This document shows positions 1 to 64,000 of a stretch of 64,000 nt of DNA, piece by piece (position 1 is the stretch's first letter; the number at the start of each line of letters is the position of its first letter). The position numbers and the translations under genes were made by a program. This stretch comes from Polycladomyces zharkentensis (GTDB lineage Bacteria; Bacillota; Bacilli; Thermoactinomycetales; JIR-001). The DNA lies in NCBI RefSeq assembly GCF_016938855.1, contig NZ_JAFHAP010000010.1:1-64000 (forward strand), read 5' to 3'. Under the pieces are notes generated by a model. The model did no database searches and was not told the DNA's origin. It saw nothing but the letters and a program-made list of their open reading frames with translations.

Positions 1-53
1 TACCCGAGAATCCCCCGCCTCTAAGCGTTAGCGTAGGCGGAGGGAGTGTTCAA
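1..53 (+). mobile_element. Right end of an IS608-like IS200/IS605 element (rest lies upstream of the window)
   Basis: The tetranucleotide GAAT (8-11) is followed by a hairpin with arms CCCCCGCCT and AGGCGGAGGG, a short spacer and TCAA (50-53). This is the layout of IS608-type right ends: guide GAAT, imperfect palindrome, cleavage site TCAA. The same plan, with shared GAATCCC and GGAGTGT, is present at the right end of the full element at 41555-43120. The terminal TCAA, read on the minus strand, provides the TGA stop of the redoxin gene. Transposase genes and the left end are not visible. Confidence 0.75.
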
Positions 54-607
54 TCTTTCCATTTGATATTGCATCCGATGCTGGGTTTTTGTTTCACTGT
101 GATCGGCTCGTTTCGAAGCAAGCTGTCCAAGGCGGAGCGAATGGATTCGCCGGTGACGGGGATGTCATTGCCGGGGCGGGAATCGTCCAACTGTCCGCGG
201 TATACGCATTTCAAGTCCCGGTCAAAAATGTAGAAGTCCGGTGTACAAGCCGCTTGATACGCTTTCGCAACCTCTTGGGTTTCGTCAAAGAGATAAGGGA
301 ACGGATATCCCAGCTTTTGGGCAACTTCTTTCATCTTTTCAGGAGAATCTTCCGGGTATTTTTCCGCGTCATTGGCGTTAATGGCGATAAAGGAAATGCC
401 TTTGGGGATATAATCGTTGGCCAGTTTGACCAGTTGATCTTGCACGTGCTTGACGTAGGGACAATGGTTACAGATAAACATGATTACGGTGGCGATTTCC
501 GACTTCAATTCGTCCAAGGAAACGTTTTTACCGGAAACGACATCGGGCAGGGTGAAAGAGGGAGCTTTTGCCCCGAGCGGAAACATGTTGGATTCGGTAA
601 GCGCCAT
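50..607 (-). CDS. Thioredoxin-like redoxin (AhpC/TSA-type) protein
   Basis: A 185-residue cytosolic protein with the thioredoxin fold expected of the redoxin family; a CxxC motif, C46-N-H-C49 followed by PYVKH, is the probable redox-active pair. No signal peptide or membrane segment is seen. Family members of this type (bacterial thioredoxin-family proteins with CNHCPYVK) are usually annotated as peroxiredoxin-like reductases; the substrate is unknown. The ATG start at 607 is preceded by a strong AAGGAGG Shine-Dalgarno sequence. The stop codon TGA is formed by the end of an IS608-like element, so the last residue (D) is probably not ancestral; the empty site would read GAG TAA. Monocistronic as far as can be seen. 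Confidence 0.85.
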   Translation of the reverse strand: MALTESNMFPLGAKAPSFTLPDVVSGKNVSLDELKSEIATVIMFICNHCPYVKHVQDQLVKLANDYIPKGISFIAINANDAEKYPEDSPEKMKEVAQKLGYPFPYLFDETQEVAKAYQAACTPDFYIFDRDLKCVYRGQLDDSRPGNDIPVTGESIRSALDSLLRNEPITVKQKPSIGCNIKWKD

Positions 608-643
608 GGCTGATCCTCCTTTTGATCATTTCTTCAACCTATC

Positions 644-916
644 GTGACTTGCCCCACACGGCTGAAGCACCGGAGGAGCTCTCTTCTGTTGCCGTGGGCC
701 TGTTTCATCCGGAGTGGCAGCCCACATTCATCCACGAAGGCTTCGTCCAGGCCTGGGTAATTTTTGTAACGAATTTTCGCTCGTATAGTAGTTTAGGTGT
801 TTTCGCAGTTCTCGACTCCATTGTACCAAAATTCTGTTGGTCTTGCGATCAGGACAAAGCCCTCCTGCGTCCGACGCTTGCTTTCATCCCGACCCTGAAG
901 GGCCGGGTTGCTCTTT
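644..916 (-). mobile_element. Small non-autonomous IS200/IS605-like element (MITE/PATE), copy B
   Basis: Read on the minus strand this 273-bp segment begins with AAAGAGC, has a hairpin (CCCGGCCC TTCA GGGTCGGG; plus positions 888-907), a shared GCGTCGGACGC-type block and ends in GGGGCAAGTCAC. A clearly homologous segment lies at 47323-47566 in the opposite orientation; copy B is about 30 bp longer in the middle. No transposase is encoded. Terminal hairpins without inverted or direct terminal repeats fit an IS200/IS605-derived satellite. Open frames inside it are not credible genes. Confidence 0.6.
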
Positions 917-985
917 ATACATTCACTTGGTGATTGAACCCCGATTGAGATATTGGGGAATGACCACCACCGAAGCGTTCACTTT

Positions 986-1981
986 CTACCTCTCCGCCAC
1001 TTCCAAATCCTGCACCAGGGTATCGCGAATCACAGGCAAATCCCACCGTCTCTCCCGTTTCCAGTCTTTGATGGAATACACTCCGATCTCCCCGCCTTTT
1101 TCCCGCGAGTGCGATTGGGTGAGAACATACAGCTTGCCGTTCGCCTCACTCACCTTATAGATGGGTTGGGGAAGCCGTATCGTACCCGTGACCCGAAGGG
1201 TGGCGGCATCCAGGATGCTGATCCGCCCTTTTGAACCCGCATGCGTGACCAGGATTCGGTCTCCGTCCGGCAGCAGGTATTGGGGTTCGGCAAAGGGAAG
1301 CGTCACGTAACGCACCTGCCAGTTCTGCTGCTCCACCACGGCAATCCGCCCGCCTCCGCTCCTCGATGACAGCAGGACTCGACCGTCCGACAGAAGAATG
1401 TCATCCGCTTCACCCGTCTCCAGCGGGATCTCCCGCTTCATCTTGCCCGTTTTCCGGTCCAACACGTACAAGAGGGACTTTTTGGCGCTCACCAGGTCGG
1501 CGAACACATACACCCTTTGCTCATCCGCCTCCAAGACGCGGAGGAAACCGTCCAGTTCCACATGGTAAGTACGTCCCTCTTTCTTCAAATCTACCTCCAG
1601 TGTATTGGTATGGAGCCCGCTGTTGTATGAGGCCAGCAGGATACCGGGCTTAGAAAGGACATCAATCGGAAACGGACGGACGCTTTCCTTTGTCTCCTTG
1701 CCCTCCCTGGTGATTCGTATCCACCCTTGACCGAACTGCACGGGCAAGAGCCAGTCCCCTCTCTCATCCGGCACGATCCGGAAGATGCCCATTTCGTTGA
1801 AACGTCGGCTGCCAACTCGCTCTCCGCCTTGATCAAACATGACCAGTTCGCTGTCTTTACGGAGCGCATCGGTATAGATCACACCCACCTCCGCCCGGTC
1901 AAAACCCGGGTCACCCCAAGCACAGGAGGTCTGTGACAACATCAGGATGATCACCATGAACCGGGCAAACCAGCTGTTCAT
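986..1981 (-). CDS. Secreted, probably lipid-anchored beta-propeller-like protein
   Basis: A 331-residue protein. The N-terminus MNSWFARFMVIILMLSQTSC looks like a lipoprotein signal with Cys20 as the lipidated residue. The rest is rich in beta strands with repeating hydrophobic-Gly-Asp patterns (for example LLPDGDRILVTH, ILDAATLRVTGTI, VLDRKTGKMKREI), suggesting YVTN/WD-like propeller blades. No catalytic motif is recognised, so the function is unknown; a surface-exposed binding protein is the simplest idea. The ATG at 1981 follows GGAGGAAGGTG; two upstream in-frame codons lack a spaced ribosome site. The gene lies upstream of the small repeat at 644-916 and is read in the same direction as its neighbours. 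Confidence 0.6.
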   Translation of the reverse strand: MNSWFARFMVIILMLSQTSCAWGDPGFDRAEVGVIYTDALRKDSELVMFDQGGERVGSRRFNEMGIFRIVPDERGDWLLPVQFGQGWIRITREGKETKESVRPFPIDVLSKPGILLASYNSGLHTNTLEVDLKKEGRTYHVELDGFLRVLEADEQRVYVFADLVSAKKSLLYVLDRKTGKMKREIPLETGEADDILLSDGRVLLSSRSGGGRIAVVEQQNWQVRYVTLPFAEPQYLLPDGDRILVTHAGSKGRISILDAATLRVTGTIRLPQPIYKVSEANGKLYVLTQSHSREKGGEIGVYSIKDWKRERRWDLPVIRDTLVQDLEVAER

Positions 1982-2096
1982 GCACACACCTTCCTCCAAC
2001 AAAAATGCGGAGACACACTCCGCCGAATTCGCTTGGCATTTCTCTCATCTGACCATGACCGCTGTGGCCGTGTCATGTCCCAACCGGCTTCCGATC

Positions 2097-2798
2097 TTAT
2101 CCCTGGCTGTAGAAGACGATGGTATAAGGGCTTTCGAGCAGGTCCACCGGCCAGACAGCACCGCCGTCATTGAGCTCCCATCCCTGGTTGTACCAGGAGC
2201 GCCAGACCAGCTGGGAGCAGTAGAACGAACTGGTGGTGGTGATGTTGAAAAAGTTGTAGTTGTACGGAAGACCGATCTGGTTTCGGGAATAGGAGGCGGA
2301 GTAAGCGTAGTTGGAATCATACGCGCCGGACACCCACAACCCCCGCACATGGTGATACCGGGTCGCCCAGTCGTTGGGCCAGTGGCGTACGCCGTTCAGG
2401 TCACCCTTGTTGCCGAAGCTCTCCACCACATAGCCGGAGACATCCGACACCACACCTGCGTGCCCGCCTGCCCAGGCCGAAGAGCCGGAGCTGGTGCCGT
2501 CCAGGGTCACCAGTATGTCACCAGCGGTTCCCACCGCACTTGCTATCGCACCTATTTGTTGACGCTGAAGTACTTTGTTCGAATCCAAGTTCCGTTTCCG
2601 GGATTCCTCCCGCACTTTTTGGATATCAAACACCTTGGACGGCTGAATCAACTCCCTCTCCGTCTTTGCCTTGGCCTGTTCCACGTCCTTCCATTGTTCT
2701 GCAGACAAATCGGTCACACCTGCCGCAGCACCCTGCGGTACCCCCACTCCCAGCCCAACGGTCAAAACAACGAGCGCCAACCACCATCGGAAACGCAT
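2097..2798 (-). CDS. Secreted YiiX-like permuted papain (NlpC/P60 superfamily) hydrolase
   Basis: A 233-residue protein with an N-terminal signal peptide (MRFRWWLALVVLTVGLGVG...AAAG). The C-terminal half has the features of circularly permuted NlpC/P60 enzymes of the YiiX/YaeF type: a GGHAGVV motif with the candidate catalytic His113 comes before FYCSQLVW with the candidate nucleophile Cys194. Such enzymes act as amidases or peptidases on wall or lipid substrates; the substrate here is unknown. The segment at about residues 30-75 is charged and helical, perhaps a linker or coiled coil. Several start codons crowd the region; the ATG at 2798 has GGGAGG ten bases upstream and gives the best signal peptide. 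Confidence 0.65.
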   Translation of the reverse strand: MRFRWWLALVVLTVGLGVGVPQGAAAGVTDLSAEQWKDVEQAKAKTERELIQPSKVFDIQKVREESRKRNLDSNKVLQRQQIGAIASAVGTAGDILVTLDGTSSGSSAWAGGHAGVVSDVSGYVVESFGNKGDLNGVRHWPNDWATRYHHVRGLWVSGAYDSNYAYSASYSRNQIGLPYNYNFFNITTTSSFYCSQLVWRSWYNQGWELNDGGAVWPVDLLESPYTIVFYSQG

Positions 2799-3050
2799 CG
2801 CCACCATACCTCCCTGATCCAATTTTCAGAAATATATTTTCTGTCCGGTGCAAAAATACACCTTTTGATTTTTTGTAAAGAAATCCTGATCGAAATCCGA
2901 ACATTGATTCCCGTCTCCATCACTTCCACACGGTACAACCCACCGTTCTGCTTGCGGAACTGCACATGCCGTTTGAGCGGAATCTCTCTCACGAAGGTAA
3001 AAATCCATCCTTTTTCTCTCATCCCTTTAACCCGTCTGCCATGGAATGCA

Positions 3051-3077
3051 AAAAAATCCCTTCCACATGGAAGGGAT
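3051..3077 (-). terminator. Rho-independent terminator after mobB
   Basis: On the minus strand an ATCCCTTCCA-TG-TGGAAGGGAT hairpin is followed by a run of T. It starts 8 bases after the mobB stop codon. Confidence 0.8.
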
Positions 3078-3084
3078 GGTGGGA

Positions 3085-3579
3085 TCACGCTTGATTCAAC
3101 CAACGGACCAAAGCCGCTTCCATACCGTCCACATCGTCGACGGCGTACAGCGGATACGGACAGTCGTCGATCGGAAACCAGCTGACCACCGCCTGGATGT
3201 TGTGCAACTCCCTCAACAGCGGGAAATCTTCCTCCCGGCGAAGGACGACCCATTTTGGCCAACCCGCCCGCTTGAATCCTTCCACCAGCACGAGATCACA
3301 CGCAGAGTAAAAGGGCAACAGCTCTTCCACCTCCAATGTCCGCGGAAAACACACCACCGTCTGATTGGACGCGCTGATCGTCACGATGTCCGCCCCGGCC
3401 TCTCGGTGCCGCCACGTGTCCTTGCCCGGCCGGTCCCATTCCATGGTTTTCCCGTGGTGCTTGATTGTCCCCACTTTCCACCCGTGTTGGCACAATCGCT
3501 CGATCAGACGGGTGATCAGAGTGGTTTTGCCGGAGTTGGAATACCCGACGACGGAGAGTACGGCAGGTTGTTGATTCAT
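3085..3579 (-). CDS. mobB: Molybdopterin-guanine dinucleotide biosynthesis adaptor protein MobB
   Basis: A 164-residue P-loop protein. The Walker A motif GYSNSGKTT is at residues 12-20, followed by the family-typical LITRLIERL, KVGTIKHHG and WDRPGKDTWRHREAGAD segments and the VEGFK motif (about 105). MobB binds GTP and assists MobA in attaching GMP to molybdopterin. The ATG at 3579 follows AGAGGCGAT; the frame is open further upstream but that part has no coding character. No other molybdenum-cofactor gene is visible in the window, so mobB is isolated here. A terminator follows directly. Confidence 0.9.
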   Translation of the reverse strand: MNQQPAVLSVVGYSNSGKTTLITRLIERLCQHGWKVGTIKHHGKTMEWDRPGKDTWRHREAGADIVTISASNQTVVCFPRTLEVEELLPFYSACDLVLVEGFKRAGWPKWVVLRREEDFPLLRELHNIQAVVSWFPIDDCPYPLYAVDDVDGMEAALVRWLNQA

Positions 3580-3866
3580 CTGATATCGCCTCTTTTTGTC
3601 GAACGTGTTGGTTCCATTGTACGGCATGGAAACGCTGTTGTCATTCCCGGAGGGCAGGGCAGAAAAAGCCAAGCGGTATCCGTTCGCCCAGTTTGTTGAC
3701 AAAGTCTGCGTGCTCCGATCTCCCGTTTCGCTCCGGAACGACAGCCAGGTCGCTTGACAGGAAAGAAAGAGGGCTCCGCTTCTCTGAAAGAGATTGACCG
3801 TTTTCCCACGAACCACCTCACAGCATTGCAGGAGAGCAGAAACACGACTCACCCGAAACCACCTTG

Positions 3867-5240
3867 TCAACGCCCCTGTTCCTCGGCCCATTGTTCCATT
3901 CGCTGTTGCAACTGGTCAATCTCTTTGTTCAGATCGACCCGCTTTCCTTGCTGCACCTGGGATAACACTTTGCTCACCCAGGGGACCAGGATCGTTTTTT
4001 GGTACGGCATATCCATCAACCACGGCGTAGTGGTATTGGTTTTGGCATTTTGAACGTAGACGGGCACATAGGGATCGTCTTTTCTTTGGAAATCAAAGGG
4101 CTGAACGCTGGGCGGAACCATTTCATTTTCGTATTTGAACTGCTGAATTTGGGGGCCTGAGAGGAATTTGACCACTTCCCACGCCGCCGCCGGGTTGCGC
4201 GTTTTGGCTGAGATGCACCACGGCGTCGTGCTGATCGGCGAACCCAAGCCATCCGGTCCCTTGAAGTTGACACGCAGGGAAAAGCGTTGCAACAAACGGC
4301 TATCCTTTTTCCCGACATATTGTTTCCACGGTACTTCCATGTTGGGGTTTTCCAGCACGATCGCATGCTGATTCCGGTCGGTAAACAGGTTTTCCTGTCC
4401 CTGGCTCACCAGGAATCCGGGATGAACATAGGGGGTTGCCGCCATCATCCACTGCACGCTTTTGACAAATGCGGGATGGTGAAAGTGGAAATTCAACGTG
4501 TGCGGTCGGGAGACGTCACCGGTGACCACCTCGTTTCTCCCCCCATAATAGCTGATCAAGCTTTCCAACAGTGTGGAGGTGCGCCAGACGCCGTCCCAGT
4601 AGAGGCCGTAGGTTTGTTCACCCGTTCGTGGATTTTTCCCCGTCATACGCTTCGCTTTCGCCAATACTTCTTCGGGTGTGGGACGGGTCGACAGCGGTTC
4701 GACCCCCCAATCGCGGAACAGTTGATTGTCCACCGTGATCAGACGCGAAAACGCCCCGGACGGCAGTCCCAACGTATTTTTCCCCGTACGGTCTTTGATC
4801 AGTGGCAAAACCGACCGCTGATAACGTGAGGAAAGCCGCAGCGTGGTGTCTTGCCGGAGCAGATCATCGATCGGGCGGATCAGTCCCTGCTCATAAAAGG
4901 CGCGAAACTGCGGGAGATAGAACACATCCGCCTGCCCGCTCATCAGCATGGTTTGCTGTTTGGTGTTGTAATCCTGCCACGGTATGTTGATGAATTCCAC
5001 CTGCAAATTTGGATGTTTTTTCAAAAAGGGTTTCATCGCGGTCTTCAGTCCCGGCATTTTGGCTCCCGTCACCGGATCCGTGTAATCGTCGATTTTAAAG
5101 TCGATGGTGTTGACCACCACTTTGCCCTCCAACCGGGCCGGATCTCCGCTTACTTTCCAGTCTTGGGAGCCTGAGCAAGCCGTCATCACCGTCAACAGCA
5201 CCGCAAACCACCCGCCGAGAAACCAACGTTGCCGTCTCAT
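3867..5240 (-). CDS. ABC transporter substrate-binding lipoprotein (carbohydrate type)
   Basis: A 457-residue extracytoplasmic solute-binding protein of the family 1 (MalE/UgpB) type. The N-terminus MRRQRWFLGGWFAVLLTVMTAC ends in a lipobox with Cys22. Family features include VEFINIPWQDYNTKQQTMLMSGQADVFYLP in the first lobe and the late AAWEVVKFLSGP motif. It should bind a sugar or oligosaccharide outside the membrane and deliver it to the permeases at 5253-6089 and 8204-9091. It lies 12 bp downstream of the MalG-like permease gene and is co-directional. No ATPase gene is present nearby; such systems often share a general MsmX-type ATPase. Substrate cannot be read from the sequence. Confidence 0.85.
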   Translation of the reverse strand: MRRQRWFLGGWFAVLLTVMTACSGSQDWKVSGDPARLEGKVVVNTIDFKIDDYTDPVTGAKMPGLKTAMKPFLKKHPNLQVEFINIPWQDYNTKQQTMLMSGQADVFYLPQFRAFYEQGLIRPIDDLLRQDTTLRLSSRYQRSVLPLIKDRTGKNTLGLPSGAFSRLITVDNQLFRDWGVEPLSTRPTPEEVLAKAKRMTGKNPRTGEQTYGLYWDGVWRTSTLLESLISYYGGRNEVVTGDVSRPHTLNFHFHHPAFVKSVQWMMAATPYVHPGFLVSQGQENLFTDRNQHAIVLENPNMEVPWKQYVGKKDSRLLQRFSLRVNFKGPDGLGSPISTTPWCISAKTRNPAAAWEVVKFLSGPQIQQFKYENEMVPPSVQPFDFQRKDDPYVPVYVQNAKTNTTTPWLMDMPYQKTILVPWVSKVLSQVQQGKRVDLNKEIDQLQQRMEQWAEEQGR

Positions 5241-5252
5241 TCCGCATCCCCC

Positions 5253-6089
5253 TCATTGCTTGATCCCGGAATAAGCGATACTTTTCACCACATACCGCTG
5301 TAACAGCAGATACAAGACCAGCACCGGCAACAAACTGAGTACCGCCACCGCCATGTGAATGGCGGGCAAAATCCGCTGACCGCTGTCATGCACAAACATC
5401 GCCACCCCGATCTGCACGGTATACCAGTCCGGATGACTCAGCATCAACAACGGCCACAACACGTCATTCCAAGACCATAAAAACTGCAGGATCACCAGTG
5501 TGGCGATAACCGGTCCGGACAGCGGAACATAGATGCGCCAGAAAATGGTCCATTCGGATGCGCCATCCATTTTGGCCGCATCCCGCAATTCCGCAGGTAA
5601 TGTATCCATGTACTGCTTGACCAAAAACGTACCGACGACCGCCGCCAATGACGGCAAAAGAAATGCCCACAACGAATTGGTCATCCCCCATTCATTCAGC
5701 AGCAGAAACGAGGGAATCATCGCCACTTCCGGCGGGATCATCAACGTTCCCAATGCAAACAGAAACAACCCTCTCGCACCGCGGAAACGCAGCAGGGAAA
5801 ACGCATATCCCGCCATCAATGCCGACAATACGGAAACCGATACTTCACACAATGCAATAAGAAAGGAATTGAGAAAATAGCGGGCCAGCGGTACATTGGC
5901 AAACGGAATGACATAGCTTTTCCAAGTCGGCTCCTCCGGAATCAATCGCGGCGGAAACGGCACCTGCGTCATCGCCTGACCGTCCAAACTGGTGGACACC
6001 ATCCACAGGAACGGAACCAGCATGATCCCCGCCCCGATCGACAACAACACCATGACGCACCATTGACCCCAAGTGGTTTGACGAAACAT
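5253..6089 (-). CDS. Carbohydrate ABC transporter permease (MalG-like)
   Basis: A 278-residue inner-membrane protein with six predicted membrane segments, typical of the MalG class. The cytoplasmic coupling motif is visible as ELRDAAKMDGASEWTIFWRIYVPLSGP (EAA loop, about residues 175-200), and the C-terminus ends in AYSGIKQ as is usual for this class. The ATG at 6089 follows GAGGAGGGGG. It is immediately followed by the binding-protein gene. Its expected partner, the MalF-like permease, is 2.1 kb upstream instead of adjacent, separated by genes on both strands. Confidence 0.9.
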   Translation of the reverse strand: MFRQTTWGQWCVMVLLSIGAGIMLVPFLWMVSTSLDGQAMTQVPFPPRLIPEEPTWKSYVIPFANVPLARYFLNSFLIALCEVSVSVLSALMAGYAFSLLRFRGARGLFLFALGTLMIPPEVAMIPSFLLLNEWGMTNSLWAFLLPSLAAVVGTFLVKQYMDTLPAELRDAAKMDGASEWTIFWRIYVPLSGPVIATLVILQFLWSWNDVLWPLLMLSHPDWYTVQIGVAMFVHDSGQRILPAIHMAVAVLSLLPVLVLYLLLQRYVVKSIAYSGIKQ

Positions 6090-6185
6090 GGTCCCCCTCC
6101 TCTCATGAAAGTGGTTAGTCCATTGTATGGGCTTTCCGCAATGGTTATGTGCCCGCCACACCGGGTGATTGCCGGACTCGGCGGA

Positions 6186-6216
6186 CATAAAAAACCGGTT
6201 CCTCGATGGAACCGGT
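6186..6216 (-). terminator. Rho-independent terminator, minus strand
   Basis: On the minus strand the perfect hairpin ACCGGTTCC-ATCGA-GGAACCGGT is followed by TTTTTTATG. A near copy lies at 6404-6432. It would stop transcripts coming from the doxX-like gene before the MalG-like permease gene. Confidence 0.8.
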
Positions 6217-6403
6217 GAGACTACTGACATGTGGCGAACCATTCACGATTTCAGGTGAGGCGCTTTCCTTTCCGCTCCTCTTGTCGGCAAGCTATGTGGT
6301 CAAATGCGGAAATACGACCACCCTCTTTTAGAGGAACAGTTCCGAATTTCCTGTCAAGCGCAGAGTTTCAGACGGGAAACCGAAACCCACCACTTTGGCA
6401 ACA

Positions 6404-6436
6404 ACCAAACCGGTTCTGCGATGGAACCGGTATTAG
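6404..6436 (-). terminator. Second ACCGGTTC hairpin, weak terminator after doxX-like gene
   Basis: Hairpin ACCGGTTCC-ATCGC-AGAACCGGT just after the DoxX-family stop codon, followed on the minus strand by TTTGGTTG. It is a near duplicate of the hairpin at 6186-6216; the 190 bp between them contain no recognisable gene. Confidence 0.6.
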
Positions 6437-6856
6437 TCAGCTTGCGTCGGTAGGGTCCTCCTCCGATGATGCTTTTTTTGACCACAGCGAAGACAACGCC
6501 CATTTCCGACTGCCGCTCAGCGTCAGCACCAGACTGAGTCCCAACAATGCCAGATCCAGTTCGTATCCGCCGAAAAAGCCCGCTTTCCATTTGACTGTGG
6601 CGATCGCCCCCACCATCACCAATCCGACTGCCGCGGCTGCGATTTCCACCCACAATCCCACGATCAATAACAATCCGGCTACGGTCTCCACCACAGCCAC
6701 GACATATGCCAACGGTCCCGGCAATCCCATTTGACCAGTGAACATCTGCGCCACTTGACCCAGTGCAAACATTTTTTGCAATCCATGTGCCAACATCACG
6801 ATACCCAAAACGATTCGACCCAACAACAAGCCCCACTCTGTTCTTGATTGTGTCAT
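6437..6856 (-). CDS. DoxX family membrane protein
   Basis: A 139-residue protein with four predicted membrane helices and the DoxX-family N-terminus GRIVLGIVMLAHGLQK followed by GLPGPLAYVVAVVETVAGLLLIVGLW. DoxX proteins are small membrane proteins linked in some bacteria to thiol or redox balance and quinone-related enzymes; the exact role here is unknown. ATG at 6856 is preceded by TGAGGAGGATG. It sits between the two permease genes of the sugar transporter, flanked by a terminator, and so has its own transcription unit, probably from the AT-rich region just upstream (6870-6910). Confidence 0.85.
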   Translation of the reverse strand: MTQSRTEWGLLLGRIVLGIVMLAHGLQKMFALGQVAQMFTGQMGLPGPLAYVVAVVETVAGLLLIVGLWVEIAAAAVGLVMVGAIATVKWKAGFFGGYELDLALLGLSLVLTLSGSRKWALSSLWSKKASSEEDPTDAS

Positions 6857-7157
6857 GATACATCCTCCTCAGTTTCTTACTATATTCAATTTACTATTAT
6901 ATTTATAGCTACACGAAAAAGATGTGAACTAGATCACACCTGAGAAAAAAACTTTTTGGAAGGCGTTTTATCCAGAACCTGGAGTGAGATGTTTGTCGGG
7001 ATCTTGTCCTGGTTCATCTCCCGCCAATGGCGATTGAATTGAAACCCTCTTTTTCCCCAACTCTTTCTTCGTGTAAAGAAGAATCTTCATTGATATGTTA
7101 TCTATAAATCCTTAATATAAGGGAGAGATCAATATATTGACTAAGGAGCCGATGAAA

Positions 7158-7544
7158 ATGGGTTTCTTTGAATCACTACATATCCTGTGGTTAACACCGG
7201 TTACGATCTTTTATTTCATAGCAGGCATTGGTCTTTTTAAAACGAGATTCAAAGAGACGATACTGAAATTTGTGAAAATCTCTTTCTATATTCTTCTCAT
7301 CCTAACCATCCTATCCATTGCCACTTCACCGACGCACACAATAAAAATCATCATCCGTACATCGGCCTGTCTCGTGTTCTCGCTATATTTTTTTATTTTT
7401 CCTGCGGGGAACTATACACTTTCCACAGATCATCTGTGGGAAAAAAGTATGAAGTTTGCGAAACCCATATTCACCATCAGTCTCATCCTTCTTGTTTTGA
7501 TTTATGCTCCCGCTGTCATTCATCGCCTCCTTGAAAGTATCTAA
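7158..7544 (+). CDS. Small membrane protein of unknown function
   Basis: About 128 residues with three to four hydrophobic helices (LTPVTIFYFIAGIGLF, ISFYILLILTILSIA, SACLVFSLYFFIF, TISLILLVLIYAPAVI). I do not recognise a family. The ATG at 7158 has AAGGAG nine bases upstream; a TTG at 7137 with GGGAGAG is an alternative start adding seven residues. The gene is visibly more AT-rich than the surrounding genes and runs opposite to the interrupted sugar-transport cluster. It is followed 31 bp later by a second membrane protein gene that is frameshifted; the two probably arrived together. Confidence 0.6.
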   Translation: MGFFESLHILWLTPVTIFYFIAGIGLFKTRFKETILKFVKISFYILLILTILSIATSPTHTIKIIIRTSACLVFSLYFFIFPAGNYTLSTDHLWEKSMKFAKPIFTISLILLVLIYAPAVIHRLLESI

Positions 7545-7575
7545 GAACGGTCGCGTAAGAAAGGGATGAAAGTTC

Positions 7576-8110
7576 ATGTGGTTTCTCTCCATTGTCTTCA
7601 TCCTTGGTGGATTTTTCTTGTTACTGATTTCCTTTTTCTTTATCCGATATATCATTCAACTATTTAAAAAGTATCAATATGTGATGCAGCATATGGTACC
7701 CACCGTGGGGGTTATCATTGATGTAAAAAAAGTGGAACTGGATGAACCGATGAAAGTCGGTTATCTTCTCCAAGGTGTCACAACTGTTGTCCATCATATT
7801 TATTGTCCCGTTTACGCTTATACCGATTTGCACGGAAATCATCGTTTGCTGGACACCGAAAAACAACGGACGGGGCTTTTCGATCAACGGCAGTATGTAT
7901 TCTCCTATGGAGAAAAGACCGATTGTCGGGGAAAGTAAAACCATTCTTTATCGTCCTGATACCGGTGAACAGTACGTGGATACCGGGCTTCGGTCGGTTC
8001 GGCGAACATGGGGAATGGCAATCGTTTGTTTCTGTTTACTTGCGCTCGTTGCCATCTATTTTTTGTCGGCTGGAATCGCCGGTTTTTTCATTGATTCAAC
8101 ATCATCATAA
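7576..8110 (+). pseudogene. Frameshifted DUF3592-like membrane protein
   Basis: The first frame (7576-7938) gives a membrane helix FLSIVFILGGFFLLLISFFF, then TVGVIIDVKK and IYCPVYAYTDLHGNHRLLDT, the pattern of DUF3592 proteins. It stops after YGEKTDCRGK. The next frame continues sensibly from about 7908: EKRPIVGESKTILYRPDTGEQ (the usual VxYxP segment) and a second helix WGMAIVCFCLLALVAIYFL, ending at 8110. A single indel around 7905-7915, near an AAAAG run, would join them into one protein of about 178 residues. Either the gene is decayed or the assembly has an error. Start ATG at 7576. AT-rich like its upstream neighbour. Confidence 0.6.
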
Positions 8111-8203
8111 AACCACGGATTTTGTACCTGATGTTACCACGTGCGTTAGACGGCTTTGCATACTTTGTCAGCAATTCTTTCGAACCGGATTACACAGACA
8201 ACC

Positions 8204-9091
8204 CTATTCACGCCGTTGAAACCGGATCAGGCGAAAATGAGCCAACGTGAGCAAAAAGACGACAACAAACAACAAATACGCGGCGGCTGAAGCCTTGCCC
8301 AGCTCAAAGCTGTGAAAACCGACACGATAGATGTACAGCATCAATGTGGACAAACTCCCCCCGGGATTGCCCGCCTCGCCGCCAATCATCCATACGTCGT
8401 TGAATCGCCGCATGGCGCTGATCATGCCGGTGATCAGCAAAAAAACGAGAATCGGGCGGACGCCCGGCAAGGTTACGTGCCACCATTGTCGAAACGGTCC
8501 GGCGCCGTCAATCGAGGCCGCTTCATACAATTCGCCCGGCACCGACTGCAAACCCGCCAACACGATCAAGATAGAATATCCGATCCCATGCCATACGCCC
8601 ATCAGAGCCACCGCCAGCTTGGATGTATCGGGATCGGCAAACCAACCCTGCGCCGGAAGACCCAATCCGGTCAGCACATAATTGATCAACCCTTGATCGG
8701 TGGGATAGAAAAGAAACTGAAAAACGACCGCCACCGCCACCATCGACGTGATGTTGGGCAGGAAATACACCGCACGGAAAAAGGTGCGGCACCATCGGGC
8801 CGAATGAATCCATGTCGCCAACACCAACGAACCGGGAATGCTGATCGCTATTCCCATCCCACCCAGAACCAGTGTGTTGCGCAGCGCTTCCCAGAAATCA
8901 TCGTCCAGCAGCAGGTAACGGTAATTGTCCCATCCCGCCCACGTTTCCACCACCCCGTTGGTATGAAAAAAACTGAGTCTCAGGGATTCCACCAACGGAT
9001 ACAACCGAAACATCAACAATCCCGCCATCAGCGGCAGGATGAATCCCCATCCCGCGAGGTCTTCCAACCGAATTCGGCCTCGTTTGCCCAT
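8204..9091 (-). CDS. Sugar ABC transporter permease (MalF-like)
   Basis: A 295-residue inner-membrane protein with six membrane segments; FILPLMAGLLMFRLYPLVESL is the characteristic first helix and the EAA loop reads ELYEAASIDGAGPFRQWWHVTLPGVRP (about residues 195-221). It should pair with the MalG-like permease at 5253-6089 and the binding protein at 3867-5240. ATG at 9091 follows AAGGAG; upstream in-frame ATGs have no spaced ribosome site. Its 3' end faces two plus-strand genes, which is unusual because MalF, MalG and the binding protein normally form one unbroken operon. Confidence 0.9.
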   Translation of the reverse strand: MGKRGRIRLEDLAGWGFILPLMAGLLMFRLYPLVESLRLSFFHTNGVVETWAGWDNYRYLLLDDDFWEALRNTLVLGGMGIAISIPGSLVLATWIHSARWCRTFFRAVYFLPNITSMVAVAVVFQFLFYPTDQGLINYVLTGLGLPAQGWFADPDTSKLAVALMGVWHGIGYSILIVLAGLQSVPGELYEAASIDGAGPFRQWWHVTLPGVRPILVFLLITGMISAMRRFNDVWMIGGEAGNPGGSLSTLMLYIYRVGFHSFELGKASAAAYLLFVVVFLLTLAHFRLIRFQRRE

Positions 9092-9144
9092 GACTTTCCG
9101 CTCCTTGACCTGTCCTTTTTTCTCATATGTATGGGCCATGACAT

Positions 9145-9172
9145 GAAAAAAGCACCGGGAGATTCCGGTGCC
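9145..9172 (-). terminator. Terminator between apt and the sugar permease gene
   Basis: On the minus strand GGCACCGG-AATCT-CCCGGTGC is followed by TTTTTTC, directly after the apt stop codon. It separates the recJ-apt transcript from the downstream transporter gene. Confidence 0.85.
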
Positions 9173-9186
9173 AAACGGTTGACAAC

Positions 9187-9699
9187 TCAATACCGAACCA
9201 AGGAGAACACGTCGATGCCTTGCAATTTTTCGCGACCGTTGAGGTAGGTCAATTCAATGAAAAACGCAGCGCCCACCAACTCGCCCTGGAGTTGTCGAAC
9301 CAGGTTGATCGTGGCACTGATCGTACCGCCCGTGGCCAGGAGGTCATCCGCAACCAGTACGCGTTGCCCCGGCTGGATCGCATCCCGGTGGATGGCCAGT
9401 TTGTCTTTCCCGTATTCCAGGCTGTACTCGGTTTCAATCGTTTCCCCCGGCAATTTGCCCGCTTTTCGTACAGGTACGAAGCCGGCCCCCAATGCGTAGG
9501 CCAACGGCGCGCCGACGACGAACCCCCGTGCTTCCGGTCCGACAATCAAGTCGATTTGCTTGTCCTTCAGACGTTCCACCATGGTATCGATGGCTGCGCG
9601 GTAAGCCGGTCCTTCCTTTAACAGCGTGGTGATGTCCTTAAACCGAATACCCGGTTGCGGGAAGTCCGGAATGACGCGAATCTTTTCTTTGAAATCCAT
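9187..9699 (-). CDS. apt: Adenine phosphoribosyltransferase
   Basis: A 170-residue cytosolic enzyme converting adenine and PRPP to AMP and pyrophosphate (purine salvage). The N-terminus [27 protein letters not shown] is diagnostic; the PRPP-binding motif [13 protein letters not shown] is at about residues 120-132 and the EARGF loop at about 56. Full family length. ATG at 9699 follows AGGAGGAGACG. It overlaps the end of recJ by about 60 bp and is followed by a terminator. The recJ-apt order is conserved in Bacillus. Confidence 0.97.
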
Positions 9700-12064
9700 T
9701 TTCGTCTCCTCCTATTTTCAAGTCCAGTCCCAGAAGATCGAATACATAATGGCATAATTCCCGGTAGGAAGAATACACGAGTTGGCGCATCACGCGCTCT
9801 CGCTCGATCTGCCGCCGATAGGAAGCGGAGGTGTGGAGCGGTCGCTTGGCCGGTTGTGGCACGACCCGAAGATGATCCCCGCTGCCATCCACAAATTCCA
9901 GTTCCTGAAACACCCGCAACATGAAGGCGATCATCCGCCTGGAAAGACCGGTCAGCTTTTGAAGACGTTGTAAATCCCGCGGCAAACGAACTGACTCCAC
10001 GCGCAACAACCAACCGTACAATTGTTTGAACCCTTCCCTGTCCGGGGTTTTCAACAGCACATCATCCATCCCGGCATCGCCGAACGCGAAATAAAAACGT
10101 TCCACATGCGAAAGTGTGTAAACGAGCCGTTCCCACGTCTGCAAACTGGGAGGGGGTTCCAACAACACCAACCGGCGAATCTCCGACCACCGCTCCGGTG
10201 CCGTCTGTGCTTCCTTCTCCCATTCGTCCCAGGATACCGACCAAGCCGTCGGTTGATCCGGAGCCAATGTCTTTTCAGGAGCGGAAGTCAGCAATAACGT
10301 GTACGGATCCGCAAGCAACCGATCCAGTCGATCCCGTTTGTCTCCGTTTCCCCGCCAATCGAAGATCTGGACGTGCGGAACGTGAACATCGCGAATCAAC
10401 AGCTGAGGGGTTCGTTGGTTGTTCCACTCGTTGATCTGCAGTTCTCCCAACACCTCGATCCGGGCGTGCGGGGTGATTTCCTCGGCCAACTCCTTCATAC
10501 GGAATCCCACCGCATCCAATGTACCGTTTCCGCCCGATAAAATCAATTTCACATGATTGCGGTCCGCTCCCATTAGTTGGATTTGGGACAAACCCGCTCC
10601 CGTGACACGAAACCGCGGGGTGGGATTCCCCACGCCGTACGGTGCAAGGTGCTCTAATTGTTCGATCAATTCCACGCTCACCTGATCCGGTGTCAGTTCG
10701 GATTCCACCCGGGAGACCGGAATGTAATCCTCCTCGGTCAGCCATTCGGCCGCCAGACGGTTCAGCCGCCGGTGCAATTCCGGTACGTCCCGGGCCGGAA
10801 GCGTCATGCCCGCCGCCATTTTGTGGCCGCCGAAATGAGGGAGCAGATCGGCGCACTCCGACAGGGCACGATACATGTCCAGTCCTTCGATACTGCGTGC
10901 CGAACCTTTGGCCATCCCCGTCTCCTCGTCGATACCGAGCACGATGGCGGGCCGGTAGTAGCGTTCCACCAACCGGGATGCAACGATACCGATGACACCG
11001 ACATTCCAACCGGGTGATGCGACCACGATGAACCGGCGATGCGCTTCAGGGTCCGCTTCCACCATCGCCTGCGCTTCCGCAAAGATCTTCTCTACCAATT
11101 GTTGTCGTTCCCGGTTCATCTGATCCAGTTGATTGGCCAGCGCATAAGCGGTTTCATCGTCTTGCGTCAACAACAGTTCCACCGCATGCACCGCACTGTC
11201 CAGACGTCCGCTCGCATTGATTCTCGGACCGAGCGAAAATCCGACATGACCCGACCCCACCTCGCCGCGGATCCCGGAGACATCCATCAACGCCCGCAGG
11301 CCGACATGTCTCCGCTGGTTCATTCTACGCAAACCGCCGACAGCGATGATTCGGTTTTCATCCACCAATGGGACGAGGTCCGCGATCGTACCCAGTGCCG
11401 CCAATTCCCACACTTCTTCCGGCACTTCTCCCAGCAAAGCCTGAACCAATTTGAACGCAACGCCCACTCCGGCCAACATATCAAACGGATACGGGCAGTT
11501 CGGCTTTTTTGGATTGATCACCGCCAATGACTCGGGGATCACATCCGGAGGTTCGTGATGGTCCGTAATGATGAGATCCAACCCCAACTCCCGGGCATAT
11601 GCGGCTTCTTCCACCGCACTGATACCGGTATCCACCGTAATGACCAAATCGACCTCATCCGCTTTGGCTTTGGCCAGCGCTTCCTTGTTCAACCCATATC
11701 CTTCACGAAAACGATTGGGTATGTAATAGTGTGCATCAGCACCCAGGCGCCGCAATACCGTCATCATCAAGGCGGTACTGGATATACCGTCTGCGTCGTA
11801 ATCACCGTATACCAAGATTTTCTCATTTCGTTTCAGTGCTGTTCGGATGCGGTCCACCGCTTCTTCCATCCCGTCCATCAAAAAAGGATCGTGCAAATCG
11901 GAAGCGTCTGCACGTAAAAACCGCCGCGCAGATTCCACCTCGGTCAATCCCCGATTGACCAAGAGACGCGCGACGACCGGATGGACTCCAAGCGAGTCCG
12001 CCAAGGCAGAACAGCTGGCCTGATCCGCCTCCACGGTCAGCCAGCGTGTTTTCGGGCGCAGCAT
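9638..12064 (-). CDS. recJ: Single-stranded-DNA-specific exonuclease RecJ
   Basis: An 808-residue 5'-3' single-strand exonuclease used in recombination and mismatch or base-excision repair. DHH phosphoesterase motifs are visible: [13 protein letters not shown] (motif I, about 80), [17 protein letters not shown] (DHH, about 142), then the DHHA1 domain [13 protein letters not shown] and [12 protein letters not shown], and an OB-like plus C-terminal region as in long Firmicute RecJ. Start ATG at 12064 (MLRPKTRW) follows GAGGTG at eleven bases. The 3' end runs into apt, so translation may be coupled. Upstream is the CDF gene in the same direction. Confidence 0.95.
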
Positions 12065-12117
12065 GGAATCAGGATCACCTCGCTTTGCGCTTCCATTATA
12101 GCACACCCCCACCGAAG

Positions 12118-13023
12118 TCATGTCTTCTTTTCTTCTTCGGAATAGGGATTGACATGTACCAGCACGTCGGAAACATGATCAAAGCGATCCATCAGCGTAT
12201 GTTTGACCCGTTTGCCGATTTGATGTCCCTGTTCCACCGTGATCTGGGGATCTACCGCGATTTTCACGTCAACGATGACATAATGTCCGTGCTCTCTGGC
12301 GCGCAACTCGTCCACCCGCGTCACCCCGGGTACGGAAGCGGCCGTATCCACCAACTCCGCGGCATCCTCCTCGTGCAAAACGTGGTCCATCGTGGTGTGA
12401 ATCGACTCTTTGGCCAACTTGTAAGCCATCAGCAAAACCAGAATGGATACAAAGATGCCTGCAACCGCATCCAAATAAACCAACGGGGATACACCCAGGC
12501 GAGCTCCCAAAATCGCGCCGCCGATTCCAAGCAAAGCGGCAAATGAGGAAAACACGTCGGAACGGTGTTCCCACGCGTTGACAATCAAAGCCTGCGAACC
12601 AATCCGTTGGCCCAACCGGTACTTGTAGCGAAACATCCATTCCTTGACGACCATGGAAACCACTGCGGCAACAGCGGCCCACCAACCGGGCGCCCGAGCG
12701 GGTACAAACAGCGACTCAAACGAGTCATACACCATCTGAAATCCCACTACGCCCAGCAGCACCGCGACGATAATCGCAGCGATGGATTCGGCTTTGCCGT
12801 GGCCGTAAGGATGATCTTCATCCGGCGGCAATTGCGCGGCCCGCACCCCGATCAGCACGGCGAGGGAACCGGCCACATCGGAGGCCGAATGGACAGCGTC
12901 CGCGATCAAGGCTTGACTCTGTGCCATCACGCCGATCATCCCCTTGAATAAAGCCAACAGCGCGTTTCCGATGATCCCGATCCAAGCTCCCTTTTCCGCT
13001 TGACGAAATTGATCCGATCTCAT
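12118..13023 (-). CDS. Cation diffusion facilitator (CDF) family transporter
   Basis: A 301-residue inner-membrane divalent-cation/proton antiporter. The N-terminal domain has six helices with SQALIADAVHSASDVAGSLAVLIG carrying the HxxxD metal site of helix 2 and the matching HRSDVFSS (HxxxD) site of helix 5; DHPYGHGKAESIAA is the family signature loop. The C-terminal cytoplasmic domain (about residues 210-300) has HYVIVDVKIAVDP and DVLVHVNP. Metal preference is not certain (Zn, Mn or Fe). It lies between secF and recJ, where Bacillus genomes also carry a CDF gene. Full length. Confidence 0.9.
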   Translation of the reverse strand: MRSDQFRQAEKGAWIGIIGNALLALFKGMIGVMAQSQALIADAVHSASDVAGSLAVLIGVRAAQLPPDEDHPYGHGKAESIAAIIVAVLLGVVGFQMVYDSFESLFVPARAPGWWAAVAAVVSMVVKEWMFRYKYRLGQRIGSQALIVNAWEHRSDVFSSFAALLGIGGAILGARLGVSPLVYLDAVAGIFVSILVLLMAYKLAKESIHTTMDHVLHEEDAAELVDTAASVPGVTRVDELRAREHGHYVIVDVKIAVDPQITVEQGHQIGKRVKHTLMDRFDHVSDVLVHVNPYSEEEKKT

Positions 13024-13094
13024 GGTGGAAACCTCCGAAAGAGATGGCCGCGGAATACCGCGGCCAATGGAAGTTTATGTGATTTCTTTCATTC

Positions 13095-14003
13095 TTATTC
13101 GGAAGCCGGGTTGGCCCGATTCATCGAGCGCCATTTCCAATCGAGCCAGATTTGGCTCGCGATGAAAATCGACGAATACGCGCCGAAAAGCAGTCCCAGC
13201 AACAATGCCAGTGAGAAGTAGAAAATACTTTCCCCTCCGAACAACAGCAGAGTGGCTGCACCGAACACCACGGTCAATACCGTGTTGATCGAACGAACCA
13301 GCGTTTGGTGGATGCTCTCGTTCACCACACGGGCCAGATCTTCGAACTTTTTGGGTTTATGCAGTTCCACGTTTTCGCGAATCCGGTCGAAAATCACGAT
13401 CGTGTCGTTGACCGAATACCCGACGATGGTGAGGATGGCGGCCACGAACACCAGATCCACTTCCCACTGAAACAGTGAGAACAGCCCGATTACGATCAAT
13501 ACGTCATGCAACAGCGCCACCACGGCGGAAACAGCAAACCGATACTCAAACCGGATCGTCAGGTACAGGATGATTCCGATCGACGCGATCGCCACGGAGA
13601 TGATCGCGTTTCGAACCAGTTCCTGCCCGATGATCGGATCCACCTTTTGCTCCTGAATGTCCACTTGTTTGCCGTACTTCTGCTGGAATGCCGTGCGTAT
13701 CTTCGCCACCTTGTCGGGAGAAAGCACCTCATTGGTGCGAAACACCAGTACCTCTTTGTTGTTACCGGCCGCCCGCACATTGGCGTCCTTGTAACCCAAT
13801 CCGGTCAACACCTTTTTGGCTTCCGTCAAATCATAGGGATGACCGATGCGAACATCCACCCGGGTCCCGGACTTGAAGTCGATCCCAAGGTTGAGTCCTT
13901 GCAGCAAGAACGATACCAAGCCCAGCAACAACAGCACACCGGAGATGAGATAAAACCATTTGCGACGTCTGACGAAGTCCAGTTTATAGTTCACCGATCT
14001 CAC
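13095..14003 (-). CDS. secF: Protein translocase subunit SecF
   Basis: A 302-residue membrane protein. N-terminal MRSVNYKLDFVRRRKWFYLISG, the first helix, then the periplasmic-type loop GLNLGIDFKSGTRVDVR, and five C-terminal helices with DVLIVIGLFSLF and GYSVNDTIVIFDRIREN, the SecF signature. SecDF uses the proton gradient to pull exported proteins through SecYEG. Separate secD and secF genes overlap by 20 bp here, unlike the fused secDF of B. subtilis. A short GC-rich hairpin (13043-13063) after the stop may end the transcript. Confidence 0.95.
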   Translation of the reverse strand: MRSVNYKLDFVRRRKWFYLISGVLLLLGLVSFLLQGLNLGIDFKSGTRVDVRIGHPYDLTEAKKVLTGLGYKDANVRAAGNNKEVLVFRTNEVLSPDKVAKIRTAFQQKYGKQVDIQEQKVDPIIGQELVRNAIISVAIASIGIILYLTIRFEYRFAVSAVVALLHDVLIVIGLFSLFQWEVDLVFVAAILTIVGYSVNDTIVIFDRIRENVELHKPKKFEDLARVVNESIHQTLVRSINTVLTVVFGAATLLLFGGESIFYFSLALLLGLLFGAYSSIFIASQIWLDWKWRSMNRANPASE

Positions 14004-15225
14004 TCTCCTTCACACCAAACAACGCCGGGCTTTTCAGCACATTGGCCTTCAACAGCAGAGTCATCAGAATCCGTGCCAACGCCACCGCAGTGAGGAAGCT
14101 GACGGCGATGCTGACGATCAGCGAGACGGCAAATCCTTTCACGCCGGCAGTTCCGAAGTAGAACAGCACCGCAGCCGCCAACACGGTTGTGATGTTGGCG
14201 TCAAAGATGGTGAGGAACGATCGACGGGAGCCGGAACGCACGGAGGCGGGAATGCTTTTGCCCCGACGCATTTCTTCCTTGATCCGCTCATACATGATGA
14301 TGTTGGCGTCCACCGCCATCCCGATCCCGAGTATGTAAGCGGCAATGCCCGGCAACGTCAACGTGACGTTCAACAAAGAGAAAGTCAACAATACCAGATA
14401 GGAATACGCCAGCAGCGTCACAACGGCGATCAATCCCGGCAACCGATAATAACCGATCACGAAAACAAAAATCATCACCAGCGCGATCAAGCCGGCGCGC
14501 AAGCTTTTCATCAGTGAATCCTGTCCGAGACTGGCATCCACGGAGTAGCTTTGCTTTTCTTTCAAGTCGACCGGCAGCGATCCGGCGTTGAGCAGATTGG
14601 CCAATGTTTTGGCCGACTCCGCCGTAAAGTTTCCCGTGATGATCGCTTTGCCGTTGGGAATCGGCTCATTGATCACCGGTGCATCCAGCTGCTGGTCGTC
14701 CAAATAGATCGGCATGGGTTGTCCAACATACTTCCGCGTCAAATCATAAAACTTCTGCGGATTCTTCAGTTCCAGCATTACGGCAGGCCGTCCACTTTGG
14801 TCATAATCCTGCGATGCACTGCCCTCCTTCAGGTCTCCCCCGTCCAGGAGCACTTTTTTTCCGGTAGGATCCCGGAATGTGAGACGGGCCGGTTTGCCCA
14901 GGATCTCACGCGCCTTCTCCTTGTCCTTCACCCCGGCCAACTGCACGCGAATCCGGTTGTTTCCTTCGATGGTGATGTCAGGTTCGGTCACACCCAACAC
15001 GTCGATCCGGTTCCGCAGGGCTTCCGCCGCACTGGCCAACGTTTGCGGGGTGATCTTCTGTCCCTTTTCGTGGGGCTTCGCTTCGTACAAGACTTCGAAA
15101 CCGCCTCTCAAATCCAGTCCCAATGTGATCCGATTGACGACGTCTTTCGTGGTCAGCGCCACCGTCGCCAAAACGGCGATCACCAAGAGGGAAAACCAAA
15201 CGAGTTGACCCCAGCGAACCCTCAT
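13984..15225 (-). CDS. secD: Protein translocase subunit SecD
   Basis: A 413-residue membrane protein: first helix (about 8-28), LGLDLRGGFEVLYE motif, extracytoplasmic P1 domain with DVLGVTEPDITIEGNNRIRVQLAG, then five C-terminal helices including GMAVDANIIMYERIKEE, the RND-type motif with the functional Asp. Works with SecF in late stages of export. ATG at 15225 follows AGGAGGATCGG; the end overlaps secF, implying co-translation. Family length for the short SecD form. Confidence 0.95.
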   Translation of the reverse strand: MRVRWGQLVWFSLLVIAVLATVALTTKDVVNRITLGLDLRGGFEVLYEAKPHEKGQKITPQTLASAAEALRNRIDVLGVTEPDITIEGNNRIRVQLAGVKDKEKAREILGKPARLTFRDPTGKKVLLDGGDLKEGSASQDYDQSGRPAVMLELKNPQKFYDLTRKYVGQPMPIYLDDQQLDAPVINEPIPNGKAIITGNFTAESAKTLANLLNAGSLPVDLKEKQSYSVDASLGQDSLMKSLRAGLIALVMIFVFVIGYYRLPGLIAVVTLLAYSYLVLLTFSLLNVTLTLPGIAAYILGIGMAVDANIIMYERIKEEMRRGKSIPASVRSGSRRSFLTIFDANITTVLAAAVLFYFGTAGVKGFAVSLIVSIAVSFLTAVALARILMTLLLKANVLKSPALFGVKESEIGEL

Positions 15226-15582
15226 ACATCCGATCCTCCTTCATTTGCCCAGACAACTATTCCCATTATCCCAACTGGATCGGGCCATGTCAATTTATCG
15301 TTCCGGGCCTTTTGCAGTTCTTTGATATGGACTGATTCCAACTTCTCTACAATAAGAACTCACCTCTATCATAAGAAACATCCCCCCTCAGCCAACTGAA
15401 GGGCGTGAATGTCTCTTTGTTGCAGAAACAACCGCGAGGTTGAAGGGATCAAACGGATTTAAGCATCCCGTCCACCAGAACTGCCTTCCGTCAAATCCGG
15501 CTTTCGATAAAGAAGTCAGAATCGTATACCCTTGACCTGAGATTTTCATTTAACCAATCCGTTTTTCTATATAATCGGCAAG
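15226..15582. other. Intergenic region upstream of secD
   Basis: No gene is supported here. It must hold the secD promoter on the minus strand. Two small hairpins are visible, CCCTCAG-CCAA-CTGAAGGG (about 15391-15410) and CAACC-GCGA-GGTTG (about 15429-15442), of unknown role; the first resembles IS605-type left-end hairpins but no other element features were found. Confidence 0.4.
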
Positions 15583-15617
15583 AAAAAAACACCATCGGCA
15601 AATCCTTCCGATGGTGT
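15583..15617 (-). terminator. Terminator after comN
   Basis: Minus-strand hairpin CACCATCGG-AAGGATTTG-CCGATGGTG followed by TTTTTTTC, just beyond the comN stop codon. Confidence 0.9.
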
Positions 15618-15630
15618 CAAACACGTTTCC

Positions 15631-15933
15631 TCAATCACGCTTGTCCAGCGAATCCGATTTGTAAACGCTGATCATCAGCCAGTTCATGAAACGGGTAGCT
15701 TTCAGGGACAAAATGTCATTCACCAGGCGGTTCAAGCGCGGCCACCCACGCCGATAATTCTCGGAAACGCAAGCCCACACCTGTTCACCCGTCACATTTT
15801 CGTATCCGTACATCCGGAATTCTTCGGCTTTGCTGTTGCACAAATCCTCGATACACTGCATCAGCTCGGATTCGCTCAACAGCTCCACAGAGGACTTGGC
15901 TTTCCGGGTCACCGGTTTCAAAGATTGCCGCAT
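15631..15933 (-). CDS. comN: ComN-like post-transcriptional regulator
   Basis: A 100-residue cytosolic protein matching the ComN (YrzD) family: LLSESELMQCIEDLCNSKAEEFRMYGYENVTGEQVWACV is the conserved core, followed by a basic segment YRRGWPRLNRLVNDILSLKATRFMNWL. In B. subtilis ComN regulates comE mRNA after transcription and lies between secDF and spoVB, exactly as here. Start ATG at 15933 follows GGAGG at eleven bases; an upstream extension of ten codons has no ribosome site. A strong terminator follows. Confidence 0.85.
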   Translation of the reverse strand: MRQSLKPVTRKAKSSVELLSESELMQCIEDLCNSKAEEFRMYGYENVTGEQVWACVSENYRRGWPRLNRLVNDILSLKATRFMNWLMISVYKSDSLDKRD

Positions 15934-16133
15934 GTTGACGCAGACCTCCTTCCACAGGCGCAATCGAAGGCCCTCCTACAGGGTGATTCGATCCCTTTCT
16001 ATCAAAATCCTGCCGGAAAATCAACCGACGATTTTTAGTCATGAATCGATTGGACAAGGGCATAGGCTTGTATGGAAAAAAGTGTGTCTGGTTCCATCGA
16101 TCAGACACATCTGAAAGAAAGCGGGGACCACAG

Positions 16134-17693
16134 GTGACCAAGCAGTCTTTTTTGCACGGCACCCTGATCCTGGTCGGTGCGGGGTTTATCACGAAAATCC
16201 TCGGATTTGTCTACCGGATTGCTTTGTCCCGTATCATCGGCGACGAAGGCATGGGCTTGTTCCAAATGGCGTTCCCGATCCTGCTGTTCGTGATCGTCCT
16301 CGCGACTGCGGGCTTGCCCGTGGCCATCTCCAAGCTGGTCTCGGAAGCCGAAGCCACCGGCGATGAAGAACGCATCCGCTTCATCCTGAGGGTATCGCTG
16401 GGTATCGTCATCGTCACCAGTATGGTGTTGACGGGAATGACGGTTCTGTTTGCACCGTGGATTGCCTCCCATCTCTTGACGGATGAGAGAGCCGTCTACG
16501 CTTTGACGGGGATCGCTCCCGTTATCCCCATCGTGGCGATCGCTTCCATCTTTCGGGGCTATTTTCAGGGACGCCAACAGATGAATCCGTATGCGGTTGC
16601 CCAGATCGTCGAGCAGATCGTTCGAATCGCCACGATTCTCCTGTTGGCGCAATATTTGTTGCCCTATGGTGTGGAATACGCATCGGCAGGCGCCATGTTC
16701 GGCATTGTGGCGGGAGAAGGGGCAGGTTTGTTCGTGTTGTTGCGCGCATTTCGCAATGATCCCCGGAGACCGCCGCTTCGCATGCGGATTGGACGGAAGG
16801 ACAGCGTCGGCACCCTGAAACGGCTGAGTCGGTTGGCTTTACCTGTTACAGCCAGCAGAACGTTCGGTTCGCTTTCCTATGCGGTGGAACCGATTGTCGT
16901 CTCCCAGAGCCTGGCCATCGCCGGCATTGCAACCGCCACGGCGACGGCACTGTATGGACAATTGGAGGGAATGGCCATTCCGTTGGTCTATTTTCCGGCA
17001 TTCATCACATATGCGCTGTCCGTTTCACTCGTCCCCGCCGTATCCGAAGCGGCGGCACGCGGACAGCGTCGATTGGTCGAACATCGTCTCCGGCAGGCGG
17101 TTCGGTTGTCACTGATCGTCGGCGCTCCTTGCGCGGTGTGGATGTTTGTATTGGCTGAGCCTTTGACACTCTTGGTTTACCACAACACAGAGGTGGCCCG
17201 CTTGATGCAGATTCTTGCCCCCTTCGCCGTCTTCCTGTACCTCCAGGGACCGTTGGCGGCTGTTCTGCAAGGGTTGGACAAAGCAAACGAGGCCATGCGC
17301 AATTCCATTTTCGGATCGTTGATCAAAACAGGATTGATTTTTCTGTTCGCCTCCCGTCCATCCCTCGGGATCGACGGAGTGGCACTGGCTATCAATTGTG
17401 GAATCGTCATCGTAACGTCGCTCCATCTCTTGAGCATCATGCGCCATATTCCGTTCACCGTGCATCTGAAGGGCTGGATCAAACTCACCGTCTGCATCGC
17501 CGGAATGGGGACAGTATCGTACCTGTGGTTGAATCACAGCATCGGTGCGTTGTGGTTGCGGTTATTGTCCACAGTTGGGGTGAGTGCCGGGGTGTACGGT
17601 GCACTCCTGATCCTGTTTTCGCTCATTCGCGGAGAGGATGCCCGACACTTGCCGGTGATCGGCAAATGGATGAACCGCCTTCTGCCGCGTTAA
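16134..17693 (+). CDS. spoVB: Stage V sporulation protein B, MurJ/MVF-type polysaccharide flippase
   Basis: A 519-residue membrane protein with about 14 helices of the MOP/MATE superfamily. The N-terminus (GTG start) TKQSFLHGTLILVGAGFITKILGFVYRIALSRIIGDEGMGLFQMAFP matches SpoVB closely in pattern and length. It is thought to flip lipid-linked peptidoglycan precursors for spore cortex synthesis. GTG at 16134 follows a GCGGGGACC-type ribosome site; the longer frame to 16041 adds a non-conserved leader. It is convergent with yrbG; the two stop codons overlap (17690-17693). Order comN-spoVB-yrbG-yrzE is the Bacillus order. Confidence 0.93.
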   Translation: MTKQSFLHGTLILVGAGFITKILGFVYRIALSRIIGDEGMGLFQMAFPILLFVIVLATAGLPVAISKLVSEAEATGDEERIRFILRVSLGIVIVTSMVLTGMTVLFAPWIASHLLTDERAVYALTGIAPVIPIVAIASIFRGYFQGRQQMNPYAVAQIVEQIVRIATILLLAQYLLPYGVEYASAGAMFGIVAGEGAGLFVLLRAFRNDPRRPPLRMRIGRKDSVGTLKRLSRLALPVTASRTFGSLSYAVEPIVVSQSLAIAGIATATATALYGQLEGMAIPLVYFPAFITYALSVSLVPAVSEAAARGQRRLVEHRLRQAVRLSLIVGAPCAVWMFVLAEPLTLLVYHNTEVARLMQILAPFAVFLYLQGPLAAVLQGLDKANEAMRNSIFGSLIKTGLIFLFASRPSLGIDGVALAINCGIVIVTSLHLLSIMRHIPFTVHLKGWIKLTVCIAGMGTVSYLWLNHSIGALWLRLLSTVGVSAGVYGALLILFSLIRGEDARHLPVIGKWMNRLLPR

Positions 17694-18376
17694 TCCTTTT
17701 TGGGATCGATATAGAGCCGTCCCCGGTGATCGACGCTGGCGAAGAAAATCTCTTTGAAGTCCTTGTATCCGTACTGCTGAATTTGGTTTTTCAACCAAAA
17801 ACGGTTTTGTCCGATCTGGTTCAATCCTTCTTCCTGTACCTTGCCATCCACAATCAACGTTACCGGCATCATAAACGGACGGAACCCCGCATTTTCATCT
17901 GCGTCTCTTTCTTCCCTTTTTTCCTCCGACGTGCGCGGGATGACGCTCAATTTCCCCGTAGTCTCCAAAATCGCAAATTCCACGTCGGAGATGTTGGATA
18001 TGTTTTTCTCCCGCAACTGCGTCATGAGATCATCCAAATTGTATCGCTGTTTGGCCATTTCCTCTTCCATGATCTTGCCGTTTTTGATCAGGACAGAGGG
18101 TTGGCCGTCCACCAAATGACGCAGGTGGGTATTTTTCAATGAAAGATAAGAAAGTATCAGTTGTCCCAACAACAGGGTCATGATCGGAATCATGCCTTTC
18201 ATCAACGGCACGCGGGTATCTTCAATGAAGATAACGGCCAAATCGGCAATCATGATGAACACAACCAGATCGAATATGGACAGCTTGCCGATTTCCCGCT
18301 TGCCCATCAACCGCATAACCAACAGTACCAAAAAATATGCGAATAATGAACGAAGAAACAGTGACCACCATTCCAT
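17690..18376 (-). CDS. yrbG: DUF421 family membrane protein YrbG
   Basis: A 228-residue protein with three N-terminal helices (SLFLRSLFAYFLVLLVMRLMGKREIGKLSIFDLVVFIMIADLAV) and a cytoplasmic C-terminal domain containing DGQPSVLIKNGKIMEEEMAKQRYNLDDLMTQLREK and VIPRTSEEK, the DUF421/YetF pattern. In Bacillus YetF-type proteins act in spores or germination; the biochemical role is unknown. ATG at 18376 follows AAAGGGGG. Its stop codon overlaps the spoVB stop on the other strand, so the two genes end tail to tail without a spacer. Confidence 0.88.
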   Translation of the reverse strand: MEWWSLFLRSLFAYFLVLLVMRLMGKREIGKLSIFDLVVFIMIADLAVIFIEDTRVPLMKGMIPIMTLLLGQLILSYLSLKNTHLRHLVDGQPSVLIKNGKIMEEEMAKQRYNLDDLMTQLREKNISNISDVEFAILETTGKLSVIPRTSEEKREERDADENAGFRPFMMPVTLIVDGKVQEEGLNQIGQNRFWLKNQIQQYGYKDFKEIFFASVDHRGRLYIDPKKD

Positions 18377-18595
18377 GGCCGTGCCCCCTTTCTCCCGATT
18401 TGCATCCCGACTGGGGTTCCGTATCCTTGTGGCATTGGCCTTGGCGAGGCCTTCCAGGGCATGTTTGACCAAGATCGTCCGTCGCTTTCCCCACTAGTTT
18501 CGTCCAGCGGCACGAGATTTATGATGGCCGCACGATCATAAAACCATGAGAAAGTTCATACCCATGTACAAAATCGGACAATCAGGAGGATGGCC

Positions 18596-18991
18596 ATGAA
18601 AACGCCCATGGTGGATCATTCATCCAAATTTCGCCTGCGCTCCCCCCTGTTGGCAGGGTTGCTTCTGATCTGGACGGTAGTGATCGCCGGATCGGTATTG
18701 GTCACGTTTTTGTTGCGCTGGACTTCCGTACAGGAATCTTCCCTGCCGTTGTTCACATACGGCATCAATGGCTTCGCCCTGATCGGCGGCGGTTGGCTTG
18801 CCGGAAGGAAAAGCAAGCGGAAAGGTTGGTTGTACGGGGGAATGACCGGTTTGATGTATGCACTCATCGTCTGGATGATCGCATTTCTCGCTTTTGATAC
18901 CGCCATGCGTCTGCAACCGTTGCTGTTTACCGGAGCTGCGTTTGGATTAAGTGCATTGGGCGGCATGCTCGGCGTCAACTCCAGTCGATGA
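18596..18991 (+). CDS. yrzE: TIGR04086 family membrane protein YrzE
   Basis: A 131-residue protein with four hydrophobic helices and the GGGWLAGRKSKRKGWLYGGMTGLMYALIVW segment characteristic of TIGR04086 proteins. Function unknown. ATG at 18596 has GGAGG six bases upstream. In Bacillus this gene lies between yrbG and yajC; here about 10 kb of accessory DNA intervenes between it and yajC, so this gene marks the left border of the accessory block. Confidence 0.85.
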   Translation: MKTPMVDHSSKFRLRSPLLAGLLLIWTVVIAGSVLVTFLLRWTSVQESSLPLFTYGINGFALIGGGWLAGRKSKRKGWLYGGMTGLMYALIVWMIAFLAFDTAMRLQPLLFTGAAFGLSALGGMLGVNSSR

Positions 18992-19106
18992 CAAAATCAG
19001 AAACATCCGGTTTCAAGTGTGCACGCGCGGGGAATATATTCAAAAGCCCAACGCTTCGGTCTGAACGATGCCGGAGCTTTCCTTTTCATATAAAGGAGGG
19101 GAATCG

Positions 19107-19946
19107 GTGTTTCAGTCAGTCGAAACGATCATCGTAACCTGGATTGCATCTATCCTCCTCATCATCGGCTGGTGTCTTCGTTCCAATCCTTTCTCCGCCC
19201 TGCACGGCTTTGTCATCGATCTCTTTCGACAGAGGCGCCTGTTGATCCTTTTTGCGGGGGCACTCAGTGTATTGCTGCTCAACAAGCTGGAACTCTTGAT
19301 CGAACCGCATATTCAGCAAAAAATCGATTTCACCCCGTACATTTTTGCCTTTGAAGGCCATGTGACGCCCTTGTTTCAACAAACATTGGCATCCCGGCCT
19401 CTCACCTACATCACCACCTATTTTTATGTGATTGTATTTGCGGCTGTGATGGTTGCTTCACTGGCCATCTACCATCGGGAAAAGGACTTCCGTTCGTTGT
19501 ACGCGTTTTTGTATGCCATTTCGCTCAATTATTTTCTCGCGATCCCGTTTTTCCTGTTCATACCGGTGGAAGAGACATGGCACATGCATCCGGCTATACG
19601 ATTCCTGATCCCAGACGTCTATCCGGCCTTTGAGGAACAATACCGTCATTTCTCCGGATTGGACAACTCCTTCCCCAGCCTGCATACGTCCATCTCAGTC
19701 ATGATGGCCATGATCGCGTATCAGTCCAAAAATCGCCGGTTTGCCCGATTGACGATCGTTTCGGCCGCCGTCATTCTGTTTTCCATTTTGTATTTGGGTA
19801 TCCACTGGATCATGGATTTGCTGGCCGGCGTCATTCTGGGCATCGTCAGCGCATCGCTGGCATTCAGATGGAGTGACTATACACTCGCTTATCCGTGGTA
19901 TTTCCCGAACCGAAAAAAACCTGCTTCGGAACAGTCTTATCATTGA
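19107..19946 (+). CDS. PAP2-family phosphatase / inositolphosphotransferase-like membrane enzyme
   Basis: A 279-residue integral membrane protein with about six helices. The C-terminal half carries PAP2 motifs: DNSFPSLHTSISVMMA (central SxxxH) and LYLGIHWIMDLLAG (final H...D). The RxxxxxP first motif is not clear, as in Aur1/inositolphosphotransferase-like members. It likely removes or transfers a phosphate head group of a lipid. GTG start at 19107 follows AAAGGAGGGG. The 3' 236 bp (19701-19936) recur, slightly diverged, at 23758-23992 on the far side of the zinc locus. A strong terminator follows. Confidence 0.8.
   Translation: MFQSVETIIVTWIASILLIIGWCLRSNPFSALHGFVIDLFRQRRLLILFAGALSVLLLNKLELLIEPHIQQKIDFTPYIFAFEGHVTPLFQQTLASRPLTYITTYFYVIVFAAVMVASLAIYHREKDFRSLYAFLYAISLNYFLAIPFFLFIPVEETWHMHPAIRFLIPDVYPAFEEQYRHFSGLDNSFPSLHTSISVMMAMIAYQSKNRRFARLTIVSAAVILFSILYLGIHWIMDLLAGVILGIVSASLAFRWSDYTLAYPWYFPNRKKPASEQSYH
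19701..19936 (+). repeat. Left copy of a 235-bp direct repeat flanking the zinc locus
   Basis: The 3' part of the PAP2 gene. The right copy at 23758-23992 matches it almost throughout; I count roughly a dozen differences including one deleted base. Same orientation, 3.8 kb between copies. Confidence 0.95.
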
Positions 19947-19947
19947 A

Positions 19948-20001
19948 GAAAAAAACAACACCCCCTCGACTTCTTCTTGATCGAGGGGATGTTGTTTTTT
20001 T
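19948..20001. terminator. Bidirectional terminator
   Basis: AAAAAAACAACA and stem CCCCTCGA...TCGAGGGG with mirrored TGTTGTTTTTTT. It can end the PAP2 transcript and the His-rich protein transcript coming from the right. Confidence 0.9.
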
Positions 20002-20016
20002 AAAACGAGCTTCATT

Positions 20017-20367
20017 TTATCCTGATTGAACAGTGATCAATTCCACAGGCCCATGATCATCACAATGATCACCATGAACGTGATGAAGCCGACCATTTAC
20101 CAGATAATCTGTATGATCACCATGAGGAACCATCTCGTGACCACAATCTTTATCATGGTTACAACCACAAGCAACAGGACGACATGTGTCCGGGTTTATA
20201 TCAGATACATCAATTTTGCATTCATCCCAATGATCCCCATGTTGATGATGAAGATGGCCATCATGTACATAATCAACATGGCCTCTATGAAGGATTTTGG
20301 TATGACCACAAGATAAGCTGTGAATGTGTCCATGGTTTCCATGAACCTGATGCTCTAATTCACTCAA
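20017..20367 (-). CDS. Histidine/cysteine-rich protein with two metal-binding repeats
   Basis: A 116-residue soluble protein, no signal peptide. About a quarter of the residues are His, Cys or Asp. Two similar modules are seen: CGHTKILHRGHVDYVHDGHL followed by HHQHGDHWDEC (about 20-50), and CGHEMVPHGDHTDYLVNGRL followed by HHVHGDHCDDHG (about 75-106). Such repeats strongly suggest zinc or similar metal binding in the cytoplasm, either storage or handover; this is inference. TTG start at 20367 follows AAAGGGGG at eight bases. It stands next to a ZnuA-type binding protein and a permease pair, all more AT-rich than the backbone. Confidence 0.75.
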   Translation of the reverse strand: MSELEHQVHGNHGHIHSLSCGHTKILHRGHVDYVHDGHLHHQHGDHWDECKIDVSDINPDTCRPVACGCNHDKDCGHEMVPHGDHTDYLVNGRLHHVHGDHCDDHGPVELITVQSG

Positions 20368-20607
20368 AGAAATTGCCCCCTTTCATTGATTATTCCTTGC
20401 CCATCACCAGTATCCTCTTTTGTCATGGAAACATGCATCAGCGTTGCACATGCATGCGCATAAGTGAACGACTGAACAAAAAATAGAGGTTGTGCTGGCC
20501 GGAATGGCATCCAAAGGCCAATATCTCCCCGGTTTGCAGAGAGTATGTTTCAACTCTGTATCACCGATGAATAGAAGGTTTCCTTCCAAGATAAGGGAGT
20601 ATTGTTT

Positions 20608-21552
20608 TTAGTTTGGCTGAGCTTCCAATGCCTTCTCTAAACTCTCTGCGTTCTTTTTCATCATGGAGAAGTAATCCTCACCTCTATCTCGTTCTTTTTG
20701 GGTCAGTCCCTCCACTGGGTTCAAGGTTAACGATTCCGCGCCGATTTCCTTTTTGACAGCGTTAGCCGCTTTTCCATTGACCAGGGTTTCAAAGAGGATG
20801 TAGTGGATTGCGTGTTTTCGGGCGATATCTGTGATTTTCTCCAACTCCTTCGCAGTAGGCTCGTCTTCCGGTGACAGACCGGAAACCGGGATCTGCTCCC
20901 AACCATATCGTTTGGCTAAATACCCAAAGGCCGCATGAGAAACGATGAATTGATGTTTTGTCGCTCGGTTGGCGATTTCTTGAAAACGATGGTGCAAATC
21001 GTTTAAACCTGCCTCCAATCGTTTATAATTCGCTCGATAAGCTTTTTCGTGTTTGGGGTCGGCTTGGATCAAACCATCACGGATCGCTGCAGCTTGCTGC
21101 TTGGCCAAAACTGGATCCAACCATACATGAGGATCATACACCCCGTGGTCATGTTCCTCTTTATGTGACTCCTCCGACGGGTGCAACTGGATGGATCGAG
21201 TCGAATTTACAATCACTGTTCGTTTCGTATCCAAAAAGGGCTTAACTTTGTCGACCCAACCTTCCAATCCAGCACCGTTGTAAATGAATACGTCAGCTTC
21301 TGACAATCGGCTCATCTGTTTAGGAGAGGGTTCGAAATCATGCGGTTCCACTCCAGCCGGCACCATGTTCGTAACCTCAACATAATGTCCTCCGATCTTT
21401 TCCGCAAAATCCGCCAAAGGATAAAAGCTGGCATATACCTGGATTTTTTCTTTCTGTGAAGATTGGTCCCCCATTGCCGAAGTGGTACATCCGACGAGGA
21501 AGCAAATTCCCACCACAAGAAAGACAAACCATCCGTAGCGCAACAATTTCAT
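20608..21552 (-). CDS. znuA: ZnuA-type zinc ABC transporter substrate-binding lipoprotein
   Basis: A 314-residue cluster A-I binding protein. Lipobox FLVGC with Cys22; then VYASFYPLADFAEKIGG, GVEPHDFEPSPKQ (metal His), NGAGLEGW, a short charged His-containing loop SEESHKEEHDHG and DPHVWLDP, and the second His in VSHAAFGYLAKRYG. These are ZnuA/AdcA features; the His loop favours zinc over manganese. The ATG at 21552 has GGAGG seven bases upstream; an ATG at 21557 is too close. A Zur-like box lies 62-76 bp upstream. No ABC permease or ATPase gene accompanies it here, which is unusual. Confidence 0.88.
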   Translation of the reverse strand: MKLLRYGWFVFLVVGICFLVGCTTSAMGDQSSQKEKIQVYASFYPLADFAEKIGGHYVEVTNMVPAGVEPHDFEPSPKQMSRLSEADVFIYNGAGLEGWVDKVKPFLDTKRTVIVNSTRSIQLHPSEESHKEEHDHGVYDPHVWLDPVLAKQQAAAIRDGLIQADPKHEKAYRANYKRLEAGLNDLHHRFQEIANRATKHQFIVSHAAFGYLAKRYGWEQIPVSGLSPEDEPTAKELEKITDIARKHAIHYILFETLVNGKAANAVKKEIGAESLTLNPVEGLTQKERDRGEDYFSMMKKNAESLEKALEAQPN

Positions 21553-21613
21553 ATCCATTCCTCCATTCAAATACATACGATTAGTCAACCCTACTGGATA
21601 CACAATGATTAAA

Positions 21614-21628
21614 TCGTAATCATTATGA
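21614..21628 (-). promoter_or_regulatory. Zur box upstream of znuA
   Basis: TCGTAATCATTATGA matches the Bacillus Zur operator TCGTAATnATTACGA at all but one defined position. It lies where the znuA promoter must be, so zinc repression by Zur is expected. Confidence 0.75.
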
Positions 21629-21761
21629 TTTATATGAACTTATGATAAACCTATTCAACAGTTGTTGTCTACATAATCCGGAAGCCCTTTATGCATGAAT
21701 TTTACCTATTAGTCGAAATTAGTCGAAGTGACCTTTTGATGTGGAATCCATCTGATGAGTA

Positions 21762-21795
21762 TGTTATACTGGCCAATAAAGCGTAATTATTCGTA
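21762..21795 (+). promoter_or_regulatory. Extended -10 promoter with a degenerate Zur-like box
   Basis: TG-T-TATACT (21762-21770) is a good extended -10 element on the plus strand. Just downstream GCGTAATTATTCGTA (21781-21795) keeps 11 of 14 defined positions of the Zur box, so a Zur-regulated promoter for the permease pair is possible. The following leader to 21976 (about 200 nt) has an open frame without recognisable protein and may be a remnant. Confidence 0.4.
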
Positions 21796-21976
21796 TTTAT
21801 GGAGACAGGATCAATGTTCAAATCGAGCGTATCCGGCGGAAATTGTCCCAGTACTTTCCCGCCTTGCTTCACCTATACTCTGCAAGAAAGCTGGTTATGG
21901 CCTCTCCGACCATTTCAGCGCCCTGAAAATGGGATGTACGATTGCGGGTGAGATCCCAAAGGTGAGGTGAAAGTGA

Positions 21977-22822
21977 ATGAAGAGGAAACGATTTGATTTT
22001 GGAAGATTATTGCAAGCTGTGATTCTATTTGGTTTTTCGATCTATCTGATCAAGCTTTTTGGCACCGGGGAAATCCACAAATTAGTAGCCCCTCATATTG
22101 CAGCTTTATTGAAGCTGACACTCGGTGTCCTCGTTGTGATGACCTTGTATGCTCTGTTGACATTCTTTACGAAGCGGTCATCTTGTGAGTGTGACCATGA
22201 TCATTCCCATCATCATGCGCATGATCATGGCCAATTGAATCCGGTGTCGCTTCTGTTAGTAGTCCCCGTTGTTCTGGGATTGTTAGTGCCTACTCAAGCA
22301 TTAGGAGTCTCAAAGATGAAAAATGGTCTTCAAACGTTACCCAAAGTCGACTTATCAAAGGTTCCCCGAGAAGAGGCGTCGTATGTTACAAAACCTCCAA
22401 AACCCAAAGAAGGATCGGAATTGTCCTTAGCCGATGTGGCGGAAAATATCTTAATAGCACCAGAGTATTATTTTAATCGGAGGTTCAAATTTACTGGATT
22501 TGTTTATCATCCAGATGGTTGGCCGTCAAACCGCATGATCTTGTGCCGATACTTAATTGCCTGCTGTGCGGCTGATGCGAGTCCGATTGGAATTGCAGTA
22601 GAGATGAAGGACGCAGCGAAGTACAAAAACAATTCTTGGGTACATATTGAAGGGACGATATCAACACGGAAGATTCCTCAATTAGACCGCATTGAAGCCA
22701 CCAATTGGTATTACGGTTACCCGGAAAAGCCCGTACTGTTCGTTCATACCATTAAACAAATTAAGGAACCCAAAGATCCTTATATCTATTTCACCGGACT
22801 GAATGTGACAGGGGGCAACTAA
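21977..22822 (+). CDS. TIGR03943 family putative permease partner (YcgQ-like)
   Basis: A 281-residue protein. Two N-terminal helices (LLQAVILFGFSIYLIKLFG and LLKLTLGVLVVMTLYALLTFF) are followed by a metal-binding loop CECDHDHSHHHAHDHG (about 70-85), a third helix and an extracytoplasmic C-terminal domain with FVYHPDGWPSNRMILCRYLIACCAADASPIGI. This is the TIGR03943/DUF1980 architecture, which is always paired with a DUF318-type permease. The His loop and location beside znuA point to zinc; transport has not been shown for the family as far as I know. ATG at 21977 follows GAGGTGA. The permease gene starts 4 bp later. Confidence 0.8.
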   Translation: MKRKRFDFGRLLQAVILFGFSIYLIKLFGTGEIHKLVAPHIAALLKLTLGVLVVMTLYALLTFFTKRSSCECDHDHSHHHAHDHGQLNPVSLLLVVPVVLGLLVPTQALGVSKMKNGLQTLPKVDLSKVPREEASYVTKPPKPKEGSELSLADVAENILIAPEYYFNRRFKFTGFVYHPDGWPSNRMILCRYLIACCAADASPIGIAVEMKDAAKYKNNSWVHIEGTISTRKIPQLDRIEATNWYYGYPEKPVLFVHTIKQIKEPKDPYIYFTGLNVTGGN

Positions 22823-22826
22823 AACA

Positions 22827-23741
22827 ATGTGGCAAGCCGCACAAACAATATTTCTTTCCATTGTCCTTGAGTCGTTGCCTTTCGTTTTATTAGGCGTATT
22901 ACTTTCTTCGTTGATTCAGGAACTCGTGTCACAAGAGAGAATGTTACGGCTGATGCCGAAAAACGGTAAAATGGCTGTTCTCGTCTCCTCTCTTTTCGGA
23001 CTGGTTCTCCCGGTTTGTGATTGCGGAACGATCCCGGTTGCTCGTAGCTTGATAAGAAAGGGAATGCCAACTTCTGTAGCAGTGTCCTTCACACTGTCAG
23101 CGCCTGTAGTTAATCCGATCACAATGATTGCAACTTATGTCGCGTTTGGCATGAATGCTTCCATGATGTGGTTGCGGGTGACCACAACGTTTGTTATTTC
23201 TGTCGTGATTGGCTGGATACTCCTCTCTATTGAAACAAAGGAAAATAAACATTTGGAAACGAGATGTTACGAACATGCTCTAGCAGAAACAGCGACTACG
23301 CGCTCTGTTCAACATAGACGATCTGTCTCGCAAGTCTTTGGTGCAGTTATTGGACATGCGATTATCGAGTTTTTCGAAGTCGGGGGATTTGTGGTTGCCA
23401 GTGCAGCAGTGGCTGCCGTATTGCAAACGTGGATTCCTGCATCCGTATTGTCTCCTGTTGGAAAAGATCCAATTTGGTCCGTTGCAGGGATGATGATTCT
23501 CGCTATTCTGTTATCCCTCTGTTCAGAAGCAGATGCATTTGTTGCACGCTCACTGTCGGGATTGACAACAACTGGAGGGGTATTGGGGTTCTTGGTGATC
23601 GGACAAATGATCGATATGCGAAATATGTTTCTACTCCCAAGCGTTTTTTCACGTCGGATCGTCATCATTGCTTTTTCCCTCGCCATGATCCTGACGCTAT
23701 GTGGAGGGATTCTGATCAACTACATCGGGTTTAAGATCTAG
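22827..23741 (+). CDS. DUF318/ArsP-like permease (YcgR-like)
   Basis: A 304-residue membrane protein with about eight helices. The conserved core of the UPF0718/DUF318 family is visible: LESLPFVLLGVLLSSLIQEL, LVLPVCDCGTIPVARSLIRKGMP with the CDCG motif (about 58-61), and SFTLSAPVVNPITMIATYVAF, repeated in the second half as LCSEADAFVARSL. Family members export organic arsenicals or, in the YcgR branch paired with TIGR03943, are suspected metal transporters. Co-transcribed with the upstream gene. Seventeen bases after its stop begins the truncated PAP2 copy. Confidence 0.82.
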   Translation: MWQAAQTIFLSIVLESLPFVLLGVLLSSLIQELVSQERMLRLMPKNGKMAVLVSSLFGLVLPVCDCGTIPVARSLIRKGMPTSVAVSFTLSAPVVNPITMIATYVAFGMNASMMWLRVTTTFVISVVIGWILLSIETKENKHLETRCYEHALAETATTRSVQHRRSVSQVFGAVIGHAIIEFFEVGGFVVASAAVAAVLQTWIPASVLSPVGKDPIWSVAGMMILAILLSLCSEADAFVARSLSGLTTTGGVLGFLVIGQMIDMRNMFLLPSVFSRRIVIIAFSLAMILTLCGGILINYIGFKI

Positions 23742-23757
23742 ATGGTTCCAAATCGGA

Positions 23758-24001
23758 ATGATGGCCATGATCGCGTATCAGTCCAAAAATCGCCGGTTTG
23801 CCCGATTGACGGTCGTTTCGGCCGCCATCATTCTGTTTTCCATTTTGTATTTGGGAATCCACTGGATCATGAATTGCTGGCCGGCGTCATTCTGGGTATC
23901 GCCAGCGCATCGCTGGCATTCAGATGGAGTGACGATACTCTCGCTTATCCGTGGTATTTCCCGAACCGTAAAAAACCTGCTTCGGAACAGTCCTTGCAGT
24001 G
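23758..24001 (+). pseudogene. Truncated, frameshifted copy of the PAP2 gene 3' end
   Basis: Matches 19701-19946 nearly base for base. It lacks the first two thirds of the gene and has one base deleted (CATGAATTGC against CATGGATTTGC), which breaks the frame at about 23870. No ribosome site. It is the right arm of the direct repeat bracketing the zinc locus. Confidence 0.95.
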
Positions 24002-24008
24002 ATCAATC

Positions 24009-24043
24009 AACCGGTGCCGCATTTCGGCGCCGGTTGTTTTTTG
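24009..24043 (+). terminator. Terminator after the zinc permease / PAP2 fragment
   Basis: Hairpin AACCGGTGCCG-CATTT-CGGCGCCGGTT followed by GTTTTTT. Confidence 0.9.
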
Positions 24044-24047
24044 GATG

Positions 24048-24061
24048 GGAAAACGTTTGCA
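24048..24061 (+). promoter_or_regulatory. cre-like site upstream of the amylase gene
   Basis: GGAAAACGTTTGCA fits the CcpA site consensus TGnAAnCGnWnnCA except for the first base. It is 215 bp upstream of the amylase start. Weak evidence by itself. Confidence 0.35.
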
Positions 24062-24185
24062 CAAACGATGTACCATCTTTTTTACTGATTGATAAACCTT
24101 TTGTATAAACAACCGAAAGATAGCACCAGAACGCTTTTGCAATCGTTTTCTTCATTTTGCACATGTTTGCGCATATATGCGAATC

Positions 24186-24237
24186 TTGAAATATTTTCGC
24201 AATTTTTGTATGATCTTTTGCGAAACCGGTTTCACAA
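24186..24237 (+). promoter_or_regulatory. Amylase promoter with LacI-family operator
   Basis: A -35 TTGAAA (24186-24191), 17-bp spacer and -10 TATGAT (24209-24214) form a good sigma-A promoter. Over the start region lies the near-perfect palindrome TTGCGAAACCGGTTTCACAA (24218-24237), with the central CG typical of LacI/MalR-type repressors. Binding would block transcription of the amylase. The repressor gene is not in the window. Confidence 0.7.
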
Positions 24238-24262
24238 CCGGTAAACCATCACGGAGGTGGCG

Positions 24263-25711
24263 ATGTGGATGAGATGGGTGTTGCGCACGGTCGTCATTGC
24301 GACACTCGCGGGTTTGTTATGGACAGGTTCCACCCCTCCCGCTCAGGCATTGACGTCCACGGAATGGCAAAAGAAAAGCATCTATTTCATCATGACGGAC
24401 CGGTTTTCCGATGGTGATCCATCCAACAACAACTACGGGGGATTCGCATCGGACAAATCGGACCCGCGCAAATGGCATGGCGGTGATTTCCAAGGGATTA
24501 TCAATCAGCTGGATTACATCAAGGGAATGGGCTTCAACGCGATTTGGATCACACCGGTTACGATGCAGAAAAGTGCAAACGCTTACCATGGCTACTGGAC
24601 CTACGACTTCTACAGCGTGGACGGCCATCTGGGTTCGATGGCCAAATTGCAGGAGTTGGTGCAGACCGCTCACAGCAAGGGGATTTCCGTCATGTTGGAC
24701 GTGGTGGCCAACCACACGGGCGATTTCCAACCCGGCAGCTATGCGGCTCCGCCATTTGACAAGCATGATTGGTATCACCACAACGGCGATGTGCAAGACT
24801 GGAATGATCAATGGTGGGTGGAAAACGGGGACGTAGCGGGTTTGGACGATCTGAATCAGGAGAACCCGGCCACTGCCGCCGAGTTGAAAAACTGGATTCG
24901 CTGGCTGGTGCAGACCACAGTCGTGGACGGCTTGCGCGTGGACACGGTGAAACACGTTCCGAAGTGGTTCTGGCGCGATTTTGACGCCGCCGCCAACACA
25001 TTCACCATCGGTGAGGTGTACAGCGGAGATCCCGCTTATGTCGCGGATTACACCAATTATCTGGATGCTGTGCTGGATTTCCCCATGTATTACACGATCA
25101 AAAACGTCTTCGGGCACGATCAGTCGATGTATCAAATCCGGGACCGCTATGCCGATGATTGGCGTTATCAAAACAAATTCACCAACGGCCTGTTCATCGA
25201 CAACCACGATGTTCCCCGCTTTTTGTCCGACGCCACCGGGCGGCCCGGTGCCAGCTGGGACAAGTGGCCACAGTTGAAAGCAGCCCTCGGGTTTATCTTC
25301 ACTTCCCGCGGCATACCCATCGTTTATCAGGGAACGGAACAGGGATTCAGCGGCGGCAATGATCCCTACAACCGTGAGGACATGGTTTTCAATCCCAACC
25401 ACGAACTGTACAAATACATCGCCAAACTGAACAGCATTCGCAACGCTCATCCCGCCCTGCAGGACGGTTCGCAGGAGGAAAAATGGGTGGACGACACCTT
25501 CTACGCCTTCCAACGGTCCAAAAACGGCGACGAGGTTGTGGTGATGATCAACAACTCCTGGAACAGCCAGACACGCACCATTCCCAATCTCTCCAATCTG
25601 CCCGACGGCACTGTGCTGTATAACCGGATGGGAACGGACACGGCCACCGTCAACAACGGCGCCATCACCTCCACCTTGGGACCGAAGGAAGTGAAGATTT
25701 TTACCAAATGA
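24263..25711 (+). CDS. Secreted alpha-amylase (glycoside hydrolase family 13)
   Basis: A 482-residue exoenzyme that hydrolyses alpha-1,4-glucans. Signal peptide MWMRWVLRTVVIATLAGLLW...AQA; mature enzyme starts near residue 30. The four GH13 regions are complete: DVVANHTG (I), GLRVDTVKH (II, nucleophile Asp227), TIGEVYSG (III, acid Glu251) and FIDNHDVPRF (IV, Asp316). A small C-terminal beta domain follows; no starch-binding module. Several starts are possible; ATG at 24263 has GGAGG five bases upstream. Regulated by the operator just upstream; a hairpin follows the gene. Its product would feed sugar transporters such as the one at 3.9-9.1 kb, but no link is proven. Confidence 0.93.
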   Translation: MWMRWVLRTVVIATLAGLLWTGSTPPAQALTSTEWQKKSIYFIMTDRFSDGDPSNNNYGGFASDKSDPRKWHGGDFQGIINQLDYIKGMGFNAIWITPVTMQKSANAYHGYWTYDFYSVDGHLGSMAKLQELVQTAHSKGISVMLDVVANHTGDFQPGSYAAPPFDKHDWYHHNGDVQDWNDQWWVENGDVAGLDDLNQENPATAAELKNWIRWLVQTTVVDGLRVDTVKHVPKWFWRDFDAAANTFTIGEVYSGDPAYVADYTNYLDAVLDFPMYYTIKNVFGHDQSMYQIRDRYADDWRYQNKFTNGLFIDNHDVPRFLSDATGRPGASWDKWPQLKAALGFIFTSRGIPIVYQGTEQGFSGGNDPYNREDMVFNPNHELYKYIAKLNSIRNAHPALQDGSQEEKWVDDTFYAFQRSKNGDEVVVMINNSWNSQTRTIPNLSNLPDGTVLYNRMGTDTATVNNGAITSTLGPKEVKIFTK

Positions 25712-25722
25712 TGATGTGTCAT

Positions 25723-25788
25723 TTCACTTGCAGGCCTGGCAGTTGCCGGGCCTGATCAATTGTTCGGCAAGTGAATCACTCTTTATTC
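25723..25788 (+). terminator. Probable terminator after the amylase gene
   Basis: Outer stem TTCACTTGC/GCAAGTGAA encloses a second hairpin CAGGCC...GGCCTG; followed by TCACTCTTTATT. The T-run is imperfect. Confidence 0.55.
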
Positions 25789-25855
25789 CACATCGATCTG
25801 GTTTTCTGCTATGATGTTGATGAAATCGATGCCATCCAAAAAGGAGCAACCCATT

Positions 25856-27172
25856 TTGCAAGCCATCGTATCCCGTCTCCATGAATATATGAATGCGCTG
25901 GATCAACGCGGTTATTTCCAAGGAGCCGTTTTGGTGGGCCATCAAGGTGAAAAATTGCTTTGCCGGGGTTATGGCATGGCCAATGAGGAACATGGCGTGA
26001 TCAACACACCGCAAACCAAATTTCGCATCGGTTCGCTGACCAAAGGATTTACGGCCGTTGCGATTTTACAACTGGAAGAACGGGGCCTTCTTTCAACGGA
26101 AGATAACATTGGACGTTATTTGCCCAATTTCCCCAACGGGAACCGAATGACCATTCATCATTTGCTGACTCATACATCCGGTATTCCGGATTTCGCCGGC
26201 TTGCCGGAATATTGGACGAGGATCATGCGTTTGCCGTCCTCGCTGGATGAGACCATTCGGTTATTCCGCGACCTTCCTTTGGAATTCACGCCGGGGGATC
26301 AATTCCGTTACAGTAACTCATCTTACATTTTACTTACCAGAATCATCGAGGAGGTGTCCGGGGAATCTTACACAGACTTTATCCGAAACAACATTTTAGT
26401 CCCACTGGACATGAACGACACGGGTGTGGACGATGGCAGAACAATCATCAAAGGAATGGCATCCGGATACTCAGTTTGGAAAGAGAAAATCCGGGCCGAA
26501 CACATCGACATGTCCATCCCACAGGGCGCTTATGGCATGTATGCCACTGTCGAGGATCTGTACAGATGGGATCAGGCTTTGTTGACCGAACAATTGGCCT
26601 CTTCATCCACCCTTCGAAAAATGTTCACTCCTTACAGAGAAAACTACGGATACGGTTGGGTAATTCAACCGCTCACGATTGCCGGAAAGCCCCGTAAATG
26701 CATCAGTCATTACGGGGATGTCAACGGTTTTTGCGGCAATATGTTGCGATTGGCGGATAACGGATGGACAGTCATCGTATTAAGTAACCTCAGTCTCACA
26801 CCGGTGACCCAGATCGGTAAAAACTTGCTCCGGATCGCGTTGGGTGAACCTGCTCGCGTGCCTGATACGGTGCAAACCCTCGATTGGCTTGGAGATGATA
26901 TCGCCTCCATCGCAGGCACTTATCGATTGGATCATTTGGACGAAAACTTGAAGATTACGGCGGATGGTAAAAAGTTGTATCTCACCGTCGCCAAAATGCA
27001 CGGGGCTCCCTATTGTTATCCCATTCACCCGATATCCAAGACAAACGGACGAATACAATGCGTCACCGAATACGTCGATGAGGAGCTGCGCTTTGATCTT
27101 CACGGAGATGCCGTTCGTCTGACGTATACGGACATGAACGGTCGAAAACGGTCATTTGATCGAATGGTCTGA
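25856..27172 (+). CDS. Serine hydrolase, beta-lactamase class C / penicillin-binding-like
   Basis: A 438-residue protein without an obvious signal peptide. The SxxK motif is SLTK (in RIGSLTKGFTAVAILQLEERG), the YxN motif is YSN (in FRYSNSSYILLTRIIEEVSG), and a HYG segment late in the domain may serve as the third motif. The last 110 residues (from GTYRLDHLDENLKIT) form a lipocalin-like tail as in many esterases of this family. Substrate unknown: peptide, ester or D-amino-acid. The TTG at 25856 has AAGGAG nine bases upstream; in-frame ATGs at 25811-25829 overlap a -10-like TATGAT and have no ribosome site. Confidence 0.8.
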   Translation: MQAIVSRLHEYMNALDQRGYFQGAVLVGHQGEKLLCRGYGMANEEHGVINTPQTKFRIGSLTKGFTAVAILQLEERGLLSTEDNIGRYLPNFPNGNRMTIHHLLTHTSGIPDFAGLPEYWTRIMRLPSSLDETIRLFRDLPLEFTPGDQFRYSNSSYILLTRIIEEVSGESYTDFIRNNILVPLDMNDTGVDDGRTIIKGMASGYSVWKEKIRAEHIDMSIPQGAYGMYATVEDLYRWDQALLTEQLASSSTLRKMFTPYRENYGYGWVIQPLTIAGKPRKCISHYGDVNGFCGNMLRLADNGWTVIVLSNLSLTPVTQIGKNLLRIALGEPARVPDTVQTLDWLGDDIASIAGTYRLDHLDENLKITADGKKLYLTVAKMHGAPYCYPIHPISKTNGRIQCVTEYVDEELRFDLHGDAVRLTYTDMNGRKRSFDRMV

Positions 27173-27290
27173 AATAAAAATTTCCTGCGGAGATTCGCCG
27201 GGGTGGTTGTACCATACTTGACCCCCATTGCATTTTGTGGGCAGCATTACGCCATAAAAGATATCTTCCTCATTTGGAGGGGAACTTTCT

Positions 27291-28004
27291 ATGTCAGGCA
27301 TGGATTTTAAAGAACTTAGAAGACTGGGAAGAGAATCATTAAAAGGGAAATGGGGACTGGCGATTGGATGCACGATTTTGTATATTCTATTAGATTCATT
27401 GTTTGACTTTTTTGCTGATAATCCTTTGGATTTGGACATCTCTCTTTTCTTAAACTCTGCTCCCAAAGCCGATTCACATGTTGTATTCTTTCCTGACCAC
27501 TCCGTTATCGATTGGGTCTCACTCATTTGGAATGTACTCACAACCGGAGGGCTTATGCTTGGGATCAGTCTCATTTTCTTGAATATCTGTCGGACACAGC
27601 CCGCTCATATCGGACAGCTGTTTCGGTATTTCACCAATGGAAATTTATTGGTCAGAGGAATGTTGTGGCACGTACTTCAGTCCATCTACTTGATGTTGTG
27701 GAGCCTATTATTCATTATTCCAGGGATTATCAAATGGTTTTCCTATTCCATGACCCCGTATATTTTGATTGATCACCCTGAATTATCTGTCAATGAAGCC
27801 ATTACCAAAAGTCGTGAAATGATGAACGGACATAAGATGGAATTGTTTGCATTGCAACTTAGCTTTATCGGTTGGTTACTCCTAAGTCTGTTCACTTTGG
27901 GACTCGGATTTATTTGGTTAATTCCTTACTACTCTGCAACGGAGGTTCAATTTTACCGCAAGATGAAAGGTGAGTTGAATCCTGATTCAAAAAGCACAGC
28001 TTGA
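27291..28004 (+). CDS. DUF975 family membrane protein
   Basis: A 237-residue protein beginning MDFKELRRLGRESLKGKWGLAIGCTILYILL, the DUF975 start pattern, with about five hydrophobic helices and the central NICRTQPAHIGQLFRYF and FSYSMTPYILIDHPELSVNEAITKSREMMNGHK motifs of that family. Role unknown. ATG at 27291 follows GGAGGGG at eight bases. More AT-rich than backbone genes. The upstream gap 27173-27290 may hold its promoter. Confidence 0.85.
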   Translation: MSGMDFKELRRLGRESLKGKWGLAIGCTILYILLDSLFDFFADNPLDLDISLFLNSAPKADSHVVFFPDHSVIDWVSLIWNVLTTGGLMLGISLIFLNICRTQPAHIGQLFRYFTNGNLLVRGMLWHVLQSIYLMLWSLLFIIPGIIKWFSYSMTPYILIDHPELSVNEAITKSREMMNGHKMELFALQLSFIGWLLLSLFTLGLGFIWLIPYYSATEVQFYRKMKGELNPDSKSTA

Positions 28005-28110
28005 CTTATTTTGAGTCTTGTCCTTGTGATCGATAGGAATTCGCAGATGAACTTCCCTCCAAATTGTACAAGGTAATCAATCATACCGAACATAAGGAGT
28101 GAACCCTCAA

Positions 28111-28593
28111 ATGAAAACGACCGACTTATGTGATCAATTTCCAAACCAAGTCCATGTTTGCGAGAATATTTTTCAATCTTTCGGCAAGAGAAAAATTTTC
28201 AGCGGGGAAATCTATACCGTGAGGGTTTTTGAAGATAATGTCTTGGTCAAACAAGCGCTCGAAACCATTCCAGCGGGTTCCGTTCTCGTTGTGGATGGAG
28301 GCGGCTCCATGAAATGCGCACTCTTGGGGGACAGACTGGCGGGCATCGCGGTGAACCGGGGACTCTCCGGAATCATTGTCCATGGATGTATTCGGGATTC
28401 GGCAGACATCGCACAGTTGGATATTGGGGTGCTCGCGCTTGGAACCCATCCGCGGAAAAGCCGCAAAGAGGGAAAGGGAGAAACGAACATTCCCGTTTCT
28501 TTTGCCGGAGTCGATTGGGAACCCGGTCATTATGTGTATGTTGATGAGGACGGGGTCATCGTCGCAAGCGAAAAATTGGCACTTGGAGATTGA
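28111..28593 (+). CDS. rraA: RraA family protein
   Basis: A 160-residue protein with all core segments of the RraA/HMG-CHA aldolase family: TTDLCDQF, VKQALETIPAGSVLVVDGGGSMKCALLGDRLAGIAVNRGLSGIIVHGCIRDSADIAQLDIGVLALGTHPRKS, and PGHYVYVDEDGVIVA. GDxLAxxA and GxxRD carry the metal/substrate site. In enterobacteria RraA inhibits RNase E; in other bacteria members are class II aldolases, so the role here is open. The ATG at 28111 follows AAGGAG; a GTG at 28099 overlaps that ribosome site. Confidence 0.88.
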   Translation: MKTTDLCDQFPNQVHVCENIFQSFGKRKIFSGEIYTVRVFEDNVLVKQALETIPAGSVLVVDGGGSMKCALLGDRLAGIAVNRGLSGIIVHGCIRDSADIAQLDIGVLALGTHPRKSRKEGKGETNIPVSFAGVDWEPGHYVYVDEDGVIVASEKLALGD

Positions 28594-28754
28594 GGGCTTG
28601 GGGGATTGATGTCTTCCCGATTTGAGGTCCGCCCCCCTTTTTTCGTACCTCCTGGGCTGGTTTCGATCAACTCTTTGATGGGAAACGCAGGAAATCCATC
28701 ATTTTTGTCATTCTCCTCGTTTATTGTTATTACCGCCAACACGTGCTCTGCCAT
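28530..28754 (-). CDS. Possible small protein, uncertain
   Basis: A 74-residue frame starting MAEHVLAVITINEENDKNDG with a GAGG ribosome site seven bases before the ATG at 28754. It contains IKELIETSPGGTKKGGRTSN and a Ser/Pro-rich tail. The last 60 bp lie antisense to the end of rraA. I do not recognise a family; it may not be real. It fills most of the gap between rraA and the next plus-strand gene, in which no other feature was found. Confidence 0.3.
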   Translation of the reverse strand: MAEHVLAVITINEENDKNDGFPAFPIKELIETSPGGTKKGGRTSNREDINPPSPQSPSANFSLATMTPSSSTYT

Positions 28755-28857
28755 CCAACATCCTCATTGATTTGGACCTTTCAATTTATTACGGATCGAT
28801 CTTGCATACATCCGCCATCCAAACCAAACACTAACCAAAACAGGGATGATTCAAACC

Positions 28858-29007
28858 ATGAGCATTCGTACACAATGGTGGTTCAGCCTGATACTGTTCC
28901 TCATCATGTTGCCGCTTGCATTCCGGTTGATCAGCAGTTGGCAGGTGTCCCTGAAATGGTTGGAGCGGTTGAAGACCAGATGGGGCAAAAGAAAACGGGT
29001 GCGATAA
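28858..29007 (+). CDS. Small single-helix membrane protein
   Basis: A 49-residue frame: MSIRTQWWFS, one hydrophobic helix LILFLIMLPLAF, then a basic tail ending KRKRVR. The ATG at 28846 is an alternative start; neither has a strong ribosome site. It ends 22 bp before the next membrane-protein gene and may be translated with it. Confidence 0.45.
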   Translation: MSIRTQWWFSLILFLIMLPLAFRLISSWQVSLKWLERLKTRWGKRKRVR

Positions 29008-29029
29008 CCCGCCCCCGGAGAGATGCGCC

Positions 29030-29488
29030 ATGGTGTTTCTGAAATGGTGGCTGGTATGGTGGGTGATTGGACTGGTTCTGATTGACTGGTCCCAATGGCA
29101 AAAAGGTTATGCTACAGTACTGGCAGGGGTGGTCGGTTCGTTTTTCCTGGATACGGCTTTCGTTTACAAGGGATTTTGGAAATACCACGACCCGATGTTG
29201 CCCGGACTGTGGCCCAATATCACATTGAATCTGGGGTTATACCCAATCGGTACATGGATTTTTTTGCAAAAACTGCCCCGTCGTTTTTGGTGCCAAGCCG
29301 TTTGGGTGTTAATCGGCGCCTCCATCCTGATCGCGGTGGAATTTCACCTGCTGTCGACCGGACGCATACGGTATGATCACGGCTGGCACATTGGGTACTC
29401 GTGGGTAGCCAATGTGGTGCTGTTGGTATTGCTCTTGCTCCATTACCGGTTGGTGGAGAAAAGATTGTGTCGGATTGGACGGTATTAA
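29030..29488 (+). CDS. CBO0543-like membrane protein
   Basis: A 152-residue protein with five predicted helices and the motif set WKYHDPMLPGLWPNITLNLGLYPIGTWIF plus CQAVWVLIGASILIAVEFHLLSTG, typical of the CBO0543 family found in endospore formers. Function unknown. ATG at 29030 follows GGAGAG. A strong terminator follows, shared back-to-back with yajC. Confidence 0.75.
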   Translation: MVFLKWWLVWWVIGLVLIDWSQWQKGYATVLAGVVGSFFLDTAFVYKGFWKYHDPMLPGLWPNITLNLGLYPIGTWIFLQKLPRRFWCQAVWVLIGASILIAVEFHLLSTGRIRYDHGWHIGYSWVANVVLLVLLLLHYRLVEKRLCRIGRY

Positions 29489-29522
29489 ACCAACCCCCGG
29501 CAATGTGCGCCGGGGGTTTTCC
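29489..29522 (+). terminator. Terminator between the CBO0543-like gene and yajC
   Basis: AACCCCCGGC-AATGT-GCGCCGGGGGTTTT; the symmetrical base runs could serve both converging genes. Confidence 0.88.
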
Positions 29523-29846
29523 TCAATCCTGTTTCTCTTCTTCTTTTTTCTCTTCCTTTTTCTCGTCCTTCTTATCATCCGTTTTGTTCAGGACCGCGTT
29601 AATCGCGGAGCGTTCAAACACCAACCTGGTGTTGTCGCTCACTTTCAGCGTGACGCGGTCATCGGTCAGATCGGTGATCGTTCCATGCAATCCGCCGATG
29701 GTGACGACCTTGTCACCCCGTTTCAACGCTGCCAGCATGGCGTTGCGTTCCCGTTGCCGCTTTTGTTGCGGACGGATCAACAGGAAATAAAAGATGGCAA
29801 ACATCAGGATCAGCGGTGCGATTTGTACCAAAAACGCGTTGTTCAC
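29523..29846 (-). CDS. yajC: Sec accessory protein YajC
   Basis: A 107-residue single-helix membrane protein of the SecDF-YajC complex. The N-terminal helix NNAFLVQIAPLILMFAIFYFLLIRPQQKR(Q) is diagnostic, followed by RGDKVVTIGGLHGTITDLTDDRVTL and a Lys/Glu-rich tail. GTG start at 29846 has AAGGAGG seven bases upstream; the longer frame lacks a ribosome site. Order queA-tgt-yajC as in Bacillus. Confidence 0.92.
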   Translation of the reverse strand: MNNAFLVQIAPLILMFAIFYFLLIRPQQKRQRERNAMLAALKRGDKVVTIGGLHGTITDLTDDRVTLKVSDNTRLVFERSAINAVLNKTDDKKDEKKEEKKEEEKQD

Positions 29847-29930
29847 TGTTGTTCCTCCTTCATTCATTTTGAAAACCAGCCGCCCATATTTGGCATCAGG
29901 CGGCGGAGACTCACCATCAAGCAATCGCCG

Positions 29931-31193
<1,263 letters not shown>

Positions 31194-32225
31194 TCACACA
31201 ATCAACATCGCATCACCAAAACTGAAAAAACGGTAACGTTTCCGAACCGCCTCACGGTAGGCCGCAAGCACCTGCTCCCGGGACGCGAACGCACTGACCA
31301 GCATGATCAACGTGGATTTGGGCAAGTGAAAATTGGTGACCATCGCATCCACGGCGCGAAAACGAAATCCGGGGTAGATAAAGATGTCGGTCCAGCCGCT
31401 TGCCGCCCGGATGTCACCGAAACGGGAAGCCACCGTCTCCAGGGTGCGTACGGTAGTGGTGCCCACGGCAAAGACCCGCCCACCTTCGACTTTGGCCCGA
31501 CGGATGATTGCTGCGGTTTCCTCACTCACCTCGTAATATTCGGCATGCATCTGATGGTCTTCCACCTTCTCCGCCGTGACCGGCCGAAACGTGCCCAAAC
31601 CGACGTGCAGGGTGATATAGGCGATGCGGACGCCTTTTTCCTCGATGCGCTCCAACAACGCAGGCGTAAAGTGCAATCCCGCCGTCGGTGCGGCAGCCGA
31701 GCCAACCACGCGCGAAAAGACGGTCTGATACCGCTCCGGGTCGTCCAATTGCTCGCGAATATAGGGCGGCAACGGCATCTGTCCCAGCTCTTCCAACAGT
31801 GCTTCCACATCATCCGCCTCATATTGGAGACGAAACAGACGACCGCCGGCCACCTCGGATTCCCCTTCACATACTGCGGTCAGGCGACCGTCGCCGAAAG
31901 TGATCACGGTTCCCTTTTTGACCCGCTTCGCCGGTTTCACCAGCGCTTCCCAACGGTCATTCCCCAATGGTTTCAACAACAGCAATTCGATTTTCGCACC
32001 CGTTTCCTCCTTGACCCCGATCAAACGGGAAGGGCGGACGCGGGTGTCGTTCAGTACCAGCACATCACCGGGCCGCAAGTAGTCCAACAGATCGGGAAAT
32101 CGTTTGTGCTCCACTTTCCCCGTCTCCCGATGCAACACCATCAGCCGGGACGCGGATCGCTCCGGGATGGGCTTCTGTGCGATCAGCTCTTCCGGCAAGT
32201 CAAAATCAAACATCGATACATCCAT
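31194..32225 (-). CDS. queA: S-adenosylmethionine:tRNA ribosyltransferase-isomerase QueA
   Basis: A 343-residue enzyme that converts preQ1 in tRNA to epoxyqueuosine using the ribosyl group of SAM. Starts [26 protein letters not shown]; continues with [64 protein letters not shown] and [18 protein letters not shown], the full set of QueA signatures. Followed by tgt (130 bp) on the same strand. Confidence 0.97.
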
Positions 32226-32285
32226 GTCACCGACGTCCTTTCATGATAAAAAACGGTTTTGACTGAAACGAAAACGCCCGCCCCG

Positions 32286-32504
32286 TCAACGGAACAGGCG
32301 CACCAAATAAAGAATCAGGGACAGTATGACGGAGAGTACGATACTGGAGACGATCGGAAAGTAGAACCGTACATTTTCTTTCTCGACAACGATGTCCCCG
32401 GGCAGTCGGCCGAACGGAAAAAACCGACCGCCGAACTGCCACAGAAGGCCGATCACTACCAGTACAATCCCCAAGATGATCAGCGTTTTGGCAAATGGGT
32501 TCAT
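32286..32504 (-). CDS. DUF2905 family small membrane protein
   Basis: A 72-residue protein with two helices ([21 protein letters not shown] and [22 protein letters not shown]) and the DUF2905 middle [16 protein letters not shown]. Function unknown; in many Firmicutes it lies between ruvB and queA as here. The ATG overlaps the ruvB stop as ATGA; GGAG is eight bases upstream. Confidence 0.88.
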
Positions 32505-33505
32505 GTCGGCATCTCCAATCCGAAGTGCTCGTAACATTTGGGGGTGACCACACGTCCGCGGGGAGTACGCTGGAGAAATCCGATCTGCATCAGATACGGT
32601 TCGTAGACGTCTTCCACCGTATGCGCCTCCTCACCGATCGTGGCCGCAATCGTCTCCAGCCCAACCGGTCCCCCGCGAAAGTTTTCAATGATAGACAACA
32701 ACAATTTGTGGTCTACCCGGTCCAATCCCATTTTGTCCACCTGAATCCGGTCCAATGCGTCCCTGGCTGCTTCTCCCGTGATCACACCGTCCCCCTGCAC
32801 CTGAACGAAATCCCGAACCCGTTTCAGCAGACGGTTGGCCACCCGCGGCGTGCCTCTCGCCCGCCGGGCGATTTCCACCGCGCCTTCCTCCCGGATGGTC
32901 ACCCCGAGCAAATCAGCCGCCCGCTGCACGATCAGGGTGAGTTCGTCCTCAGTATAATACTCCAATCGGCTGACCACTCCGAAACGATCCCGCAAAGGGG
33001 ATGAAAGCGATCCGGCCCGCGTCGTGGCGCCCACCAGCGTAAACGGCGGCAGATCCAGCCGAACCGACCGGGCGCTGGGACCTTTTCCGATCACGATATC
33101 CAGCGCGAAGTCCTCCATCGCAGGATACAGGACTTCCTCCACGGATCGGTTCAAACGGTGAATCTCGTCGATAAACAACAAATCGCCCGGCTGAAGGTTG
33201 GTCAGGATGGCCGCCAAGTCCCCCGGCCGCTCGATTGCCGGTCCGGACGTGGCACGGATATGCACCCCCAACTCGTTGGCGATGATGTGTGACAATGTCG
33301 TTTTCCCCAATCCGGGCGGGCCGTACAACAAAACGTGATCCAGGGCCTCGCCCCGCATTTTGGCCGCTTCTATGTATACCTTCAAATTTTCCTTTACGCG
33401 CGTCTGACCGATATATTCGCTCAGGTAACGGGGGCGCAGGCTGAACTCCACCGTCGCATCCTCTTCCGCCATATGAGCGGAAATGATCCGTTCCTCCACG
33501 CTCAC
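32501..33505 (-). CDS. ruvB: Holliday junction branch-migration ATPase RuvB
   Basis: A 334-residue AAA+ motor that drives branch migration with RuvA. Walker [19 protein letters not shown] (about 60), Walker [11 protein letters not shown] (about 110), sensor GATTRAG, arginine finger RDRFG, and C-terminal winged helix [17 protein letters not shown] are visible. N-terminus [21 protein letters not shown] is typical. ATG at 33505. Part of the ruvC-ruvA-ruvB-DUF2905 operon with tight spacing. Confidence 0.98.
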
Positions 33506-33511
33506 ATCCCC

Positions 33512-34138
33512 CTATCGCTTCATCGACAGTTGCAACGCCCTCCGGATCCATTCGTCCAGCTCCGGCTCATCTTCCCACTGTTTACGCGCTTCCTCGACGG
33601 CCCAAGCCGCTTCTTCCTCATTATATCCGAGGGCCATCAAGGCTTCAATCGCCTCACCCGCACGCTCCCCGGAGGAGACGGGCATTTCTGCCTGTCCTTC
33701 TGCCGGATCGCCGGACTGTTGCATCAACGCGTGGACCCAACCCGCTTTTTTCAATTTGTCCTTCAGATCCAGGATCAACCGTTGGGCTGTCTTTTTGCCG
33801 ATTCCGGGCAGTTTGGTCAAAAAAACGACGTTTTCCTGTTGGATCGCCTGCACGACCTGACGCGGCGTTCCTGCAGCCAATATGGAAAGTCCCGCTTTGG
33901 GACCGATCCCGGACACATCGAGCAACATGCGGAACAAATCCCGCTCTTCCCGGGTCGGGAACCCGTAGAGGCTGATGGCATCCTCCCGCACCACCTGATG
34001 CGTATAGACCCGTGTCTGCACATTGGGTTCCCAGCGGTAGGGATTGCCGCAAAACACGCGGTAACCCACTCCCGACACGTTGATGGCGATGTAATCCGCT
34101 CCGGCGTAGATGACGGTTCCTTCCAAAAACTCGATCAA
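33512..34138 (-). CDS. ruvA: Holliday junction DNA-binding protein RuvA
   Basis: A 208-residue protein: OB domain (IEFLEGTVIYAGADYIAINVSGVGYRVF), helix-hairpin-helix domain (LLDVSGIGPKAGLSIL and KLPGIGKKTAQRLILDLKDKL) and a C-terminal RuvB-binding domain (EAIEALMALGYNEEEAAWAV). It recognises four-way junctions and loads RuvB. The TTG at 34138 is chosen because it gives the conserved (M)IEFLEG start and has GGGAGG nine bases upstream; it overlaps the ruvC stop. Confidence 0.96.
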   Translation of the reverse strand: MIEFLEGTVIYAGADYIAINVSGVGYRVFCGNPYRWEPNVQTRVYTHQVVREDAISLYGFPTREERDLFRMLLDVSGIGPKAGLSILAAGTPRQVVQAIQQENVVFLTKLPGIGKKTAQRLILDLKDKLKKAGWVHALMQQSGDPAEGQAEMPVSSGERAGEAIEALMALGYNEEEAAWAVEEARKQWEDEPELDEWIRRALQLSMKR

Positions 34139-34641
34139 CGTTTCCAGCCTCCCTGTCTCAACCGGTTCACCCATGTGGATGAATGTCCTTCACAGATGGC
34201 GATGGCCAGCGCATCGGCCACATCATCCGGCTTGGGTGTCTCAGGCAGGGACAAAAGCATGCGCACCATTTCCTGCACCTGGCGCTTCTCCGCTTGTCCG
34301 TAACCCACCACCGCCATTTTTACCTGCAACGGCGTATACTCCGTAATCGGTACTCCTGCCTCCTCCGCAGCCAGCATGATCACGCCGCGTGCCTGACCGA
34401 CAGTGAAGGCGGTCGTCACGTTGCGGTTGAAAAAGAGTTTCTCGATCGCCACCACGTCCGGACGATGCTTTTGAAACAACTCTCCGCAAGCGTCGTAAAT
34501 CTGTTTCAACCGGGTCGCTGTCGCCAAGCCGGCTTCGGTTTGGATACTGCCGTACTCGACGGCCTTGAGGCGGTTTCCCTGACGGTGCAATACACCGTAA
34601 CCGACGATGGCGATGCCCGGGTCGATGCCCATGATCTTCAC
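34135..34641 (-). CDS. ruvC: Holliday junction resolvase RuvC
   Basis: A 168-residue endonuclease that cleaves Holliday junctions. Catalytic residues: Asp7 in IMGIDPGIAIVGYG, Glu in VAIEKLFFNRN (about 67), and the C-terminal acidic pair in KPDDVADALAIAICEGH (about 140-143). First gene of the ruvCAB unit. Its start at 34641 has GGAGGAGCGG upstream. Confidence 0.97.
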   Translation of the reverse strand: MKIMGIDPGIAIVGYGVLHRQGNRLKAVEYGSIQTEAGLATATRLKQIYDACGELFQKHRPDVVAIEKLFFNRNVTTAFTVGQARGVIMLAAEEAGVPITEYTPLQVKMAVVGYGQAEKRQVQEMVRMLLSLPETPKPDDVADALAIAICEGHSSTWVNRLRQGGWKR

Positions 34642-34935
34642 GCCGCTCCTCCTTCACTTGCGAACACGTATTCCGGGGTCGCGTGTCGATTATATCACAG
34701 ATTGGACCGCTGGCGCGGGGAAACCGATGCGTTTTTCAAGGAAGCAGAGCAAGGCCGCCGGGAGGACGCGGACAAGATACACTTTGCTCAGAGGAAATTG
34801 CCCGCGATCTGACTCCCTCGCTCGATCGGGCTGAGATCTTGTCGCCCGTCCGGAAAAACAATGCCCTCATATCGAATTACCACTCCCTTGTCAGAGGAAC
34901 GGGGAGGACGATCACGACAACATTCACCTGTTGCA
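34642..34935. other. Intergenic region upstream of ruvC, with a decayed repeat
   Basis: Probable ruvC promoter region. No gene is supported. Positions 34760-34810 match 56549-56599 (opposite strand) at roughly three bases in four, marking a diverged dispersed repeat of unknown nature. Confidence 0.45.
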
Positions 34936-35103
34936 TCACCGCACGTCTTCTGTCCACCGGTTGCAAAACGCACAAAAGTATAGATCATCGGTTTCGTGAT
35001 AAACGAGATGGTGACCGCATGAGGAACAACATTCGTCCGTGATATGCCCTTCCACCTTGACACCGTCAATGACGATCCAATCCTCTTCCTCCCGTATCTG
35101 CAT
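34936..35103 (-). CDS. Small zinc-ribbon protein
   Basis: A 55-residue protein (MQIREEEDWIVIDGVKVEGHI...) with two Cys pairs, CCSSCGHH and FCAFCNRW, about 18 residues apart, the pattern of a zinc ribbon. Function unknown. The ATG at 35103 has GGAGGGGG seven bases upstream. It lies alone between the MATE gene (divergent) and ruvC. Confidence 0.65.
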   Translation of the reverse strand: MQIREEEDWIVIDGVKVEGHITDECCSSCGHHLVYHETDDLYFCAFCNRWTEDVR

Positions 35104-35281
35104 GGAGGTTCCCCCTCCACGTGACTTCATGATGGTACGATAATCAAAATCAAAACATTGAACTTTTTACATCCCCTCTTCTTTTCCCGCCAACAACGAT
35201 TATAATGGAGATAGCCGATTGTCATATACTTACAATAGACAGCGGATCTGTCAGTCCGTAAACAAAAAGAGGTGTATCCGT

Positions 35282-36946
35282 TTGAAACCGATCGACAAAC
35301 AGAACCCTGCAAACGAAGGAACGGAACCACACCGTTCCGCAACCTCACGGGATCGAAAGGAACCCGATACGGAAGATGCCGATTCGGCACGTGATCAGGC
35401 CAATTCGGCAACCGATCTCCGTACTTCCGGAACAACAGCGGTCCACGATCCCGGCCATCCCCATCCGTCGCCAACCGATATGCCGGCCGGTCAATCAACC
35501 GGACCTGCTCCAGGCACGACGCCCCGCGCACACGGGTTGGGACGGGATGCGACGAACTCGCGCTCGATGTGGCTGTCCCTGCTGCTCTTCCTTATCCCGC
35601 TCATGCTGAGCAACACCTTGCAATCGATCGGCGGGACGGTCAGCTCCATCCTGCTGGGACACGGACTTGGCGAATATGCGCTTGCGGCGGCCAGTGCTGT
35701 CTTTCCGGTGACGTTTTTCCTGATTTCGTTTATCATCGGACTGGGAAGCGCCAGTTCCGTTTTGATCGGTCAAGCCTACGGGAGCGGCAATACGGAGCGG
35801 ATGAAAGCAACAGTCGGAACCTCCCTGACTTTTGCCTTCATACTGGGCTTGCTCACTGCCGTGGTCGGCAACCTGTTCGCCCGCGATTTGCTGGAGCTGA
35901 TCGGAACACCTGCGTCCATCATCTCGTATTCCATCGGTTACGCTCATGTGTTGTTCACGGGACTCCCGTTTTTCTTCCTGTATATCAATTACACCACATT
36001 TTTGCGTGGAACAGGGGACGCCAAAACCCCGTTTTATTTTCTGCTCTTCAGTACCATACTGACCGTCGGACTGACCCCTGTCTTCCTTTTCGGATGGGGT
36101 GGCCTGCCCCGGTTGGGCGTGAAAGGTCCCGCGCTGGCCATGGTGGTTTCCTCCATCATTACACTGATCGTCACCATCGCCTATCTGGGATGGAAACGTC
36201 ACCCGTTGGCGCTGGATCGGGAGACGATTCAAAAACTGCGGCTGGACCCGCAAATCGTCAAACTGCTGATCAAAATCGGCTTGCCGACCGGAATCCAGAT
36301 GATTTTCGTCTCATTGTCGGAAGTGGCTGTCGTTACATTTGTCAACCGGTTCGGCGCCTATGCCACCGCCGCTTACGGCGCGGTGATCCAAGTGATCAAC
36401 TACGTGCAGATGCCCGCGCTGAGTCTGGGGATCGCCGCCGGGATCTTCGGCGCACAATTGATCGGCGCCGGAAAGCAGGCCCGCCTGCGGCTCCTGGTAA
36501 AGAGCGCCGTCATATTGAATTATGTGATCGGGGCTCTCTTGACCGGGATCGTCTATCTGTTCAGCCGCACCATTTTGTCTTGGTTTTTGACCGGTCCCGC
36601 CACGCTGTCGGTGGCCGAAGAACTGTTGTATATCACATTGTGGTCGTTCATGATCTTTGGCAACATGATGATTCTTTCGGGTGTGATGCGCTCGAGCGGC
36701 ACCGTTTTCTGGCCGACGCTGATCGGCATTGTCACCATTTGGGGAGTTGAGGTGCCGGTAGCTTATCTGTTGTCCCACACCATCGGCCTGCGCGGGATCT
36801 GGATGGCATATCCCATTGCGTTTGCATTCGGATTGGCGGCGCAATATACCTACTACCGCCTGTTCTGGATCAACCGCCAGCATCAGCGATTTTTTGACGG
36901 GCCGGAACCCATACGGGAGGAGAGCAAATTACCGGATACAACCTAA
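35282..36946 (+). CDS. MATE family multidrug/cation efflux transporter with a long N-terminal extension
   Basis: A 554-residue protein. The last 460 residues carry twelve helices in two MATE repeats: LLLFLIPLMLSNTLQSIGGTVSSILLGHGLGEYALAAAS, GLGSASSVLIGQAYGSGN, LGIAAGIFGAQLIGAGKQARLR. Such pumps export drugs or metabolites against Na+ or H+. The first 95 residues are hydrophilic, rich in Pro, Thr, Asp and Arg, and look disordered; this extension is not usual for MATE proteins. TTG at 35282 follows AAAGAGGTG at seven bases. A fragment of a second MATE gene lies at 37920-38055. A terminator follows. Confidence 0.9.
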   Translation: MKPIDKQNPANEGTEPHRSATSRDRKEPDTEDADSARDQANSATDLRTSGTTAVHDPGHPHPSPTDMPAGQSTGPAPGTTPRAHGLGRDATNSRSMWLSLLLFLIPLMLSNTLQSIGGTVSSILLGHGLGEYALAAASAVFPVTFFLISFIIGLGSASSVLIGQAYGSGNTERMKATVGTSLTFAFILGLLTAVVGNLFARDLLELIGTPASIISYSIGYAHVLFTGLPFFFLYINYTTFLRGTGDAKTPFYFLLFSTILTVGLTPVFLFGWGGLPRLGVKGPALAMVVSSIITLIVTIAYLGWKRHPLALDRETIQKLRLDPQIVKLLIKIGLPTGIQMIFVSLSEVAVVTFVNRFGAYATAAYGAVIQVINYVQMPALSLGIAAGIFGAQLIGAGKQARLRLLVKSAVILNYVIGALLTGIVYLFSRTILSWFLTGPATLSVAEELLYITLWSFMIFGNMMILSGVMRSSGTVFWPTLIGIVTIWGVEVPVAYLLSHTIGLRGIWMAYPIAFAFGLAAQYTYYRLFWINRQHQRFFDGPEPIREESKLPDTT

Positions 36947-37017
36947 CAGCCATCCGTGCATGCCGGCATGTTCCGATTGCTCATCGTCAGTGGCGGAGTG
37001 CCTGATCCAAAAGTAAA

Positions 37018-37075
37018 AAGACCGGCGCTGGTCAGACACCGGGTTGCGAATGATCAGCGCCGGTCGATTTTTTAT
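37018..37075 (+). terminator. Terminator after the MATE gene
   Basis: Long stem ACCGGCGCTGGTCA...TGATCAGCGCCGGT followed by CGATTTTTTATT; reaches the stop codon of the converging MBL gene. Confidence 0.88.
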
Positions 37076-37806
37076 TAACCGTTGGCCAATTCAGCGATGC
37101 GACGATTGACATGCCCCCGATACAGGCCGCCGTGATAGCAGATGACCGCTTCGATATCATACTGCATCAGCTTTTTCAACGACTGGATGGCGACATCCAT
37201 ATCCAGCGTATATTGCGGTACCGGTCCGACCAACTGTCCATCCACGACGGCCAGGGCATCGCCGGCGATCAGGGTTTTGCTCTGTTGATGATACAGACAG
37301 ATATGTCCAGGAGTATGACCCGGCGTGTGAATGACGGTGATTCCACCACAGAACGGCAACTCCTCTCCATCGGCCACCGTTTTGTCCACCGGAGCTTTTG
37401 GCGGATTTTCAAACACCCGTTTTAATCCTGCATGCAGTTCCTGCGGCAAATCATTCGATCCGGCCATTGCCTTCTCGAGTTTGATCAAAGGCTTTTCACC
37501 TTGAATATACGGCTTTTCCAGCTCACTCGACAGCACTTCAACCTTTTGGGTGGACGCCTTGAGCAGATCCGGCAAACAACCAATATGATCAATATCCTGA
37601 TGTGTCAGAACCACTTTGCCGAGATTCTCAACAGGGACGCCGGCCGCCTCCATTGCCTCACGAAACTGGGGTAGTTGACCGGGAAAGCCTGCATCCACCA
37701 AAACAGCGGTATCTTCATCCCAGATCAGGGCCGGATGAATCACACTCGTCTCTCCCATCAAATTGGCCCTAATCTCCAACATTTCCAAACCTCTGGCTAC
37801 TTGCAT
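37075..37806 (-). CDS. Metallo-beta-lactamase fold hydrolase
   Basis: A 243-residue cytosolic enzyme. The metal-binding motif HxHxDH appears as LTHQDIDHIGCLPDLL (H-Q-D-I-D-H), so the first His is kept and the second is Gln, a known glyoxalase-like variation; further ligands are HTPGHTPGHICLY and AGDALAVVDG, and the final His is in CYHGGLYRG. Substrate unknown. ATG at 37806 follows GGGGGA. A degraded copy of its start region is at about 39307-39367. Confidence 0.85.
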   Translation of the reverse strand: MQVARGLEMLEIRANLMGETSVIHPALIWDEDTAVLVDAGFPGQLPQFREAMEAAGVPVENLGKVVLTHQDIDHIGCLPDLLKASTQKVEVLSSELEKPYIQGEKPLIKLEKAMAGSNDLPQELHAGLKRVFENPPKAPVDKTVADGEELPFCGGITVIHTPGHTPGHICLYHQQSKTLIAGDALAVVDGQLVGPVPQYTLDMDVAIQSLKKLMQYDIEAVICYHGGLYRGHVNRRIAELANG

Positions 37807-37919
37807 CAGGGTCCCCCATCCTTATGTTTGGTTTTGTGCGGCTGTACGACTATGATAACAAACCAAACGGTAAATTTCAAATAATTTCTAATAATATCAT
37901 ATTTATATTAATTTGTCAA

Positions 37920-38055
37920 GTTATTGTTCATGTGATCGGATATATGCTGAGCGGGATTGTCTGTTTGTTCAGCCATACCACATTGTCCCGGTTTTGGACC
38001 GGTTCCGCCACACTGTCGGCGGCCGAAGAAGTGCTGGATATCACATGTGGTTTCT
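37920..38055 (+). pseudogene. Fragment of a second MATE transporter gene
   Basis: Aligns with 36515-36650 inside the intact MATE gene at about three to four bases in five. Translation VIGYMLSGIVCLFSHTTLSR compares with VIGALLTGIVYLFSRTILSW, and TGSATLSAAEEVLDIT with TGPATLSVAEELLYIT. No start or stop of its own. The rest of 37807-38184 holds promoters for the flanking genes. Confidence 0.85.
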
Positions 38056-38184
38056 TTCGAAATCCCGGAAATCCCTATATAAGCGTCTCGGGCTTCGACA
38101 TCCCTTCGTTCAAGTTTCAGGTTGACCTTGACGTTGCGTGAACCTTTACGATTGGCCTTGAACAAACCATGAGGAGGTTTTGCC

Positions 38185-38871
38185 ATGCCGGACCACATAC
38201 AAGTCTACAAGAGTCAAGCAAAGCAATATGACCTTTTGATTTCCCGACAACCTGCCCTGCTTCATGTGATAGAAGAAATCATACCGGTAAAAGGGTTGGA
38301 TATCATTGATTTGGGGGCAGGAACCGGGAGATTGACAACGATTTTGGCACCACACGCCAAATCCATACTTGCTCTGGATGCTTCTGCGGAAATGCTGGAA
38401 GTAAATGCGAAGAAATTGAAGGAAGCGGGTCTTTCCAACTGGAAAACACAAGTGGCTGATCACCGAGAGATTCCAGCAAAAGATCATAGCGCAGATTTAA
38501 TCTTGGCTGGCTGGACTGTTTGTTATTTGGGCAGTTCAAATCAACCAAACCACGAACAAAATATTGAAAAGGTTATCCAAGAAATGAAGCGTGTTGTTCG
38601 CCCTGGCGGTACCATCATCATTTTTGAAACGATGGGTACTGGGTATGAAACACCGAATCCGCCTGATTTTCTCAAACATTATTATGATTTATTGGAACAT
38701 CGATACGGTTTTACTCACAAATGGATTCGTTTAGATTATCAGTTTAAAGACTTACAAGAAGCAGAAAACCTGACAAGGTTTTTCTTTGGTGATGAATTGG
38801 CTGAGAGAGTTGTGAAAGAGAACCTGGTTACTTTACCCGAATGTGCGGGTATTTGGTGGTTGACTAATTGA
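38185..38871 (+). CDS. Class I SAM-dependent methyltransferase
   Basis: A 228-residue cytosolic enzyme with the Rossmann-type motif I DIIDLGAGTGRLTTILAPHAKSILALDASAEML, motif II-like DLILAGWTVCYLG, and motif III VVRPGGTIIIFETMGTG. The substrate is unknown. ATG at 38185 follows GAGGAGG. AT-richer than the backbone, hinting at transfer. The stop codon TGA (38869-38871) is supplied by the end of a MITE; the reconstructed ancestral end reads AAG TAA, one codon identity changed (K to N). Confidence 0.87.
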   Translation: MPDHIQVYKSQAKQYDLLISRQPALLHVIEEIIPVKGLDIIDLGAGTGRLTTILAPHAKSILALDASAEMLEVNAKKLKEAGLSNWKTQVADHREIPAKDHSADLILAGWTVCYLGSSNQPNHEQNIEKVIQEMKRVVRPGGTIIIFETMGTGYETPNPPDFLKHYYDLLEHRYGFTHKWIRLDYQFKDLQEAENLTRFFFGDELAERVVKENLVTLPECAGIWWLTN

Positions 38872-39039
38872 CACTCCACACGGTTCAAGTACCACAGGCA
38901 CTCCCGATGGACGCCGTGGGATTCTTGGGTGGTTAACACCCTCAGTCCATTTCTGTTTCGGGTATGTTGCTCCAAGCGCCCTCTTCAGAGGGCACCGAGC
39001 AACGCCGCCTTTCATCCCGCAATTGGGCTTTCAGGATCA
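38868..39039 (-). mobile_element. 172-bp IS608-like MITE (left and right ends fused)
   Basis: Read on the minus strand: target TTAC (39043-39040), then a left end with guide-like AAAG, a short hairpin and the block GGATGAAAGGCGGCGTTGCT shared with 41590-41610, joined at about 38963 to a right end that matches 43048-43120 (ACCCGAAACAGAAATGGACT, GAAT, hairpin, GTGTGGAGTGTCAA). The right-end hairpin has a longer loop than in the full element. No coding capacity. It can be mobilised only by a transposase from elsewhere. Confidence 0.88.
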
Positions 39040-39114
39040 GTAAATGGAAAAGGTGAATAGATGTCATGATGCAAGTATCTTTTGTTCGCATGCAGTAGTT
39101 ATACATTGCATAAA

Positions 39115-39152
39115 ATCCCCCTGCCTTTTCTGGGATGGGGGACTCTTTTTTG
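39115..39152 (+). terminator. Terminator downstream of the methyltransferase and MITE
   Basis: AATCCCCCTG-CCTTTTCTGGGA-TGGGGGACT followed by CTTTTTTGC. Confidence 0.75.
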
Positions 39153-39306
39153 CAGATATGTAATCTGCATCTCTATATCGGAGCCGTGAGTCCCTCTTCA
39201 CTATGAAAACTGATGGAGTTGACCGAATCTCCAAGTTGGCGACAATCTGATCCCGGATCAGCGCAGGGAATCATTCTCGTCTTCCATTCCCATTCACCCC
39301 GGTATC

Positions 39307-39367
39307 TTACATTCACAAACCCTTGGCTGCTTGCATCAGGCCCCATCCATGATCATGTATGGTTTTT
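39307..39367 (-). pseudogene. Fragment of a second MBL hydrolase gene (start region)
   Basis: On the minus strand TGATGCAAGCAGCCAAGGGT matches the start of the MBL gene (TGATGCAAGTAGCCAGAGGT at 37808) and its upstream leader over about 60 bp, then stops in frame (MQAAKGL then stop). The rest of 39153-39414 shows no gene. Confidence 0.7.
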
Positions 39368-39414
39368 GATCATCTCATGGTGGAACCAGTCAAACAGAGA
39401 ATCGGCACACTTTC

Positions 39415-40401
39415 TCATGTCTGTGTTGTTTCCATCCTTTCTTGTTTCTCCAACAATCCCGACAACCGCTCATCATCGACGTTGCCCCCGCTGATGAGAC
39501 AGACCACGTTTTTACCGGCGATGTCCGGGATACGTCCGTTACGCAATGCAGCCACTCCGACGGCACCGGAACCCTCAACTTTCTGGTGATGCTGACGAGC
39601 CATCCAGCACATGGCATCGGCAATCTCCTCTTCCTCCACCAGTACGAAATCATCAACATAACGCAGCACCAACGGAAAAATCTGTTGACCGATACCGCCG
39701 TGCAAGCCTTCGGCCAGCGATTCTCGGTATGTCACATCCACTATTCGACCCGCACGGAACGAATAGTACCAAGGTGGGGAGGCATGACTCTGCACCCCGA
39801 TGACCCGAATATCGGGACGCACCGACTTGGCCAAGATCGCGATTCCCAGGATCAATCCGCCGCCACCGGCCGGGACTACGATCACATCCGCCTCCGGCCA
39901 ATCAAGTAAGATTTCCAGACCGATCGTACCGTGCCCGGCGATGGCATGCCGGTCCTCATAGGCATGAATAAATGTCCGACCGTTTTCCGCCGCCAATCGG
40001 TACGCATGTTCTTCCGCCTCATCATAGTTGGTCCCGTGAAACACCAATTCCGCTCCCAGCCGCTGAATACCCAACACCTTGGTCTTGGGCGTGCTTTCAG
40101 GTACCACCACCTGTGCCGACGCATTGATCAATCCTGCCGCATATGCTACCGCCAACCCGTGGTTTCCGGCCGACGCGGCAATCACCCCCCTTTTTCTCTC
40201 TTCCTCGGACAATGTTCTCATCTTGTTGATCGCCCCTCTTGGCTTGAACGAACCGGTTCGTTGCCGGTTTTCCAACTTGAGCCGCACTTGTGCCCCGGTC
40301 CATTTACTGAGTGGAACCGATGGAGCCAAAGGGGTCCGTTCGACGAAATGCTCGATTTGGTGACGCGCCCGAAAGATGTCGTGAATGGAGATTTGCACAC
40401 G
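39415..40401 (-). CDS. Threonine ammonia-lyase (threonine dehydratase), catabolic type
   Basis: A PLP enzyme of about 328 residues converting threonine (or serine) to 2-oxobutyrate (or pyruvate) and ammonia. The PLP lysine lies in GSFKPRGAINKM, the phosphate-binding Gly loop is PAGGGGLILG, with SAGNHGLAVAYAAG before it; the C-terminal VCLISGGNVDD is typical. No regulatory ACT domain, so not the biosynthetic IlvA form with allosteric domain. GTG at 40401 is preferred because AAAGGA lies eight bases upstream; ATG at 40434 adds eleven residues with no spaced ribosome site. Confidence 0.88.
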   Translation of the reverse strand, partial: RVQISIHDIFRARHQIEHFVERTPLAPSVPLSKWTGAQVRLKLENRQRTGSFKPRGAINKMRTLSEEERKRGVIAASAGNHGLAVAYAAGLINASAQVVVPESTPKTKVLGIQRLGAELVFHGTNYDEAEEHAYRLAAENGRTFIHAYEDRHAIAGHGTIGLEILLDWPEADVIVVPAGGGGLILGIAILAKSVRPDIRVIGVQSHASPPWYYSFRAGRIVDVTYRESLAEGLHGGIGQQIFPLVLRYVDDFVLVEEEEIADAMCWMARQHHQKVEGSGAVGVAALRNGRIPDIAGKNVVCLISGGNVDDERLSGLLEKQERMETTQT

Positions 40402-40597
40402 CTTCATCCTTTCGTTGCAGGTTTTGTTTGACATCTCCTATCTTCCCAACTAGAATGAAAGTTCAAACTACTAAACATCGGAACATCATGGGTGAAGGGA
40501 TTTGGGGCCACGGTTCCTAACTGTGACATGGGGGTGTCTTATTTTGCTTCCCTAATTAAACGGTGAACGGCAGGGAACGAATGAGGAGGAGAGTCTC

Positions 40598-41380
40598 ATG
40601 CCGATTGACTTTCATTCTAAGGACAACCGTTTCACCTATGCTACACGTCGGGCTGATTCATCTTGGATGTCTGCGATCCAAAAAATCGTTGATGTGAAAG
40701 GCAAACACGTTTTAGATGTCGGCTGCGGTGGGGGTATTTATTGTAAGGCATTTGCTGAGATGGGTGCAGAACATGTTACCGGAGTCGATTTTTCTAAGGA
40801 GATGATCAAAGGCGCTGTAGAAAACTGCAAGGGCTATCCCCAAATCACGTTTGTTGAAGGGGATGCACTTGATACGAACTTACCAAGTTCTCAGTATGAT
40901 GTGATTCTGGAAAGGGCACTTATTCACCATCTGACGTACTTGGAAGCGTGTTTCCGTGAGGCCTATAGGTTATTGAAACCGAGCGGCATATTGATTGTGC
41001 AGAGTCGCACCATTGAGGATGCCTTACAACCGCCGAATGAGCATCATATTCGAGGGTATTTCTTCGAAGTATACCCAAGACTCATTCAAATAGAAGCCGA
41101 ACGAAGACACGATGGCAAAACCGTGAAGAAAGCCTTGCTGAAAGCGGGCTTCCGATCCATTGACGAATACAAATTAAGTGAGACAAGAAAAACCTACACC
41201 GGTCTTGAGGAGCTCAAGGATGAACTTTTGGCGAGAACAGGTCGGTCCATTTTGCACGAACTATCGGATCTGGAATTGGAATATCTCGTTCAATATATAT
41301 GCGAACGCTTGCGTAATCGCAGTACGCAAGAAATTGTCGAGCAAGATTATTGGACGATTTGGTTGGCTAAAAAGGAATAG
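40598..41380 (+). CDS. Class I SAM-dependent methyltransferase (YcgJ/UbiE-like)
   Basis: A 260-residue enzyme with motif I HVLDVGCGGGIYCKAFAEMGAEHVTGVDFSKEMI (about 38-70), DALDTNLPSSQYDVILERALIHHL and LLKPSGILIVQSRT. The C-terminal 110 residues form a helical cap seen in small-molecule methyltransferases. Substrate unknown. ATG at 40598 follows GAGGAGGAGA. AT-richer than flanking backbone genes. It converges on a terminator at 41511-41553 and the IS element. Confidence 0.87.
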   Translation: MPIDFHSKDNRFTYATRRADSSWMSAIQKIVDVKGKHVLDVGCGGGIYCKAFAEMGAEHVTGVDFSKEMIKGAVENCKGYPQITFVEGDALDTNLPSSQYDVILERALIHHLTYLEACFREAYRLLKPSGILIVQSRTIEDALQPPNEHHIRGYFFEVYPRLIQIEAERRHDGKTVKKALLKAGFRSIDEYKLSETRKTYTGLEELKDELLARTGRSILHELSDLELEYLVQYICERLRNRSTQEIVEQDYWTIWLAKKE

Positions 41381-41510
41381 TAGCCCATCAATGGATTCCC
41401 GATCGCCCATCCGGCAAATCCGTCAATCGGTCAACACTTCCACCGGCAGTTATCGCATCCCTCTCTCAAACAGTTCCCAACTATAGCATAACGGATTGCG
41501 AAGTACCACG

Positions 41511-41553
41511 AAAAAAGCCGCCCTTTCTCACGAAAGGACGGCCAACTTTTTTA
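41511..41553. terminator. Strong bidirectional terminator, now cut off from the qox operon by an IS
   Basis: AAAAAA-GCCG-CCCTTTC-TCAC-GAAAGG-ACGGC-CAACTTTTTT. It serves the converging methyltransferase gene from the left. If the element at 41555-43120 is removed, this hairpin begins only a few bases after the qoxD stop codon, so it was very probably the qox operon terminator. Confidence 0.85.
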
Positions 41554-41697
41554 CAGAAATAGTCGCCTGAAAGCCCACGGTTTCAATCGTGGGATGAAAG
41601 GCGGCGTTGCTCGGCGCCCTCTGAAGAGGGCGCTTAGAGCAACATTTTTTGTTTTTAGTTGTTGCAGTATTAATAAAATACTGATACAACTAAAAAC

Positions 41698-41904
41698 ATG
41701 GGACAACCATACAGAAGGACCAAAAAGACGGTATCTCTGATTAACTACCACTTTGTTTTCTGCCCACGTTATCGCAGAAAAGTGTTGATAAACCAAGTGG
41801 AAGAGAGATTCAAACAGTTGGTGAAAAACATTTGTCAGGCTGGAAACGTTTCAAGAGAAACGATCCGGCAATATGTGGAAGAACAAGAGAAGAAAAGGGG
41901 GTGA
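41698..41904 (+). pseudogene. tnpA: Y1 transposase TnpA with internal in-frame deletion
   Basis: A 68-residue remnant of a protein normally about 130-150 residues long. It keeps the N-terminal strand NYHFVFCPRYRRKVL and the C-terminal helix VSRETIRQYVEEQ carrying the catalytic-type Tyr, but the middle, including the HUH metal site, is missing and the two parts are fused in frame. Catalysis by this copy alone should be impossible. It ends five bases before tnpB starts. Confidence 0.88.
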
Positions 41905-41908
41905 ATGG

Positions 41909-42964
41909 ATGCCCACCATCACACTCAAGCTGGAACTGTATAAACCAACCAAATTCAAACAGGCCATGTATGAACGAATGACACAGATCAACACGAAGTT
42001 TGCAAACTGGCTCTTGCTTCATCCTGACGTGAACAAGGCGACCAGCAAGATTTTCAAGGAGTTTTCTGACGAGAAGTTCCCGTCTGCGATCATAAACCAA
42101 ACGATCCGGGATGTGAAATCGCAGAAGAAACACCAACAAGCTCGGGCATTCAGGAAGATGTGGTGTTCGTTCAACAATCAGAACCTGAAAGTCGAGAAAA
42201 ACGGCGACTTCTATACGGTGTCGTTCCCTATGCTGGAGAAGCGCATCGGTGTGCCGGTTGTGGCTCGGTCATATCAGCAACAATGGCTGGATCGGATCAT
42301 CGACGGAATGGCCAAACAAGGAACGGCGAAGCTCTACAAGAAGAAGCGCAAATGGTTTATTGCCTTGCCAATCACGTTTGATGTGGAAGCCAGCCAAGGC
42401 GATAAGGTGATGGGCATTGACCTCGGACTCCGCTATTTGGCAGTGGCAAGCATAGGAACCAAATCCCTGTTCTTTAAAGGGAATCAATGCGCATACATAC
42501 GCAGACGCTACGCCGCCAAACGGCGGAAGCTGGGCAAAGCCAAGAAGCTCGATGCGATCCGCAAGTCCAAGAACAAAGAAGCCCGGTGGATGAAAGATCA
42601 CAATCACAAGATCAGCCGTCAAATCGTCAACTTTGCGGTATCCAACGGTGTTGGAATCATCCGTATGGAAGACTTGACGGACATCCGAAACCGAGCTAAG
42701 TCAAAAAAAGAAGCTGGACGGAACCTGCATTCCTGGTCGTTTTATCAGCTGAAAGAGATGATCCGCTACAAAGCAGAGATGGCGGGTATTCGGGTGGAGA
42801 TCGCCAATCCCGAATACACCAGCCAAACCTGCAAGTGCGGTCATCGCGAAAAGGCGAACAGAAGCGGTATCCTCTTCAAGTGCAAACAGTGCGGATACAC
42901 TATCCATGCTGATCTGAATGGGGCGATCAACATCGCCAAAGCCATTTCAGGGTTAGTAGCCTAG
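41909..42964 (+). CDS. tnpB: TnpB RNA-guided nuclease (IS200/IS605 accessory protein)
   Basis: A 351-residue protein, the size of compact TnpBs. RuvC-like catalytic residues are intact: Asp171 in VMGIDLGLRYLAV, Glu254 in IRMEDLTDIRNR, Asp335 in HADLNGAINIAKAI. The zinc ribbon CKCG...CKQC (308-328) is present. TnpB proteins cut DNA next to the target motif under guidance of an RNA read from the right end of the element; here the motif should be TTAC. ATG at 41909 follows AAAGGGGG; the open frame begins earlier inside tnpA. Confidence 0.93.
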   Translation: MPTITLKLELYKPTKFKQAMYERMTQINTKFANWLLLHPDVNKATSKIFKEFSDEKFPSAIINQTIRDVKSQKKHQQARAFRKMWCSFNNQNLKVEKNGDFYTVSFPMLEKRIGVPVVARSYQQQWLDRIIDGMAKQGTAKLYKKKRKWFIALPITFDVEASQGDKVMGIDLGLRYLAVASIGTKSLFFKGNQCAYIRRRYAAKRRKLGKAKKLDAIRKSKNKEARWMKDHNHKISRQIVNFAVSNGVGIIRMEDLTDIRNRAKSKKEAGRNLHSWSFYQLKEMIRYKAEMAGIRVEIANPEYTSQTCKCGHREKANRSGILFKCKQCGYTIHADLNGAINIAKAISGLVA

Positions 42965-43120
42965 CACACTGGTAACAGGTGTGCCGCCCATCCGGGTACG
43001 TGCTAACCGGGTGGGATGGGCTGATGACACAGCCCTAGCTTGAGGGTTGCCCGAAACAGAAATGGACTGAGGGCGTTAACCACTCAAGAATCCCACGGCT
43101 TTTGCCGTGTGGAGTGTCAA
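42965..43120 (+). ncRNA. Right-end omega (re)RNA region of the IS608-like element
   Basis: The non-coding stretch between the tnpB stop and the element end is rich in pairable segments (for example GGTGTGCCGCCCATCC and GGGTGGGATGGGC). In TnpB systems the RNA scaffold covers the tnpB 3' end and this region, and the guide is the first 16-20 bases outside the element, here 43121 onward, inside the 3' end of qoxD. Its 3' part (43048-43120) is conserved in the MITE at 38868-39039. The RNA itself is inferred. Confidence 0.6.
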
Positions 43121-43440
43121 ATCCCGTACATTCCCAAGAAGATCCAGACAGAACCGACGACGGTCACCACCGCGACGAACACGCCGTACAAAGTGGTCAC
43201 CACTTGGTATGTTCCGCTTCCCTCCGTCCAGTGCATGAACATCAACAGTTGGACGAAGAACTGCATCACGGCCAGCACGAGAATGGCGGTCAACATGACC
43301 GGCTTGGACACCGGCGCATACAACGCCACCCACAGCGCCGCAAACGTCAGGACCAAGGAGAGGATGAACCCGAGTATGTGCTTGATCGGCGTTTCACGGT
43401 GACCGTGGCCGGTTTGCGCGTTTCCTTTATCGTTTGCCAT
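43117..43440 (-). CDS. qoxD: aa3-type quinol oxidase subunit IV
   Basis: A 107-residue protein with three helices (HILGFILSLVLTFAALWVALY, VMLTAILVLAVMQFFVQLLMFMHW, TLYGVFVAVVTVVGSVWIFLG), the small subunit of haem-copper oxidases. The histidine-containing N-terminus is short. Last gene of qoxABCD; ATG overlaps the qoxC stop as ATGA. The final codon and stop (ATT TGA) are partly IS-derived: removal of the element restores ATG TAA, so isoleucine has replaced methionine at the end. Confidence 0.92.
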   Translation of the reverse strand: MANDKGNAQTGHGHRETPIKHILGFILSLVLTFAALWVALYAPVSKPVMLTAILVLAVMQFFVQLLMFMHWTEGSGTYQVVTTLYGVFVAVVTVVGSVWIFLGMYGI

Positions 43441-44072
43441 CAGTACGCCACCCCCATCAGGTAGACGAGCGTGAAGATGAAGATCCAGACCACGTCCAGG
43501 AAGTGCCAGTACAGGCCGACGATAAACACTCTCCTGGCCGTTGCGGCGGTGACGCCGCGTTGAACCAGTTGGATCAAGATCAGTATCATCCAGAGAATCC
43601 CCAGGCTGACGTGTGCGCCGTGCGTACCCACCAACGTGAAGAACCCGGACAAAAATGCGCTTCGTTGCATTGTCGCGCCTTCACCGACGTAATGGACAAA
43701 CTCCATGATTTCCAGTGCGATGAAGGCCAGACCCAACAGCAACGTCACGACATACCAGAACAGGATGCCCCCCTTGCTCCGGTTGCGCAAGGCCAAGGTG
43801 CCGAGACCGCAGGTAAAACTGCTGGTCAACAGGATGATCGTTTCCATCATGAAATCCTTGACCTCGAACAGTTCTTTCGCTGTCGGTCCGCCAGCGGTGC
43901 GCCCCGCCAAAACGAGATACGTGGCAAACAAACTGGCGAACAAGACGATTTCCGCACCCAGGAACACCCAGAAACCGAAGATTTTCAGACGACTTTCCTC
44001 TGTTGAGTACTCCAAGGGCAAGGCGGACTCTTCCGCGGATTTACTGTGCGTTTGCAATGCGTGTTCTGCCAT
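43440..44072 (-). CDS. qoxC: aa3-type quinol oxidase subunit III
   Basis: A 210-residue membrane protein with five helices. Starts near LEYSTEESRLKIFGFWVFLGAEIVLFASLFATYLVL, the QoxC-type beginning, and ends GLYWHFLDVVWIFIFTLVYLMGVAY, the subunit III signature. ATG at 44072 has AGGGAGG eight bases upstream; a GTG at 44078 overlaps the qoxB stop. Structural subunit that stabilises proton uptake in the complex. Confidence 0.94.
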   Translation of the reverse strand: MAEHALQTHSKSAEESALPLEYSTEESRLKIFGFWVFLGAEIVLFASLFATYLVLAGRTAGGPTAKELFEVKDFMMETIILLTSSFTCGLGTLALRNRSKGGILFWYVVTLLLGLAFIALEIMEFVHYVGEGATMQRSAFLSGFFTLVGTHGAHVSLGILWMILILIQLVQRGVTAATARRVFIVGLYWHFLDVVWIFIFTLVYLMGVAY

Positions 44073-44074
44073 TG

Positions 44075-46027
44075 TCACGCCCTCCCTGCCGCAGATTCCG
44101 TACGTTCGATCTCGTCCACTTGAATGTAGTGGTGATCGTCGTATTCAAACGAACGTTTCAGCATGCAATACAGAACGCCGAGCAATCCGATGATGCCCAT
44201 CCAATGCCATTCAAACACCAATCCGAACCCGGCCACGAAGAACCACGCCGACATGATAAACGGCCGGCCCGAATTGTTGGGCATATGAATCGGTTTGAGC
44301 GGTCGCAGTTCCCAAGGTTGTTTCCGTTTCCGCTTCTTCATGTGCCACCACGCGTCCAGGTCATCCACTTCCGGGATGCGGGCGAAGTTGTAGTGCGGTG
44401 CCGGCGAGGAGATCGACCACTCCAGCGTCCGTCCGTTCCAGATGTCGCCCGTGAGATCGCGTTCACCGTGACGAATGCTGTACAAGATGTTGTACACCAT
44501 GATGATGAACCCGACGCCCATCATATAGGCGCCCACCGTAGAGATCAAGTTGTACGGAGTCCAGCCAAGCCCTTCCGGATAGGTGTACATCCGCCGGGTC
44601 ATCCCCATCAAGCCCACGAAATACTGCGGGAAGAAGCAGAGGTTGAACCCGATGTTAAACAGCCAAAACGCCCATTTCCCTTGCCGTTCGTCCAGCTTGA
44701 ATCCGAACATTTTGGGCCACCAGTAGTACAACCCCGCCAAACAACCGAAAACTGCTCCCCCTACCAATGCATAGTGGAAATGGGAGATCAGGAAATAACT
44801 GTTGTGATATTGGTAATCCGCCGGTGCCACAGCGAGCATCACCCCTGTCAGGCCCCCGATCAGGAACGTGGGGATGAAACCGACCGCCCACAGCATCGGC
44901 GTCGTAAATTCAATCCGTCCTTTGTACAGCGTAAACAGCCAGTTGAACACCTTCACACCGGTCGGAATGGCGATCGCCATCGTCGACACCGAGAAGAAGG
45001 AGTTGACCGCCGGCCCTGCGCCCATCGTGAAGAAGTGGTGCACCCATGTGAGGAAGCTGACTGCCGAGATCACGACCATCGAGTACACCATCGCACTGTA
45101 ACCGAACAGCCGCTTGCGGGCGAACGTGCTGATCACTTCGGAGAAAATGCCGAATGCCGGCAAAACCACGATATACACTTCCGGGTGACCCCAGATCCAG
45201 AACAGGTTGGCCCACATCATCGGCTCTCCGCCACCGGAGACGGTGAAGAAGTGCGACCCGAACAACCGGTCGATCGTCAACAGGGCCAACGCCACGGTCA
45301 GCACCGGGAACGCGAAGATGATGATGATCGACGTGATCAACACGGACCACGTAAACATCGGCATCCGCATCAATGTCATGCCCGGCGCGCGCATTTTCAG
45401 GATGGTGACCAGGAAGTTGATCCCGGTCATCAGCGACCCGATCCCGGAAATCTGCAAGCTGAGCAGATAGTAGTTGATACCGGGTCCGGGAGCAAGATCA
45501 CTGCCGGCCAGCGGCGTGTAGTTGGTCCAACCCGCATCCGGTGCGCCACCAATCATGAACGAAATGTTGAACAGCATGCATCCGAAGAAAAACAGCCAGA
45601 AGCTGAGCGCGTTCAGGTAAGGATAGGCAACGTCACGCGCTCCGATTTGCAGCGGCACGGCCACGTTCATCAATCCGAAGATAAACGGCATGGCCATGAA
45701 AAAGATCATGATCGTTCCGTGCGCGGTGAAAATCTGGTTATAGTGTTCCGCGTCGAGAACGTGCAGGTTGGGCAAGGCCAACTGCGTCCGCATCAGCAAG
45801 CCGTCAATCCCACCGCGGAACAACATCAACAGAGATGAAATGATGTACATAATCCCGATCTTTTTGTGGTCGACGGTCGTCAGCCATTCGTCCCACAGCC
45901 ATTTCCATTTCTTATAGTAAGTCAAAGCGAAAACGATCCCGGCGAGGGTGAGCACGCTCAATACTTCGGCGACAACAATCATCGGTTCGCCGGTCACCAA
46001 AAAGTTTTTGGGAAGATGAAATCCCAT
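44075..46027 (-). CDS. qoxB: aa3-type quinol oxidase subunit I
   Basis: A 650-residue membrane protein with about 15 helices, the length of QoxB. Haem and copper ligands are recognisable: FTAHGTIMIFFMAMPF (haem a His), WIWGHPEVYIVVLPAFG (CuB His and the Glu/Tyr cross-link region), VHHFFTMG (CuB His pair) and SHFHYALVGG (haem His pair). It reduces O2 to water with electrons from menaquinol and pumps protons. ATG at 46027 follows GGAGG at ten bases. The long plus-strand open frame across this gene is an antisense artefact. Confidence 0.97.
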   Translation of the reverse strand: MGFHLPKNFLVTGEPMIVVAEVLSVLTLAGIVFALTYYKKWKWLWDEWLTTVDHKKIGIMYIISSLLMLFRGGIDGLLMRTQLALPNLHVLDAEHYNQIFTAHGTIMIFFMAMPFIFGLMNVAVPLQIGARDVAYPYLNALSFWLFFFGCMLFNISFMIGGAPDAGWTNYTPLAGSDLAPGPGINYYLLSLQISGIGSLMTGINFLVTILKMRAPGMTLMRMPMFTWSVLITSIIIIFAFPVLTVALALLTIDRLFGSHFFTVSGGGEPMMWANLFWIWGHPEVYIVVLPAFGIFSEVISTFARKRLFGYSAMVYSMVVISAVSFLTWVHHFFTMGAGPAVNSFFSVSTMAIAIPTGVKVFNWLFTLYKGRIEFTTPMLWAVGFIPTFLIGGLTGVMLAVAPADYQYHNSYFLISHFHYALVGGAVFGCLAGLYYWWPKMFGFKLDERQGKWAFWLFNIGFNLCFFPQYFVGLMGMTRRMYTYPEGLGWTPYNLISTVGAYMMGVGFIIMVYNILYSIRHGERDLTGDIWNGRTLEWSISSPAPHYNFARIPEVDDLDAWWHMKKRKRKQPWELRPLKPIHMPNNSGRPFIMSAWFFVAGFGLVFEWHWMGIIGLLGVLYCMLKRSFEYDDHHYIQVDEIERTESAAGRA

Positions 46028-46049
46028 ACTTGCCAATCCTCCTTCTCCC

Positions 46050-46973
46050 TCAGTGGGCGTGATGGTGATGGTGCATCGTTCCTGTGTCAGGCTCTTCCGG
46101 CCGGTTCATCTTCTCCCGGATGCCTTTGACTTCCCCAATCAATCCCGCTTGATCAGCAATTTTAGGATAGGAAGAGAAGGTCATTTTCTTCGCCAAACCG
46201 CGCTCCAACAACTGAAGATACTGCGCTTCCGTCTGTTTCGGCGCAGTTTTCTTCACCTGCTGAACCCATTTGTCATAATCCGCAGGCGACTTGGCGATCA
46301 CGTCAAAGGTCATATGGGTAAAATACTTACCGGAGAAGTTGGCGCTTCTCCCTTGATATACACCGGGTTGATCCGCCTGCAACCACAGATTCATCACCAT
46401 GCCGGGCATGGTATACTCCTGTCCGCCCAGTGAAGGAACCCAAAACGAGTTCATCGGTCCCACCGCGTCCATCTCGAACCGAACCGGTGTATCGGCGGGA
46501 ATCGTCACGTAGTTGACGGTTTCGATCCCTTCTTTGGGATAGCGGAAAATCCATTTCCAATCCGCCGACGTCACCTTGATCGTCATCGGCGGTCTGTCAC
46601 TGGAAGGCTGTTTTTCCAAGCCGTATGTCGCCTTCACCGTAGGAATTGCCAATGCGATGACGACTGCGACGGGAATCAACGTCCAGATCGTCTCGAGAAG
46701 TTTGCTGCCCTCCTGATCCGGCGGTTCGTAGCCTTTGTTTTCCGGTTTGGCCCGGTATTTGATGATCACGTACGCAAAAATCCCAAACACCGCCAAAACG
46801 ATGATCAACATTAATCCGAACGACCAGACGATGAGATCATATTGTTGTTTCGCGACAGGGCCTTTCGGATCCAGTACCACATATTGTTCACGACTGCAGC
46901 CCGCCAGCAGCAACACCGCCGACAAGCCGACCAGTGTCAGCCATTGACGTAGACGTTTGCGAAATGGCTCCAT
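46050..46973 (-). CDS. qoxA: aa3-type quinol oxidase subunit II, lipoprotein
   Basis: A 307-residue lipoprotein: signal VGLSAVLLLAGC with Cys26, two helices, then the cupredoxin domain (SADWKWIFRYPKEGIETVNYV, GPMNSFWVPSLGGQEYTMPGM, GVYQGRSANFSGKYFTHMTF). The Cys and His ligands of a CuA centre are absent, which marks a quinol oxidase rather than a cytochrome c oxidase. The C-terminus ends in a run MHHHHHAH, unusual and possibly metal-binding. First gene of qoxABCD; ATG at 46973 follows AAAGGGGAT. Confidence 0.94.
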   Translation of the reverse strand: MEPFRKRLRQWLTLVGLSAVLLLAGCSREQYVVLDPKGPVAKQQYDLIVWSFGLMLIIVLAVFGIFAYVIIKYRAKPENKGYEPPDQEGSKLLETIWTLIPVAVVIALAIPTVKATYGLEKQPSSDRPPMTIKVTSADWKWIFRYPKEGIETVNYVTIPADTPVRFEMDAVGPMNSFWVPSLGGQEYTMPGMVMNLWLQADQPGVYQGRSANFSGKYFTHMTFDVIAKSPADYDKWVQQVKKTAPKQTEAQYLQLLERGLAKKMTFSSYPKIADQAGLIGEVKGIREKMNRPEEPDTGTMHHHHHAH

Positions 46974-47322
46974 CGTCGTTATCCCCTTTCCCGCATTGAC
47001 GAAAATTGTTCAAAATTTCACATAAGTATATCATATGATTTCGCCAATGCTTCTTCTCTTTCGGTTGGCTTCCGGTAAATACCGGCAGTTTCAGGATGTT
47101 TCAGGATTTATTAGGGCCTTGTAAAGGATTTTGATTCCATCCCATCATATCAAATCCTTTCCTGTGCAGTCCCCGCTTTCAGCTCGATTTCAAACGAAAT
47201 TCAACAAGATGAAACAAATCAGCCACCATTTGTCGATAAAAACGTCACATATATGGAATAAATTGCTTTTTTTCATCAAAAATCCCTGTTGAAATGGATG
47301 AACAGGAATCGTTTTGATTGAT
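46974..47322. other. Intergenic region upstream of qoxA
   Basis: Contains the qox promoter on the minus strand; TATACT at about 47026-47031 could be the -10. Otherwise no gene or strong structure is seen up to the repeat that starts at 47323. Confidence 0.4.
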
Positions 47323-47566
47323 AAAGAGCGGTGGGAAAACCCAACCCTTCAGGGTTGGGATAAAAGCGAGCGTCGGACGCGGGAGGGCCTTGTCCCTCTC
47401 GCAAGTCCGCCGGAATATGGTTACGATGAAGTCGAGAAGTGCGAGAAAATCACCCGGGCCTGTGAAGCCATCGTGGATGGATGTGGGTTGCCACGCCGGA
47501 TGAAGCGAAAAGCCCAAGGAGAACAAAGGGGATGCCTCCGGTGCTTAGTCGAGTGGGGCAAGTCAC
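47323..47566 (+). mobile_element. Small non-autonomous IS200/IS605-like element (MITE/PATE), copy A
   Basis: Preceded by TTGAT (47318-47322), a target known for ISDra2-type elements. Begins AAAGAGC, has the perfect hairpin CCCAACCC-TTCA-GGGTTGGG (47340-47359), then GCGAGCGTCGGACGC and GAGGGC blocks shared with copy B (644-916), and ends GGGGCAAGTCAC. 244 bp, no transposase. Small open frames in it lack ribosome sites. Confidence 0.62.
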
Positions 47567-47579
47567 CGGAATTGGATAC

Positions 47580-47611
47580 AAAAAAAGTCGATCCCGCAGC
47601 GGATCGACTTG
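47580..47611 (-). terminator. Terminator, minus strand
   Basis: AAGTCGATCC-GCTGC-GGGATCGACTT followed by TTTTTT. It lies 100 bp beyond the deacetylase stop; a second GC hairpin without T-run (47682-47703) is nearer. Confidence 0.8.
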
Positions 47612-47711
47612 GAAAACTTAAATGTTGCAAACGATTGGCTCTACACTGATAGCGGAAAAGCAAGGAAGGAGAAGAGGTGAAACCCCATGCAGTTGCATGG
47701 GGTGTTTGTGT

Positions 47712-48674
47712 TCATTTGTGTGGGATGCCCATATAAGCCGGTTTGTCCAGCAACTCGGGGATCGTGACGATTTCGTAGCCGTGCGATTTGAGGTATTTTA
47801 TGATACGCGGCAACGCTTTGATCGTGTTGTCCAAATGTCCGGGTGCCCCCGCCGAGTGTTGCAGGATGATGCCGCCCGGTCCCGTCTGGTGCTGGACATA
47901 ACGCATGATTTTGGCGACCGGCGTACCCGCCCAGTCGCGGGTATCCACACTCCAGTTGACGATGGTGTATCCCATCTGATGAAACCGCTGTTTGAGCTGA
48001 TCATTCAGCTTTCCGTACGGTGGACGGAACAACCGCATACGCATGCCTGTCAATTTAAAAATGACCGTATTGGTCCGTTCGATCTGCGCAACCGCCTGAC
48101 TTTGCGTCAAACGGGTCAAATCGGGATGATTCCAAGAATGGTTGCCCAGCACATGTCCTTCCTGAAGAATCCGCCGGATCATCTCCGGATGTGCTTGGGC
48201 ATTTTTTCCCGTGACAAAAAAGGTGGCGTGAACGCCTTCTTTTTTCAGGATATTCAACACCTGATTCGTGTAGTATGTATCCGGTCCGTCATCGAAGGTG
48301 AGCGCCACGACTTTTTTTCCGCCCGATCCCTTGAAAAAGATCAACGGCTCGGACGCGGCGGACGGTTTTTGCTCCGACAGTCGGGTGGAGCTTTTCTCAT
48401 GATTGGTCCGGGTGTCAGCACGGGAATGCTTGCTGTCTGGCAACGCCCCTCGCTCCGGCTGCTTGACAGATTGTGCACCTGATGCAGGCGATGCAGGTTG
48501 TTTGGATTGCGGCTTTGCGCCGGAAGCGGACGCTTGGTGCTGTACAGTATGTTGTGACTGATGGTCCACGTGCGGTTTCGATGCGGGGGCTGACTTCGCG
48601 GTCTCTTGACCCGAACAGCCCGCACCAAGCAAGACCATCACCCCCAAAAGCGCGAACCGGGTCCACAGTCGCAA
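47712..48674 (-). CDS. Polysaccharide deacetylase (NodB) lipoprotein
   Basis: A 320-residue surface enzyme. Lipobox LLGAGC (Cys20), then a 90-residue Gln/Ser/Lys-rich linker, then the NodB domain: VVALTFDDGPDTYYTNQVLNIL (motif 1 with catalytic Asp and metal Asp), GHVLGNHSWNHPDLTRL (motif 2, HxxxH), RLFRPPYGKLND (motif 3), VNWSVDTRDW (motif 4) and GGIILQHSAG (motif 5). It removes acetyl groups from peptidoglycan or chitin-like sugars. TTG start at 48674 with GGGAGGG seven bases upstream. A related enzyme is at 56746-57609. Confidence 0.9.
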   Translation of the reverse strand: MRLWTRFALLGVMVLLGAGCSGQETAKSAPASKPHVDHQSQHTVQHQASASGAKPQSKQPASPASGAQSVKQPERGALPDSKHSRADTRTNHEKSSTRLSEQKPSAASEPLIFFKGSGGKKVVALTFDDGPDTYYTNQVLNILKKEGVHATFFVTGKNAQAHPEMIRRILQEGHVLGNHSWNHPDLTRLTQSQAVAQIERTNTVIFKLTGMRMRLFRPPYGKLNDQLKQRFHQMGYTIVNWSVDTRDWAGTPVAKIMRYVQHQTGPGGIILQHSAGAPGHLDNTIKALPRIIKYLKSHGYEIVTIPELLDKPAYMGIPHK

Positions 48675-48747
48675 ATACGTTCCCTCCCATTTCTCTCAAT
48701 CTCTCTCTTCATTTGTCAAGGTGAATGAAAAAATCAACACAAAAAGA

Positions 48748-48778
48748 GAAGGTGCAGTTCCCGTCACCGCACCCTTTG
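48748..48778 (-). terminator. Terminator after the GNAT/yebC unit
   Basis: AAGGGTGC-GGTGACGGGAACT-GCACCTT followed by CTCTTTTT on the minus strand. Confidence 0.7.
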
Positions 48779-48954
48779 GGTTATGCCCGCCGTCCAAAAC
48801 CGATCAAGCGAACGGATGATTTCATTGTATCATGATCGTCACGATTCGACATTTTGCAAACAGGCCCGATTTTCTGTTGAAACCAGGAGAAAATAACCTT
48901 TTTTGACTCCTTTCCTTTCTCTTTGATCATTTTTTGTGAAATTCCATGAAGAAA

Positions 48955-49508
48955 TCAGCGGTGGTTCTTTTTGCCGTTCTCCCACTCTCTGCGTAACATC
49001 CCGTAAAGCCACATATCGTGGCGACGACCATCACGATGCAGGAATTCGCGGTAACATCCTTCCCGTTGAAATCCAAGTTTCTCGTACAACGCGACAGCAG
49101 GACGTTGTAGGCGAAAACGGTCAGTTGGACACGGTGCAGGTTGCATTCGTCAAACGCAAAATCCAAGATCAGACGTAAGGCTTCTTCGCCGTATCCGTTA
49201 CCCCGGTGTTTTGGTCCGACCGAGATCGACAACCATCCCGTTCCGTGATTCCACAATATGTCCTCCAGTGTGACCGTACCTACCAACCGATTATCGTCCT
49301 TCGTACGGACCCCGAACAAAAAACTTTTCTCATCATTCCGATAACGATTAGCCCATTGCTCCAACCGCTCCCGTGTCATCGGCACCTCAAAGGCGGACAA
49401 CATACGTATCCATTGCCCATCCGCATACCACTGTGCAATCACATCCAAATCGGAATCGGCAAGCGGGCTCAACCGAACCCGCTCACCGGCAAACAACGGT
49501 TTAACCAT
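48955..49508 (-). pseudogene. Frameshifted GNAT acetyltransferase
   Basis: The frame from ATG 49508 ([21 protein letters not shown]) runs through GTVTLEDILWNHGTGWLSISVGPKHRGNGYGEEALRLILDFAFDECNLHRVQLTVFAYN, the acetyl-CoA-binding core, then becomes nonsense. The next frame supplies PAVALYEKLGFQREGCYREFLHRDGRRHDMWLYGMLRREW, the expected end, stopping at 48955. One base appears lost near 49110. The intact protein would have about 184 residues and resemble RimJ/SpeG-like N-acetyltransferases. It overlaps the yebC end by 8 bp. An assembly error is possible. Confidence 0.8.
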
Positions 49509-50256
49509 TGTATTTCTCCATTTCCTCTTCACTGATGTCGAAGTTGGCGTAGACGTTTTGCACATCGTCATGGTCTTCCAACGCTTCCATCAAGGCCAGC
49601 ATTTTGGGAACGTCTTCTCCCGACAGCTGCACCGTATTTTGCGGCACCATCGTCACTTCGGCGGTGGTGAAGGATAATCCCTCTGCTTCCAGCGCATTTT
49701 TCACTTCCTCGAAGCTTTCCGGATCGGTCGTGATTTCATAGGATTGATCCGTCGTTTGGAAATCCTCCGCTCCGGCTTCCAACGCCACGGCCAAAATGTC
49801 TTCTTCGTCCTTGTCCGTTTGGTCCCGGTCGATTACCAGCAACCCTTTGCGGTCAAACATCCAGGCCACACAGCCGGATTCACCCAGGTTGCCGCCCCGT
49901 TTGGAAAAAATGTGCCGCATATCGGCGGCCGTCCGGTTGCGGTTGTCCGACAAGGCCTCCACCATCACCGCGACGCCGCCGGGACCGTACCCTTCGTATA
50001 CGATATGCTCGAAATTGCTGCCTCCGTTTTCGCCCGTCGCTTTTTTGATCGCCCGATCGATATTGTCGTTGGGCATGTTTTGCGAGCGTGCCTTGGCGAT
50101 GGCCAGGCGCAACCGCTGGTTGTTATTGGGGTCCGGGCCGCCTTCCCGTGCGGCGACGAAGATTTCGCGAGCCAGTTTGGCGAACAGTTTGCCCCTCAGT
50201 GCGTCTTGCCGTCCTTTACGATGTTGAATGTTTTTCCATTTGGAATGACCAGCCAT
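49501..50256 (-). CDS. yebC: YebC/PmpR family transcription/translation regulator
   Basis: A 251-residue protein beginning [32 protein letters not shown], the hallmark of the family, with [23 protein letters not shown] and [52 protein letters not shown]. Long family forms of this kind bind DNA as regulators or assist ribosomes at proline stretches. The open frame extends 70 codons upstream without coding character; ATG at 50256 follows GAGGTG. Confidence 0.95.
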
Positions 50257-50291
50257 GTTCCACACCTCTCCCCACAGCGTCATCCGTATTG

Positions 50292-51143
50292 TTACAAACC
50301 CCAGTCGCGCAGGTAACGGAAGTCGACGCCGATCGTGCGGTCTCCCAGCTTCAGAATCACCGGCAGTCGGCGTTTGTACTGGTTTCGCACGATCCGGCGG
50401 GTCACCCTTTCCACCAAATCGGAAGGGAACCCCAGCTCCGACAGCTGTTCCCGCGTATAGCGGCAATCGATCAAGTAGTACAGGAGCCGGTCGACGTCAA
50501 AGTAACTGAAACCCAGTTCTCCTTCGTCCGTTTGATCCTGCCACAGATCGGCACTCGGCGGTTTGGTGATGATTTGTTCCGGCACGCCCAGATAGGCCGA
50601 CAGTTGGCGTACCTGCGTCTTGTACAGATCCCCGAGCGGATTGACCGCCGACGCCATGTCGCCGTATTGGGTCCCGTAACCCAACAACAACTCCGTCTTG
50701 TTGCTGGTACCGATTACCAAAGCATTGTATTGGGCGGACAGGTCGTACAGAATCGTCATCCGCTCACGCGCCATTTTGTTTCCCCGTCTGAGCGGGGTGG
50801 CATCGGGAAACCGCTCAAAATAGGCATCGATCTGCGGGGTGATGTCGATGGTGAGCGACGCTACACCCGTATCGTCGATCGCCGCCTGCGCATCGGCCAA
50901 ACTGGACGGACTGCTCGATTTGTACGGCATCCGCACAGCCGTCACGCGGTCCTTGCCGAATGCTTCCACGCACAGATACAACGACAAGGCGGAATCGATG
51001 CCGCCGGACAACCCGAGGATGACCCGGTCGAATCCGGCTTTTTCCACCTCTTCCCGCAGCGCACGCGTCAAGAGATCGACGGTCAGTTTTTCATTTACCC
51101 GCAAATACGGCGCTTGCGTCAACATATCTTCGATCCTGTTCAT
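50292..51143 (-). CDS. nadE: NAD+ synthase (ammonia-type)
   Basis: A 283-residue enzyme adenylating and amidating nicotinate adenine dinucleotide. ATP-binding loop [13 protein letters not shown] (46-51 core), [34 protein letters not shown] and [24 protein letters not shown] are the NadE signatures. It lacks the N-terminal glutaminase domain of the large form. Start ATG at 51143 overlaps the stop of an upstream carbon-nitrogen hydrolase gene (ATGA), so the two are co-translated. Confidence 0.95.
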
Positions 51144-51997
51144 GACCGGCTCCCCTCCTCCGTCCGCCGGGCCAAGATCCGGTTTAGTTCGCGCGCCGTC
51201 AATTCCACATCCTCGTCGCGCAACATCGGCATCTGGAAACGGGCCCGGCGAATCTGGTCGGGCTTGACGTCGACCAGCACCAAATCCGGATCGAACAAGG
51301 CGCCTTGCTTGATCAGACGGCCGAACGGATCGTAGGCCATCGATCCGCCGAAAAAGGTGACGCCGTCCTCTACACCGACACGGTGGGCGAAAAAGACATA
51401 AGACCCTTGCAACATCGCATGAGTGGAAAGCAGACGGTGCCACACCTGTTCGGAGCCCAGCCCTTCACTCCCCACGCGGCGAGCCGGAGAATTGGACAGG
51501 ACAATCAGCCATTCCGCCCCGTCCTGGGCCAACAGATACGGCGCCGATACATGCCACATATCCTCGCAGATCAACATGCCCATCCGTCCGAAACGGGTAT
51601 CGAAGCTGCGGATGCTCCGTCCACGCCCAAAATACCGGGCTTCGTCGAACATGCCGTACGTGGGCAGATACACTTTGCGATGGACGTGGACGATTCGGCC
51701 GCCGCTCGCATAGACACCGGCATTATACAAAATATGGTCCGGACTCTCTTCCACCATCCCGAACACGAGATCCATCTCTTCGGACAGCGCTACCAGCTCC
51801 CGGATCTCGGGATGGTCCATCGTCCGGGCCACTTCATACGTCAAATCTTGCAGTTGATATCCAGTCAAGCTGAGTTCCGGGAAGATAACCAGATCCACTT
51901 GATTTTCCTTCGCTTGTCGGATCATCTCCCGGTGCAATGCGAGATTGCGATCCAACCGCCCCAGTACGGGACGGATCTGCGCCAACCCAATTCTCAT
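51140..51997 (-). CDS. Carbon-nitrogen hydrolase (nitrilase superfamily), likely NadE partner
   Basis: A 285-residue enzyme with the Glu-Lys-Cys triad: Glu41 in FPELSLTGY, Lys108 in HRKVYLPTYGMFDE, Cys144 in LICEDMWH. This is the arrangement of the glutaminase domain found at the N-terminus of glutamine-dependent NAD synthetases, and GMFDEARYF is close to that group. Translational coupling to the ammonia-type NadE suggests a two-protein glutamine-dependent NAD synthetase, though an independent amidase cannot be excluded. ATG at 51997 follows GAGGAGGCCGAT-type sequence. Confidence 0.8.
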   Translation of the reverse strand: MRIGLAQIRPVLGRLDRNLALHREMIRQAKENQVDLVIFPELSLTGYQLQDLTYEVARTMDHPEIRELVALSEEMDLVFGMVEESPDHILYNAGVYASGGRIVHVHRKVYLPTYGMFDEARYFGRGRSIRSFDTRFGRMGMLICEDMWHVSAPYLLAQDGAEWLIVLSNSPARRVGSEGLGSEQVWHRLLSTHAMLQGSYVFFAHRVGVEDGVTFFGGSMAYDPFGRLIKQGALFDPDLVLVDVKPDQIRRARFQMPMLRDEDVELTARELNRILARRTEEGSRS

Positions 51998-52016
51998 CGA
52001 TCGGCCTCCTCAAAAC

Positions 52017-52066
52017 AACAAAAAAAAGGCTTATGAAATCATTCTTCATGATACCATAAGCCTTTC
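52017..52066. terminator. Bidirectional terminator between the amidase and CotS-family genes
   Basis: AAAGGCTTATG...CATAAGCCTTT with an A-run on one side; inner ATCATTCTTCATGAT forms a second stem. On the minus strand it ends the YsxE-like gene; the T-run is on the strand leading into the amidase start. Confidence 0.7.
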
Positions 52067-52069
52067 CAA

Positions 52070-53017
52070 CTACCAAGATCTTATTGTTTCGAGAAATCGC
52101 TGCCATTGGTCACGGTCCCGGACGATCTGTCTGAGGTAGGGCAGGGATTTGTCAAGTGCGTATCCTCTCTTCTCTTTGGCGAGACCGATCGCTTCCCGAA
52201 AAAATTCATTGGGAAACGAAAGCAGAGCGACGAGCAATGCCTTGTCCCGGGCGGAAAGAGGACGAACCGCTTCGTACTCGGCCAGGAGCATCCGATATAC
52301 ATCCGATTCCCAGCGATGTTCGGACAGTGTGCGGGACAACAACTGCCATACATCTCCCAACTGGCAGTCATAATCGGCAGTCTCAAAATCGATCAGCCAC
52401 AATTGTCCCTTTGTATCCGACACCCAATTGTGACTGGCCAAATCACGGTGTGCCAAACGGTGAAGGCGACGATCCCGCGCCACCCGTCCGCGCAAATCCA
52501 GCGCACTCAGCCGCGACATCGCCACCACCCCGGCTTGAAAAAAATAAGGACCGTTTGTTTTCAACAAGCAGGCCAACTCATGACCCGTTACTCCGGGTGT
52601 CGTCATCGTCCGATAAAACTCGCGCAGCCGGGTGTCCAAACGCTCTTCCAGCAAATATTCCCCCTGATGATACGACCGGGTCTGCAAACCGTCTCCCAAT
52701 CGATGGAACCAGGCCAGTTGACGCACTGCTTTTCGTGCATCCGACAGCTTTTTATACGAAGCCGGTTGTCCCGGGATGAGCGGTGTCAACACCCATCGTT
52801 TCCCGTCCGTCCTGATCTGCGGCATCAGATGGAAGCCGCGCATTCGCATCTCCCGGTCCACCCGCAACCACCAGTGCAGGTGAGGAACGTGCCGCACCGG
52901 TTTGGCCACCCAATCGCCTCTGGAGGTGCGTACCCGCCATAAGCGCCGAAACGGTTCCGCTCCCCAGACCGGCGTGCCCAACACATCGGCCACCCGCATC
53001 AGGTCTTTTTCTTTCAT
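52070..53017 (-). CDS. CotS/YsxE family spore coat kinase-like protein
   Basis: A 315-residue protein of the phosphotransferase (APH/CotS) superfamily. The catalytic-loop equivalent is HRDLASHNWVSDTKGQLWLIDFETADYDCQLGDVWQLL (about 190-230), with HRD..N and DFE motifs kept, while the N-lobe is short. CotS/YsxE proteins are spore-coat components in Bacillus. The gene follows a LysM protein gene by 13 bp, matching the spoVID-ysxE arrangement of B. subtilis. ATG at 53017; the open frame continues upstream through the LysM gene in another frame and is not used. Confidence 0.85.
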   Translation of the reverse strand: MKEKDLMRVADVLGTPVWGAEPFRRLWRVRTSRGDWVAKPVRHVPHLHWWLRVDREMRMRGFHLMPQIRTDGKRWVLTPLIPGQPASYKKLSDARKAVRQLAWFHRLGDGLQTRSYHQGEYLLEERLDTRLREFYRTMTTPGVTGHELACLLKTNGPYFFQAGVVAMSRLSALDLRGRVARDRRLHRLAHRDLASHNWVSDTKGQLWLIDFETADYDCQLGDVWQLLSRTLSEHRWESDVYRMLLAEYEAVRPLSARDKALLVALLSFPNEFFREAIGLAKEKRGYALDKSLPYLRQIVRDRDQWQRFLETIRSW

Positions 53018-53030
53018 ACTCCCTTCCCCG

Positions 53031-53588
53031 TCAATATTCCGCTGATGAACTTTCCGCCGTCTCCACCGCGCTTTCCCATTCAAAAGCGGGTGATGTCGGA
53101 GATTCCTCCACGGCATGGGTTCGCGACAGTTTGGACCGTTGTCCCGGAGAAGACGGAACCCCCGGTGACTGTGACGGCCACCCGTACCAAAAAGGCGGGT
53201 ACATCGGCGGAGCATACGTATGATAATCGGGTGTGTAGGGAAACACTGGCGGACAGAAGCCGGCCGGGGGATTTGGCAAGGGCGGTATACCGGAACGAAT
53301 GGGTCTCGGAAAACCGGGTGGCTGGACCGGTGTCGGAATGCGCGGGACAACGGGACGACGGGGAGGAGGATCATACTGGCGGGAAGATTCCATCTCACCT
53401 GCGATTGCTTTCGAGCAGGCGGTATTCACCTTCACCCGACCGGTAGGCATTTTCACTTTGGTTCCCGGCGTCAATTCGTCTCCGTCACTCAACTGCGGGT
53501 TGAACTCTTTCAATTTGGCGACGGAAACACCGTAACGCGCCGACAGATCCTCCAGTGTTTCCCCCGATTGCACAATATGAATTTTCAT
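53031..53588 (-). CDS. LysM-domain spore coat/morphogenetic protein (SpoVID/SafA-like)
   Basis: A 185-residue protein with one LysM domain at the start (IHIVQSGETLEDLSARYGVSVAKLKEFNPQLSDGDELTPGTKVKMP, residues 3-48), followed by a Pro/Tyr/Trp-rich, low-complexity middle (PPFWYGWPSQSPGVPSSPG) and an acidic Ser-rich tail. SafA has an N-terminal LysM and SpoVID a C-terminal one; by layout this resembles SafA, by neighbour (YsxE-like) it resembles SpoVID. It probably sits at the spore cortex-coat interface. ATG at 53588 follows GGGAGGG. Confidence 0.75.
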   Translation of the reverse strand: MKIHIVQSGETLEDLSARYGVSVAKLKEFNPQLSDGDELTPGTKVKMPTGRVKVNTACSKAIAGEMESSRQYDPPPRRPVVPRIPTPVQPPGFPRPIRSGIPPLPNPPAGFCPPVFPYTPDYHTYAPPMYPPFWYGWPSQSPGVPSSPGQRSKLSRTHAVEESPTSPAFEWESAVETAESSSAEY

Positions 53589-53809
53589 TTGTTCTTCCCT
53601 CCCAAAAGGCTCCGCTGAAAAGAGGAACACGCTCCGACGATTCGGAAGCGTCCAGTATCACGGGCGAACATCTTCTTTACATCATATGCACCTGTGGGCG
53701 ATTTGCTCACTTTAACAAAAATGTTGCGATTTCGTTGGAGTGTGTAGTTGACGAGTTCGGGCGCAAATCGATATTGTAGGCTTGAAACCCTTTGACAGGA
53801 GCGATTGAG

Positions 53810-54628
53810 ATGAAAATCAAACCAAATCCCGTATGGTTTTTGGTCAGCATGCTCTCCTGTACAGCCTTGCTCCTCTTTGCAGGTGGATTTGTTCTCGGTG
53901 TCAGAGAGATATTGTCACCACCGGACGCACCGTCCGTCCCCGCTTCTGCCGGCAAACAGGAGCGGACGAGTGTTACTGCGGGTAACGGGCTCCTGGTCGG
54001 TATGGGTGATTCATTGACCCGGGGGACGGGGGATCTCTCCGGTAAAGGGTATATCGGGTACGTCCGGGATGCCCTGGAAAAGCAAACCCGGCATCCCGTA
54101 GGTCTGGTCAATCTGGCGGTCAAAGGTCAGACCTCCAGCCAATTGGCGCAACAAACCGACGAACCGCGTGTTCGTCAACTGGTACGTTCCGCCCGCTGGA
54201 TCACCTTTACCATCGGTGGAAACGACCTGTTCAGGGGGAGCGGTGGTCCGGACCGCATCAACACGGATGCATCGGAACAAGCCCTCCGGCTGTATGAGCG
54301 AAATCTGCGACACATTCTGGACAATATTCGCAAACACAATCCGAATGCTCCCGTTTTCGTGTTCGGTTTGTACAACCCGTTCGGGGACTTGGCGGGAAAT
54401 GACCAAACTTCCCGTCTCATCTGGGAGTGGAACCATACACTGCAACGCGTGGCCAATCAGTATCCCCGTGTGGTGGTGGTACCCACGTTCGACCTGTTTC
54501 AACTGAATCCCGGCCGATATCTTTACAGCGACCATTTCCACCCCAACTCGGACGGTTATCGCTTGATGGCCCAACGGTTGATCCAAGTGATGAATCCGTC
54601 AAGCGGAGGTGACACCCATGCCCAATGA
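53810..54628 (+). CDS. Secreted SGNH/GDSL hydrolase (YpmR-like)
   Basis: A 272-residue protein with an N-terminal signal or anchor (NPVWFLVSMLSCTALLLFAGGFVLG). SGNH blocks: GMGDSLTRGTGD (Ser), VNLAVKGQTSSQL (Gly), TIGGNDLFRG (Asn), and DHFHPNSDGYRLMAQ (Asp-His). Such esterases act on lipids, acylated sugars or peptides; the substrate is unknown. ATG at 53810 has AGGAG upstream. Its end overlaps the following ABC ATPase gene by 11 bp, implying an operon. Confidence 0.87.
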   Translation: MKIKPNPVWFLVSMLSCTALLLFAGGFVLGVREILSPPDAPSVPASAGKQERTSVTAGNGLLVGMGDSLTRGTGDLSGKGYIGYVRDALEKQTRHPVGLVNLAVKGQTSSQLAQQTDEPRVRQLVRSARWITFTIGGNDLFRGSGGPDRINTDASEQALRLYERNLRHILDNIRKHNPNAPVFVFGLYNPFGDLAGNDQTSRLIWEWNHTLQRVANQYPRVVVVPTFDLFQLNPGRYLYSDHFHPNSDGYRLMAQRLIQVMNPSSGGDTHAQ

Positions 54629-55547
54629 ATCCACACCCGTCTTGTCGGTTGAGGATCTGACCAAAACAATCGGTTCGCGTACCATCGTGGACCGCGTTTC
54701 CTTCGAAGTAAACCCTGGGGAGATCTTCGGCTTTCTCGGACCCAACGGCGCGGGGAAAACGACCACGATCCGCATGCTGGTCGGGCTGATCCGGCCCACT
54801 GCAGGATCGATCCGCATCGCCGGCCATGATTTGCAAACCGACTTTTTGCGTGCGATCCGCCATGTCGGTTGCATCGTGGAAAATCCGGAGATGTACCCCT
54901 ACCTGACCGGAAGAGAAAACCTGGAGATTTTCGCCCGTATGCAGGGAGATGTCAGCACGGAGCGAATCGAGGAAGTCGTCCGGTTGGTGGAGCTGGAGCA
55001 CCGCATCGACGATCGCGTCAACACCTATTCACTCGGGATGCGGCAACGGCTCGGCATTGCCCAGGCCTTGCTGGGGCGTCCCTCGTTGCTCATATTGGAT
55101 GAACCGACCAACGGACTGGACCCGGCCGGAATCCGAGAGCTGCGGGCGTTTGTCCGGCAATTGGCCAAAACGGAAGGCATCAGTGTGTTCATCTCCAGCC
55201 ACATTTTGCATGAGGTGCAATTGATGTGCGACCGGGTCGCCATCATCCACCAGGGCCGCTTGGTCAAAACCGGTACCGTCCAGCAGTTGTTGGCAGGATA
55301 CCCCCGTGTGGAGTGGCGCCTGCAATCCGTTGAGAAAGGCGAACAGGTATTGCGTTCCCTACCCGATGTAGTGGTCTTGGAGACAACCGAAGACGGCAAC
55401 GTGTTGACACAGATGCCGGAAGAGCGAATTGCCCAAGCCAACCGCGCCTTGTTGGAAGCGGGAGTGGACGTGTTCGGCATCTGGCAGAAACGACCCACAT
55501 TGGAAGACTTATTCCTGGAGACGACGGAGGGGAGCCACATTGCGTAA
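54618..55547 (+). CDS. ABC-2 type transporter ATP-binding protein
   Basis: A 309-residue ATPase: Walker A GPNGAGKTTTIRML (about 45), signature YSLGMRQRLGIAQALLG, Walker B LLILDEPTNGLDP, H-loop SSHILHEV. The C-terminal 80 residues are the extra domain common in CcmA/YhaQ-like exporters. It works with the permease encoded next to it. ATG at 54618 has GGAGG eight bases upstream inside the end of the SGNH gene. Confidence 0.93.
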   Translation: MPNESTPVLSVEDLTKTIGSRTIVDRVSFEVNPGEIFGFLGPNGAGKTTTIRMLVGLIRPTAGSIRIAGHDLQTDFLRAIRHVGCIVENPEMYPYLTGRENLEIFARMQGDVSTERIEEVVRLVELEHRIDDRVNTYSLGMRQRLGIAQALLGRPSLLILDEPTNGLDPAGIRELRAFVRQLAKTEGISVFISSHILHEVQLMCDRVAIIHQGRLVKTGTVQQLLAGYPRVEWRLQSVEKGEQVLRSLPDVVVLETTEDGNVLTQMPEERIAQANRALLEAGVDVFGIWQKRPTLEDLFLETTEGSHIA

Positions 55548-56532
55548 TTTCGCGGGTTTGGTCTACAACGAACTGCTGAAAGTGTTGCGCAAACGGCGAA
55601 TCCTGGTCGTCCTGCTGATCTTGGCCGTACTGATTCCCATCTTTACCTACGCCCAATACCGCACCGTGCAAAATACCGTGAAACAGTTGGGCACCTCCGA
55701 CTGGCGTGCCGTCGTGCAACAACAAATCATCGACATGCAAAACCGCCTGTCTTCCAGCCGCGTGCCGGAGGAATGGAAAAACTGGATTCGCCTCAACATA
55801 CAACAGCAACAATATTACCTGGATCACAACATCAACCCGACCAGCCCCGGAGCACCCACATTCGTCCGAAAATTTGCGGAAGAATCGTTGTCCCTTTTTC
55901 TCCCGCTGCTGGTGGTGGTGATCGCATCGGACATGGTTTCATCCGAGTACGGGGCGGGCACCATCAAATTGCTCCTCACCCGGCCGGTTCGCCGCAGTCG
56001 CGTATTGTGGAGCAAGTTTGTCGCCCTGCAGTTGGCGGTGGCACTGATGTTGCTGTTGAGTGCCATTTTGTCTTATGTGATCTCCGGGGCGCTGTTCGGA
56101 TACTCCGGATGGACGATGCCTGTGCTCACCGGTTTTCAGGAGCGCGGCGGAGAGCTGATCACCACGCATGTCCATCTGGTGCCGCAATGGCAATACATTC
56201 TGATGAGCTACGGACTGGCATGGTTCGCTTGCGCCGCTGTGGCCACCATCTCGCTGATGGTGTCGGTGTTGGTGCGCAGCACGGCCGCCAGTATGGGCAT
56301 CATGATGGCCGCCTTGATTTCCGGTACGCTGCTTTCCCAGCTGGCCCCTTCCTGGTCTGCGCTCAAATATCTGGCTTTCACCAATCTTGAGCTGACCAAT
56401 TTTCTTTCCGGCTCTCCGACAATGGTGGAGGGGTTGACGCTTCCTTTCTCCCTCGTCGTGCTGTCTCTCTGGTCGCTGGGCAGTCTTGTCGTCGCTTTTA
56501 CCGTTTTCACCCGGCGCGATGTGTTGGCATAA
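55540..56532 (+). CDS. ABC-2 type transporter permease
   Basis: A 330-residue membrane protein: first helix ILVVLLILAVLIPIFTYAQY, a 95-residue extracytoplasmic loop rich in Gln, then five helices with SSEYGAGTIKLLLTRPVRRSRVLWSKF, the typical ABC-2 motif. Export substrate unknown. TTG start at 55540 with GGAGGGG upstream, overlapping the ATPase stop. Confidence 0.9.
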   Translation: MRNFAGLVYNELLKVLRKRRILVVLLILAVLIPIFTYAQYRTVQNTVKQLGTSDWRAVVQQQIIDMQNRLSSSRVPEEWKNWIRLNIQQQQYYLDHNINPTSPGAPTFVRKFAEESLSLFLPLLVVVIASDMVSSEYGAGTIKLLLTRPVRRSRVLWSKFVALQLAVALMLLLSAILSYVISGALFGYSGWTMPVLTGFQERGGELITTHVHLVPQWQYILMSYGLAWFACAAVATISLMVSVLVRSTAASMGIMMAALISGTLLSQLAPSWSALKYLAFTNLELTNFLSGSPTMVEGLTLPFSLVVLSLWSLGSLVVAFTVFTRRDVLA

Positions 56533-56679
56533 GCTCCAGCACAGGAAGGAGTTACGGGCAAATTCCCTTGAGAGAAGCGTACTTTGTCCGCATCCTGCCC
56601 CCGGTTCGGATCGGTCACGCCTGATGAAGCGAGCCGGAAACGTGATGCAAGACGGTATGGATCAGACACGCCTCGCCGT

Positions 56680-56740
56680 AATAACGGGAACCGCACCTCT
56701 CCCTGCACGATCCAAAGGGACGCCGGGTTGCGCGTTCCCG
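56680..56740 (+). terminator. Probable terminator of the ABC-2 exporter operon
   Basis: Stem AACGGGAACCGC/GCGCGTTCCCGTT with an inner CCTCTCCC...GGGA pairing, followed by TTTGTC. Upstream, 56549-56599 matches 34760-34810 on the opposite strand (diverged repeat). Confidence 0.55.
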
Positions 56741-56745
56741 TTTTG

Positions 56746-57609
56746 TCATCCATATGCCCGGATATCGAGCAGTTCAGATACCCTGACAAAGCGGTATCCC
56801 TCGCGGCGCAGACGCTGAATGATGCCGGGCAAGGCCTGTACCGTGTTTTGCAAATGGCCCCCTCTTCCCGTGGCCGAATGCATCAGAATGATCGATCCGG
56901 GACGAACGTGCGACAACACATTGGTCGCAAGGGCCGTCCCCGGAATGCCTGACCAATCGAGACTGTCCACATTCCACAAAATGATTTTGTACCCTTCCGC
57001 CACTGCCACCCGGATCACCGTTTCACTCAATGCGCCGTACGGCGGCCGGAAAAAACGGGGTCGCACGTTACCCACCCGATTCATCTCGCCACTCGCTCTC
57101 TGCAGTTCCGTTCGGACTTGTCCCGCCGATTGCCGCGACATCTTGGGATGACTCCACGAGTGATTGCCCACTTCGTGCCCTTCCCGCAACATGCGTTGAA
57201 ATACGCCCGGATAACGTTGAACCCGTCTGCCGACGACGAAAAAAGTGCCTTTGACCCCTGTTCGACGCAAGACATTCAGAATCTGCTGCGTGAATACCGC
57301 ATCCGGTCCGTCGTCAAACGTCAGGGCCACTTCCCGTCTGTTCATCGGCCCGCGCAAAATGACATCCCGGGGATAAAGCGAGGCCCAATCGATCGTCCGC
57401 GAATAGGGCGGACGCTGCCCGGGCCGCTCCGGCCCGCCGGAAAGCGGAGGCAACTGGCTGACTCCCGCCGGTACGGTGGGAATGGAAGGCGGAACGGAGA
57501 ACGGAGTGAGTATAGAAGGGAACTCCATTCGCAGCGTGGGAGCCGGAGTAACAACAGATGGCCATGCCGACGTCATCCAGGGGAAATGGGGATTGCCGTA
57601 ACCGAACAT
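56746..57609 (-). CDS. Polysaccharide deacetylase (NodB), PdaA-like
   Basis: A 287-residue protein without a clear signal peptide; the first 85 residues are Pro/Ser-rich. NodB domain from about 95: EVALTFDDGPDAVFTQQILNVL, GHEVGNHSWSHPKMSR (metal His pair), RFFRPPYGALSE, ILWNVDSLDWSG and GSIILMHSATG. Expected to deacetylate peptidoglycan (for example spore cortex muramic acid) or another N-acetylated polymer. ATG at 57609 has GGGAGGG upstream; the open frame above it crosses the divergent map gene promoter and is not coding. Confidence 0.88.
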   Translation of the reverse strand: MFGYGNPHFPWMTSAWPSVVTPAPTLRMEFPSILTPFSVPPSIPTVPAGVSQLPPLSGGPERPGQRPPYSRTIDWASLYPRDVILRGPMNRREVALTFDDGPDAVFTQQILNVLRRTGVKGTFFVVGRRVQRYPGVFQRMLREGHEVGNHSWSHPKMSRQSAGQVRTELQRASGEMNRVGNVRPRFFRPPYGALSETVIRVAVAEGYKIILWNVDSLDWSGIPGTALATNVLSHVRPGSIILMHSATGRGGHLQNTVQALPGIIQRLRREGYRFVRVSELLDIRAYG

Positions 57610-57817
57610 GCCGCACCCTCCCGATGAGTTGACACAGTGTAGCCTATGGGCGCATGGGCGAATCGGTGACAAATCCGCCGGAACGGTTGCCCCTGACTGG
57701 ATTCTGTTGTCGGCAATCACTTGCGAAACCGGCTCTCCATCCATGATCCCATTTTTGTCAATCTCCCGTTCGGTGTCATACGCTGTAAAAAACCACGAAT
57801 CGAGAATCGGAGGACCC

Positions 57818-58564
57818 ATGATCACGATCAAAACGGCTGAACAATTGAAACACATGCGGAAAGCGGGGCATTTGCTCGCGCTGTGCCACAAGCAAATCGC
57901 CCGGCGCATCCGGCCGGGCGTCACAACGCGGGAAATCGATTCATTTGTCGAGCAGTTTTTGAAAAAACATGGGGCCAAACCGGCACAAAAGGGGTACATG
58001 GGGTATCCGTACGCCACATGCGCATCCGTCAACGATGTGATCTGTCACGGATTTCCCGATGAAGAGCCGCTGAAAAACGGTGACATCGTCACCATCGACA
58101 TGGTGGTCAATCTTAATGGTTGGCTGGCCGATTCCGCTTGGTCCTACCCTGTGGGGACCGTTTCCCCACGCCCGCGCAAATTGCTGAAGACCACCCTGCA
58201 GGCGCTGGAAGCCGGTATCCGCCAAGCCGTGATTGGAAATCGGATCGGTGACATCGGTCACGCGATTCAATCATTGGCGGAAAAGGAGGGTTTCTCGGTG
58301 GTTCGACAATTTGTCGGTCACGGAATCGGGCAACGGATTCACGAAGACCCTGTCATCCCTCACTTCGGTCGCCCCGGCACCGGCCTGTGTTTGGAAGAAG
58401 GCATGGTGATCACCATCGAACCCATGCTCAATATGGGCGATTGGCAAGCCAAAATTGATTCCAACGGCTGGACCGCCCGCACAGTGGACGGGCAATGGTC
58501 CGCCCAATATGAACACACGGTCGCCATCACATCGGACGGACCGCAAATATTGACCAAGTTGTAG
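57818..58564 (+). CDS. map: Methionine aminopeptidase, type I
   Basis: A 248-residue cytosolic metallo-enzyme removing N-terminal Met. Metal ligands visible: Asp94 (TIDMVV), Asp105 (LADSAWSY), His168 (FVGHGIGQRIHEDP), Glu201 (TIEPML) and Glu232 (YEHTVAIT); His77 (ICHGFPD) is the substrate-site His. ATG at 57818 follows GGAGG at four bases. Monocistronic; a second map is usually present in the ribosomal protein cluster of Bacillota, so this is likely the accessory copy. Confidence 0.95.
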   Translation: MITIKTAEQLKHMRKAGHLLALCHKQIARRIRPGVTTREIDSFVEQFLKKHGAKPAQKGYMGYPYATCASVNDVICHGFPDEEPLKNGDIVTIDMVVNLNGWLADSAWSYPVGTVSPRPRKLLKTTLQALEAGIRQAVIGNRIGDIGHAIQSLAEKEGFSVVRQFVGHGIGQRIHEDPVIPHFGRPGTGLCLEEGMVITIEPMLNMGDWQAKIDSNGWTARTVDGQWSAQYEHTVAITSDGPQILTKL

Positions 58565-58570
58565 GAGCGG

Positions 58571-59290
58571 TTACCGGTCTTCCACTCGAAGCGGACCGAT
58601 CTGCATCGGCTGAAAGGACAACGCCTGGTCTGGTTCCGCTTTGGTATCGATCAGTTGATATTGAGGACGGATCGTCCGTTTTTGCAGGTTGATGGGTGCC
58701 ACGATCAGTGCATCTTTGTAAGTATCCACCACAACAACGGGTTGCGGTTTTTTCGACACCAAATACCACTGCTGATTTTCGGCGACCAGTTCACCGCTGA
58801 TCCGTGCAGTGATCACCACCAACACGACAAGCACCAGTATCCCCGCCAGCAACCGCCTCCTGTGCAAACACTCGAACAGCACCCCGATCGCCGCGACGTT
58901 GAAAATGCAAAGTCCCCACCATTTGTAGGGGTGTTCCCAGTCAAAAAAGAATCCCATCTTGACACTCGTTACAAACCACAACGACAACGGGATCAACAGC
59001 GGGAACACAAATCGTCCGTACTGATGAATCCATGGAACTTGCAAGGACAAGATACCCAGCAGACAAATTAACACGATGATACTGACAGATAAGATCAGTG
59101 TATTGACGCTGATGTCCGCATACATGGACGGCAGACGGAAATACGACTTGTACCCGATCTCGGACAAGTACGCGGAAAAGTATCCCAAACCGGTAATGAC
59201 ACCCAACAACAATCCTTCCGGCAAAGAAATCCGCAGCGGACTCATCCGTTCCATGAGTTCATGAAGCCATCTTTCTTGTTTTGCTTCCAC
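58571..59290 (-). CDS. Multi-pass membrane protein of unknown function
   Basis: A 239-residue protein with an N-terminal cytoplasmic helix, four to five membrane helices (ISLPEGLLLGVITGLGYFSAYL, VNTLILSVSIIVLICLLGILSL, FVFPLLIPLSLWFVTSV, LLAGILVLVVLVVITARI) and a C-terminal soluble domain of about 65 residues. No family recognised. GTG at 59290 has GGAGAG nine bases upstream. It is convergent with map and divergent from the small COX4-like gene. Confidence 0.65.
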   Translation of the reverse strand: MEAKQERWLHELMERMSPLRISLPEGLLLGVITGLGYFSAYLSEIGYKSYFRLPSMYADISVNTLILSVSIIVLICLLGILSLQVPWIHQYGRFVFPLLIPLSLWFVTSVKMGFFFDWEHPYKWWGLCIFNVAAIGVLFECLHRRRLLAGILVLVVLVVITARISGELVAENQQWYLVSKKPQPVVVVDTYKDALIVAPINLQKRTIRPQYQLIDTKAEPDQALSFQPMQIGPLRVEDR

Positions 59291-59355
59291 GTCGTATCGC
59301 TCTCCTTTTATTGCGCCATACTGTAAAAAAACATCTATCGCGCAAGGTGAACAAA

Positions 59356-59640
59356 ATGAAATCAACCAACACCAACCACACTGAATTGCGTACCATGCTG
59401 CTGTCCTTTGCGGCCATGGTGGCGCTGAGTGCTGTCGCGTTTGCCCTCGTTTGGCTGCGGATGCCGCCCAATATGGTCATCCCGGTGATCTTGATATTGG
59501 CATTTGTCCAAGTGATTTTGCAACTGTATTCCTTCATGCATCTCAAGGAAAAGAAAAACAACGCTTTTCCCATACTGTTCATCAGCAGCGGCATCTTTTT
59601 CGGTCTGGTCTTCGCTTGGTACATGTGGTATACAAAGTGA
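59356..59640 (+). CDS. Cytochrome c oxidase subunit IV (CtaF-like), orphan
   Basis: A 94-residue protein with three helices: MLLSFAAMVALSAVAFALVW, MVIPVILILAFVQVILQLYSFMHL, ILFISSGIFFGLVFAWYMWY. The QLYSFMHL segment is the COX4-pro/CtaF signature. No other oxidase subunits adjoin it, unlike the complete qox operon at 43-47 kb; it may belong to a caa3 oxidase encoded elsewhere. ATG at 59356 follows AAGGTGAAC. Confidence 0.78.
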   Translation: MKSTNTNHTELRTMLLSFAAMVALSAVAFALVWLRMPPNMVIPVILILAFVQVILQLYSFMHLKEKKNNAFPILFISSGIFFGLVFAWYMWYTK

Positions 59641-60080
59641 TCACGGAAAAGCTTCCGGGTAACTCGGGTGAGCCTTTTCCTTGCTCTCTGCTGTTTCGCC
59701 CCAACCTCAAGGTTTAGGCTGGCGACGAACCAGTGATGCCGGGAACTGCCGTTCGGCCTGGTGACGTCTCAATTGAACACGGGATGTGGCTGATCATCCT
59801 GTATGTATCACTTTCCCGCTCTGACCTGCGCCCTGCAAGCATACAGATCAAGGACACTTGGAATCAGGGGGCGCAGGACGGGCAATGCATGTTCGCTCAA
59901 AAGACTTTTACCATGCGATGGGGTACCTGCGCTTTCGGGACCGATACGCAGTCGGGCTTCGGAACTCGCTTATCTGAACGATGGCGTCTGCATGAATGTC
60001 CAAACGGTCACCGGGAATCAATCTCTCTTAAGCACAGTCAGGGATGCCCATGATCCCCAAGAACCGCAATTGATCATCTG
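59641..60080. other. 440-bp region without a supported gene
   Basis: The sequence is GC-rich and has local pairable stretches (for example CCAGTGATGCCGG...CGGCCTGG near 59730-59765). Open frames on both strands are broken by stops. It may hold a decayed gene or an unrecognised structured RNA; I cannot assign it. Confidence 0.4.
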
Positions 60081-60380
60081 TCATGCCGGTTGTTGGGGGT
60101 TGACGGCATGCAAATGGCGCCACTTTCGATCCAGCAGCGTTTTCGCTTCCCGAACCGCCCGACTTTTCCAGTGCTCATGCTTTTTCAATACCCACCCGAC
60201 AACGGGACGGTCTCCCATCCAGATCCGTTCTTCCAAATAAATCTCCCATTGAAAACAACCCTTTTTTTTCACTTTGGCACGTAACGTGGAACCGGATGAA
60301 TTCGCTAATTCCAAAAAGACCCAGTCTCCCAAGGCCCCCTTGATCTCCACGGTGATTATACGACGGTCGGTGTTGAGCAT
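60081..60380 (-). CDS. Conserved-looking hypothetical protein
   Basis: A 99-residue soluble protein: beta-rich N-terminal half (RRIITVEIKGALGDWVFLELANSSGSTLRAKVKKKGCFQWEIYLEER) and a basic helical tail (KKHEHWKSRAVREAKTLLDRKWRHLHA). Family not recognised. ATG at 60380 follows GAAGGGAGAAC. It stands alone between two gaps. Confidence 0.55.
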   Translation of the reverse strand: MLNTDRRIITVEIKGALGDWVFLELANSSGSTLRAKVKKKGCFQWEIYLEERIWMGDRPVVGWVLKKHEHWKSRAVREAKTLLDRKWRHLHAVNPQQPA

Positions 60381-60565
60381 GAATGTGTTCTCCCTTCAGC
60401 CGATCACGGTGCATCTCTCTTTTGTTTTAACGTATGTCACAGCCGGGTGCAACCGGTCTTTCCCCGCACGACGGTTGACATGACACCGCTTGGTGAAGCT
60501 AGCACTACAAATTTCTGGTATTCAGTTATCATGGAAATGGGATTGGACAACCACATGGTGGATTT

Positions 60566-60640
60566 CGGCCCGGACCATTCGGACCGGGTGTTTTTTGAGA
60601 CAAAAAAAGCAAGGGGCGCGTTGCTCCCTTGCTTTTTTTG
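60566..60640. terminator. Two adjacent terminators
   Basis: First, CCCGGACC-ATTC-GGACCGGG with GTTTTTTG (plus strand, 60568-60597), implying a transcript from the left, although 60381-60560 contains no convincing gene and may encode a small RNA. Second, AAAAAAAGCAAGGG-GCGCGTTGCT-CCCTTGCTTTTTTT (60604-60640), which ends the ilvE transcript on the minus strand. Confidence 0.8.
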
Positions 60641-60658
60641 ATACCCTTCAATTGACCG

Positions 60659-61567
60659 TCATCCGGCGTGTACCCCGACGGCGGATTCCGGGTAAACCTT
60701 TACGCCGTCCACCCGCACCAACCGACGGAACTCCGCCAGCAGTTGGCGTGTGATGGGACCCGGTTTGCCGTCGCCGATCTCCCTGCCGTCCACGTTGACG
60801 ACCGCGATCACTTCGGCGGCGGTTCCCGTCAAAAACGCCTCATCCGCCACATAGACGTCATGCCGCGTAAACGGCTCTTCCTTGACCGGGAGTTGCAGCT
60901 GATGGGCCAAATCGATGATGGCTTGGCGGGTGATGCCCTCCAGCGCTCCCACATAGCCCGGCGGGGTGTACAGCACACCGCGTTTGACGATGAAGATGTT
61001 GTCCCCCGATCCTTCCGCCACATAGCCGTCGGAATTCAACATCAGGGCTTCACCCACACCCGCGCGGTTCGCTTCGATTTTCACCAAGATGTTGTTGAGG
61101 TAGTTGAGCGATTTGATCTTCGGATTCAAGGCGTCCGGTACGTTCCGACGGGTCGGAACAGTCACAATATGCAGACCCTTTTCATAGGTTTCCTGCGGAA
61201 ACAGACGAACCTGATCAGCGATGATGATCACTTCGGGCCGGCTGCATTTTTCCGGGTCCAAACACAACTCGCCCACACCACGCGAGACGATCAATCGGAT
61301 ATAGGCATCGCGCAATTGGTTTTTCCGCACCGTTTCCACCACGGCTTGTTCCATTTCCTCCAACGTGTAGGGAATGCGGAGCATGATGGACTTGGCCGAA
61401 TCGTACAAGCGTACGAGATGCTCCCTCAGTCGGAACACGTTGCCGTCGTAAACACGGATGCCCTCAAACACACCGTCCCCGTATAGAAAACCGTGGTCGA
61501 ACACGGATACCTTGGCATCTTCTTTTTTGACATACTCTCCACTCATGTAAACCCATCGTTCTGTCAC
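60659..61567 (-). CDS. ilvE: Branched-chain amino acid aminotransferase
   Basis: A 302-residue fold-type IV PLP enzyme making Leu, Ile and Val from their 2-oxo acids with glutamate. Features: VSVFDHGFLYGDGVFEGIRVYDGNVFRLREHL, the PLP Lys in NPKIKSLNYLNNILVK, EALMLNSDGYVAEGSGDNIFIVK and DEAFLTGTAAEVIAV. GTG start at 61567 with GGGAGG nine bases upstream. A ykkC-type riboswitch with terminator lies immediately upstream, so expression is controlled by a nucleotide signal. Followed by a terminator. Confidence 0.95.
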   Translation of the reverse strand: MTERWVYMSGEYVKKEDAKVSVFDHGFLYGDGVFEGIRVYDGNVFRLREHLVRLYDSAKSIMLRIPYTLEEMEQAVVETVRKNQLRDAYIRLIVSRGVGELCLDPEKCSRPEVIIIADQVRLFPQETYEKGLHIVTVPTRRNVPDALNPKIKSLNYLNNILVKIEANRAGVGEALMLNSDGYVAEGSGDNIFIVKRGVLYTPPGYVGALEGITRQAIIDLAHQLQLPVKEEPFTRHDVYVADEAFLTGTAAEVIAVVNVDGREIGDGKPGPITRQLLAEFRRLVRVDGVKVYPESAVGVHAG

Positions 61568-61590
61568 TCCAAGACCCCTCCCGAGAAAGT

Positions 61591-61748
61591 AAAAATAAAA
61601 AAGCCTTTTCCGTGCAGGTCAAACGAAACGTCAGAACCTGCCGCACGAGGCTTTTATCCCCACGGTGTACACCGGCTTAACGGTGTTGATACCGCTCGGT
61701 CGCAGACCTTCGCCGACCCGGCGAAGCGGAACCCTAGGTATCCTCCTG
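61591..61748 (-). promoter_or_regulatory. ykkC-family riboswitch (probably ppGpp class, subtype 2a) with terminator, controlling ilvE
   Basis: Minus-strand reading gives the ykkC signature blocks in order: CCTAGGGTTCCG (61738-61727), a P1-P2 stem CTTCGCCGGGTCGGCGAAG, GGTCTGCGACCGAGCGGTA (61708-61690), and ACACCGTGGGGATAAAAGCC (61668-61649). The 3' edge of the aptamer (AAGCCTCGTGC) is also the 5' arm of a terminator whose other arm (GCACGGAAAAGGCTT) is followed by TTTTTTATTTTT. Ligand binding would hold that arm and allow read-through, an ON switch. Guanidine-I, ppGpp and PRPP classes share this core; ppGpp members control branched-chain amino acid genes, so ilvE favours ppGpp. Confidence 0.75.
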
Positions 61749-61803
61749 ACTGAGCAATGATTTCGAATATTGAGGATTATTATAAACCCCCTCCCGCTTG
61801 ATG

Positions 61804-62682
61804 TCAACGGGAGAGTGATTGAACAGATTGTGAACGATAGCACGGATACGATCCCAATACACGTACTTTACAGCCAAACGCCTCAATCTCGGCGATGGCT
61901 CCTTTCAGCAGAACATGCTCTCTTTCCATTTCGGCATCAATGATAAAGTAATAATTCCCCAGACCCGTTTTCGTTGGGCGGGATTCGATTTTCGTCAAGT
62001 TGATCTTACGCCAGGCGAATGTTGCCAGCACTTGATGCAGCGCGCCGGGAAAATCACTGGCCAGGGTCACGCACAAACTGGTTTTCCACTGACCGGGCGG
62101 TGTGCGGCGTGCCGGCAAAGGGGAGCCCACCGCGATAAAGCGGGTGTAATTGTTTTGGAAGTCTTGTACATCGGCTGACAGTATATGCAGGCCATAGCGC
62201 TTGGCGGCCTGCCGCGTGCCGATCGCCATCCACGCCTCGGTCGGATGCCGGCTCACTTTTTCCGCCGCTTCAGCCGTGCTGTTGGCATATTCCACCTGAA
62301 CCTGCGGATAATGACGGCGCAAATGCAGCTGACATTGCGCGATCGCCTGCGGGTGGGAGATGATCCTGTTCCACGCCTCCTTCTGACGGTTGGCTTGCGA
62401 TGGATGCACAAGCAGGCACTGGGTGATCGGATGAACCAGTTCACCAACGATGGGAACATCCACTTGGTGAATCAACCAATCCAGGGTCAGGTTGACCGCC
62501 CCTTCGATGGCGTTCTCTACCGGAATCACACCGTGCGTGCATTCCCCCCGGTCGACTGCCGACAGCACATCCGGGATGGTGGGATACGGCATCATGTGGA
62601 CGGGCTGATCCGAAAACAGTTGACATGCCGCTTCGTGCGTGAATGTACCTTCTGGTCCCAAATACCCTACCGTCGGTTTCAT
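61804..62682 (-). CDS. pheA: Prephenate dehydratase
   Basis: A 292-residue enzyme for phenylalanine synthesis: catalytic domain VGYLGPEGTFTHEAACQLF, VIPVENAIEGAVNLTLDWL, NNYTRFIAVG with the catalytic Thr-Arg-Phe, and a C-terminal ACT domain (KTSLCVTLASDFPGALHQVLATFAWRKINLTKIESRPTKTGLGNYYFIID) for Phe feedback. ATG at 62682 follows AAAGGAGAGG. Thirteen bases after thrB, so probably in one transcript thrC-thrB-pheA. Confidence 0.95.
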   Translation of the reverse strand: MKPTVGYLGPEGTFTHEAACQLFSDQPVHMMPYPTIPDVLSAVDRGECTHGVIPVENAIEGAVNLTLDWLIHQVDVPIVGELVHPITQCLLVHPSQANRQKEAWNRIISHPQAIAQCQLHLRRHYPQVQVEYANSTAEAAEKVSRHPTEAWMAIGTRQAAKRYGLHILSADVQDFQNNYTRFIAVGSPLPARRTPPGQWKTSLCVTLASDFPGALHQVLATFAWRKINLTKIESRPTKTGLGNYYFIIDAEMEREHVLLKGAIAEIEAFGCKVRVLGSYPCYRSQSVQSLSR

Positions 62683-62695
62683 CGTTCCTCTCCTT

Positions 62696-63637
62696 TTAGA
62701 TGTTTCCCATGAATGTACCCCATTTTTTGAATGTTGTCAATCGGACAGTCGCCCCGTCAGGCCAAGGCTTCAACACTTCGATACGGACGGAGGTGCCCTC
62801 CTGGCCAAATACTTCTCTCATAAAGGCTACGAGCGGCTCGGTCTCGCGGGCAAAGGCGATGACCGTCGGACCGGCTCCGCTCAATGCCGCCCCCCATGCA
62901 CCGTTTTGCGGCGCCTCGCGTAACACCCGCTCCATCCCGGGGATCAACGAGGCCCGATAAGGCTGGTGAAAACGATCCCGCATCGCTGTCTGCAACAATT
63001 CCCATTTGCCGGTGAAAAAGGCGGCCGTCAGCAAGTTGGCCCGACTGCTGGCCAACACCGCTTCATCGTGCGGCAACTCAGGCGGCAGTACCTGCCGTGC
63101 CCGGGAAGTCGGCAAGGGATAAGCGGGGATGGCCGCCACCACGTCCCAACCCGGGCAGGGGGCTTGCACAACATCCACCCGCTCGCCGTCCCATGAGCCG
63201 ATCACCACACCACCCAGCAGTGATGCACCCACATTGTCCGGATGACCTTCACGCTTGGTGGCCTTGAGCAGGATTTCCTCCCGATCCCACGGCTCACCCA
63301 ACAGATGATTGGCCAACAAAAGACCCGCGATAATCGCTGATGCACTGCTCCCCATCCCTCTCATCAACGGGATGTCGCTTTCCGCTTGGATGTGGAGAGG
63401 AGGAGCCGTTTGACCGACCGAACGGAACGCGTCTTCCACCACCTGCAACAGAAAGTTTCGTCCGTCCTGCGGTAATCCTTGAAGATGCGGGCCGATCAGC
63501 TCCAGCTCCGTCCGTTCCGCGGGATACGCCCGGATGCGGAGGAAACGGTTCAAGGCCATTCCGATCGAATCAAATCCCGGACCCAGGTTGGCTGTGCTGG
63601 CCGGCACTGCAATTTCCACGACTTTGTGTTCACACAT
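62696..63637 (-). CDS. thrB: Homoserine kinase
   Basis: A 313-residue GHMP kinase phosphorylating homoserine. N-terminal [30 protein letters not shown] loop [21 protein letters not shown]-terminal [18 protein letters not shown]. The ATG at 63637 lies inside the end of thrC; the two frames overlap by 8 bp, indicating coupling. Full length. Confidence 0.96.
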
Positions 63638-64000
63638 GGAAAACACCTTTTTCCTTCAGGATTTCTTCCAACACCGCATCCATCGTGCAGGGAATCACCC
63701 GCGGCTGCACCGCTGCCGCCTCCAATGCGGTGGACGGATCTTTCAACCCGTTACCGGTCAGTACACACACCACCTTGGAACCGGGACGCAATACTCCTTG
63801 CGCCCACATTTTCATCACACCGGCTAACGACGCGGCCGAAGCGGGTTCAGCGAAGATGCCTTCCGAACGGGCCAGCCTCCGGTATGCGCTGAGGATCTCA
63901 TCATCGGAAACACAATCGATTCGTCCGCCGGACTCTTCCGCCGCCCGTACCGCCAAATGCCAACTGGCCGGATTTCCGATACGAATGGCGGTGGCGATCG
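63630..64000 (-). CDS. thrC: Threonine synthase, C-terminal part (gene runs out of the window)
   Basis: The last 122 residues of a PLP enzyme that converts O-phosphohomoserine to threonine: [63 protein letters not shown] and [16 protein letters not shown], the typical threonine synthase end. The 5' part and PLP lysine are beyond position 64000. First visible gene of the thrC-thrB-pheA unit. Confidence 0.94.

What the first reader, a model, noticed from the sequence alone, without database searches (positions are those of the whole stretch)
20017..23741. Zinc acquisition island without an ABC motor: His-rich protein + ZnuA + TIGR03943/DUF318 pair
znuA has a near-perfect Zur box, but no znuB/znuC follow. 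Instead the divergent operon encodes a permease and a partner with a His-rich loop, perhaps also under a weak Zur-like box, and a cytosolic protein with two His/Cys modules. The four genes may form a zinc capture, transport and storage route in which ZnuA hands metal to a non-ABC permease. This is a hypothesis; the permease family has no proven zinc role known to me.
Basis: inference. Interest (0 to 1): 0.65.

Follow-up and report, generated by a model that had tools for sequence, protein, structure and literature searches.

The report
Zur-controlled accessory zinc-scavenging gene island
A small, apparently acquired gene island in a bacterium of the class Bacilli looks like a backup kit for collecting and holding zinc when zinc is scarce; its membrane pump and its histidine-rich protein belong to widespread families whose jobs have not been worked out.

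Summary
The weak second box also exceeds chance (21 of 20,000 simulations do as well). 'No ABC motor' holds only locally: znuA-znuC-znuB and a Fur-family gene lie on another contig.

In its order 8 of 17 orphan ZnuA genes sit beside TIGR03943/ArsP_1; outside it, 21 of 50 chosen genomes show the linkage. But 40 of 40 order genomes have ZnuB-family genes, and 12 of 12 whose znuB lacks a local znuA carry one orphan ZnuA elsewhere. ZnuA2 most likely serves ZnuBC in trans.

The permease models as an elevator-type secondary transporter like ArsB, DASS and TRAP proteins. The 116-residue protein belongs to an unnamed His/Cys-rich family. Repeats of a neighbouring gene's end flank the island; one sister genome has an eroded copy, another an empty site.

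The parts
20017..20367 (-). 116-residue His/Cys-rich protein (HIS), TTG start; two four-stranded beta modules in the model; no hydrophobic segment
   Evidence: no match for the window protein in Pfam, NCBIfam or PHROGs, none for the family profile in PDB sequences
20608..21603 (-). ZnuA2, zinc-type substrate-binding lipoprotein; the ORF opens with GTG at 21603, likely true start ATG at 21552 after GGAGG (inferred)
   Evidence: PF01297 293.2 bits; best solved relative YcdH 2o1e, E 1.6e-68
21611..21631 (.). Zur box, 1 mismatch
21642..21671 (-). promoter-like site TAGACA-18-TATCAT for znuA2; the Zur box follows about 10 bases downstream
   Evidence: such sites are not in excess in the region: 5 found, mean 8.2 in shuffles
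21778..21798 (.). weak Zur-like box, 4 mismatches
21977..22822 (+). TIGR03943/DUF1980 membrane partner: three hydrophobic segments, His/Cys-rich loop (about residues 62-92), C-terminal domain probably external (topology inferred)
22827..23741 (+). ArsP_1 (DUF318) permease; C64, C66, H177, E181, C232 and D236 invariant in 32 aligned sequences
   Evidence: model pLDDT 87.7, pTM 0.84; structural neighbours
19068..19946 (+). PAP2 phosphatase gene whose 3' end is the left repeat
19701..19946 (+). left direct repeat (PAP2 3' end)
23758..24002 (+). right direct repeat (second copy of the PAP2 3' end; 95.8% identical over 236 columns)
19949..20001 (.). inverted repeat, terminator-like, between PAP2 and HIS
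24008..24036 (+). terminator-like site after the right repeat; a like sequence follows PAP2 in the empty site of G002

Best explanation
This is an acquired, Zur-controlled accessory zinc-scarcity island. When zinc is short, Zur leaves the divergent intergene and both arms are transcribed. ZnuA2, a second zinc-type lipoprotein, most likely delivers zinc to the ZnuBC transporter encoded elsewhere, as AdcAII does for AdcCB. TIGR03943 and ArsP_1 form a two-subunit secondary transporter of elevator type that works in parallel, most likely bringing zinc or a zinc complex inward. The 116-residue protein is a cytosolic multi-site zinc buffer. Shown here: gene content, boxes, recurrent linkage, znuBC elsewhere, and presence, erosion and absence of the island in three genomes of the genus. 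Inferred: Zur control, zinc as substrate, inward direction, ZnuA2-ZnuBC pairing, buffer role, acquisition.
For: Zur boxes: window; 16 sites of up to 4 mismatches in the 23 order loci, 0 and 0 for two control patterns. znuA-znuC-znuB and a Fur-family gene in the genome. Of 40 order genomes, 12 have a ZnuB-family gene without a ZnuA within 4.5 kb, and each has exactly one orphan ZnuA; in G005, G006 and G012 that orphan is the one beside TIGR03943/ArsP_1. ZnuA places near TIGR03943: 8 of 17 orphans, 1 of 53 others (p 2e-5). Module ZnuAs are not one clade and lie among zinc-type ZnuAs; G027's is sister to its own ABC-linked copy. Outside the order 21 of 50 genomes have ZnuA within 8 kb of a listed TIGR03943 place, 0.36 expected. 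HIS lies near COG0523 in 16 of 80 loci, ZnuA in 8, ArsP_1 in 6; 20 of 80 loci hold Zur boxes, 0 for both controls. Papers, passages only: B. anthracis Zur binds upstream of an ArsP_1 gene (PMC6336718); AdcA and AdcAII both deliver to AdcCB (PMC8416893).
Against: No expression, binding or transport data. The nearest NCBIfam equivalogs of the permease are exporters, though well under cut-off, and the B. anthracis authors read their boxes as positive regulation. In the order 15 of 23 TIGR03943 loci have no ZnuA hit and 9 of 23 have no box of up to 4 mismatches. HIS itself has no Zur box (best 11 mismatches), and in 6 of 80 loci it follows an ArsR-like gene, which usually marks metal excess. The island is eroded in G001 and absent in G002, so it is dispensable in the genus.
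Confidence: 0.55

Rival explanations
1. TRAP-like zinc importer: ZnuA2 docks on TIGR03943/ArsP_1 and hands zinc to this secondary transporter, a three-part SBP-dependent system without ATP.
For: ZnuA, ArsP_1 and DUF1980 co-directional behind Zur boxes in G027 and G270; ZnuA, DUF1980 and ArsP_1 co-directional in G166, where the boxes have 4 mismatches. Five order genomes (G000, G027, G030, G031, G032) have an ABC-linked zinc-type ZnuA and an extra ZnuA beside the pair. The ArsP_1 model matches TRAP membrane subunits at Z 9.3-12.4.
Against: 40 of 40 order genomes have ZnuB-family genes. In G005, G006 and G012 the module ZnuA is the only ZnuA outside the two-permease clade, hence the likely partner of ZnuBC. 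Module ZnuAs form no clade of their own. 15 of 23 order loci of TIGR03943 have no ZnuA hit. 16 of the 21 linked loci outside the order also hold a ZnuB hit.
Confidence: 0.17
2. The pair is a metal exporter (zinc, copper or an arsenical) that is activated by zinc-loaded Zur or guards against overshoot after derepression.
For: The nearest NCBIfam equivalogs are efflux models (SO_0444 Cu/Zn 96.6 bits, SaoE 80 bits). The B. anthracis paper reads its two boxes as positive regulation (PMC6336718, passage). The top structural match is ArsB (Z 14.2).
Against: Scores are far under the cut-offs of 300 and 325. The pair is co-directional with ZnuA behind Zur boxes in G027 and G270. The superfamily holds importers and exporters alike (recalled).
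Confidence: 0.18
3. The island is a passenger: a once useful cassette now decaying, with no present role in this strain.
For: Eroded in G001, absent in G002; a complete znuACB is present besides.
Against: In G000 all four frames are open, both boxes are kept, and conserved metal-ligand positions are kept. HIS is an open frame in G001 at 86% identity.
Confidence: 0.1

Closest known systems
AdcAII/Lmb with Pht/Sht proteins of streptococci (second zinc SBP that uses AdcCB)
   Same: a second zinc SBP away from the ABC genes, near a His-rich protein gene, under a zinc sensor (PMC8416893, PMC7667036 and PMC11580457, passages)
   Different: Pht proteins are surface proteins (passage, PMC8416893); HIS has no hydrophobic segment and no histidine-triad Pfam match; control here is by a Zur box; the TIGR03943/ArsP_1 pair is extra
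B. anthracis Zur regulon (PMC6336718, passages): znuA BAS1889 apart from znuCB-zur, ArsP_1 gene BAS1632 beside yciC
   Same: same families under Zur boxes; Zur binding upstream of the ArsP_1 gene shown there by EMSA
   Different: there znuA and the ArsP_1 gene are far apart by locus number; here they share one intergene and the znuA is an extra copy
ScfA/ScfB of group A Streptococcus = YcgR/YcgQ of B. subtilis (PMC5584981, passages)
   Same: two linked membrane proteins; B. subtilis rings for TIGR03943 in the control search, and YcgQ as its carrier is recalled
   Different: no zinc link for scfAB in the passages seen; function unknown there
TRAP transporters (SBP, small Q and large M subunits; recalled)
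   Same: three-part logic; the ArsP_1 model resembles TRAP membrane chains
   Different: the SBP here is ZnuA-type and the small subunit TIGR03943-type by profile
SO_0444 Cu/Zn efflux and ArsP-type arsenic efflux permeases
   Same: ArsP_1-related profiles match
   Different: scores under the curated cut-offs

Membership tests
ZnuA (PF01297) zinc SBP | profile score over cut-off | tested here: met
   293.2 bits, cut-off 29
ZnuA (PF01297) zinc SBP | metal-binding His positions aligned to a related SBP of known structure | tested here: met
   alignment to YcdH 2o1e keeps VEPHD, DPHVW and HxAFGYLA; which His bind metal is recalled
ZnuA (PF01297) zinc SBP | zinc rather than manganese branch | tested here: met
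   outside the two-permease group, branch support 100/100, in the 61-row tree; the zinc/manganese names of the branches are inferred
ZnuA (PF01297) zinc SBP | znuBC in the same operon | tested here: not met
   none in the island; znuC and znuB on contig C2
TIGR03943 | equivalog score | tested here: met
   149.9 bits, cut-off 88.8
ArsP_1 (PF03773) | profile score and conserved Cys motifs | tested here: met
   198.9 bits, cut-off 32.3; C64, C66, C232 invariant in 32 rows
SO_0444 Cu/Zn efflux equivalog (NF033936) | curated score | tested here: not met
   96.6 of 300 bits
arsenic efflux subfamily (NF037962) | curated score | tested here: not met
   21.8 of 100 bits
Zur regulon | Zur box near the promoter | tested here: met
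   the promoter itself is only a consensus match
Zur regulon | zinc-dependent expression | not testable with these tools
   needs RNA or reporter data
TRAP transporter | TRAP-type SBP, Q and M sequence families | tested here: not met
   the three proteins match ZnuA, DUF1980 and ArsP_1, and no TRAP family is listed
TRAP transporter | membrane subunit of the shared elevator fold | tested here: inconclusive
   Z 9.3-12.4 to TRAP chains, 14.2 to ArsB; the tool warns that helical models reach about 13 by common arrangement
streptococcal histidine triad (Pht) | Pfam match | tested here: not met
   not among the 6 families weakly matched by the 49 HIS members at E up to 10; likeness to its HxxHxH motif is recalled

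The most novel reading that the evidence does not exclude
A zinc importer built like a TRAP transporter: a ZnuA-type lipoprotein passes zinc to an elevator permease (ArsP_1) and its small subunit (TIGR03943), and a cytosolic His/Cys protein of an unnamed family takes up the imported zinc. It would be the first SBP-dependent secondary transporter for a transition metal known to me (recalled, not searched).
Probability: 0.15. Interest if true: 0.85.

Novelty: new variant of a known kind. Interest (0 to 1): 0.5.

Why it matters
Relatives of the window's TIGR03943 protein occur in 165 of 398 sampled genomes of the class. The pair is needed for full fitness in a mouse infection model in one species (PMC5584981, passages), yet its substrate is unknown there. 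The linkage found here points to zinc and makes the question directly testable. The HIS family, with relatives in several phyla, has no name in the Pfam and NCBIfam copies searched. If ZnuA really feeds the permease, zinc would have an ATP-free, SBP-dependent way in.

Tried and rejected
HIS as a known family: nothing for the window protein in Pfam, NCBIfam or PHROGs, nothing for the profile in PDB sequences. Among 49 HIS members, 21 match EutQ (PF06249) weakly, best E 0.0063, and five other families in 1-4 members; I take these as chance. The PDB fold search of the HIS model gave no Foldseek hit at E up to 0.001 and at best Z 2.9, which does not prove a new fold.

Literature, from capped listings of an open-licence library: TIGR03943 or DUF1980 in 1 paper, as a table entry; COG3689 in 1 paper; five HIS peptide motifs in 0 papers. 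DUF318/ArsP_1/UPF0718 with zinc or Zur: 15 of 5,132 listed, only PMC6336718 with an ArsP_1 count. ScfAB or SMU.747: 15 of 121 listed, mostly antibody papers; ScfAB with zinc: 10 of 937 listed. Searches listed 20 of 17,163, 30 of 45 and 15 of 67. Passages seen without the pair or HIS named: PMC2770081, PMC6103462, PMC7667036, PMC11580457, PMC2823685, PMC10957091. PMC6120080 (passages) only reports mobility of YcgQ and YcgR.

TIGR03943 profile against PDB sequences: best E 0.31; ArsP_1: none up to E 1. Plasmids: HIS relatives in 10 records, TIGR03943 relatives in 25, identity under 60% for the latter; I did not look at their neighbourhoods. A fixed four-gene system is rejected.

Rows dropped or chosen; 70 of 71 ZnuA places (one broken fragment out); PF00950 hits with E worse than about 1e-19 were left out, among them two G016 fragments and all hits of about 1e-8 and worse, likely other transporter families. 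ZnuA tree: 61 of 70 places; the nine left out lie by two ZnuB genes; 50 of the 143 genomes outside the order with a match, the first 50 in its ranking, so 21 of 50 leans towards window-like pairs; only listed places were used, and one fragment of a split ZnuA was left out. HIS: 80 of 495 stretches, picked by conserved peptide patterns, so its conservation is overstated; A3 holds 49 of 82 rows. The TIGR03943 alignment holds 16 of the 23 other order loci.
Full report
What is there. The window is part of contig C10 of a 3.32-Mb, 22-contig genome. The four ORFs are as described; three belong to ZnuA, TIGR03943/DUF1980 and ArsP_1, and the 116-residue protein matches no family. The divergent intergene of 373 bases holds a Zur box with one mismatch (21611-21631) and a weaker one with four (21778-21798). 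In 20,000 first-order simulations of this intergene none had a site with two or fewer mismatches and 21 had one with four or fewer. They are the only sites with up to four mismatches in the 64-kb window. The consensus is recalled from B. subtilis. G011 of the same order has a contig of 299,770 bases, the length of NZ_BMHQ01000004.1 of Marinithermofilum abyssi, which NCBI places in Thermoactinomycetaceae, Bacilli, so the window very likely comes from that group.

The genome overturns the title. PF00950 and PF01297 searches find a znuB and a znuA close together on contig C2, with a ZnuC-like ATPase between them and a Fur-family-like gene after them (the two labels are from sequence). A whole-genome scan with the box finds three places: this island, one shortly before znuA on C2 (three mismatches), and one just upstream of a COG0523-like gene on C8; the control pattern finds one place. 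So an ABC motor exists, and the island is one of few likely Zur targets.

Island history. The island lies between the 3' end of a PAP2 gene and a second copy of that end (95.8% identical over 236 columns). G001, of the same genus, has PAP2, HIS as an open frame, a 62-base remnant matching the ArsP_1 gene, and part of the second PAP2 tail. G002 runs from PAP2 straight to the terminator found to the right of the island, and also lacks about 255 bases before the amylase gene. In the ZnuA tree the ABC-linked copies of G001 and G002 group together (100/88) with G000 outside. One gene tree is thin evidence, but the simplest reading is presence before the three split, erosion in G001 and loss in G002, perhaps by recombination between the repeats. 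The window's TIGR03943 protein is 21-29% identical to the 16 order members aligned but 76% to G072 and 53% to G051, from other families of the class. A loop with three or more His/Cys is present in 13 of 14 rows from outside the order and in the window, and in 0 of the 16 order rows. The pair therefore probably came from outside the order. G072 has the same layout: a divergent ZnuA-family gene, two Zur boxes, then DUF1980 and ArsP_1; but its ZnuA is distant from ZnuA2 (E 2e-23).

Co-occurrence. The order has 40 genomes in the set. TIGR03943 is in 23, PF00950 in 40, PF01297 in 40. Of 70 ZnuA places, 31 lie by one ZnuB-family gene, 22 by two, and 17 are orphans; 8 of the 17 orphans, the window's included, and 1 of the 53 others lie within 6 kb of TIGR03943 (Fisher p 2e-5). 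In all 7 orphan cases other than the window a Zur box of up to three mismatches lies in the upstream region of ZnuA (in G012 it falls inside my longest ArsP_1 frame, whose start is uncertain). In G027 ZnuA, ArsP_1 and DUF1980 run in one direction behind one box. The 23 order loci fetched hold 16 sites of up to four mismatches, in 14 loci, and none for either control pattern; 15 of the 23 have no ZnuA hit. Outside the order, 21 of 50 chosen genomes have ZnuA within 8 kb of a listed TIGR03943 place, against 0.36 expected for random placement in 5-Mb genomes. Of these 21, 16 also have a ZnuB hit in the fetched stretch and 5 do not (G072, G118, G166, G175, G270). The 18 stretches hold 37 boxes of up to three mismatches, none for either control. 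So the pair is a frequent member of zinc-acquisition islands in Bacilli.

Whom does ZnuA2 serve? In 12 of 40 genomes a ZnuB-family gene has no ZnuA nearby, and each of the 12 has exactly one orphan ZnuA. In G005, G006 and G012 this orphan is the one beside TIGR03943/ArsP_1, and the only other ZnuA of each falls in the two-permease group of the tree. The module ZnuAs are scattered among ABC-linked zinc-type ZnuAs, needing five changes, at least two forced by well-supported branches (the bootstrap had not settled, and 4 of 500 shuffles were as low). ZnuA2 is closest among solved proteins to YcdH, the B. subtilis ZnuA (recalled). All this favours delivery to ZnuBC. Precedent: pneumococcal AdcA and AdcAII both deliver to AdcCB (PMC8416893, passages).

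The permease. In 32 aligned sequences C64, C66, H177, E181, C232 and D236 are invariant. The model (pLDDT 87.7, pTM 0.84) has two halves of similar helix order, with helix breaks at both Cys motifs. Foldseek gave no hit at E up to 0.001. VIA-align 2 put ArsB first (Z 14.2, 290 residues aligned, rmsd 5.3). By title, 39 of the top 40 rows are ArsB, DASS-type, TRAP, CNT or YdaH/MtrF transporters, the other a MleN-MetQ model; the next row drops to Z 6.0. The tool warns that helical models can reach about 13 by common arrangement. A secondary transporter of the IT superfamily (name recalled) is likely. Its nearest NCBIfam equivalogs are exporters, under cut-off. B. anthracis Zur binds upstream of an ArsP_1 gene, and those authors thought of positive regulation (PMC6336718, passages). 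Export therefore stays open; co-directional arrangement with ZnuA behind Zur boxes argues for import.

HIS. A pattern search found 495 related stretches in GTDB genomes; the best 80 loci carry titles from Bacillota, Chloroflexota, Spirochaetaceae, Planctomycetota, Proteobacteria and others. In 82 sequences 24 of the 30 His and Cys positions of the window protein are kept in at least 94%. The model has two four-stranded beta modules (pLDDT 84.5, pTM 0.76). Neighbours in the fetched flanks: COG0523 in 16 of 80, ZnuA family in 8, Fur family in 8, ArsP_1 in 6, DUF1980 in 5; ribosomal S14 in 6 and FolE2 in 4. Twenty of 80 loci hold 51 Zur boxes of up to three mismatches, none for either control. 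Directly before HIS (300 bases) 5 of 79 loci have one, none for the controls. Of the 6 loci with ArsP_1, 5 have a box within about 120 bases upstream of it. In 6 of 80 an ArsR-like gene lies directly upstream on the same strand (four of the six scanned by Pfam). Being linked to both scarcity and excess regulators, a cytosolic zinc buffer is the best guess. In the window HIS has no box of its own (best 11 mismatches); it may be read with znuA2 across a 240-base gap.

Verdict. I put the zinc assignment of the island at about 0.9 and the detailed best explanation at 0.55. The motor-less claim fails; the co-occurrence prediction succeeds. No published zinc role for TIGR03943 turned up in searches, whose listings are capped and whose library lacks most subscription papers.

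Noticed in passing
window 19701-19946 and 23758-24002; L103, L104: PAP2 3'-end direct repeat around the island, with an eroded island in one genome of the genus and an empty site in another
   Followed up: yes
L030:4464-4826, L048:4464-4823, also L035, L041, L254:9540-9908: A small protein family of about 120 residues without a Pfam match (two members scanned) recurs beside zinc-scarcity genes, twice between a Zur box and HIS
   Followed up: partly
L069, L074, L077, L083, L085, L090: HIS directly downstream of an ArsR-like regulator gene, an arrangement usual for metal-excess sensing
   Followed up: partly
L134-L137, L139-L141: TIGR03943/ArsP_1 pairs beside a long ABC-type ATPase gene (perhaps uvrA, guessed from length, not scanned), five of the seven without any box of up to 4 mismatches; perhaps a second regulatory class
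   Followed up: no
L246 (G088): A relative of the window's TIGR03943 gene broken by stops, beside an ArsP_1 frame
   Followed up: no
L076:3572-3985 and 4464-4796: Two HIS copies close together in Lentilactobacillus raoultii
   Followed up: no
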